Shown: piece after piece, positions 1 through 36,213 of the stretch | How the letters are laid out: each line of letters begins with the position of its first letter | Numbering within the stretch: the stretch's first letter is position 1 | Assembly: GCA_013306675.1 (NCBI GenBank) | Contig: JABLUY010000311.1 | Span: 1-36,213, forward strand | Origin: Thraustochytrium sp. TN22 | Lineage: Eukaryota > Sar > Bigyra > Thraustochytrida > Thraustochytriidae | Reading direction: 5' to 3' | DNA length: 36,213 bases | Notes under the pieces: generated by a model | The model's input: the letters and a program-made list of their open reading frames with translations, nothing else | Database searches by the model: none | What the model was told of the DNA's origin: nothing | Translations under genes and position numbers: made by a program

Positions 1-548
1 CTAAACACCGCGTAAACACGGTCTAAACACGGCCAGCCTGTTTACCGGATGTGTGTCTGGCCCGGCCGACTCGGACCTACTACCCAAGGCCGCTATAGGC
101 CGTGGGGACACTGAGGCTCAGTACCTACCTCCAACTAGCTAGCTAGCTAGAGGTAGCGAGCGACTACAGCATCTCGAGCATCATGATCTTCATGGTGGTG
201 ACGTAGGCCATGCGGCCAGGGTGGCGAGGTCGCGACGCGGGGCATGGCGGCGAGAACCGCCACGCACGCATCGCAAGCCTTGGTAGATGCAGGCGGACCT
301 CGGTGGCTCCGAGTCGCTCACCGGTGGCCGGGGAAATGGCTCGGAGCGCGGTGCTGTGCGGCGCGTCCCGCACGGAGGATTGCACGGCGCGGACGGCGGT
401 CGGCCAAAGCGCGCCGGAGGAGTTGTAGGCGGCGCGCGCTGCGACGGCGAGGCGCGGGCAGGCCCCGGAGCAGACCCGCAATGCGCGTTCCGTGCACTGA
501 CAGCTGGAGCACCGACTGCTGGCTGGAGCCGAAAGCGAGGGCAAGACC
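1..548. other. Gene-free 5' edge, promoter region of the 549 gene
   Basis: No gene is supported here. The first 30 bases hold three direct copies of TAAACAC (positions 2, 13 and 24), spaced exactly 11 bp, followed by GTTTACC at about 40, which is an inverted variant. A (CTAG)4 microsatellite lies at 135-150. The remainder is GC-rich and presumably contains the promoter and 5' UTR of the plus-strand gene at 549. A short GC3-rich stretch on the minus strand ends in TAG at 164, but it cannot be extended into a convincing gene. Confidence 0.5.
135..150. repeat. (CTAG)4 microsatellite
   Basis: Four perfect copies of the palindromic tetranucleotide CTAG. The same (CTAG)4 run recurs at 16783-16798, just past the stop codon of the cofilin gene. 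Confidence 0.9.
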
Positions 549-1103
549 ATGATGGGAGCTGCGACGACGGCGGCGCGCGGCGGCCTGGGCGGCGCGCTGC
601 GGCCCGTGGTGGGCCTCGGCCTGGCCGGGGCCTGCGTGGTGGGGTACAGCAAGGCGTTCCATGCGGACCTTCTCGTGTCCTCCATGGAGCTCGCGCCGGC
701 GCTGCTCTTCGGCGTGGGCTACATGGTCCGCGACAAGCCGTGGGGCGTGCCATTCATGGCGGGCTCCGTCGCGCTCGGCGCCATGGGCTTTGTCACCTAC
801 CAGGCGCTGCGCGCACTGGACCCGCCGCCGCGTGCCGCAGCCGAGGCGGCTGACGCAAGTTCCGCCGTGAGGACGGCCGGCGGCATCCCGTACGACAAGC
901 TCGTGTACCTGGCGCCCATCCTCGTGGCGCCCATGGCACACAATTTGGTGACCATTGCGGGCGCGCAGTCCAGCTTTGCCAAGGCCAAGCCCTTTTTACT
1001 GGGTGCCGTGGCCGTCACCATGGGGGCCGTCATGCAGCGTGTCTACCTCATGGACGACGCTGGCATTGACAGCGGTCGCGCGATGTGGGGCGTGAAGCGC
1101 TAA
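549..1103 (+). CDS. Small multi-pass membrane protein, unknown function
   Basis: A 184-residue protein beginning at tandem ATGs (549 and 552); either could be used. Hydrophobic segments lie near residues 12-35, 44-60, 66-90, 118-140 and 147-168, so four or five membrane spans are likely. A polar linker with Pro and Ala (about 90-115) separates an N-terminal three-span half from a C-terminal two-span half. The segment GYSKAF followed by a Leu-rich LLFG stretch is faintly like the TMEM14 family, but the match is too weak to assign. The gene is convergent with the minus-strand gene that ends at 1277, with 173 bp between the stops. I do not recognise the family. Confidence 0.7.
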   Translation: MMGAATTAARGGLGGALRPVVGLGLAGACVVGYSKAFHADLLVSSMELAPALLFGVGYMVRDKPWGVPFMAGSVALGAMGFVTYQALRALDPPPRAAAEAADASSAVRTAGGIPYDKLVYLAPILVAPMAHNLVTIAGAQSSFAKAKPFLLGAVAVTMGAVMQRVYLMDDAGIDSGRAMWGVKR

Positions 1104-1276
1104 AACCGCTAACTTTGCTCACTCACAAGGCAATCAATGAAAAAGTGCCCGACCGCGGCGGTGGCGCCCGGCCAGCCAGCCTTTTGATTCTGATAAATTC
1201 ATGTAAGATGATGAACGTCCTCAATTCGCTCAGTCCTCCACTCTTTCCAGTCGTTCCTGTTTACTATTCGTAGGCT

Positions 1277-3289
1277 TCAGGGCCGATCCGGCGTCTTGGC
1301 GCGCGGGGAGCCATCGTGCAGGTTGCTCGAGGCGCGAGGGGAGAGGAGACGCGCGGTGCTGCCACGTGCAAGTCCGGCACCAATTCCGAGACTACGGCGC
1401 GTCGAGAGGCGCTTGGGCACGAGGAAGTTGGCCATGAGCGCGTCGTCGATGCGTCGGAAGAGCGGCTGCAGGCCTGCCCCATCGCCGGCCACCTGCTCGA
1501 GCTGACGCCGTAGTCGCTGCAAGAGAGCCGGGTCCGGCGATGCCTCGGCCAAGGCGGCCTCGGTGCGCACCTCGAGCCGCTGGCGTGCGAGCGCGGCACT
1601 CTCTTGCGTCAGCTCCATGCCCGCCGACACGCGCGAGGTCCAAAGCGAGAAGGCGCGCAGCTTGCTCAGGATGCGACGCTTGGTCGGGTTCATGAGCGCG
1701 AGCTCTTGGTCCGCGAGCCGCGACATGGCTGAGAGCCGCGGCATCTGGTTCTCCAAGGCGCGATGCGGGTACACGGAGGCCTCGCGGTGCGAGAGGACGG
1801 ACGCGTAGAGCACCTCCAGACACTCTGCGAGCGTGTGCTGGAAGATGGAGGAAGCCTCCGTCGCGCGCGCTTTCATGGCCTCCAGCCGCCTGCAGCGCAA
1901 GTACAGGTCGTGCACCGGATACAACGCCGCCGGCGTGAAACGGTGGCGTGCCAGGGCAGCCCGCGCCTCGTGCACCTCGGCGATCCAGGCGCGCGACCCG
2001 GCGTCCTGAAGCAACGCCCAGGCGAGTCGGCGCGCCGAGGCCGGCTTCTGGACACCGCTCAGGCGATCTGTGTAGCGTGCTGTGAGCGGCGCCGCAAAGC
2101 ACGCGAGCCCCAGCGCGCCGCAGTTGAGACCGATCAGCAACGGCGTCTGCACCGAGACCACGGCCAGCGCAGAGTGCACGCGCGCCGCAGAGAGCGACGC
2201 CAAATAGGTGTTCAGGAAGAATGCCCACGCGAAGATGGCGGCCTGGTGGTGTGCCACGCGCAGTGAGTACACGCGTCGTGCGCTCACCAGCACGCCCATG
2301 CAGCACGCGAGCATGCTCAGCGTTACCGACAGTTCTACGCTCCTGTGCGCCAGCGCCTCCGCCACTAGCACGAGGAGCGCCTTGGCGCACGCCACGCGCG
2401 TGCGCGCGTGCCCGTGCCCGGTCCGTGTCAGCGCTGCGATCCGCAGGTGGTCTAGTGCCCACTCCTCGTTCACATGCAAGAGCCACTCCACCTCCTTTTG
2501 AACCAGGTACCGCTCCTGCACGCTGTCCTTGGCGCTCACCACCAGCGACGCGGCGTGCTGAAACTGCCGCCGCAGCACGTAGAGGACCGCGAGCACGCCC
2601 GGCACGCCGACGAACCACGCACCATTTCGCGCTGCGTCACTCGCCAGCACCAAAGCCGGCACCAGGACCAGGTCGCCGGCTGCCAGCGCGCGGCACTCGG
2701 TCTCCACAGCACGGCCCAGCGGCAGGCGCCGCGCCACGAGCATGCGCCAGAGTCCGCCCAGGGTCGCCACGAGTAGCACCCACTCGGACCAATACGCGAC
2801 GAAGCTGAGCCCGGGCGCCACATCAAAGTGGGCCAGCGCCGTCCAGCCGTCCAAGTTGAAGGCCAGCACGAAGCTCGAAATGCGCAGCCAGAACGACGGC
2901 AGCTCCCAGCGTCGCTCCAGCCGCCACAGCACGCCCAGCACCTGCAGGTAGTCCGCCAGCACGAGCGCGACGGGCCAGGCCCAGGGCCGCAACGCAGCCT
3001 TGCGCGCGCGCCTGCCGTCCGCCCGCTGCCCGTCTCCGTGCTCTCCCCCCTGCCCCAGGCCCTCGTGACCTTCCTTGCCGCCGCCAAAGAACGGCGGCTC
3101 CAGCCAGCGTTTGGGCCGCGCCTTGCCGAGCTCCAGGTCGGCCGCCGAGGCGCCCTGGGCCGCCCCCGGGCCGGCGCGCCCCGCGTCCACCACCAGCGTG
3201 CCCTGCACCGCGCTCGCATCGCCCACCAGCACGGACCGGGGCACCACCTGCGCGCGGGACCTCGCCGCGGCGCCCTGCCGCCGCCACAT
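1277..3289 (-). CDS. Multi-pass membrane protein, unknown function
   Basis: A 670-residue reading frame from the first in-frame ATG (3289). The frame stays open upstream to a GTG at 3436, so the true N-terminus is uncertain and could lie in an unseen exon. A polar Gly/Ala-rich N-terminal region of about 95 residues is followed by seven or eight hydrophobic segments spread over about 300 residues, including ADYLQVLGVLWRL and SFWLRISSFVLAFNLDGW. A long cytosol-like C-terminal region rich in Arg, Ala and Leu helices follows. The YLQ...W...FW pattern around the first spans recalls large protist TRP-like and EGF-repeat membrane proteins, but there is no ankyrin, EGF or recognisable pore. Function unknown. 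It is divergent from the FAM210-like gene at 4060. Confidence 0.65.
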   Translation of the reverse strand: MWRRQGAAARSRAQVVPRSVLVGDASAVQGTLVVDAGRAGPGAAQGASAADLELGKARPKRWLEPPFFGGGKEGHEGLGQGGEHGDGQRADGRRARKAALRPWAWPVALVLADYLQVLGVLWRLERRWELPSFWLRISSFVLAFNLDGWTALAHFDVAPGLSFVAYWSEWVLLVATLGGLWRMLVARRLPLGRAVETECRALAAGDLVLVPALVLASDAARNGAWFVGVPGVLAVLYVLRRQFQHAASLVVSAKDSVQERYLVQKEVEWLLHVNEEWALDHLRIAALTRTGHGHARTRVACAKALLVLVAEALAHRSVELSVTLSMLACCMGVLVSARRVYSLRVAHHQAAIFAWAFFLNTYLASLSAARVHSALAVVSVQTPLLIGLNCGALGLACFAAPLTARYTDRLSGVQKPASARRLAWALLQDAGSRAWIAEVHEARAALARHRFTPAALYPVHDLYLRCRRLEAMKARATEASSIFQHTLAECLEVLYASVLSHREASVYPHRALENQMPRLSAMSRLADQELALMNPTKRRILSKLRAFSLWTSRVSAGMELTQESAALARQRLEVRTEAALAEASPDPALLQRLRRQLEQVAGDGAGLQPLFRRIDDALMANFLVPKRLSTRRSLGIGAGLARGSTARLLSPRASSNLHDGSPRAKTPDRP

Positions 3290-4059
3290 GACGCCGTCGC
3301 GCGCGCGCGCGTCCGCGCACGTCGCCTCCGCCGACCCTCGCCCCCAAGGTTTTGCCCCGCACGGCCACAGGCACGTGCAGGCCGGGCGGGCTATCCGTTG
3401 TCCGCGTCTCTTCACAGTCAGCGCGCGTCGGGTCACGGTGCCAGTGGCCGTAACGCCCCGCCGCCCGTTGCACCAACGTCGTGAAGCAAGGCCCTTGCTT
3501 TGGGGCGGGGCGAGTTGGGGGGGGGCAGCCTGCGCCGGGCCGGCCGCGCCGCGCCGGGGCGGGACGCGGCGCTGCGCCTCGGCCGGCGCCAGAACGCGCC
3601 GGGTGCCCCTCCCGCGCGCCTCGGCGCTCGCGGCAGCAGGCTGACCGAGCCCGGCGCAGTGGCTGCGCGGCGCGCGCGGGGGCGGAGAGGGACGCGCGGC
3701 GGCAGCGGCCGGGCCCGGCGGAGGCAGAGAGAGAGCACGGCGGCGCGCCGAGGCGCGCTGCGCTGCTGCCCCGCGCGGCCCGCCGGGCGCGTGGGACGCC
3801 GAGGTCCCGGCATTCGCGCCGCGGCCGCGGCGCTCGTCGAACGAGGATCACCGGCCGGCGCCAAGGCCCGCTCCGACCGCTCGCGCGCGCGGCCGTGCGC
3901 GCGCAGGGGCGCGCAGCGCGCAGCGCGCCCTCCGCCCTCGCTCCGCGCGCCTCTGCGGCCTCTCACCGGCGAGCGAGGAGCCGCGTGGAGCTGGAGGAGC
4001 TAGGCTCGGGCTACTACTAGTAGCTGGAGAAAGGGAGAGAGAGAGCGATCACGACGACC
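3290..4059. promoter_or_regulatory. Shared GC-rich divergent promoter region
   Basis: About 770 bp between the ATG of the minus-strand membrane protein (3289) and the FAM210-like ATG (4060). It is very rich in CG dinucleotides (CGCGCG runs around 3300 and 3890). Frames are open on both strands because stop codons are rare at this composition, and none looks coding. A purine run GAGAGAGAG lies at about 4034-4045, just before the FAM210-like start. No clear TATA box. Confidence 0.4.
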
Positions 4060-4971
4060 ATGTTGCTGACGAGCCTGCGCGGCGCGGCCGCGGCGGCGCT
4101 GCGGCAGCACGCGCGGCGGGCGCGGCCGCCGACGGGCGCGCGGGTCGAGGCCGGCGAGTTGACTCGGTCCGTGGCGTGGCAGGCGCGCCCGTGCTGGACG
4201 CGACCGGCCGGCAGGGCGTGGCTCTCCGTGGACGGGAAGCGGCGCGAGCCTCACGGCGGCGATGAGGATGAGGACAAGCATAAGGACGCCATCAAGCGCC
4301 CCCAGGGCGTCAACGTGGACGGCAAGAAGACGCTGGCAGACGGCGCGCAGTCTGTGACGGAGAACGCGAAGCGCATCGTGGATGATATGCGCGACGCTAG
4401 CAGCTCGTACGCGACCGGGGTGCGCGGCCACGCCAGGACTGTGGCCTCGTCCATGGCCGACAGCGCGCAGTCCGTCGCGGACGGCGCGCAGGTCGTCGCG
4501 GACCATGCCAAGTCGCTGGCGGACAAGACGCGCGTGGGCGCCGAGGTCATGTCGAAGCGCATGGACGCTGCCAATAAGGTGGCCATGGAACGCGCGCAGG
4601 ACGTACGCGATGAGGCGCAGGCCGCCATCGACAAGGTGCCCGTCAGCAAGATCAAGGCGCTGCTGCGCGACTACGGCCCCGTCGCGATTGCCACCTACGG
4701 CGGCATCTACGTTGCCACGCTTGGGCTTATGTTTGGCCTGGTCTCTGCCGACGTTATCGGCGCCGGCGACGCCATCTCGCTGCTCAAGAAGACTGGCCTC
4801 AACAACTTCGTCGACATGGACGCCATCGATCCCCGCGCTGGTAATTTCGCGGTCGCCTGGATTCTCACCAAATTCACCGAGCCGCCGCGCTTGCTGCTCG
4901 CCGTCGCCGTGACGCCCACCATTGCGCGCCGCGTCGGCTGGGTCGCCAAGGTTTCTCCGCCCTCATCATAA
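4060..4971 (+). CDS. FAM210-type (DUF1279) mitochondrial protein with amphipathic repeats
   Basis: 303 residues; the start is in a good context (ACGACCATG). Residues 1-55 are rich in Arg and Ala without acidic residues until 30, as in a mitochondrial targeting peptide. Residues 88-190 form a continuous Ala-rich amphipathic helix of roughly 11-residue repeats (ADGAQSV, ADSAQSVADGAQVVADHAKSL) resembling group-3 LEA or apolipoprotein helices. Residues about 198-295 match the DUF1279 domain of FAM210A/B: LLRDYGPVAIATYGG, a membrane span, and a second hydrophobic segment near 272-287. FAM210 proteins act in the mitochondrial inner membrane and affect mitochondrial translation in animals. The family assignment is from conserved motifs; the role of the helical region is inference. 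Confidence 0.85.
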   Translation: MLLTSLRGAAAAALRQHARRARPPTGARVEAGELTRSVAWQARPCWTRPAGRAWLSVDGKRREPHGGDEDEDKHKDAIKRPQGVNVDGKKTLADGAQSVTENAKRIVDDMRDASSSYATGVRGHARTVASSMADSAQSVADGAQVVADHAKSLADKTRVGAEVMSKRMDAANKVAMERAQDVRDEAQAAIDKVPVSKIKALLRDYGPVAIATYGGIYVATLGLMFGLVSADVIGAGDAISLLKKTGLNNFVDMDAIDPRAGNFAVAWILTKFTEPPRLLLAVAVTPTIARRVGWVAKVSPPSS

Positions 4972-5155
4972 TGGCAGCGCGCGGGCTGACTGTGAGGCAT
5001 TGATCTTCTCTTTGGCTTCTTCTCTCTCTCTTTTTCTCGCTTGCTTGCCTTTGGACTTGCATCGAACGCGCATTTTGGGGCAGCAGGCCAACAGCAGCGC
5101 AAACACGAAATCGTGGACAGCGACCCAGCCGTCTCCCGCCGGCAGCCCTACGAGG

Positions 5156-6544
5156 ATGGAGGCGCGGCGGGATGGAGGAGGCGCGGCGCGCGGCGCGCAC
5201 GGCGCGGGCGGTGGCCATTTCGGCGATCTGATGGGCCGCGGCCAGACCTTTGGCGCTGCGCAGCAGCAGCAGGAGCAGCAGCGGCAACTACAGCATGGGA
5301 ACATGCGTGACGCGCAGCAGCCGGCGCAGCCGCAGCCGACGCAGCAGGCGCAGCAGGCGCTGCAGACACTGCCGGCGCAAGAGAAAGAGCAGACGCAGAC
5401 GCAGACGCAGCTGCCGCTGCCGCAGCAACAGGAGTACAAGGGTCTGCAGCGCAGTTGCGCGTCGGGCGCCGGCTCGCCCTTTTTGCCGGTTGCAGCGGCG
5501 CAGGCGCTGTCGCCGCTGGAGCGCATTCTGGCGACCGCGAACGGCAATCTGCAGCGCATCGTAAGCAGCTGGTGCAACCGTAGCGTCAGTGTCAAGGTGC
5601 TGGAGAATGAGGTGGACTCCGCGCGGTCCTCCAAGGACTGCGTGGTCTATGTGCGGAGCGTGGAGCTCTGCTGTGAGGACCGCGCCTTCGGCCATGCCGA
5701 CAGCACAGTGACGCTGCGCAGCCCGCGGCTCGTGGAGGCTGTCAGCTCGCGCGGTGTGGGCATTGGCCAGCTCTTCCGCCAGTTCGACCTGCTGCCGGCC
5801 TTCGAGCTCTGCGACGTCACAGCCAAGGGCGAGGGCGGCCTGCGCAGAACCTACACGCTCGCCGCGGAGGGCATCTTGTGCGAGATCACCGAGGTGCTCG
5901 ACGCCCGCTCTCTGCCCCCGCCCGAGCGCCCCGAGGAGCCCGCGCAGGTGCCGCTCGCCTCGGAACCCAGGAACGCGGTCACCGAGGTCGAGGACGCAGC
6001 GAAGCGTGTTCCGAACCACTATGGCGACCTCATGGCCGGCACGAGCACCTCAGTGAATGTCCACGACGGCCGCTTCGCCCCCTTTGAGCGCGTGTTGCTA
6101 ACTGCGAACGGCAACGTGCAGCGCCTGCTCTCGAGTTTCCTAAACGAGCCCGTTCAGGTGGTGGTTTTGCAGGCCGGCCAGCGCGATGCCGAGCCCACGG
6201 AGCCCGCGGCGGGTGCGCAGGCCAGCTACCGCCGCCATGCGCAGCTCTGCGCCTCTGACGACCGCGTGCTGTGCGATGCGACTAGCCTGGTGCAGGTCTA
6301 CTCCAAGGAGCTGGCCGGCCGGATCGCGGCTGGTGAAACAGACCTGGGCGCGGTCTTTGGCGCGCCTGGTACGCCCGACGCGCGTATGCCACACTTCGAG
6401 TTGCTCTCCACGAGCCGACTCGACGACGCCACGCAAGACGGCTTCCTGCTTGCTCGGCGCTACCGTCTCAGCACGGATGACGTAGCGGTGGTGGTGCAGG
6501 AGCGCTTCCACGCCTGCCTCTTCGAAAACGACGTCTTCGTCTAG
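5156..6544 (+). CDS. Tandem chorismate-lyase-like (UbiC/DUF98 fold) protein
   Basis: 462 residues from ATG 5156; the frame is open upstream but overlaps the end of the FAM210-like gene, so that extension is unlikely. Two homologous domains (about 118-250 and 308-457) each begin with ER(I/V)L(A/L)TANGN(L/V)QR and end in a strand holding a Glu (TEVLDA; QERFHACLF). The second aligns by eye with E. coli UbiC (YRRHAQLC against YWLREILLC; LARRYRL against WGRRSRL). UbiC's catalytic Arg and Glu correspond to R167/E246 in domain 1 and R360/E449 in domain 2. A motif H(F/Y)GDLM precedes both domains. In the first copy a Gln-rich stretch (35-95) separates it from the core. No targeting peptide is evident. 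UbiC converts chorismate to 4-hydroxybenzoate and pyruvate; whether this protein does is unknown. Confidence 0.75.
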   Translation: MEARRDGGGAARGAHGAGGGHFGDLMGRGQTFGAAQQQQEQQRQLQHGNMRDAQQPAQPQPTQQAQQALQTLPAQEKEQTQTQTQLPLPQQQEYKGLQRSCASGAGSPFLPVAAAQALSPLERILATANGNLQRIVSSWCNRSVSVKVLENEVDSARSSKDCVVYVRSVELCCEDRAFGHADSTVTLRSPRLVEAVSSRGVGIGQLFRQFDLLPAFELCDVTAKGEGGLRRTYTLAAEGILCEITEVLDARSLPPPERPEEPAQVPLASEPRNAVTEVEDAAKRVPNHYGDLMAGTSTSVNVHDGRFAPFERVLLTANGNVQRLLSSFLNEPVQVVVLQAGQRDAEPTEPAAGAQASYRRHAQLCASDDRVLCDATSLVQVYSKELAGRIAAGETDLGAVFGAPGTPDARMPHFELLSTSRLDDATQDGFLLARRYRLSTDDVAVVVQERFHACLFENDVFV

Positions 6545-6886
6545 GCCCACAGCCTGTATATACCTTACAGACAATGTCATGTGACTGTTATCCCGCACTG
6601 CCGTGACGTCCATCCTGCCAATGAGGCAGAGTCGAGCAGCCAAAAAAAAACAAACTTAGACATTTTCGTCCCGAGCTCACCGTATACACAAGCAAGCAAG
6701 CAAGCAAGCAAGCAGGCAAGCAAGCAAGCAAGCAAGCAAGACGCGCAATCAACGCGGTGGAATAAGAACATCTGTGAACTGGTATAAAGGTCAAAGCGTG
6801 CGTGCGATGAACAGAAAGACGGCGAGCAAGCCGGAAGGTTCGAGACCGTGGGGCTGCTCGCACGCTCGCCGATCGCAGCGCCGATT
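6545..6886. other. Convergent 3' intergenic region
   Basis: 342 bp between the stops of the UbiC-like gene (+) and the RING gene (-). It is less GC-rich than the surrounding coding DNA and holds an A9 run near 6642 and the (AAGC)n microsatellite. No gene seen. It presumably supplies 3' UTRs and polyadenylation sites for both genes. Confidence 0.6.
6690..6740. repeat. (AAGC)n tetranucleotide repeat
   Basis: About 12.5 copies of AAGC with a single interruption (GCAGGC near 6713). It lies between two convergent 3' ends. Confidence 0.95.
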
Positions 6887-7927
6887 TTAGCGCAGCCGGA
6901 AGAACCGGCGCGAAAGGCTGCGGCCATTACGGCTGCTGGAGCCACCATTGCCGCGAGAGGTGCGCGAGTCGCCGCGCGAGTCGCCGCGCGGGTCGCGCGG
7001 CGTCCGGAGCACGCCAGCCGAGAATAATCCACGCGGCATGGACCGGCGGATTGCGGAGCCGCGCGCCTGTTGGCGGGCGGCCGCAGCGCGGCCCGCCGCG
7101 TCCTCGGAGTCCTCGTCCTCGTCCTCCACCGGCAGTTCGTGCCGGCACGTCGGGCAGGTGTGGTGCTCCTGCAGCCAGGGCTTGATGCATTCCTCGTGGA
7201 AGCGGTGCTTGCAAGGCAGCTCTACGAACTCGCTATCGAGCGCAATCTCGTCCTGACACACGACGCACTCGGTGTCGCCGTGCTGCTGCTCGCGCTGCGT
7301 CATGATGCGCCGCGGCATGGCGTCCACGGCCGCCCTGGACGTTGGCGAGGGCCCGCCGCTCGACTGCGCGCCGAGGAGCGCCGCCAGAAGTCGTTCGAAG
7401 TGGGCGGGACTCCGCGCGTAATCGCTCGGGTTCCCGACGCCAGGCGGGCCGCGCAGGATCACGAAGGGCGGCGGCCCGGGTTCGGGCTCGCCCCTCGTGC
7501 GCTGAAGGACGCGCGGCACCGGGGCGGGTTCCGCGGCGCCTCGGCGAGCTAGTAATCGTCTGATCACGTCATGTAAATCGGGCGTCTCGTCATCATCGTC
7601 ACCGTCGCCGTCGCCGTCACCGCTCGCGCTGCGCCTCAGGTCGTCCCGCCGCGCATCCTCGTCCTCGTCCTCGTCGTCCTCCATCAGGAACGGTCCGCCG
7701 CGGAAGCCACCGCCAAACAGCAGGTCAAACGGCGACAGCGGCCTGCTCACAGGCTGCAGCTCCTCCACAAAGGCCCCGTTGCACTGCTGGCACGTGACCT
7801 CGCCCGATTCCGCATCGTGCACGACCGTCACTCTCTGCATGCACTGGTGGCAAAAGTACGGCTGCTGCTGCGGCGAGCCCCCCTGCCCTTGCGCCTGTTG
7901 CCGCCTCGACTGCGACCACCTGTTCAT
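6887..7927 (-). CDS. RING-H2 E3 ubiquitin ligase, RNF126/RNF115 type
   Basis: 346 residues. An N-terminal zinc ribbon (C26, C29, C46, C49 in FCHQCM...VTCQQCNGAFVEEL) is followed by an acidic disordered region (82-120, poly-Asp/Gly), a Pro-rich part, and a RING-H2 finger at 221-262 with the full ligand set C221, C224, C239, H241, H244, C247, C258, C261. A basic Ser/Arg-rich tail ends in SRRFFRLR. The ribbon plus RING-H2 order is that of the vertebrate RNF126/RNF115 ligases and related plant RING proteins. RNF126's ribbon binds BAG6 and ubiquilin-type UBLs in the cytosolic quality control of mislocalised membrane proteins. By homology this is an E3 acting with an E2; its substrates are unknown. 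The UBL-containing gene at 9325-11205 lies close by. Confidence 0.9.
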   Translation of the reverse strand: MNRWSQSRRQQAQGQGGSPQQQPYFCHQCMQRVTVVHDAESGEVTCQQCNGAFVEELQPVSRPLSPFDLLFGGGFRGGPFLMEDDEDEDEDARRDDLRRSASGDGDGDGDDDDETPDLHDVIRRLLARRGAAEPAPVPRVLQRTRGEPEPGPPPFVILRGPPGVGNPSDYARSPAHFERLLAALLGAQSSGGPSPTSRAAVDAMPRRIMTQREQQHGDTECVVCQDEIALDSEFVELPCKHRFHEECIKPWLQEHHTCPTCRHELPVEDEDEDSEDAAGRAAAARQQARGSAIRRSMPRGLFSAGVLRTPRDPRGDSRGDSRTSRGNGGSSSRNGRSLSRRFFRLR

Positions 7928-8246
7928 CCTGCCGCGCGCGCCCGCCGGTCACGCTCTCCGCTCGCCGCCTTTTCCTCGGCGTCCGAGGGGGACAGGCGAC
8001 GCCTCCTCCAGCACTCGCACTCTCCGCCGCGTAGGCCGGCAGCGCGGCGCCGTCTGCCGCGCCGGCGCGCCTCCCGCCGCTCTCCCCGCCGCCCCCCCGC
8101 GCGCCGCGCTCCTCTCCTCGCGCGGCGGCCGCGCGCCGCCCGCTCTCCTGGCGCTCCTCGTTCTCGCGAACGCGCCCTGCCGGCCCCGCCCGCGCCCCGC
8201 GCCCCGCCGCGCGCCGCCCCGAGCCAGGGGCGCCGCGCGCAAGCCG

Positions 8247-8279
<33 letters not shown>

Positions 8280-8757
8280 GCCGCGCCGCGCCGCCGCCGC
8301 CGCCGCGCCGCGCCGCGCCGCGCCGCGCCGCGCCGCGCTCGGAGAAGCGAGTCTGCCGCGCGCGCTCCGGGTCGCGAGCCAAGCGGAAAGGCCTGATGAG
8401 CTCAGTGTCTGAAGAAGGCCTGCCTGCATGATGCCAGTGGGCCTGCCTGCCTGCCTGTGTGCGTGCAGGGCTGGGCTGCAACAGGGCCGCGGCAGGCTGC
8501 TCCGCTTGGCCTCGGTCGAGTCGGGGTTCTTTCTCTCTCCGCGGAGGCCGGCTCCTGCGCGCTCCCGCCGCGCTCCCGGCCGGCCCGCCAGCGCTGCAGC
8601 CCGCCGCCGGCCCTCGCCGGCGACCGACCTCCGTGGCGAGCCCGCGGCGCGGCTCGTCCTGACGGATGGCGAGGCATGGCGGCGCCTGATGAGAGCGAGA
8701 TGAAGAAGGTGCACCGGTCTGGCCGCGAGGCAGTACGAGGACGCCGGGCAGCGCAGG
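7928..8757. promoter_or_regulatory. Shared divergent promoter region with GC repeats
   Basis: 830 bp between the ATG of the RING gene (-) and the ATG of the small membrane-protein gene (+). It holds (GCGCCC)n at about 8247-8280 and (CCGCG)n at about 8281-8339, which make long false reading frames on both strands, then CCTGCCTGCCTG at about 8440-8457. No coding evidence. Confidence 0.5.
8247..8339. repeat. (GCGCCC)n and (CCGCG)n GC-only repeats
   Basis: About five units of GCGCCC followed by an imperfect array of CCGCG. The tract is composed only of G and C over more than 90 bp. Alternating CG runs like these can adopt non-B DNA forms. Confidence 0.85.
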
Positions 8758-9267
8758 ATGCCGCGGCCGCTGTTCTGGGCGCTGGCGGGCGGGCTGGCGG
8801 CGGTGGCGACGGAGTACTTCGCGCACACGATCCGGCACGGTGTGGCGCAACAGACGCTGGACTCCAGGCCCATGTGGTCGCCGGCGGAGGGCATCGCGGC
8901 GCTGAGGGCCATGACGCCCGCGCAGCGTCAGGCCTACGACGACGCGTACACGGGGCTGTACCTGGGCGGCGACATGTCGCTGCCCATTTTCTACGCCGGC
9001 GGCCTGCTGGTGCTGCTGCGCGACTGGGGGTCGCCTTGGTGGTTCCTGCCCATCATCGGCATGGTCTTTGACTATGTGGAAAACACTATCGTGGTGCGTA
9101 TGCTGCGCACGCCGCTGAGCGAGCTGTCCGAGGACGACCCGCTCATCTTTCTCGCGGGGACCATCGCCACGCCCCTCAAATACCTCTTCCTCATCCTCTC
9201 CTTTGTGGCGCTCGCTATGACCTTTGGGGCCAAGCCAGCGTCCAAGCGCAAGACCAAGGCGATCTGA
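8758..9267 (+). CDS. Small four-span membrane protein
   Basis: 169 residues. Hydrophobic segments lie at about 5-25, 76-90, 97-115 and 130-158. The central pattern (MTPAQRQAYDDAY, a Gly-Asp before a span with LPIFY, then LPIIGMVFDYVEN) follows a layout I have seen in unnamed bacterial and protist membrane proteins: an Asp between a helix and a span, then FDxxEN in the next span. The tail is lysine-rich (SKRKTKAI), which could hold the protein in the ER. The ATG at 8758 starts the conserved part; an ATG at 8676 is in another frame and could act as an upstream ORF. Only 57 bp separate its stop from that of the thioredoxin fusion gene. Function unknown. Confidence 0.7.
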   Translation: MPRPLFWALAGGLAAVATEYFAHTIRHGVAQQTLDSRPMWSPAEGIAALRAMTPAQRQAYDDAYTGLYLGGDMSLPIFYAGGLLVLLRDWGSPWWFLPIIGMVFDYVENTIVVRMLRTPLSELSEDDPLIFLAGTIATPLKYLFLILSFVALAMTFGAKPASKRKTKAI

Positions 9268-9324
9268 CAGTGGCAAGCCTTGGAAAGAAGAAAACCCTTA
9301 CACGTACGAATCTGCTCGGTCGTT

Positions 9325-11205
9325 TTAGTCTGCGTAGATGTCGTCGAGATCGTCGAGATCATCCCCGTCGTCCTCATTCTGGCCACTGTTGTTGTGGTTG
9401 TTGTTGTTGTTCGTGGTGGTGGTGGTGGTGGTGGTGGAGGTGGTGGTGGTGCTGCTGCTGCTGTTACTACTACTGCCGCCAGGGCCGCTGCCGCCTGGAG
9501 CGGAGGTGCCGGCCGGCGTTTGTGATGACGAGGCTGCCGGCGGGACGCCACCAAAGAGGCCCCCACCCATGCCGCCAAAGCCGCCCATGCCGCCAAAGCC
9601 GCCCATGGGCATCTGGGACTGGCCCATCGCCGAGGCAATGGAGGACTGCACCGAAGGGTCAGCCATGGCGCCCATGAAGGACTCCATGAGGCGCGGATTG
9701 GACATCATGACGGTCATCGGATCCTGGCCCGAGCTCATGGCTTGCGTGAGCTGCATCATGAGCTCTGGGTCCTGCATGAGCCGCTGCATCATGTTGGCGG
9801 TGATGCTTTGCATTTGCGGGTTGTTCTGAAACTGTTGCAGCATCTCGGGCGAGACGCCAGGCATGCCACCCATGCCACCCATGCCAGGCATGCCACCCAT
9901 GCCAGGCATGCCGCCGAACATGGAGGCGAAATTGTTGCTGGGCTGGCCAAAGGAGGCGAACGGATTGGCGCCAGCCGCGGTCTGCTGCGGCGGCGGCTGC
10001 GACTGCCCGGATGGGGCGGCACTTGGCACGGCCGCGGCCGAGGCGAGGCGATCATAGGTACGGCGCAGCTCCTCCTGGCGCGCCGCCATATCGCCGGCAG
10101 CCTCTCCGCTCTTGAGGACGAGATAGGCCTCGCCATTGCGGTCCTGCGGCTCGAATCCCAGCGCGCGCATGCAATCCAGGCCACCGGCGCAAGCCGCGAC
10201 CTTGGAGGAGAACTTGGAGTTGCCCTGGCGGATGGACCGGTACTTGACATCGTCCGGGTGGTTGACCACGTTCTTCACATACAGTAGCATGACCTGGATT
10301 GCATCTTTGGCTTGCGTCCCACCGCTCCTGCGCTCCAGGTCCTGCAGCGCAGTTCGCAGCGGTGCGACCGCCGGTGCAGCAGGCGCGCCGGGCGCCGTCT
10401 GGGCCGCCGGCGCGACCCGCGCGCCGCGTGCCGGCGCAGCCGCGGCGGCCTTGCCGGAGATCGCAACGTGCACGGTGAGCCCGTCCTCGTTGATGCCATA
10501 GGACGCCAGCGAGTGCTTGTCCAGCATGATCTTGCCGCGGAAAATGAGCCGCAGCGAGGCAGGCGCCGCCTCAAGCTCGCGCGCCAGCTTCCTGCGCAGG
10601 TGCTGCGCGCCGGCCTTGGCGCTCACCTTGACCTCCACGGCCGCACCCGTAGTGCGCTTGGCGCGCACCATGAGCTCCTCGCCGTCGGTGGGCTCCGGAT
10701 CAGCCTTGTCCTCCTCGTCGAGCGACGCCAGCAGCGCGGCCCTATGGTCGGCCTCCTGGGCCGCGTCCGGGACGCTATCGGCGCCACCCGCGGCGCTGTC
10801 CTCCGTGCTCATGGACATGCGAATCGCGTCGGCCAGCTGCTCGTCCTCGGCAGTCTGCATGAGGCGGAGCACGGTCTGCTCGAGCTTCTCCGGGCTGGCA
10901 CCCGAGAAGCGCTCCTTCTCCGCATTATTGATGTGGAAGGTAAAGGTCGGGAAGGCGCGGATCTGGTACTGCATGGCCAGCATGCTACCCTTGTTGAGCG
11001 GCGCCTCGGTGTCCACAGAGACAAAGACCACCGAAGTGTAGCGCGCGGCCAGCTCGACGTAAAAGGGCGCAATGCGCTTGCACGGCCCGCACCACGGAGC
11101 AAACCAGTCCACGACCACGAGCTTGCTGCCTGCCGCCTGCAGCAGCTGCTGCAGCTGCGCGCCCTGCGTGTGGGACACCTGCCCCGGCGTCCACAGCCCG
11201 TCCAT
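9325..11205 (-). CDS. Thioredoxin-UIM-UBL-PUB-STI1 ubiquitin-pathway protein
   Basis: 626 residues with five recognisable parts. (1) Thioredoxin fold, 5-115, active site WCGPC (C39, C42) and cis-Pro at FPTF. (2) A ubiquitin-interacting motif at 119-134, EDEQLADAIRMSMSTE, which fits Leu-x-x-Ala-x-x-x-Ser with acidic flanks; a weaker copy is at 149-165. (3) A ubiquitin-like domain, 178-252. (4) A PUB domain, 283-366 (VVNHPDDVKYRSIR, a conserved Asn, and ALGF). (5) Met/Gln-rich STI1-type helices, 452-527, as in ubiquilin. The tail has Ser, Thr and Asn runs and ends acidic (DDLDDLDDIYAD). There is no UBA. PUB domains bind the p97/VCP C-terminus and UIMs bind ubiquitin, so a p97-linked shuttle or redox cofactor is a reasonable inference. 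No signal peptide; cytosolic. Confidence 0.9.
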   Translation of the reverse strand: MDGLWTPGQVSHTQGAQLQQLLQAAGSKLVVVDWFAPWCGPCKRIAPFYVELAARYTSVVFVSVDTEAPLNKGSMLAMQYQIRAFPTFTFHINNAEKERFSGASPEKLEQTVLRLMQTAEDEQLADAIRMSMSTEDSAAGGADSVPDAAQEADHRAALLASLDEEDKADPEPTDGEELMVRAKRTTGAAVEVKVSAKAGAQHLRRKLARELEAAPASLRLIFRGKIMLDKHSLASYGINEDGLTVHVAISGKAAAAAPARGARVAPAAQTAPGAPAAPAVAPLRTALQDLERRSGGTQAKDAIQVMLLYVKNVVNHPDDVKYRSIRQGNSKFSSKVAACAGGLDCMRALGFEPQDRNGEAYLVLKSGEAAGDMAARQEELRRTYDRLASAAAVPSAAPSGQSQPPPQQTAAGANPFASFGQPSNNFASMFGGMPGMGGMPGMGGMGGMPGVSPEMLQQFQNNPQMQSITANMMQRLMQDPELMMQLTQAMSSGQDPMTVMMSNPRLMESFMGAMADPSVQSSIASAMGQSQMPMGGFGGMGGFGGMGGGLFGGVPPAASSSQTPAGTSAPGGSGPGGSSSNSSSSTTTTSTTTTTTTTNNNNNHNNSGQNEDDGDDLDDLDDIYAD

Positions 11206-11218
11206 GCTTTAGCAGGCC

Positions 11219-11271
11219 GCGAGCGCGAGCGCGAGCGCGAGCGCGAGCCCGAGCGCTAGCGCGAACGCGAG
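11219..11271. repeat. (GAGCGC)n hexanucleotide repeat
   Basis: About nine units, the last few imperfect, immediately upstream of the thioredoxin-fusion start codon on the minus strand. It is therefore probably in that gene's 5' UTR. Confidence 0.9.
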
Positions 11272-11573
11272 CTCCCGTGCGTGTGTTTACGAGCGCGCCG
11301 GGGAGGGGTTTGAGCGCGAACGAAGAAGACAAGAAGAAGCGTCAAGAAGCTCCACCTGCCCGCCTGCCTGCCTGCCTGCACCCCGCACGCACGACCGCGA
11401 CGGCGCGGCGCCGCCGTGTCGCAGTCGAGCGGTCCCGCTCGGTCGCCTCCGCGTCCTCCTCCTCCTCGTCGTCCTCCTCCTCCTACCTCGCCGCGCGGGT
11501 CTGCCTGCCGAGCTGGGAGAGTCGAGTCGGAGTCGAAGTCCGCTGATCCTCGTCCAGCCTGGCTGGGCCCCTC

Positions 11574-11632
11574 GCCGCGGTCTGCGCAATGCGCGCCGCG
11601 GTCTGCGCAACGCGCGCCGCGGTGTGCAACGC
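11574..11632. repeat. 21-bp tandem repeat, 2.8 copies
   Basis: Units begin at 11574, 11595 and 11616, each starting GCCGCGGTCTGCGCAA or a close variant. It sits in the PH-gene 5' region. Confidence 0.85.
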
Positions 11633-11895
11633 ATTCCTGGAGTCACTCGGCCTCAGAGAGTGATGGCTCTGTAGTGCGTGCGCGCGTTTTCTCTCCTCTC
11701 GTCTCGTCTCCAAGTCGGAAAAGGACTCGGACTCGGACTCGGACTCGGAGAGAGTCCACTTCGCGCCGCCAGGTCGCGACGGGGGCCGCGGGTCCGGACC
11801 CGCGGACCAGACCTGCTACCTCGCGCCGGCCCGCCTGGCTCGGCCTGCCGCGTGACCCCGGAACGGCCTCTGCGGATTGCGTGCGTGCGAGCGAG

Positions 11896-13404
11896 ATGGA
11901 GCTCGAGCGGGCGGCGCTGCTGCGCAACGATGAGGAGATCTCCACGGCCCAGGCCGGGGGCGAGGCCGTCAAGCAGGGCGGCGTCATCAAGGCCGGCTTT
12001 CTCGTCAAGGCGCCCTTGTCGCAGGGGCGCTCGTCGGGCGGCATTTTCCAGCAGCACAAGAAGTCGCGCCGCCGGTATTTCGTGCTTCAGGGCGCTCGGC
12101 TGAGCTACTACGAGCGCGAGGGCGGCGCCACGCCCAAGGGCGAGGTGGACCTGAGCGCTGATGCAGTGGTCGAGGTGCTTCCGGATGGCATTGGACTTGT
12201 CGTGATCCCGGACCCAGCGTCCAAGCGCGAGCTGTACCTGACCTGCGAGGAGCCAAAGGAGCTCGAGTCGTGGCGGGACAGCCTTCGCGTGGCCTGCCAG
12301 CTCGCCGGTGCCCGGGGCGGCTCCAAGATAGACCAGCAGGGGGAGAGCGAACAAAAGGAGGACGATACCGGAGCAGACGACGAGGAGAACGAGCAAGACG
12401 AGAAGGAGGACGAGGACGAGGCGGCGGCGGCGGCGGTAGCGGCAGCGTCGGGGTCCGCGGAGAGCAATGTCGGCGCGAGCAAGGTCGGGTGGCGGCAGGA
12501 GTGGGAGCGGCGCGTGCGGCCGCACACGAGGCTGCCAACCGTAGCGTACGACGTCGTCAAGGAGGGCTACCTGGAGACGCGCGCTCGGGATCAAGGCGCC
12601 GGCTGGAATGCGAGCTACGTGGTGCTCACCAAAGACCTGTACATTTTCAAATCCAAGGGGGACTTCGAGGCGTGCAAGCCGTGCAAAGCGCACATCTCCC
12701 TGTCGGCCTTTAGTGCCCGCCTCGAGCCGGCTTCCGAGCAGGGCGCCGAGCCTGTCCAGCTGTGCATCTTCACAATAGGCGGCTCCTACGCATTGCGCAG
12801 CGAATCCGCGGAGGAGGCCGCGGACTGGCTGGACAAGATCAAGCGGCTGTCCAGGTTCCTGTCTGTGCGCGGGACGGCGCAAACACAACTCCGGGCGAGG
12901 CGCGCCTCGAGCCTCGTGGTGGACAAAACCTGCAAGTCCGTGCCCGCCTTTCTCCAGCACCTGCGCCGCGCGCGTGGCGAGAGCGCGCCGGGCGCCATCG
13001 AGTCAGCAGAGGCGCCGCCGGCGCCGCCGCTTCGCGACGGACCCCATGACGCCAAGTCTGCGACACAAGAGACCGAGGCCGAGGTCCCCCCTGCGCTGTC
13101 GGACCACCGCTTCGCCAAAATCCGCGCGCTGCGCGCCCAGCGCGAGGCCGAGGCAGCGGCCAAGGCCAAGGCGAGCGGCCACAACGAAATGAGCGCTGTC
13201 GCCGCTCCAGCAGCGTGCGAGGCCGCGTCCGTGGTCGACGAGAGCGCCCCAGCTCCCACGCTGTCGCAGGACCGCTTCGCCAAAATCCGCGCGCTGCGCG
13301 CCAAGCGCGAGGCTGAGGCAAGCGGCCAAAAAGAAACGACGAAGGCTGTCGTCGCCCAAGCAGCAGACGAGGCCGCATCCACGGTCCAAGAGCTCCCGCG
13401 CTGA
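11896..13404 (+). CDS. Double PH-domain protein with C-terminal repeats
   Basis: 502 residues from ATG 11896. PH domain 1 spans about 31-136 (IKAGFLVKAP, RRRYFVLQGARLSYY, C-terminal helix ELESWRDSLRVA). PH domain 2 spans about 219-320 (VVKEGYLETR, ASYVVLTKDLYIF, helix SAEEAADWLDKIKRL). A highly acidic linker (150-178) separates them. The C-terminus has two copies of a repeat starting (D/Q)(H/D)RFAKIRALRA(Q/K)REAEA at about 403 and 458. A third, decayed copy follows the TGA. PH domains bind phosphoinositides or proteins; the basic KKSRRR before a strand of PH1 fits lipid binding. There is no catalytic domain, so an adaptor is likely. Convergent with mS38. Confidence 0.85.
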   Translation: MELERAALLRNDEEISTAQAGGEAVKQGGVIKAGFLVKAPLSQGRSSGGIFQQHKKSRRRYFVLQGARLSYYEREGGATPKGEVDLSADAVVEVLPDGIGLVVIPDPASKRELYLTCEEPKELESWRDSLRVACQLAGARGGSKIDQQGESEQKEDDTGADDEENEQDEKEDEDEAAAAAVAAASGSAESNVGASKVGWRQEWERRVRPHTRLPTVAYDVVKEGYLETRARDQGAGWNASYVVLTKDLYIFKSKGDFEACKPCKAHISLSAFSARLEPASEQGAEPVQLCIFTIGGSYALRSESAEEAADWLDKIKRLSRFLSVRGTAQTQLRARRASSLVVDKTCKSVPAFLQHLRRARGESAPGAIESAEAPPAPPLRDGPHDAKSATQETEAEVPPALSDHRFAKIRALRAQREAEAAAKAKASGHNEMSAVAAPAACEAASVVDESAPAPTLSQDRFAKIRALRAKREAEASGQKETTKAVVAQAADEAASTVQELPR

Positions 13405-13473
13405 AGGCAGGACCGCTCCGCCAAGGTGAGCGCGCTGCGCGCACGCTGGGAGAGCGGCGGAGTGAGCAAATAA
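13405..13473 (+). pseudogene. Degenerate third repeat after the PH-gene stop
   Basis: Directly after the TGA (13402-13404) and in the same frame, 22 codons read RQDRSAKVSALRARWESGG and end at TAA 13471. They resemble the repeat core QDRFAKIRALRAKREAE, so this is a lost third repeat or a read-through extension. AATAAA (13469-13474) overlaps the TAA and could be a polyadenylation signal. Confidence 0.6.
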
Positions 13474-13495
13474 AACAGCCAGTGGTAAAAGAATC

Positions 13496-13855
13496 TTACT
13501 TGTTCTTGTAGCGGTCCTTCTTGCGCCGCTTGCGCAGCTTGTGCTTGTTCATCTTGACGCGGCGCTTCTTGAGCACACTCGACATGGCGAAGCCCTCGAG
13601 CGCCGCCTTGTCGGCCTCGGGCAGCACGACGCCCACCGCCGGCTCCATGGCGCGAAGCACCGCGGCCAGCGCCGCCAGCTTGCTCGCGCCCTCGCCCTCC
13701 GCGCGCTGCTGCGCCACGACCGCGTAGCCCCTGCAGGCGCCCGCCGCCGCCGCGCCGCGCGCGCCGCCCCACGCCGCCAGCCGCCCGGCGCCCTGCAGGG
13801 CGCGCGGCCGCAGCAGGCTCCGCGCGGCTGCCGCCGCCGCCGCCGCTGCCGCCAT
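13496..13855 (-). CDS. Mitochondrial small ribosomal subunit protein mS38
   Basis: 119 residues. The first ~45 are Ala/Arg-rich with no acidic residues, a mitochondrial targeting peptide. The last 28 carry the diagnostic very basic motif KKRRVKMNKHKLRKRRKK of the mS38 (AURKAIP1/Cox24) family, preceded by SSVL as in yeast and human members. mS38 binds small-subunit rRNA in the mitoribosome. Divergently transcribed from eIF3m (758 bp between ATGs); its stop lies 22 bp from the end of the PH-gene repeat remnant. Confidence 0.9.
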   Translation of the reverse strand: MAAAAAAAAAARSLLRPRALQGAGRLAAWGGARGAAAAGACRGYAVVAQQRAEGEGASKLAALAAVLRAMEPAVGVVLPEADKAALEGFAMSSVLKKRRVKMNKHKLRKRRKKDRYKNK

Positions 13856-14613
13856 CGCGCGCGCGCCGCCTCGCCTCGCCGTGCCGCCTCCCTCTCTGCC
13901 CGCCTGCCTGCCTGCCTGGCGCTGGTGCCAGTGGCGGCGCTGCAGGCGCCCTCGGCAGTGGAGCGGCCTAATCGCCGCAAGCGGCCCAATTTCAAATTCT
14001 CTTCAACTTTCAAAGTTCAAGTTTCAAATCATCAACGGGCCCGACCTGGAGTTCAAATTCATTCAAACTTCGTTCGTACCAGGGCACCACCACCATCCTT
14101 CAAATTCAAAGCCCGAGTCCATCATCCATCTCGCACCAAGTCCAGGCCAACGTTTTCTTCGATTCTCAGTCTTGGTGCGCAGCGCAAGTCGCAGCCAGGG
14201 CCAGGCTCGCGCGAGAGCATTATCCCTCCAAAGGCTCGGAGAAGCTCGTCAAGCTCAGGCTCCCAGGCCGCGCGCCCTGCTCTCGGCCGTGCTCGAGCCG
14301 CCGGCGGCCGCGGCGCTCCTTCGTTTCAAGGTTCTTTAGCGAACTGTAAGTTAAGCGCCCAGTCGCGGCTTCGCCGCCAGGCGCCGGTCCCGGATCCGGG
14401 GACCGCGGCGGTCCCTCGAAAAGCGGGCGGCTGCGGAGGCGCGGGTGGCGGCGGGAGAAGGAGAGGAGAGCGGCGGGGGAGAGCCGAGTCGCGGCGCGCG
14501 CGCGGGAGGAGCGCGGGGCGGCCAGGCGGCGGCGGCGGAGGCAGAGCGCAGTCTCCGCGGGTTCGCGTGCGCGTCCGGCTTCGTGGGCAGTAGGCGGCAG
14601 GCTCGCTGGGACC
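13856..14613. promoter_or_regulatory. Divergent mS38/eIF3m promoter with a TTCAAATT cluster
   Basis: 758 bp between the two start codons. In otherwise GC-rich sequence, an AT-richer island at about 13985-14115 holds repeated TTCAAA(T): TTCAAATT at 13991, TTCAAAT at 14023, TTCAAATT at 14052, TTCAAA at 14062 and TTCAAATTCAAA at 14099. A similar TTCAAAT occurs at 36081 upstream of PFK. They may be regulatory sites. No gene seen. Confidence 0.5.
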
Positions 14614-16047
14614 ATGGCGACCTCCAAGGCGTCGTCGGTGCACCTGGAGTCGGTGATGGTGGAGCTCGTGCCGCTGGAGCACATTGCGGCGGAGCTGGTG
14701 GAGCACGTGGCCGCGGACATGGAGGGCGGCGCGCAGTCGGACTTCATGGCCAAGTGCGACACGTACATCCGCGAGGGCGCGCTGAAGGAGCTCGTGCAGG
14801 CATTCTTGACGGCCGTCTCGTCCGTGGGCGGCCGCGCCTCCGCGGCGGACCAGCGCGCGCGCTTCGTGATCATCTTCTCGCTGGCGCGCCACCTGCCGGT
14901 GGACGTGCTGGCCGAGGTGGCGCCTGGCATCGTGGACACGGTGCTGCAGCTCCCGGCGTCGGGCGAGGACAAGAGCAAGGACCAGCACATGCGCATGACG
15001 GTGCTGCGTGACCTGTACACGGTCATCGACCCGCAGTCGCCCGCGCGCTACGGCATGCTCATGAGCATGATCAAGTACGCTCGCGAGACCGGCCAGTTCC
15101 AGATCCTCGACGGCTCCTCGGCCGCCGACGTCGGCGAGCTCTGCCGCATCTGGAACAGCGGCGTCTCGGGCGCGGCTGTTACCCCTGCCATGCAGCGCGA
15201 CCTGCTCGCTGCCTTTTGCGACCTGTTCGAGGCCAAGCGCGCGCAGCAGCCGCCGGCCGCGGGCGACGACACGCGCACCTTCGAGCTCAAGGAGCTGCGT
15301 TTCCTCTTCAAGCTCATGGAGCAGCTCGAGGAGATGGACGCCGCTGACCGCAAGCCGCTCGCCAAGTACGCCGCGCGCGCCGCCATCATCTCCATCAAGT
15401 ACCCGCTGCCGCACGACATGGCCCAGGCCAACTCGCTCGACGAGATCGCGCCGGAGGCGCTCAACCGCGCCGCCACCGCGCTGCTCGCCATTAACGAGAC
15501 CGAGCGCCTCGACTCGGCCAGCGTCATCGCCACCACCTCGCTCACCGCGCTCTTCGCCGCCGTGCGTGACCTCGAGGCCTCCTCCGAGTACGCTGGTCTC
15601 TACAAGCTGCTGCACGTCTTCGCGGCCGGTGACCTTGAGTCTTTTGCCTCGTTCAAGTCCTCCAACGCCGGCTTCATCGCCGGTCTTGGCCTCGACGAGG
15701 ACATGTGCGGCCGCAACATGCACCTGCTTACGCTCGCCTCGCTCGCCGCCAAGAACGAGTCCGTCACCTACGACCAGATCGCTTCGGACCTGCAGATCCC
15801 AAGAGACAGCGTGGAGGAGTGGGTCATTGCCGCCATCACCAGCAAGCTCATCGACGCCAAGATGGACCAGCTCACCGAGTCCATCGTCATTAACCGCGGC
15901 TCGCAGCGCCTGCTCTCCGACGCCCACTGGGTCGACGCGCAGCAGAAGCTGCACCGCTGGACCGCCGACGTGCGCGAGCTTCTCAACACCGTGCGTGGCG
16001 TGCGCCAGGAGCAGGAGATGCTCGCCCAGCAGCCCCAGCAGCAGTAA
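14614..16047 (+). CDS. Translation initiation factor eIF3 subunit M
   Basis: 477 residues; start context GGGACCATGG. An N-terminal helical-repeat region is followed by a PCI domain in the C-terminal half. Features that match eIF3m: VPLEHIAAELVEHVA near the N-terminus, FELKELRFLFKLMEQLEEMD, and the winged-helix part VTYDQIASDLQIP...VEEWVIAAITSKLIDAKMDQ followed by a helix with WVDAQQKLHRW. eIF3m is a core PCI subunit of the eIF3 complex that recruits the 40S ribosome in the cytosol. COP9 subunit CSN7 has a similar fold but a different length and helix pattern. It ends in a short Gln-rich tail. Confidence 0.9.
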   Translation: MATSKASSVHLESVMVELVPLEHIAAELVEHVAADMEGGAQSDFMAKCDTYIREGALKELVQAFLTAVSSVGGRASAADQRARFVIIFSLARHLPVDVLAEVAPGIVDTVLQLPASGEDKSKDQHMRMTVLRDLYTVIDPQSPARYGMLMSMIKYARETGQFQILDGSSAADVGELCRIWNSGVSGAAVTPAMQRDLLAAFCDLFEAKRAQQPPAAGDDTRTFELKELRFLFKLMEQLEEMDAADRKPLAKYAARAAIISIKYPLPHDMAQANSLDEIAPEALNRAATALLAINETERLDSASVIATTSLTALFAAVRDLEASSEYAGLYKLLHVFAAGDLESFASFKSSNAGFIAGLGLDEDMCGRNMHLLTLASLAAKNESVTYDQIASDLQIPRDSVEEWVIAAITSKLIDAKMDQLTESIVINRGSQRLLSDAHWVDAQQKLHRWTADVRELLNTVRGVRQEQEMLAQQPQQQ

Positions 16048-16210
16048 AGGTCTGCCGCTGACGAGGCGCAGGGGTGGGCAGTCGGGATTGGGCAGGCAAC
16101 TCGTGTGGTTTGCGCGCCGACGTCTCCTCGTCTCCCTCCCTCCTCCTTCCCTTCGCTCCCTCCTCGGCGCTCCAACCGTGCTGTGCCGGGCCAGGCTGGC
16201 CAGCTAGAGA

Positions 16211-16240
16211 GCAGCCAGCCAGCCAGCCAGCCAGCCAGCC
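16211..16240. repeat. (CCAG)n tetranucleotide repeat
   Basis: Seven CCAG/AGCC units just downstream of eIF3m. Confidence 0.9.
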
Positions 16241-16517
16241 GGCTTGGCGCACGGCGTGATGTCGTGATCGACCGAGCTGGTCAGCAGGCTCGCCGGCAGG
16301 AAAAATGAGAGGCTGCTGCCCAATGTGAGACCGAGACCCGCGAGTGTGAACTAGGCATCAAGACGACGGACCAGAGTCGGTTTGTTGCTGCGATGCTGCG
16401 TCGTCCGCTCAGCTCAGCTCTCTTTTTCCCTCTAAACCTGCGAGCCATCACGGCCCTTTTCTATTGATTGCCCATCGTCCACTCCCTTCCCTGAACGTTC
16501 GCTTAGATAGTCGAGAA

Positions 16518-16531
16518 CCCCCCCCCCCCCC
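16518..16531. repeat. Poly-C run
   Basis: Fourteen consecutive C followed by TTTTT in the eIF3m-cofilin intergenic region. Confidence 0.95.
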
Positions 16532-16782
16532 TTTTTCTCTTTTGTGACGGATTTTTTCACTTCGCAACCTGCAATCACATTGGTCCAAAGCGGCGAGCCG
16601 CGAGAGGACACTGTCAACCCAGAAAGAAGAAAAAAATCAAGCATCATGAACAAATCCTGAAAGCATCAAGGTGGTGGAAGCGAAGCAGCCAGCGCAGGGC
16701 GGGTTCAAGGCGATGATGCTCGTGCAGCTCTTCGCTCTTCGCGGCGCCTCGCACTCTGACCGAACGAGGCCAAGCTCTCTCT

Positions 16783-16798
16783 CTAGCTAGCTAGCTAG
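16783..16798. repeat. (CTAG)4 microsatellite
   Basis: Four CTAG units 25 bp past the cofilin stop, inside its likely 3' UTR, with another AGCTAG at 16801. Same unit and copy number as the run at 135-150. Confidence 0.9.
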
Positions 16799-16823
16799 CC
16801 AGCTAGAGCTACCAGAGAGCAAG

Positions 16824-17300
16824 TTAGGCGTCGATCCAGTCGTCGTTGTCCTCAACCTCGTCCTCGTCGCTCTGCTCGTCCGCAGCGTCGCCGAGGATGC
16901 CGACGCGAACGTCGTTCGCCGTGGTGGCACTCACGTCAAAGCAACCCTCGCAAACCTCGCGGATCGTCGTGCGGCCCGTCAGGTAGTCCATCTGCGTGGC
17001 CGTGGGCGCGGCGCGCGGGTTCCAGTTGATGAAAAACAGTTTGTCCGCCTTGCGGCCGTCCTTGGTCGTGTACTCGTACTCATACACCACGTAGCGGCAG
17101 TCGTGGCCCGGCAGCGCCTCCAGCAAATCGTCCACGCCCTTGCTGCGATCCGCCTCCACGCCCTTGACGTTGTGCACGCGGCCGTCCTCTTCCGCGTCCA
17201 CGCCGAACATGACCCAGCGGTACTTGCGCCCAAGCTTGAACTGCCTGTACTCTGCGACAACCTCCTCCGACACGCGGTACAGCGCCTTTTCCTCGCTCAT
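16824..17300 (-). CDS. ADF/cofilin-family protein with acidic tail
   Basis: 158 residues with an ADF-homology domain over about 8-135: VAEYRQFKLGRKYRWVMFGVD, then VDDLLEALPGHDCRYVVYEYEY, TTKDGRKADKLFFINWNPRAAP and QMDYLTGR. This follows the cofilin order of strand, DCRY strand, W-x-P strand and long helix. ADF/cofilins bind and sever actin filaments. Two oddities: the long actin-binding helix begins PTATQMDY where typical cofilins carry basic residues (KSKM), and the C-terminus is an acidic tail (EQSDEDEVEDNDDWIDA) that cofilins usually lack. It may be a divergent ADF-H protein with altered actin binding. Divergent from SLBP with 204 bp between ATGs. Confidence 0.85.
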   Translation of the reverse strand: MSEEKALYRVSEEVVAEYRQFKLGRKYRWVMFGVDAEEDGRVHNVKGVEADRSKGVDDLLEALPGHDCRYVVYEYEYTTKDGRKADKLFFINWNPRAAPTATQMDYLTGRTTIREVCEGCFDVSATTANDVRVGILGDAADEQSDEDEVEDNDDWIDA

Positions 17301-17504
17301 CGTGCCGCGCGTCGCTCGCCCGCTCGCTGCCGCGCCGCCGCTGCTCGCCGCGCGCCGCTCGCCGCCTCCCGAACGCGGCCGGCGCCCTGCTCCTAGGAGT
17401 CGTAGTCCTGCAACGAACGAAGATAGAGTTAGCGGTCTGTCTGCTGTCAGACTCTGTCTGCTGCGCCCAAGCCGGAGACCGGGGCACCACCACCACCTGG
17501 CGCC

Positions 17505-18357
17505 ATGAAGCGCGGCCGCCCCGAGCCCCGCTCAGCCCGCGCGGACCCGCCGCGCCGCCGCTCGCCGCCCAGCGAGGCGAGGCCCGCCAAGCTGCCTCGC
17601 CGCGGCCCGCGCTCGCCGCCCCGCGACCGCCACCGCGCGCCCGTGCCGGAGCCCGTCGCGCCGCCGCCGCCGCCGCTGCCCGCCGGGACCGCCGGGACCG
17701 CCGCCGCCAGCGACGAGGCCAAGCGCGGCGCCAAGGACGCCAGCGCGGGAGCCAGGGGCGACGGCCGCAAGGCGTTCACGTACCAGGGTAGGTCGAGCTC
17801 CTTGTCGCGGTCCTGCAGCTGGCGGCCTGCAGCGAGGTCGCCGCGCGAAACCTGACCACTGACGCCGTCGTGCTCGCCTCTTCCCGTCCCTTCCTGCCCC
17901 GCTCGCAGCCAAGGCCAAGTCGGACACCAGGAATGAGCGCGAGACGGACCCCCGACGCATCGAGCAGCGCCAGAAGCAGGTCGACCTCGGCAAGAATACG
18001 CTCGGCTACCAGGCCTACCTGAAGCAGGTGCCTCGCAAGGAGCGCAAGTCGCTGCGCGAGCACCCGCGCACGCCTGACGTCTATCGCAAGGTCAGCAAGC
18101 GGGCGTTCGACGGCCAGATCAGGGCCTGGCGCCGTGAGCTGCACAAGTGGGACCCGGAGGCGCGCCCGGACCAGGACGTCATCCACGAGCCCGCAGAGCC
18201 CCCAGAGCCTTCCGAGGCCCCAGCGCCGGCGCCTGAGGCGGTCGCCACCACGCCCGAACCCGCTGCCGCCGCCACAAGCTCCGACGGCGCGACTGCGGAC
18301 GTGTTCAAGCCGGACAAGTCCATATTTCAGGAGCTCGAGGACGATGACCTGCTCTGA
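17505..18357 (+). CDS. Histone RNA hairpin-binding protein (SLBP), two exons
   Basis: Exons 17505-17787 and 17909-18357 join in phase 1 to give 243 residues. The RNA-binding domain (about 97-175) carries the family signature: RRIEQRQKQVDLGKNTLGY, YLKQVPR, HPRTPDVYRKVSKR and QIRAWRRELHKWDP. The Thr of the human TPNK loop is kept but the loop reads TPDV. Most of exon 1 encodes a disordered Arg/Pro-rich N-terminus; the C-terminus is Pro/Ala-rich and ends FQELEDDDLL. SLBP binds the 3' stem-loop of replication-dependent histone mRNAs and promotes their processing and translation, so this organism probably has stem-loop histone mRNAs. A decayed copy of the last coding segment lies downstream. Confidence 0.93.
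17788..17908 (+). other. SLBP intron, 121 bp
   Basis: Donor CAGG|GTAGGT and acceptor CGCTCGCAG|CCAAGG after a pyrimidine-rich tract. Splicing joins a split Ala codon and restores the frame leading straight into the SLBP RNA-binding domain. Confidence 0.85.
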
Positions 18358-19062
18358 GCACGCTGGCCCCACTGTGCTTCCTGGCCTCATCGCGAACAAC
18401 AGACGCCAAAGACGCGCTCTGACGCTGCGACTGCGGCCATGCTCAAGCCAGACAAGCCCACTTGCAAGAGCTCGAGTACCTCGAGGATGTTGACGCGCTA
18501 CGATGTGAGCACACACTCGCACTCACATGCTCCACTGGCACAATGCGGTGATTCTTGACCTCACGGAAGATCCAACACCAAGGTTTCCATCGCCTACAAA
18601 TGCCAAGGAGCTTATCACCGAGAACACGAGACGCCGAGAGCCACTTTCGATAAGCAGCTCTTGCATGTCTGGCAACGCCTTGCAAGGGACCTATGCAATG
18701 TGATCTGATGGCATTTTCGTTTTGATGACCAAATCCTCATCACGACAAGAATTGCAGCAGCAGTCCTGTGACCTCGGACCACCACCGCGCCGCGCGCTGT
18801 GGCAGGCATCCGAGTCGCGCAGCCAGAGTCCGAGTCCGAGTTCGAGGCCAAGTCAGGAGTCCGCGGTAGTAGTGCCCGCGTCGCCGCAGCGTTGTTGGCG
18901 CAAGCCCTCCCACTGCAAAACAGCGCTGCTTTCTTCAGCAGGCGCGCGGCGCGCGGCGCAGGCAGCGGGGCGCGGTTGCCCGCGCCAGGCGCCCGCGGGA
19001 GGCCAGCTGGGGTCGCCCTCGCCCTGAGGCAGGAGCCCAAGCTTGCCACTCCCTTCGGCATC
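18358..19062. other. SLBP 3' region and upstream region of the next gene
   Basis: 705 bp between the SLBP stop and the ATG at 19063. It contains the duplicated SLBP tail (18416-18500). The frame of the downstream gene is open back to 18799, encoding SRRAARGAGSG-type low-complexity sequence; I treat it as 5' UTR. Short AGTCCG repeats lie near 18828. Confidence 0.5.
18416..18500 (+). pseudogene. Decayed duplicate of the SLBP 3' coding end
   Basis: This stretch matches 18278-18360, the last ~25 codons of SLBP: shared GCGACTGCGG, then CAAGCC(G/A)GACAAG(T/C)CC, then GAGCTCGAG and GA(C/T)G(A/T)TGAC. The second copy has small indels and no longer keeps the frame. The offset between copies is about 138 bp. 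It is non-coding now. Confidence 0.75.
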
Positions 19063-20091
19063 ATGGGCGCGCAAGCGGGCGGCGCCTCGGTCATGGCGAC
19101 GCTGGCCAAGGGCGACCTGCTGCAGCTGGACCGCGTGGCGCAAACCATGCTGGGTGCGTCCGCGACCATGGCGGTCTTCTTCGCCATTTTGCTGGCCGTG
19201 GTGCTGCCGAACGCGCGCATGTTCACGAAGCGGCACGCGCGGCGGCACCGCGTCGTGGCGGTCCTGTACCTGCTTTGGCTACTCTTCGGTTTCACGGACC
19301 TCTTCGCGGGGCTGCGTGCGGACCTCTTTGTGTACGACGTGGTGCTGGGCGTGCTGGGCACGGCGCTGACACTGACGGCTGCCTTCGACTTTCGCTTCCA
19401 CGAGCGCGTCAAGAATCGCGCCTCCGGCACGCTTGAGCAGAACGCCACCGTGACCTTTGCGGAGATGATCGAGCACTCCTTCTATCAGGCGCTCAACCTG
19501 ATCCAGATATCCTACATGCACCTCATGGCGCCGGGGCGGCCGGCCTGGGTCCGCGCCGCCCTTCTCATGGCTGTCACGGCGCCCTGGCTCGTGCGCCACC
19601 GCTTCCCAGTCAACAGCTTCTCCAAGAACTACGCGGACGTGCCGCTCAGCAAGTACAGCCTGGAGCTGCTCATGTACCGCATCAAGAAGTGGCAGTACGT
19701 CTTCTACAAGCACGCGCTGCTGCACGGCATCAACGTGTCCGTGGCACTGGCCACGGACGCGCGCGCGTCCTTCGTGCACGAGCCGCTCTTTCGCCTCTAC
19801 TGGCTGGCGCTCAACTGCAGCTACGTCATGGAGTTCTTTTTGCAGACGCTCGTCAAGAAGCACTACATGTCGCAGCAGGTCCACCTCACGCTGCAGAAGT
19901 TGCTCATGACTGTGGCCACCGTCTCGGCGCTCTTCGTGCTGTCCTTCGTGCGCTGGGACGTCTGCGCGCTCTCCTTCGCGCTCAACATGGTGCACCGCGG
20001 CCATGACTTTGTCAACACCGGGATCGTTTTTGGGCTCGTCTCCGGGCTCGACGCCGCGCGCGCCTCCCTCAACGACGCCGCCTCAGGCTGA
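19063..20091 (+). CDS. Multi-pass membrane protein, unknown function
   Basis: 342 residues from ATG 19063 (ATCATGG). About eight hydrophobic segments, at roughly 27-52, 65-85, 90-112, 140-160, 165-180, 225-240, 250-272 and 285-325. Loop features: basic clusters on both sides of span 2, an acidic/aromatic stretch TVTFAEMIEHSFYQALNLIQISYMH, and PVNSFSKNYADVPLSKYSLELLMYRIKKWQ in the central loop (long loop near 183-215). The helix containing HGINVSVAL and the motif NMVHRGHDFVNTG near the C-terminus look conserved-type, with His/Arg/Asp within or near spans. I do not recognise the family. The frame extends upstream to 18799 without a good start. Same strand as CFAP20DC-like, 411 bp ahead of it. 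Confidence 0.7.
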   Translation: MGAQAGGASVMATLAKGDLLQLDRVAQTMLGASATMAVFFAILLAVVLPNARMFTKRHARRHRVVAVLYLLWLLFGFTDLFAGLRADLFVYDVVLGVLGTALTLTAAFDFRFHERVKNRASGTLEQNATVTFAEMIEHSFYQALNLIQISYMHLMAPGRPAWVRAALLMAVTAPWLVRHRFPVNSFSKNYADVPLSKYSLELLMYRIKKWQYVFYKHALLHGINVSVALATDARASFVHEPLFRLYWLALNCSYVMEFFLQTLVKKHYMSQQVHLTLQKLLMTVATVSALFVLSFVRWDVCALSFALNMVHRGHDFVNTGIVFGLVSGLDAARASLNDAASG

Positions 20092-20502
20092 GACGCCACG
20101 AAATACCTCGAGCAACTTTGTCCCGATAGTCCTTTGCCCAGAGCTTGACAGCAGTCTTGAGAGTGAACGCGGGCGAGTCGGCGGCCGTGACCACGTTGAG
20201 CTAGCTCCTCGACCGCCGCCTTGCGCCGGCCCGGCACACTGTCAGCTGGCTGGGACTCACTCTGCGGTTAGTACGCGACACCGGCGCGTCGCGCGCTCGT
20301 AACGGCCAGTGCTGCTCTACGGACTCACATCACAGTCTGAGACGGTCACCTCTGGCTCGTGACGTGCGCGGCGCCAGCAGAGCGCCTGCGCCGCGCCGCG
20401 CAGCGCCGCGCAGCGCAGCGCAGCGCAGCGGAGTCGAGCAGGAGCGCTCGTCGTCTGCCGCGGCCTCGCCAACTCGCTTTGTCGCGCGGCCCTCTCGTCG
20501 CC
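20092..20502. other. Intergenic region between two plus-strand genes
   Basis: 411 bp. It includes the probable promoter and 5' UTR of the CFAP20DC-like gene. CGCAG-type short repeats lie at about 20394-20432 (GCAGCGCCGCGCAGCGCAGC). The frame of the downstream gene is open back to 20359 but reads as Arg/Ala low complexity. No other gene seen. Confidence 0.5.
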
Positions 20503-22071
20503 ATGAGCTCCGCCGGGTACCAGGGCGGCCCGTACTGCGAGGTGTTCTCGCCGCAGGGCACCGACCCGGTGCGCAAGCAGGGCGTGGGCGCGCATGGCCG
20601 CGTACGCAGGGAGTTCGACAAGGACATCAAGAGCTACGCGCTGGTGTGCGATGGGGGGCCGTCCTGCAAGGTCGAGCTCCCGGGCCCACGCGCCAAGGTC
20701 AAGGCGCTCGGCCTGACGCAGCGCTTCCTGGCGCTGCAGCTCTGGCTTCCGGCCGCGCCCGAGCACTTCGGGCTAGAGCTCACGGTGGCCGACACGCAGC
20801 GTACGCGACGGCGCCTCGTCATTGCGTCCGCCTTCCGGAACGTCGTCGCGCACCCGCTGCACGTGCAGCTGCCGCTGGGCGCCGCCTACGACGCGCGCTT
20901 CGGCGACCTCGAGGACCTTGGCGCTGACGTCGTCCTGCCGCGCGGGGTCTGGCTTACGCTCTGCCTCGACATGCAGGATCTGGTCGCCACAAACTTCCCG
21001 GGCATCAACTTCCGCGCGCTCGAGGGGCTCGCCCTCAACGGCACCTGCAAGCTGCGCCGAATCTTCACACTCAGGGACCGCCCGGCCGGCCTGCACGACG
21101 CGGCGCCGCCCGGCTGCACCGTTCAGCCCATCCCACGGCAGCTCCACTTCCCGAGCGCCATGGCGACCAGCCCGCCCTGCGTCTTCTACGCCATGTCGGC
21201 CGTGCTTGCCTGGGAGAGCCTACACGGCGGGGACCATGGCAGCTCGCCGCGCAAACATACGCTGGCTGCCGCGGGCGCCACAGCCGGCCGCACGCGTCGT
21301 CTCACGGAGAGGACGCAGCCGGCCTCGGCGCGCAGCGCCGTCTCCTCGACGAGCCGTCGCAGCTCGCCGCGCACACGAAGACTGCTTGAGGCCAAGCACC
21401 GCGGCGCCGCCCCCAAGCCGGAGACCGTCGAGGACGGCGGTGCTTTTGACGATTCTCGTGAGGAGCTCGATGACGGCGCGAGCCAACCGGAGCGCCATGA
21501 GGAGGACCACCGGCCCGTGCTGCCTGCCCTTGCCCGCGCCAAGCGCGACAGGCGTGCGTCGCCCTCCGGCAGTCCAGCTGCTGCCGTCGCCTCGCCGCGG
21601 TTCACGCTCGACTTGCCGCAGCCCGCAAGGCCTGCGGTCCGTCGTTCCGGGTCCACCGCCCGCGGGAAGCCCGCTTCGACAAACCAGGCCGATGCAGACC
21701 CTTCCCCTGCGCCGCAGCGTGCCGCGAGCGAGGAGGCCTTCAACGAGTACGCGGCCAACTCGCCGCTTTCCCCGCCTGCAAGTCGATCGAGTGCGCGAAC
21801 TACGAGCGCCAGCCTCACGGCCGAGCGCGAAGAAGCACCGCGCAGTGGCCGGGCCGCGGGCGCCCAAGCGCTCCGCGAGGCGGCGCTCAACGCCGCGCTC
21901 GACCGCCACCAACGTGCTCTTCGTGCCTCAGCGCCGGACGTGGAGCACGAGGACCGTCATGAGGAGGAGGACCAAAATGAGCCATGGGAGCGCGACGAGG
22001 CCGACGGCAGCGACAGCGGGCATAGCAACGTTGAGGTAGATGCCGAGGCGGATGTCGGGGAGGAGGAGGAG

Positions 22072-22103
<32 letters not shown>

Positions 22104-22764
22104 TTACGTGGGCAAGCCGGCGACGGCAGACGAGGCGTACAAGCAGGGGCAGGATCTCGACTATGCGGACCACGAGCCGTCGGATCATGGCGACGCTCTC
22201 AGCGAGAACGACGAGATCCTTCTGGGCGGCGAGGACGAGGGTAATGATAATGATGACGACCACAGCATCAGTGGCGCAATGACCGGAGACGAGGAGGATG
22301 GCGAGGACGAGCTTTCCGCGACGTTGGACTCGAAGATAGACCTTCGGTCCAGGCTCGACGCAGAGCGCGCTGAGCTCGCGCAGATGGAAGCTCGCCTCGA
22401 CGAGGAAGAGGAGGCTCTTTTGCGCGCGAAGCGCCGAGACCAGACCTGTAGTCAGCGCGCGGACGACCTAGGCACGTTGAGCAAGCAGCTCCTGCAGTCC
22501 ACCATCTCTGATGCTCTGCAAAACCTGCAGTCGGAAGGCCATGGTGCGGACGATGAGGAGGGGGAACGAGAACGCGGTGAAGCGGAAGAGGAAGGTGGAG
22601 ACGAGGAGGACCGGCGCACGCCGTCGTTGTGTCAGGCGCGAGGACAGGACGAGACGAGCTCGGGCCGCGGCACCAGCGGCGAAGATGACCTGGACCTGGT
22701 CTACGACCCGATCTTGGAGTGCTACTTTTGCCCCAAGACGAACAAATACTACCAAGTCAAGTGA
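20503..22764 (+). CDS. CFAP20 domain-containing protein (CFAP20DC-like)
   Basis: 753 residues from ATG 20503 (GCCATGAG). Residues about 4-195 are a CFAP20-like domain: YQGGPYCEVFSPQG at the start, then EFDKDIKSYALVCDG, LGLTQRFLALQLWLP, PLHVQLPLG, WLTLCLDMQDL and CKLRRIFTLRDRP. The long C-terminal half is disordered and acidic, with an Asp run (about 525-535) and a Glu/Asp/Lys helix region. It ends in DPILECYFCPKTNKYY, like the short conserved C-terminal motif I recall in animal CFAP20DC (C3orf67). CFAP20 is an inner-junction protein of ciliary doublets; CFAP20DC's role is less clear. Its presence suggests the organism makes cilia at some stage. Convergent with the Aurora kinase gene. Confidence 0.85.
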
Positions 22765-22893
22765 GTGGCCAAGCAAGCAAGGGAGCGAGCGAGCCCCGCG
22801 CAACATATCACACGTGGCTCGTTTTCATGTATACTAGTCGTGGTGTCACGGCACAAGCAGCGGCACCAGCAGAAGCAACAATCACAATGGCGA

Positions 22894-24018
22894 TCATGCC
22901 TCCGGGAGATGGATATTCTTTTGGATCCACGGGTGGCGCAGAACCTCGAGGAGGCTAAGTCTGCGCTCGGCGTACTTGTGCAAGAGGCGGCGGATGAGGT
23001 CCTTGGCTTCTCTGCTCACGTGGCCCGGGAAGCGGTAGTCCAGGGCGCTGATCTTGCGGAAGGTAGCCTCGTTTTCCGAGACGCAGCTCTGCGGCGTGGC
23101 GAGCAGTCCACTGTAATGTGCGCTGCCGGCCGGCGTGAGCAGGCCACTGTAGGGCGTGTCGGTGCCGCGCATGGCGCCAGCCGAGGCCATTTCGTCAGCG
23201 GACGATGGCTCGAAGGGTGGCACGCCCACAAGGAGCTCATACGCAAGCACGCCGACAGTCCAGTTGTCGACGGTCTCGTCGTACGCCTTGCCTCTGACCA
23301 TCTCGGGCGCCAGATAGTCGAGCGTGCCGCACATGGTGGTGCGACGGTTGCCGTGGTTGAAGCTGGCCATGCGCTCGTTCTCCTCGGAGCTGGCGCTGAT
23401 GCCGGCACGCACCTGGAGACGCGCCGTGCTCATGTACCCATTGTAGCCGCGGCGGTCATGCGCCGCCCATCCAAAGTCGGCCAGCTTGAGGATGCCGTCC
23501 TGCGAGAGCAAGAGATTCTCCGGCTTCACGTCGCGGTGAATGACGTTGAAGCTGTGGCAGTAGCTCAGTGCGCTGGCCAGTTGCGCGATGTAGTGCGCGG
23601 CGGTCTTCTCGTCGAACTTGCCCTCCGGCTGCTTCTTCATGTGCTTGTACAGCTCGCCGCCGGCCGCGTACTCGAGGATCAGGTAGACGCGGCGCGGGTC
23701 GTAAAAGTATCCGAAGAGCTGCAAGATATTCGGGTGCTTGAGCCGCGAGTGGATCTCTACCTCCTGTCGCAGCTGACCCCACATGTCGTCGCGCTGCAGC
23801 TGCTCCTTGTCCAGCACCTTGAGCGCCACCACCTGCTTGTTACGCTTGACCTTGGCCCGGTACACGATGCCATACTTGCCTCTGCCCAGCGCCTTGCCGA
23901 TCTCGAAGTCGCGCAGGTTCCATCGCACCACGCCGTCGCTGCAGCTGACCCGCTCGCTCGCGCGCCCACGCAGCGCGCCGTTCTCCGTGGCCAGCGGCGC
24001 GCGCGCCGTAAGCGCCAT
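22894..24018 (-). CDS. Aurora-type serine/threonine kinase
   Basis: 374 residues, kinase domain about 38-366. All catalytic elements are present: GRGKYG loop, K67, HRDVKPENLL (D163), DFGW (181-184) and APE. DFGW, RRTTMCGTLDYLAPEM and FRKIS...FPGHVS match Aurora kinases; T228 corresponds to Aurora A T288 in the activation loop. Two insertions are unusual: about 30 extra residues between DFGW and RRTT (188-224), and about 45 between PPFE and ATFRKI (271-317) containing near-repeats TPYSGLLTP and HYSGLLATP. Auroras phosphorylate spindle and chromosomal-passenger targets in mitosis. The N-terminal region is short (~37 residues). A 75-bp GT-AG interval inside the first insertion could be spliced out in frame. 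Confidence 0.92.
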   Translation of the reverse strand: MALTARAPLATENGALRGRASERVSCSDGVVRWNLRDFEIGKALGRGKYGIVYRAKVKRNKQVVALKVLDKEQLQRDDMWGQLRQEVEIHSRLKHPNILQLFGYFYDPRRVYLILEYAAGGELYKHMKKQPEGKFDEKTAAHYIAQLASALSYCHSFNVIHRDVKPENLLLSQDGILKLADFGWAAHDRRGYNGYMSTARLQVRAGISASSEENERMASFNHGNRRTTMCGTLDYLAPEMVRGKAYDETVDNWTVGVLAYELLVGVPPFEPSSADEMASAGAMRGTDTPYSGLLTPAGSAHYSGLLATPQSCVSENEATFRKISALDYRFPGHVSREAKDLIRRLLHKYAERRLSLLEVLRHPWIQKNIHLPEA

Positions 24019-24897
24019 GCCGTCTCGATGCGTAAAACCGCCCGCGTCGCCCGTCGCCCGTCGCCCTTCGACGCTCTTTCCTTCACCGCTGAGGCAGCTG
24101 GCGCGAAGGCGGCTGCGCCCTGTCTTGTCTTGCCTCGCCCTCCCGTCCGGTCCTGCGCCGTGCCTCGCCGCGCGCGTGGCTCTTGCTGCCGCGCGTGCGC
24201 GTGCGCGAACTGGGACTGGGACTCGGACTGGGACGCGCGCCGCCTTTTGCTGCTGGTGGTCAACCGCTGCTTATGATCCGATGATGACTCCGAGTCGGAG
24301 CAGGCAACATCGACACGAGAAAGTGCTGCTTTGACGCGGCGCCTTCACAGTTTTAAGTAGCGCGCCTCGGCGAGGAGTGACAGGCAAGATCACAGCGCCC
24401 ATCTGGCTCGTCGCGGAGAGCTCCTCGTCGACGCAGGAGAGCTGGGGCCGAAGCAACGAGAAAGTGCTGCTCTTCAACGCGGCGCCTTCACAGTCAAGTC
24501 GTGCGCCTCGGCGTGGAGTGACAGGCAAGACGAGGCCGCAAGCAAATCACAGCGCCCGCCTGAGCTCCTCGTCGACGCAGGAGAGCTGGGGCCGAAGCAA
24601 CGAGAAAGTGCTGCTCTTCAACGCGGCGCCTTCACACAGTCAAGTCGTGCGCCACGGCGTGGAGTGACAGACAAGACGAGGCCGCAATCAAATCACGCAG
24701 CCCAACTAGCTCGTCGCGGAGCGCTCCTCGTTGACGCAGGAGGAATGAGATGGGACCGCGGCGCGAGCTCAGCACAGGGCCCGTCCGCCTCGCCGTGCAA
24801 CGCTCATTGAAAACCAGGTGTCGATCAAAGAAGGTTTTTTTAAGTCGCGTCGCGCAGCCAGCAGCTAGCCTGTGGCGAGCCCGAGGCCGAGCAGGGG
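24019..24897. other. Aurora upstream region with a tandem repeat array
   Basis: 879 bp between the Aurora ATG and the UBAC2 stop, both on the minus strand. It holds the ~142-bp tandem array (24316-24745) plus GC-rich flanks with GGGACT/GGACTC near 24215-24232. Plus-strand and minus-strand frames run through the array only because its period is a multiple of three. No gene supported. Confidence 0.5.
24316..24745. repeat. Tandem array of 141-144 bp units, three copies
   Basis: Units start with CGAGAAAGTGCTGCT at 24316, 24457 and 24601, giving periods of 141 and 144 bp. Shared blocks within units: CGCGGCGCCTTCACA, GGAGTGACAG(G/A)CAAGA, AAATCAC, CTCCTCGTCGACGCAGGAG and AGCTGGGGCCGAAGCAACGAG. The second and third copies are closest; the first and the end of the third are more diverged. 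It is not protein-coding as far as can be judged. It could be a local satellite, part of the Aurora 5' region, or a repeated small RNA. Confidence 0.85.
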
Positions 24898-25121
24898 TCA
24901 GGACAGGAGTGACTCGGTGGCGCGCTCTAGGTTGTTGTGCGAGCGGCGGAGCGCAGCGATGGCCCGCTCGCGGTCGAAGCCCATCTCGGTGAGCGTGGTA
25001 ATGTCGGCCTCGGACGGCTCGACCATTGGGGCTGTCGGCTGCGGCATGCCGCCGAAGCCGCCAAAGCCGGGGCCAGGGAGGAGCTGGTCCACCTGGTAGC
25101 CCGCCGCGCCGGCCTGCTGGC

Positions 25122-25152
<31 letters not shown>

Positions 25153-26198
25153 GCGCTCCATCTCCTGCGCGGCAGGCGTTGTTGGTTAGTTCGGTACAGG
25201 GTGAGCGTGCGGGTCAAGAGCGCAAGAGCGCAACGTACTGCAATCACGGCCGGGTCGATTCCCATCCGCGCGAGCGCCTCATGGCTACGCCGCGAGCGCT
25301 CTGCAGCAATCTCAGCCGGGCTGCGGCTCGAAAGGTGCGGCGCAAAGAAGGACTTGAAGAAGCGCACGACCGGGCTCGGCCACTCGAAGCGGCCAAAGGG
25401 CAGCTTGTCCGAGAGGCAGAGCAGACCGCCGAGGAGACCGCAAGCCGCGGCCAGGGCGGATCGGGGGCCCTGCGCGAGCAAGAGCTGGCTGCCCCAGAGG
25501 TACATGAGCGTCTTCTCGGAGAAGTCAGCGCCCAGAACGCGGTATCGCTGCAGCTTGGGCACGTAGACAAAGTACTGCACGAAGAGCGCAAAGATGTAGC
25601 TGTAGGGCCCGATCGCGATCTGCGTGGGCGTGGCCTCGTCGAAGCCCGGCGAGAAGATGAGCGCCGCCATCTGGAAGGTGATGGAAAGGATGGTACTCAT
25701 GGCGGTGAAGGACAGGAAGCGCGCCGACCCCATCCTGCGCTCAAACATGCGGAAGTGGTAGATGAGCCCCATGCCCAGGACGAGCTCGCCCACGCCGCCG
25801 AAGACGAACTGGCCCGCCAGCACGCGGTGCAGCTTCGCGCTCGAGAACGCCGTCACGTCATACCCGGCCCATGGCGACCCTGCCAGGTACGCGTTCGCCA
25901 GCGACCCGAGACCGACGCCGAAGAAGACCGCCTTGCTCGCCGGCGCCTGATCTGTGCGGCGCGCCACGCTGTCGCTCGTCAGTGCCCCTGCCCGCCCGCC
26001 CGCCCGCCCGTCCCTTCTTCTCCCGCGTCAAGCCGCGCGAGCCGCCCCCGGCAGCCCGCGCCGAGCCCCTCGCCTGCACGTCCATTTCCGCCCGCCCGCC
26101 CGCCGCGTGCCCCTCGTCCTCCGTGTCCTCCTCCTCGTCCTCCTCGACCGCCTCGTTCTCCTCCCGCACGTACAGAAGTCCAGCCAGGCGGACGCCAT
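24898..26198 (-). CDS. UBAC2-like rhomboid/UBA ER membrane protein, three exons
   Basis: Exons 26174-26198, 25239-25951 and 24898-25164 (minus strand) give 334 residues. The 25-nt first exon (MASAWLDF plus one base) joins in phase 1 to give FYQAPASKAV, matching the LYKAPLSK start of human UBAC2; without it exon 2 has no ATG. Then come rhomboid-like spans with the family's GLIYHFRMFERRMGS and ALFVQYFVYVPK. A Gln-rich linker follows, and a C-terminal UBA domain (EADITTLTEMGFDRERAIAALRRSHNNLERATESLL, residues about 297-333). UBAC2 and yeast Dsc2 are catalytically dead rhomboid proteins of ER or Golgi membrane quality control. No rhomboid Ser/His pair is evident here. Confidence 0.9.
25165..25238 (-). 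other. UBAC2 intron 2, 74 bp
   Basis: Minus strand: donor ATTGCA|GTACGT, acceptor CCGCGCAG|GAGATG. Phase 0; splicing links the rhomboid-like part to the Gln-rich linker and UBA. Confidence 0.85.
25952..26173 (-). other. UBAC2 intron 1, 222 bp
   Basis: Minus strand: donor CTTCT|GTACGT, acceptor CGCCGCACAG|ATCAGG, with a branch-site-like CACTGAC about 30 nt before the acceptor. The same GTACGT donor is used by intron 2. Splicing restores the conserved N-terminus. Confidence 0.75.
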
Positions 26199-26225
26199 CG
26201 CGCGCGGGCCGTGGCGGGGCCGTGC

Positions 26226-26270
26226 CGCCTCGCCTCGCCTCGCCTCGCCTCGCCCCGCCCCGCCTCGCCG
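26226..26270. repeat. (CCTCG)n pentanucleotide repeat
   Basis: About eight imperfect units of CCTCG/CCCCG just upstream of the UBAC2 start. Confidence 0.85.
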
Positions 26271-26456
26271 CCGCGCCGCCGCGCGCCGTAGCGGTTCTGC
26301 GCGCCGCGCGCCGCGGCGCCGCGCGGCTCCTGCTCCACCTCGCGCGGTCCCGGGGCGCGGGACCGCCGCCGCGCGGCGACCGCGCGGCGACGGTACTTTG
26401 CCTCGTCCGCGGCAGCGCGGCGCGCTCGCCCCTTCCTCCGTGGGCCTCGTCGCGTC

Positions 26457-26545
26457 GCGTCTCGTCTCGTCTCGGCTCGTCTCGTCTCGGCTCGGCTCGG
26501 CTCGGCTCGTCGCGCCTCGCCTCGCCCCGCCTCGCCTCGCCCGGT
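26457..26545. repeat. (TCTCG/GCTCG)n pentanucleotide repeat
   Basis: About sixteen units alternating GTCTC, GGCTC and GCCTC in the same promoter region. Confidence 0.85.
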
Positions 26546-26951
26546 CGCCGCGGCGCGTCTCCACCTCGCCCCCGCTGCCGGCGGCGCGGCGCCGCGCTGC
26601 CGCCGGGAGCGCCAGGCCAGGCCAGGCCAGCCCAGGCCGGCCAGGCAGTTGGGTGCATGAGCGCGGCGCAAGGCGGCGAGGCGCGCAACGTCAGCGGCAG
26701 CGGCGCGGGAGCCGCGCGCGGGCGGCAGATCGCCTCGCGGCGGCGCGAGCGCGGCGGCGGCGGCGGCGGCGCGGCTCGCGGCGGCGGGCGGGGCTGCGCT
26801 TGGCGGCGCTTGGCGGCGCGGCGCGGCGGCTGGCTGGGCGCGAGGAGGGCGAGCGAGCGAGCGAGCGAGCGACGCGCGGACGAACGAACGACCGACGGAG
26901 CCGAGCTCCAGCGCAGCGCAGCGTGGCGCGGAGGACCTGGGCGACGGCGGG

Positions 26952-29089
26952 ATGGAGGCCTGCGGAGGGGACGGGTCGGCGTCGCCGCGTAACCAGCCGC
27001 TGCAGGCGGACCCGCCCAAGCCGACGCGCGTGGTGGCGAGCGCGTTCGAGAGCCCCGCGCTCTTGGCCAAGCGCAAGGTGACGGAGCCGCCCACACGGCT
27101 GGCGCTGGACGCGGGGGGAGACGCCAAGCGCCCGCGGCGAACCGCGCGCCCGCGCCCGCGCCGCGCGACACTGGACGACCTTTTGGACGAGCTCAAGCTG
27201 GAGATCCTCTCGTACCTCGTGTTCGGGTCGCCAGGCTCCCTCGATGGCATCTGGAGCGCCTCGCGCGCCTGGCACCGCCTGTGCTCCGGCACAGACCTCT
27301 GGCGGCGGTTTTCCTCGTTCGAGCCGAGCGGCGCGGTCCGCAAGGGCTCCTTCCAGTTCCTTGGCCTCAAGAACCAGGGCACCGAGGGCAACTGCTACAA
27401 GGTGCTGCACCGATGCTCCGGGCGCCTCATGGCCATGAAACGTGCACGCGTCTACCCAACCGGCGAGGGCGTGCCGTACTACATGCTTCGCGAGTTGGCT
27501 TTCCTGCAGGGGCTGCGCCACCCCAACATTGCCACGGTGGAGCGCATCTCGCTCGTGGAAAACAAGCTGTACCTCTTCTTCGGCTACATGGAGAAGTCGC
27601 TCTTCGACCTCATCAACCCGAACAACGACGGCGACGGCGGCAAGCCGCTGCCACAGACCCTGATCCGGCGGTTTCTATACCAAATCTTGCAGGGTGTCGC
27701 CTTTTGCCACCAGCGTGGCGTCCTGCACCGCAACCTCAAACCCAAGCACCTGCTGGTTGACATCCCGGCGATTTCCGAGTCTTCGCGGCGCTACGTGTCG
27801 GTGCGCGAGGAGCGCCCCGCGCTGCCGTACATCCTCGGCAGCTCGGATCGCCGCATACCGCCGCCGCCCGCTCCCGTGGCGCAGGCGACCGGCGCCCAGA
27901 TTGCAGGCGAGGCCGCACCCCAAGTCGACGCCGCGCGCACCGGCCCGGGCTCGCAGGATCAGGCCATGGACTCGGCCGTGTACAAGGCCCTCCTTGAAGC
28001 CGCGGAGCACGGCACCATTCGCATCTCGGACTTTGCGCTCGTGCGGTCAACCTCCATTCCGCTGCGCAACTACACGACCGAAGTCGTCACGCTCTGGTAC
28101 CGCTCGCCCGAGGTGCTCATGGGCGGCCGTTACTTCGCCGCCGTGGACGTGTGGTCTGTCGGCTGCGTCTTTGCCGAGATGCTGCTGGGCAAGCCGCTCT
28201 TCCCCGGCATCTGTGAGGTCGACCAGCTCTTCCAGATCTTCCTCAAGCTTGGCACGCCCAGCAACAGGACCTGGCCCGGCTTTACGGACCTACCCAATTA
28301 CCATTTCGAGTTCCCACGCTGGCCGCGCCGCGGGCTCGCCGTGCACGTGCCGAACCTCGACCCAGACGGCATCGACCTCATGTCCAAGATGCTCGACGTG
28401 AACCCGTGCGCTCGCATCACCGCCGAGGACGCCTTGCGCCATCCGTACTTTGATCCGCTGCGCCCGCCGCCGGCTGTGACGGATACGGCCACCTTGTCGC
28501 TGGCACAGCCAGCGGAGCCTCAGGAGCGCGAGGCCTCTCACCAGCTCGCTGGCCCCGCGGACGCGGACTTTGGCCGCGCCTCCGAGCCGCCCGGAAAGCT
28601 GGACTTTAATGCGCTCAGCTGGCAGCGGCCTTCGGATGTTGGCTTGGCCCCCACCTGCTGGAAGTACGCTGCCAAGGCGGTGGCTGAGGGCAAGGCGCTG
28701 ACTGCCCCGAGGACGCGCCCAGGTCTCGACGACGCTGTCTACCTGCTCCGCTACTACCACTACCTCAAGACGCTCGAGGCGGACATGTTTCCGCTCGAGG
28801 ACTACCTCGCGGTCTCGAACAACAAGATGACCAGGGCTGCCTCGGACGAGGCTGCCGAGGCTGGCATGGCGGAACTGCGCATCACGGCTCCGCAGACGCA
28901 ACAGCCGCCGCAAACCCAAACGCATGTTCAGGTGCAGACAGAAACGCAGGCGCGAGCGGAAGCGCAGGCGCAAACGCAAGCGCAAACGCAAGCGGCTCAA
29001 GCGCAAGCAACGCAAGTTCAGGCGCAAGTTCAGGCGCAAGTTCAGGCGCAAGCAACGCAAGTTCAGGCGCAAGCAACGCAGGGTCAGGC

Positions 29090-29135
<46 letters not shown>

Positions 29136-29972
29136 GCGCCTCCTGGCCCCACTCTTCAGCAGCGCTTCACGGGCTTAGACGAAGCACATCGCAACACGCA
29201 AGAGCTGCAGCCGGTCCACCGCTCCATGCTCGTGGACTGGCTCGTAGAGGTGATCGACGTCTTTGACATGTCGGTGCGCAGCGTCTTCATGGCGGTCAAC
29301 TACACAGACCGCTTCCTGGCCAAGGAGCGCGTGCAGCGCAACCGGTTCCAGCTGCTGGGCGCGACATGCCTTCATATCGCGTCCAAGTGCGAGGACGTCT
29401 CGTACATTGGCGTGGAGGATCTTGTAGTGTGCGCAGACAACGTGTACACCCCCGAGGACGTGTTGCGCCTGGAGGAGAAGGTGCTAAATGCGCTGGACTT
29501 TCGCATCTCCGTGCCGACTGTGGTTGACTTTCTCAACGTGTTCGTGACGCGCCTCAACTACACGAACGATGAGGATGAAGTCTGCACGGTGGCACCAGGG
29601 GACGCCAAGCCGCTGCCGCCCATGCGCGTGCCGCCCGAAGCGCTCTCGCTCGCGCAGTATCTAGCTGAGCTCTCTCTGCAGGAGCAGTTCTTCATTGCCC
29701 AGCTGCCATCGCGCGTGGCGGCGGCCGCCCTGGCGCTCTCGCTGTACATGCTGCGTTTCCGGGTGTCCCCTGTGCGCTTGGAGGCGGTCACGGGCTACTC
29801 GCTGCTCTCGCTGAAGCCGTGCGTGGAGCATCTGAGCAACGCGCTGCAGGACGCGCCCATGCGCGGCACCATGCGGGTCATCATGAGCCGCTACACTCGC
29901 CCGCAGAACCATGGAGTCGCCAGCACTACGCTCACCCGGCCCCTGTACATGCTCTTTGATATTGATGAATGA
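26952..29972 (+). CDS. F-box / CDK-like pseudokinase / cyclin fusion protein
   Basis: 1006 residues in one uninterrupted frame; the start is the first ATG. An F-box lies at about 72-122 (LDDLLDELKLEILSYL, SRAWHRLCSGTDLWRRF). A CDK-like kinase spans about 135-501: K163 in AMKRA, PSTAIRE position PYYMLRE (E181 kept), HRN at 259-261 instead of HRD, DFA at 360-362 instead of DFG, and the T-loop NYTTEVVTLWYRSPEV with T375 at the CDK1 T161 position. A stop-free ~82-residue insert (271-352) separates the catalytic loop from DFA. Cyclin parts: YHYLKTLE near 602 and a cyclin box from about 755 (HRSMLVDWLVEV, IASKCEDV), then the C-terminal cyclin fold. A Gln/Ala linker (646-730) splits the cyclin N-terminus. 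The HRN change predicts weak or no phosphotransfer. Cyclin F also joins an F-box to a cyclin. Confidence 0.92.
28887..29141 (+). repeat. CAG/CAA-rich coding repeat (Gln/Ala linker)
   Basis: Imperfect GCGCAAGTTCAG / ACGCAAGTTCAG units and a final (CAG/CAA)n run encode alternating QA/QV/QT and then about 16 Gln. The tract is inside the cyclin part of the fusion gene. Confidence 0.9.
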
Positions 29973-30140
29973 TGTATTCGAGGTGCTGATGATGGATCCC
30001 AGCAGGCAGCCCCCCCCTTCTCTTGTCTGACGAGACGACAGCGTCTGTTTCCATCTCATCTCATTATTCAGAAAAGCCAGAAGCAGGCAGCAAAGCTGCG
30101 GCGGCCCGTGCCACTGCCACGAACATAACCGTGACACCAA

Positions 30141-31181
30141 ATGCTGACCCAGGACGAGGCAGCGGCCTTCGAGGCACTCGTGCAGCAGTCGCGCGCGCAC
30201 GCGCGGCCGGAGGCGCTCGGCCTACGCCGCCTCGACCTGCTGCCGCGGCAGCGACGGGTGCGGCCACGCGTGGGCAATCAGCTTGAGTACGGCGGCAGGC
30301 ATGCGCTCGCGTGGCCCGTCCCGCTCTTCGTGACGGGAAAGCGCGGCAGGAGGCCAAGCGGCGGCGCGCACGGCAACGGCGGCGGCCGCGATGAGGACGA
30401 TCTGGACGGCTCGGACCGCTTCTATTTCGACGCGGCGCAGCGCAAGGAGCTCGCGGCCGACTTGCGCGCCGCCAAGGAAGCCGCAGCGCTCAGGAAGGAG
30501 GCCAAGGAACAGGAGCAGCAGCAGCAAAAACAACAACAACGGCAAGGGAGACCGTCGATAGCAAAGGACCGCCGAGAAGGACGGCAACGGCGGCGCGCGT
30601 CTGATGCGCAGGCCGGCAGCAAAGCGGCGTCCGAGGCGAGACCCGTGGTCCTGCCGACGATCGCGGAGCAGGGCGAACCTGAGGCGTCAGCGACGGAGAC
30701 CGCCCGCGAGCGTCGCGTGCGCGACGCCCTGGCGCAGTTCGCTCAGCACAAGGCCGTCAAGGCAGCCAAGAAGGCCGCTCGGCTGCAGCAGCGTGTCCTC
30801 AAGCGACTCCGCGTGGAAGCCGAGAGCTCGGACAGCGAGGCCGACCAGGAGGCGGCAACGCACGCTCAGCGCCACGCGGCCCGCGCCAAGTCTGACGCTC
30901 ACGCGGGCGTGGCTGGCGCCGCCGTGGTGACTCTCATCCCCACACTGGAGCTCTCGGCCGGTGGCGCCGCCAAGGATGACGCGAGCCAGAGTGCCATGAG
31001 CTCTTTTCGTGCGCTCCGCGATCGCGACCTCTTCGCCTACGATGCGCCGGCCAAGCCTGACGCGGACTCGGACGCGAGCTTCTCAGCGTCCACAGGTGCC
31101 TTCTTCCAGGATGCCTCGCAGGCGCCGGGTCGCCAGCGGCGTCGATACTTGCTCGCAGACCGCCCAGGCAACTCCAGCTAA
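30141..31181 (+). CDS. Charged, probably nuclear protein, unknown function
   Basis: 346 residues from ATG 30141. No domain is recognised. Residues 1-60 contain a compact non-repetitive part (EAAAFEALVQQSR, LEYGGRHALAWPVPLFV). The middle is low complexity: a helix of Ala/Lys/Glu and Gln (KEAKEQEQQQQKQQQRQ) followed by basic GRQRRRAS-type stretches suggesting nuclear localisation. A predicted coiled coil rich in Lys and Ala (AQHKAVKAAKKAARLQQRVLKRL) precedes an acidic Ser-rich segment. The end is a second non-repetitive block (MSSFRALRDRDLFAYDAP; FFQDASQAPGRQRRRYLLADRP). It lies 168 bp downstream of the fusion gene on the same strand. Confidence 0.65.
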   Translation: MLTQDEAAAFEALVQQSRAHARPEALGLRRLDLLPRQRRVRPRVGNQLEYGGRHALAWPVPLFVTGKRGRRPSGGAHGNGGGRDEDDLDGSDRFYFDAAQRKELAADLRAAKEAAALRKEAKEQEQQQQKQQQRQGRPSIAKDRREGRQRRRASDAQAGSKAASEARPVVLPTIAEQGEPEASATETARERRVRDALAQFAQHKAVKAAKKAARLQQRVLKRLRVEAESSDSEADQEAATHAQRHAARAKSDAHAGVAGAAVVTLIPTLELSAGGAAKDDASQSAMSSFRALRDRDLFAYDAPAKPDADSDASFSASTGAFFQDASQAPGRQRRRYLLADRPGNSS

Positions 31182-31559
31182 CTGTGAAGCGATATCGACC
31201 TGGCTCCTCGCCGGTCCCCCGGCCTGCCACGAGGCTAGGCTAGGCTAAGAGCTGGGCTGCATTCACCCTGTAACTTCATTTTCTGTCTGCCAGACCGTGA
31301 CCCCGACCGTGACGACTTCGGAAGCTTGAGCACCTGCTTGCGCTCGTCCTCCCCCGCGTAGAGCGCCGCCCCGTACAAGGGTCGCGTTGGGATTTGCCAA
31401 CTTCTTGCGTCACGTTGCGCGGCGCAGTACTCCTCTCCTCCTGCGCTTGCTCGCGCGGTCCTCCGGCGCGCGCTCGAGCGGCGGCGGCGGCGGCGGCGGC
31501 GGCGGTAAGGAGGGGGGGCGCGAGCAGGGAGCGCGCTGCGCTCTGCTCGAGGCGGCGCG
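31182..31559. other. Intergenic region upstream of PEX16
   Basis: 378 bp. GGCTAGGCTAGGCTAAG at about 31230-31248 lies past the preceding stop. CCGTGACCCCGACCGTGACG is a short direct repeat near 31300. (GGC)n at about 31480-31506 is probably in the PEX16 5' UTR. No gene seen. Confidence 0.5.
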
Positions 31560-32849
31560 ATGGCGACTCAGCAGGAGGGCGGCGGCGGCCTGATGGACCT
31601 GGAGCCGCGCGGGTCCAGCCCGCTCGAGCTGCTGGAGCAGTACAAGGAGATGGTGCGCGCGCACCCGGAGCAGGTGAAGCGCATGGAGGAGATGGGCCGC
31701 ATGGTGACGATGCTGGTGCCGACGACGCGGTTCGGGCGGTTCGCCGAGGTCTTCCAGGAGTCCACGTATGCGACCTTGAGCCTGGTGAGCCTGTACCACA
31801 GCCGCATCATCCACAGGGGGCGGCAGACCGAGCAGGGCACGCCGCTGATGCGCGCGCTGCGGCTGGTGCTGACGATCCTGGGCAACACGGAGGTGGTGCT
31901 GGAGATGCTGGTGCGCGTGGCGCAAGGCGACTATGCGCGGCGCTGGGTCATCTTCATCGTTGAGTGGACCAAGGCGGTGTGCCGACTGCTGCTTTTTGCA
32001 CAGTCGGGCCGGCGCACGATCCTGGTGAACGGTGGCCAGCTGCAGCCGCTGCCGCCGGGTGTCGCAAAGGATGGCACGGGCGCAGACGCGGAGACGGCGG
32101 CCTCTCCGTTGTCCGCGCCGGGCGACGCGGCGGAGGTCGGGTCCCACAAGGCGGGCGAGGCGGAGGCCACACCCGCGGAAGCCGGCGCGGCGGAGGCGGC
32201 CAAGCCGGCGGCCAAGCCCACGTGGGTTGGGCGCCGCTCAGGCAAGATGGTGCCGCTGCCGTCGACGCTGGCCGCCTTTGACAACGTGCACGAGGCGCCG
32301 CGCGTGTCGGACGCGGCGGCATCTGCGGCCTCGCGGTCGCAGGAGATTCAGGTGGCAGGCCCGGAGGACCGCGCGCTGCGCACGGCTGGCGAGCTTTTGC
32401 ACATTTTGCGCCCTGTCATCTACCTCGCGTACCAGAGCCGGTTCCGCAGCAAGCCGTCCTGGCGGCCCTGGGTCGTGTCGCTGGCACTGGAGCTGCTGTC
32501 GCTGCGGTGCAGTGTGGTTGCGACGCCGGGCCCCATCAAGCGGTCCGAGGCGTTGGACTTTATGGAGATTGCCTCGCGCGCCATGGAGAAGCTGGTGTCC
32601 GGCACGGCCGGGCCGGCACCGACGGCCGTGGAGGGCAAGGTCGTGGACGACGAGCTGCGGCGCCGGCGCACACTCCTGGCCCTCTACGCGATGCGTTCCC
32701 CCCTCTTTGAGCGCGCCACGCTCCCTGCGGTGCGCCGTTTCGCCGGCAGCCTGAGCCACCTGCCGGGCCTTGGTGCCAACATCGAGAAGCTCCTCGTGGA
32801 GACCATCATGTACTACCACCGCAACCACTTTCACATTTCGGGCAGTTGA
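31560..32849 (+). CDS. Peroxisomal membrane biogenesis factor PEX16
   Basis: 429 residues. The N-terminal part (LEQYKEMVRAHPEQVKRMEEMGRMVTMLVPTTRF...FAEVFQESTYATLSLVSLYHSRII) and the segment RPVIYLAYQSRF...WRPWVVSLALELLSL are typical of PEX16, as is the aromatic C-terminus MYYHRNHFH. It is longer than the ~340 residues of animal PEX16 because of an Ala/Glu-rich insert at about 165-225. PEX16 is an integral membrane protein that, with PEX3 and PEX19, recruits peroxisomal membrane proteins and acts early in peroxisome formation from the ER. It implies functional peroxisomes here. Confidence 0.92.
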   Translation: MATQQEGGGGLMDLEPRGSSPLELLEQYKEMVRAHPEQVKRMEEMGRMVTMLVPTTRFGRFAEVFQESTYATLSLVSLYHSRIIHRGRQTEQGTPLMRALRLVLTILGNTEVVLEMLVRVAQGDYARRWVIFIVEWTKAVCRLLLFAQSGRRTILVNGGQLQPLPPGVAKDGTGADAETAASPLSAPGDAAEVGSHKAGEAEATPAEAGAAEAAKPAAKPTWVGRRSGKMVPLPSTLAAFDNVHEAPRVSDAAASAASRSQEIQVAGPEDRALRTAGELLHILRPVIYLAYQSRFRSKPSWRPWVVSLALELLSLRCSVVATPGPIKRSEALDFMEIASRAMEKLVSGTAGPAPTAVEGKVVDDELRRRRTLLALYAMRSPLFERATLPAVRRFAGSLSHLPGLGANIEKLLVETIMYYHRNHFHISGS

Positions 32850-32881
32850 AGCAAGGCACCCTACACGTGTTTCTAATCCTG

Positions 32882-32920
<39 letters not shown>

Positions 32921-33402
32921 TGTGTTGTGTGTGACCACATTGTCTCAAACTCCTCAACAGCAAATTCTTACCACAACCGAACAAAAGCATTCTTTTTATC
33001 TCGGCAGTGCTGCACACGCTGCAGTACATGCCGAGCCTTCATCGCAGGCTACCTCTGAATCTCATCATCTTGACGTCGCCGCATGAGCAAACAGCCTTGT
33101 TTCATAGCGATGACGATGGTTTTGTCGCACGGGTTTTGTTGAAGTGCAGAGCCGCCGCACGAGCTTGTGCAGAGTGTGTCAAGCCTTTTCTTAATTGAGG
33201 AGGTTCCCTTCCAGGTCTCATCTGCGGCGGAGCCTTTTCTCTCAGGCCCTCTTCGCGGAGCCTTGACCACAGGCTTGCTCTTGCACTGCATCCTGCACGT
33301 GAAATGCAAGGTCTCGGTGCCGCCGCACGAGTTGACGCGCATGCCGCCGCACGGAACGTGGGGCTTCCTTCGGAATCAAAGAGCGTAAAGTCTTGTTCAT
33401 CA
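32850..33402. other. Convergent PEX16-PFK intergenic region
   Basis: 553 bp, less GC-rich than coding DNA. (GA)n at 32884-32912 is followed by GTGTGTGTTGTGTGTG. GCCGCCGCACGAG occurs near 33151 and 33319, and GCCGCCGCACGG near 33343. A 97-codon Cys-containing minus frame (33049-33342) is not convincing. No RNA gene seen. Confidence 0.5.
32884..32912. repeat. (GA)n dinucleotide repeat
   Basis: About 14 GA units just after the PEX16 stop, probably within its 3' UTR. Confidence 0.95.
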
Positions 33403-35844
33403 TCAGGTGCTGGAAGGGTCGGCAGGGTCCACCGCGACCGCCTCGGAGGCTGTCGTAGTGGTGATGGTATGACTGTCGTCGGCGGCAGCGGCGATGTCGG
33501 GGGGCAGGGACTTGGGGTTTTCGTCCCCGTGAAGAACCTTCTTGAGAGAGGTGGGCACTCCGTTGAGAAGGACGTTCTCGGCCAAGGCGCCAGCCATTTC
33601 GTTGTACTCAGACGCCAGGTCGGACTCCCGGAGGAAACCAGCGAGACACTGCTGCAGGCGAAGCAGCCAGGCCCATGGACGCGAGCGGGGCACACGACGG
33701 TCCCAGTCGGCGTTTTGGCAGGCGGCCTCCATGGGCTGCACGATCGAGTTGGACTCGGAGAAACCGACGAGGACCTTGGTGTGCACGGTCTCCTCGCCGT
33801 TGATGCACTTGATGAGGTGGTCGGTGGCGTCGGCGGCCAGCGTTGTGGCACGCACGCGGTCAAGGGGCGACGGGTAGTCGCCTTGGCAGAGGTGGCCGAG
33901 CTTGACGGTGCGCACAGAAAAGTGGCCCTTACCCTCCTCTCGAAAGAGCGTCTCCATGAAGTTGAGGTCGTAGGAGGGGCTGCAGAACTCGTTGCGCACG
34001 ACGACAAAATGGCGCTTGCTGTGCTCCGTGATGAGCCCCTTGATGCGCTCGATGTCCTTCTGCATCTGCTGCAGCGTAGGCGACTGTTCCGGGATGTAGG
34101 CGATGTCCGCACCGGAGGCGAGCGCGGAGAGCACGGTGAGGAAGCCACTGTTGCGGCCCTGCACCTCGATAATGAAGACGCGGCTTTTGGAGGAGTCGGC
34201 GCTCTTCTTGCAGGTATCGATGGCGCTGACGATGGCGTTGAGCGCCGTGTCCGAGCCGATGCTAAAGTCGGTGCCCGGAATGTTGTTGGAGATGGTGGCT
34301 GGTACATAGGCGATGGGCACCTTGATCTTATCACGCAGGTGGTAGAGGCCGTTGAGGCCGTCGAAGCCCCCAATGACCAGGAGGGCGTCGAGCTTGAAGC
34401 GCTCGCAGACCTCGTTGATGGCGTCGGCGTTGGACGGCACGGAGCGGTCGGTTCGCAGGTTGCAGCCGCCGTCGCCGGCCCAGCCGATGACGTCCGTCCA
34501 CTTGAGCGGCTTGATGTTGCCGTCCAGAAAGCCCTGGAAGCCGTCGTAGGCCGCAAAGACCGCGTAACCCTGGTTCAGCGCATAGTGGTTGGCGCTGCGC
34601 ACGGCGGCATTGGTGCCGCCGGCCGGCGCGCCGGAGCAGATGATGCAGATGTTGCGTCCGTTGTCCCAGACGGCCTCGCGCTTGGCCACGTCGCGGTTGA
34701 TGGACTTTTGGATGTTCCAGTGGCGCTTGAAGTCCTTGCCGCGCGCGCAGATGGCGCCCTCGAAGTCGAGGCAGTTGGTGAACTCGGCAACGCTTTGCGT
34801 GGCTTCCACGGTCTCCACGAGGGGGTTGAAGGTGACGGCGTAACCGCGCACGCCGACGATGGTGGAGGCGTCCTCCGGCGTGGTGCGCAGCAGGCGTTCC
34901 ACAGCCATGGCGCCCGTGACGGAGCCGAGGAAGCGGTCGTACGCCGAGGCGTAGCCGCCGCGCTGCACGTGTCCCAGGATGGTGGACCGCGTATCGTGGC
35001 CGAGGCGATCCACGATGACCTGCCGCACGTACTCGGTCTTGATTGGCTTGCCGAACTTGTCCACGGCGCCCTCGGCGACGAGGACCGTGCAAAGGCGCGC
35101 GCCGCGCTTGCGCTGATGGTCCAGCTTGGCGCAGAGCACGGATTCCCAGTCGTCGTGCTTGGAGGGCGCCTCTGGGATGAAGATGAAGTCGGCGCCGGTC
35201 GCGACGCCTGCGGCCCACGCCAGGTAGCCGCAGTGCCGGCCCATGATCTCCAGCACGAAGGTGCGCTGGTGGCTCGACGCAGTGCTCTGCACGGCGTCGA
35301 TGGCATCCACGATGCGGTGCAGCGCCGTGTCCGTGCCGATGGTCAGCGTGCCGTCGTACACCATGTCATTGTCGATGCTGCCCACGCAGCCGATGATGTT
35401 GATGTTGGCGTACTTGGCAGCCTGCGCGTCCGTGACACGGCCGGCGGCGTGCAGCTCCGCAAGCAGCGACGGCCACTCCAGCTTGAAGATGTTGGCGCCC
35501 GTTAGCGAGCCATCGCCGCCGCAGCAGATCAGGTTCGTCACGCCGCGCTCCACGAGGTTCTGGCACGCCGTGAGCCGGCCGGGCCGCTCGCGGAACTCCG
35601 CGCACCGCGCGGACCCGATCACCGTGCCGCCCTTGTAGATGATCATCTGCACATCCCCCCAGCTCATGTTCTTGATCTTGTCCAGGCCGTCCACCATGCC
35701 CTGGTACCCCTCGTAGATGCCGTACACGTCGCGCCCGTGGTGCAGCCCGCACCGCACCACGCTGCGCACCACCGCGTTCATGCCCGGCGCGTCGCCGCCG
35801 CTCGTGAACACCGCCACGGCGTGGTCCATCCTCTCCGCGTCCAT
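33403..35844 (-). CDS. ATP-dependent 6-phosphofructokinase, duplicated eukaryotic type
   Basis: 813 residues from ATG 35844; the frame is open upstream to 36054 but reads as Arg/Gly/Glu repeats, so the inner ATG that directly precedes the PFK fold is preferred. Two tandem PFK domains (about 8-400 and 405-775), as in fungal and animal PFK. The N-terminal half is catalytic: SGGDAPGMNAVVR, GGDGS (109-113), SIDND with catalytic D158 (usually TIDND), and MGRHCGYLA (201-209). The C-terminal half has the altered regulatory-type motifs SGAPAGGTNAAVR, IGGFDGL and TISNNIPGTDFSIG. It phosphorylates fructose 6-phosphate with ATP to fructose 1,6-bisphosphate in glycolysis. GGDG rather than GGDD favours ATP over pyrophosphate. 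The tail is Ala/Thr/Asp-rich. Confidence 0.95.
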   Translation of the reverse strand: MDAERMDHAVAVFTSGGDAPGMNAVVRSVVRCGLHHGRDVYGIYEGYQGMVDGLDKIKNMSWGDVQMIIYKGGTVIGSARCAEFRERPGRLTACQNLVERGVTNLICCGGDGSLTGANIFKLEWPSLLAELHAAGRVTDAQAAKYANINIIGCVGSIDNDMVYDGTLTIGTDTALHRIVDAIDAVQSTASSHQRTFVLEIMGRHCGYLAWAAGVATGADFIFIPEAPSKHDDWESVLCAKLDHQRKRGARLCTVLVAEGAVDKFGKPIKTEYVRQVIVDRLGHDTRSTILGHVQRGGYASAYDRFLGSVTGAMAVERLLRTTPEDASTIVGVRGYAVTFNPLVETVEATQSVAEFTNCLDFEGAICARGKDFKRHWNIQKSINRDVAKREAVWDNGRNICIICSGAPAGGTNAAVRSANHYALNQGYAVFAAYDGFQGFLDGNIKPLKWTDVIGWAGDGGCNLRTDRSVPSNADAINEVCERFKLDALLVIGGFDGLNGLYHLRDKIKVPIAYVPATISNNIPGTDFSIGSDTALNAIVSAIDTCKKSADSSKSRVFIIEVQGRNSGFLTVLSALASGADIAYIPEQSPTLQQMQKDIERIKGLITEHSKRHFVVVRNEFCSPSYDLNFMETLFREEGKGHFSVRTVKLGHLCQGDYPSPLDRVRATTLAADATDHLIKCINGEETVHTKVLVGFSESNSIVQPMEAACQNADWDRRVPRSRPWAWLLRLQQCLAGFLRESDLASEYNEMAGALAENVLLNGVPTSLKKVLHGDENPKSLPPDIAAAADDSHTITTTTASEAVAVDPADPSST

Positions 35845-36213
35845 CCTGCCGCTGCCGCTGCCGCTGCAGGCCTGCCGGATACGCGCTCGCTGGCCCAGCC
35901 CAGCCTCGCTCGACCCGCAGAGGCCCGCCGCCTGTGCGCGCAGCTCCCGCCGCTCCCGCTCCTGCCGCTCCCGCTCCTGCACCTCGCCTCGCCTCGCCTC
36001 GCGCCCGCGCCCGCGCCCGCGCCCGCGCGCGCGCCTCCGGGTTCTGCGCACCAACGCGCCCGCGCGCCGCCGCCGCCGCGTTCAAATCGCTCGACCCAAA
36101 CCCAAACTATCTTCTTCTCTCTGCTCGCTCGGCTCTCGCGCCCGCGCCGCGCCGCCGCGGGCCGCCGCGCGTCGGGCGTCGCTCGGGCCTGGTCGGCCGC
36201 GCGGGCCCGCGCC
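35845..36213. promoter_or_regulatory. PFK upstream region
   Basis: 369 bp to the window edge. CTGCCGCTCCCGCTC repeats near 35945-35980, CCTCG units near 35985, and (GCGCCC)n at about 36001-36030 are probably in the 5' UTR and promoter. TTCAAAT lies at 36081-36087 and an AT-richer pyrimidine stretch at about 36098-36122, a plausible core promoter position for the minus-strand PFK gene. Confidence 0.4.

Follow-up and report, generated by a model that had tools for sequence, protein, structure and literature searches.

Fusions of a cyclin to a conserved dead CDK were on record by 2010, when four Phytophthora infestans CDKs with C-terminal cyclin domains, PITG_21617 among them, were described and checked by RT-PCR (PMC3019232). 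According to the passage of that paper on the fusions, all four carry an Asp-to-Asn change in subdomain VIb, and related genes with the same change occur in P. ramorum, P. sojae, H. arabidopsidis, Paramecium, Tetrahymena and Theileria annulata, with no related fusion in P. falciparum, T. gondii and two diatoms. The authors propose there that the stability of such fusions may be under the control of their cyclin part. Tetrahymena CYC13 is also a cyclin-CDK fusion, and another is known from Eufolliculina uhligi; the N-terminal 35% of CYC13 has no recognised relatives, and its authors were unsure whether that part belongs to the protein (PMC3143110). The portions of PMC3019232 and PMC3143110 that deal with these fusions state no tested function for them. 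In animals, the F-box protein SKP2, CKS1 and CDK2-cyclin A assemble in trans, the substrate of the ligase being p27; in that assembly the modules are separate proteins, CDK2 is phosphorylated at T160 and SKP2 carries an LRR (PMC10318019).

We analyzed a window of 36,213 nucleotides, that is, positions 1 to 36,213 of contig JABLUY010000311.1 from Thraustochytrium sp. TN22 (assembly GCA_013306675.1). Within it, one gene appears to encode a CDK-like pseudokinase followed by an A-type cyclin, preceded by a stretch with similarity to an F-box. Its features, in window coordinates, are as follows.

26952..29972, + strand: single open frame of 1006 amino acids, comprising an F-box-like region, a CDK-like pseudokinase and an A-type cyclin
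26952..27167, + strand: N-terminal region, residues 1-72, with the basic cluster KRPRRTARPRPRR (residues 59-71), picked by eye as a possible nuclear signal
27168..27314, + strand: F-box-like region, residues 73-121, from Pfam and PDB searches; the PF12937 match covers 79-120 and is below cut-off
27351..27761, + strand: N-lobe of the CDK-like domain together with the catalytic loop, residues 134-270, with N141, K163, PYYMLRE (175-181), HRN (259-261) and H266
27762..28004, + strand: insert of 81 residues (271-351) that follows the catalytic loop and precedes DFA; no match in Pfam
28005..28460, + strand: CDK-like C-lobe, residues 352-503, with DFA (360-362), T375 and the Cks-groove equivalents (390-454)
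28461..28721, + strand: kinase-cyclin linker, residues 504-590
28722..28835, + strand: likely cyclin N-terminal helix, residues 591-628, placed by eye; the Gln-rich insert lies between it and the box
28836..29162, + strand: insert of Gln/Ala-rich repeats (residues 629-737), which includes a run of 15 Gln (714-728)
29163..29516, + strand: cyclin N-terminal box, residues 738-855, with K812 and E841 (CDK contact) and W763, E766 and Q800 (recruitment patch)
29517..29969, + strand: cyclin C-terminal box, residues 856-1006

The first-pass annotation of this locus had proposed a single frame of 1006 codons, and translation of positions 26952-29972 on the + strand bears this out, the sole stop lying at the end. 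The frame is the longest of the 53 ATG frames of at least 150 codons in the window. When the same 3021 bases were shuffled (200 mononucleotide shuffles, three frames each), the longest open stretch had a mean of 196 codons and a maximum of 492, and in the unshuffled sequence the remaining frames stay open for at most 245 and 255 codons, or 294 on the reverse strand. GC3 ranges from 0.79 to 1.00 across the segments of the gene, the Gln-rich insert (0.62) being the sole exception, and from 0.81 to 0.94 in seven neighboring genes; codon-position composition is gene-like throughout the domains, linkers and inserts. To look for a hidden in-frame intron, three linker and insert stretches were scanned; GTRRG donors are absent from them, and other GT sites are present. 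Given the lack of such a donor in the scanned stretches and the gene-like codon use, a hidden intron appears unlikely. Neighbors such as those encoding Pex16 and phosphofructokinase are each a single frame with a near-complete domain, so a long single-exon gene fits the locus. A nearby Aurora-like kinase is also a single frame and has two inserts inside its kinase domain (residues 188-223 and 273-316), which makes in-frame introns conceivable in this genome. A search against Rfam returned no match at the gathering thresholds.

The complete CDK-like fold and the two cyclin folds that had been read from the letters were recovered by Pfam on the 1006-residue protein (Pkinase, 1.2e-48; Cyclin_N, 1.7e-32; Cyclin_C, 2e-15), each clearing its cut-off by a wide margin; the F-box, the remaining part of that reading, fell below. 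Judged from sequence, both the CDK1/2-type kinase domain and the A-type cyclin boxes are beyond doubt. NCBIfam gave five matches, all under cut-off, four of them to kinase models, and single-sequence AlphaFold2 returned a low-confidence model of the full-length protein (pLDDT 37.7).

Among the PDB matches listed (the best 60 of 1590), those nearest to the kinase are CDK3, CDK1 and CDK2, with a top E-value of 5.8e-84, and the kinase shares 144 of 291 aligned residues with CDK3 (55/133 plus 89/158). Residues were numbered through the CDK3 alignment, with G11 and D145 as anchors. The marks of an active CDK, namely HRD, DFG, the catalytic-loop Asn and an intact Gly-rich loop, are all altered: HRD reads HRN (259-261; D127 is N261), DFG reads DFA (360-362; A362), the catalytic-loop Asn N132 is H266, and G11, the first Gly of the Gly-rich loop, is N141. 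Because these four changes occur in one domain, they argue for a true pseudokinase rather than a single miscalled base. Y15 is E145, and PSTAIRE is replaced by PYYMLRE (175-181), in which E51 is kept as E181. Also kept are K33 (K163), D145 (D360), K129 (K263), the T-loop Thr T160 (T375) and the Arg residues of the phospho-Thr160 pocket, R50, R126 and R150 (R180, R260 and R365). Each residue named at the outset, whether kept (K163, E181, T375) or lost (N261, A362, N141), is thus confirmed by the alignment. We take this to mean that the residues for phosphotransfer and metal binding are damaged at several points, and that those holding the phosphorylated T-loop in its active shape are intact. 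Such a pattern suggests a pseudokinase kept for its shape. A role of R50 and R150 in holding the T-loop is also given in the relevant part of PMC6170502.

No Pfam match at E up to 10 was obtained for the 81-residue insert (residues 267-352 searched). For the surface that binds Cks, we compared six CDK2 residues given at the CKS1 interface in PMC10318019, leaving out a seventh, printed as Lys23. Since three of the six are identical (E208, F213, F240) and the other three mildly altered (L175 to M, D235 to N, K237 to H), Cks binding by the CDK-like domain is possible.

By E-value, and among the PDB matches listed (the best 60 of 65), cyclin A2 comes nearest to the cyclin part (5e-32), with cyclin B1 at 1.4e-20 and cyclin F (PDB 9cb3, ‘Cyclin-F’) at 2.1e-20, in agreement with the A/B-type cyclin first proposed. 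Cyclin F (CCNF) itself combines an F-box and cyclin boxes in one chain, with no kinase domain. The window gene departs from that arrangement: a kinase lies between its F-box-like region and its cyclin, and the cyclin is nearer to cyclin A2. K266 and E295 of cyclin A, which we take to be CDK-contact residues, are kept as K812 and E841. Of the residues in what is presumably the substrate-recruitment patch, three are unchanged, W217, E220 and Q254 (here W763, E766 and Q800), and M210, I213 and L253 are changed to H, M and F, respectively. The Cyclin_N match opens at profile position 21, and the Gln/Ala-rich insert (629-737) likely stands between the box and a probable N-terminal helix of the cyclin (591-628, assigned by eye). 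For W217, a role in the recruitment patch is also described in the relevant part of PMC6170502.

By domain order and diagnostic residue, the window gene fits the HRN-type CDK-cyclin fusions. As in the P. infestans proteins, a CDK-type kinase is followed by Cyclin_N and Cyclin_C, and the subdomain VIb Asp is Asn (PMC3019232); the mention in the first-pass annotation of fused cyclin-CDK proteins in oomycetes was therefore accurate. The activation-loop Ser/Thr is stated to be kept in the P. infestans CDKs, in the passage of PMC3019232 concerned, as T375 is here, whereas PITG_21617 has a PSTAIRE helix and the window gene PYYMLRE. Because the P. infestans fusions and their relatives share the Asp-to-Asn change, HRN fusions constitute a conserved, known type; the passage on the fusions mentions no DFA. 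CYC13 and the Eufolliculina uhligi fusion likewise hold a CDK and a cyclin in one chain (PMC3143110), where the section on CYC13 makes no statement about HRN in its kinase. The term ‘F-box’ has no occurrence in the main text of PMC3019232 or of PMC3143110, and in this respect the window gene is unlike the P. infestans fusions and CYC13 as far as they can be compared by description. Among the matches listed from open-licence PMC papers, judged by title or the start of the abstract, we found no report of an F-box on a CDK-cyclin fusion. Short exact peptide patterns, which reach close relatives only, found no relatives in collections of viral contigs and prokaryote genomes, as distinct from eukaryote collections. 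The dead CDK-cyclin core with HRN is thus already known, and the addition of an F-box is new if real. With the SKP2 and CDK2-cyclin A assembly the window gene shares the module set of F-box, CDK and A-type cyclin, as well as the weak Skp2 matches of its F-box-like stretch described below; unlike that assembly, it is one chain, its catalytic residues are damaged and Pfam finds no LRR.

The F-box is the sole weak part of the domain reading. PF12937 (F-box-like) matched the full protein at E 9.5e-4 (19.3 bits) and residues 57-135 alone at E 2.7e-4 (21.1 bits; 24,736 models), against a cut-off of 24.3 bits, and PF00646 (F-box) matched residues 57-135 at E 0.14 (12.5 bits; cut-off 20.5). The stretch therefore misses both Pfam curated F-box cut-offs, and it also matches HLH at E 0.14. 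Nevertheless, with an E-value of 2.7e-4 among 24,736 models and no F-box match at E up to 10 in any of ten shuffles of residues 57-135 (a setting in which HMMER filters drop most weak matches), the similarity to an F-box is beyond chance. Of the 52 other frames in the window, the 20 tested gave no F-box match at E up to 0.001. Against the PDB at E up to 10, the stretch had two matches only, both to Skp2 chains, which were weak and individually not significant (E 0.28 and 1.2). It scores 14.5 bits against Skp2. When the Skp2 F-box fragment served as the query, the other F-box proteins that match at all scored from 21.2 (FBXW7) down to 12.9 bits (Cdc4), so 14.5 bits falls within the F-box range, as measured by a rough yardstick in which the queries are of unequal length (44 versus 79 residues) and the range leaves out any F-box without a match to Skp2.

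Other observations on this stretch are less favorable. The proline of the LP pair, which is important in F-boxes, is Leu in the Skp2 alignment. A low-confidence model of the stretch shows three helices at pLDDT 60, and a Foldseek search with it placed no F-box protein among the best 50 of 55 matches (E up to 10), the best having E 1.8 and none falling under 0.001; we count this outcome as no fold support for an F-box. The Gln-rich part of the protein matched TFIIA at E 1.3e-6, again below cut-off, and this identity was rejected, the match surely being due to composition. As a compositional match can thus attain the better E-value, matches below cut-off are a possible source of error in this protein. 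The F-box-like stretch does not look low in complexity, and the warning from TFIIA still holds. Overall, what persists of the F-box first proposed is the similarity (E 2.7e-4 to 9.5e-4), and what does not is a score above the Pfam cut-off, the LP proline and support from fold comparison; we consider that the F-box is probably real.

The locus thus presents a single frame with a defined domain order, in which catalytic residues are lost and the T-loop, the phosphothreonine pocket and the cyclin contacts are kept. The reading we favor, tentatively, is that it encodes a non-catalytic CDK-cyclin docking module with an SCF adaptor motif, resembling SKP2/CDK2-cyclin A in one chain. In such a protein, we infer that the A-type cyclin boxes would fold back onto the CDK-like domain of the same chain, for which the linker (504-590, roughly 87 residues with the end placed by eye) seems of sufficient length. 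The CDK-cyclin unit would use the recruitment patch of the cyclin, and perhaps Cks, to dock CDK regulators or cell-cycle substrates, and would hardly phosphorylate them. The F-box would bind SKP1, setting the unit as a substrate receptor on a cullin ligase, and the short link of about 13 residues between F-box-like region and kinase (121-133) may hold the docking unit in a fixed orientation to SKP1. The outcome would be ubiquitination of the docked substrates by a non-catalytic CDK-cyclin receptor. The interpretation offered in the first-pass annotation is, on the whole, partly supported: its domain reading was right, and of the roles it proposed, that of an SCF receptor is plausible.

The main rival to the SCF-receptor reading is that the F-box does not work. 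The protein would then be an ordinary HRN-type fusion pseudokinase with a chance or decayed N-terminus, a plain scaffold or decoy for Cks, CAK or CDK inhibitors, as the known relatives may be. The missed Pfam cut-offs, the lost LP proline, the lack of fold support among the best 50 of 55 Foldseek matches and a main text on the oomycete fusions without the term ‘F-box’ (PMC3019232) all point this way; however, the whole-library match is significant (2.7e-4), the PDB matches, weak as they are, are to Skp2 only, and the stretch lies directly before the kinase with a GC3 of 0.88, like that of the other domains. We regard this rival as a real but somewhat doubtful possibility. A working F-box could instead serve self-destruction, with SCF binding setting the cell-cycle turnover of the protein itself and the CDK-cyclin module doing something else. 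Such a role would agree with the suggestion, in the fusion passage of PMC3019232, that the cyclin part may regulate fusion stability, and R..L stretches occur in the N-terminus (49-52 and 71-74), although these carry little weight because the whole protein has 10 such matches; we find it improbable.

The remaining alternatives concern the activity of the CDK-cyclin unit and the integrity of the gene. If the cyclin acted in trans, activating or docking a separate active CDK with the dead CDK domain as an accessory, the kept CDK-contact equivalents K812 and E841 would be accounted for, and PYYMLRE may weaken cis pairing. Yet R180, E181 and the T-loop pocket are all retained in the CDK-like domain of this chain, which should therefore compete for its own cyclin, and the linker of about 87 residues (504-590) permits pairing in cis, which leaves action in trans quite improbable. 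Weak kinase activity is seen in HER3 despite HRN, and K163, E181 and D360 are kept here as well; with the HRD Asp, the catalytic-loop Asn (to His) and the DFG Gly lost together, comparable activity in the window protein seems very improbable. Finally, an assembly error or a missed intron might have made one frame out of separate genes, and the inserts at 271-351 and 629-737 do sit inside domains, as do the two inserts (188-223 and 273-316) of the Aurora-like neighbor. Such an artefact is scarcely credible for a single frame without an internal stop, with gene-like codon use in linkers and inserts and no GTRRG donor in the scanned stretches, and the same kinase-then-cyclin order and Asp-to-Asn change were confirmed by RT-PCR in P. 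infestans (PMC3019232).

Extended to the family, the SCF-receptor reading would hold that oomycete and ciliate CDK-cyclin fusions with a dead kinase are, as a group, substrate receptors of SCF, with diverged F-boxes hidden in N-termini such as the 35% of CYC13 and with the F-box of the window gene still readable; we consider this extension unlikely. If the F-box of the window protein is real, such fusions may recruit CDK substrates or regulators for destruction, and the protein would naturally correspond, in a single chain, to the assembly of SKP2 with CDK2-cyclin A. If the reading held for the whole family, a CDK-cyclin complex would have gone from marking substrates as a kinase to docking those substrates and passing them directly on for ubiquitination.

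An Aurora-type protein kinase of 374 aa, with Aurora A as its closest match (E = 7.5e-87), is encoded at 22894-24018 on the minus strand, about 3 kb from the gene for the CDK-like pseudokinase. The alignment revealed that both HRD and DFG are intact in the Aurora-type frame, and that its kinase domain is interrupted by two inserts (residues 188-223 and 273-316). A tandem repeat of 2.7 copies of a 144-base unit, with 86% matches, occupies 24315-24696. The 753-aa frame at 20503-22764 (plus strand) begins with a CFA20 domain; cilia are a known setting of CFA20-domain proteins.

Elsewhere in the window, an 813-aa phosphofructokinase frame (33403-35844, minus strand) contains two PFK stretches (E = 1.1e-175). 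A single minus-strand frame at 9325-11205 combines thioredoxin, ubiquitin-like and PUB domains, and the protein encoded at 6887-7927, also on the minus strand, carries a zinc-ribbon and a RING-finger and is perhaps an E3 ligase.
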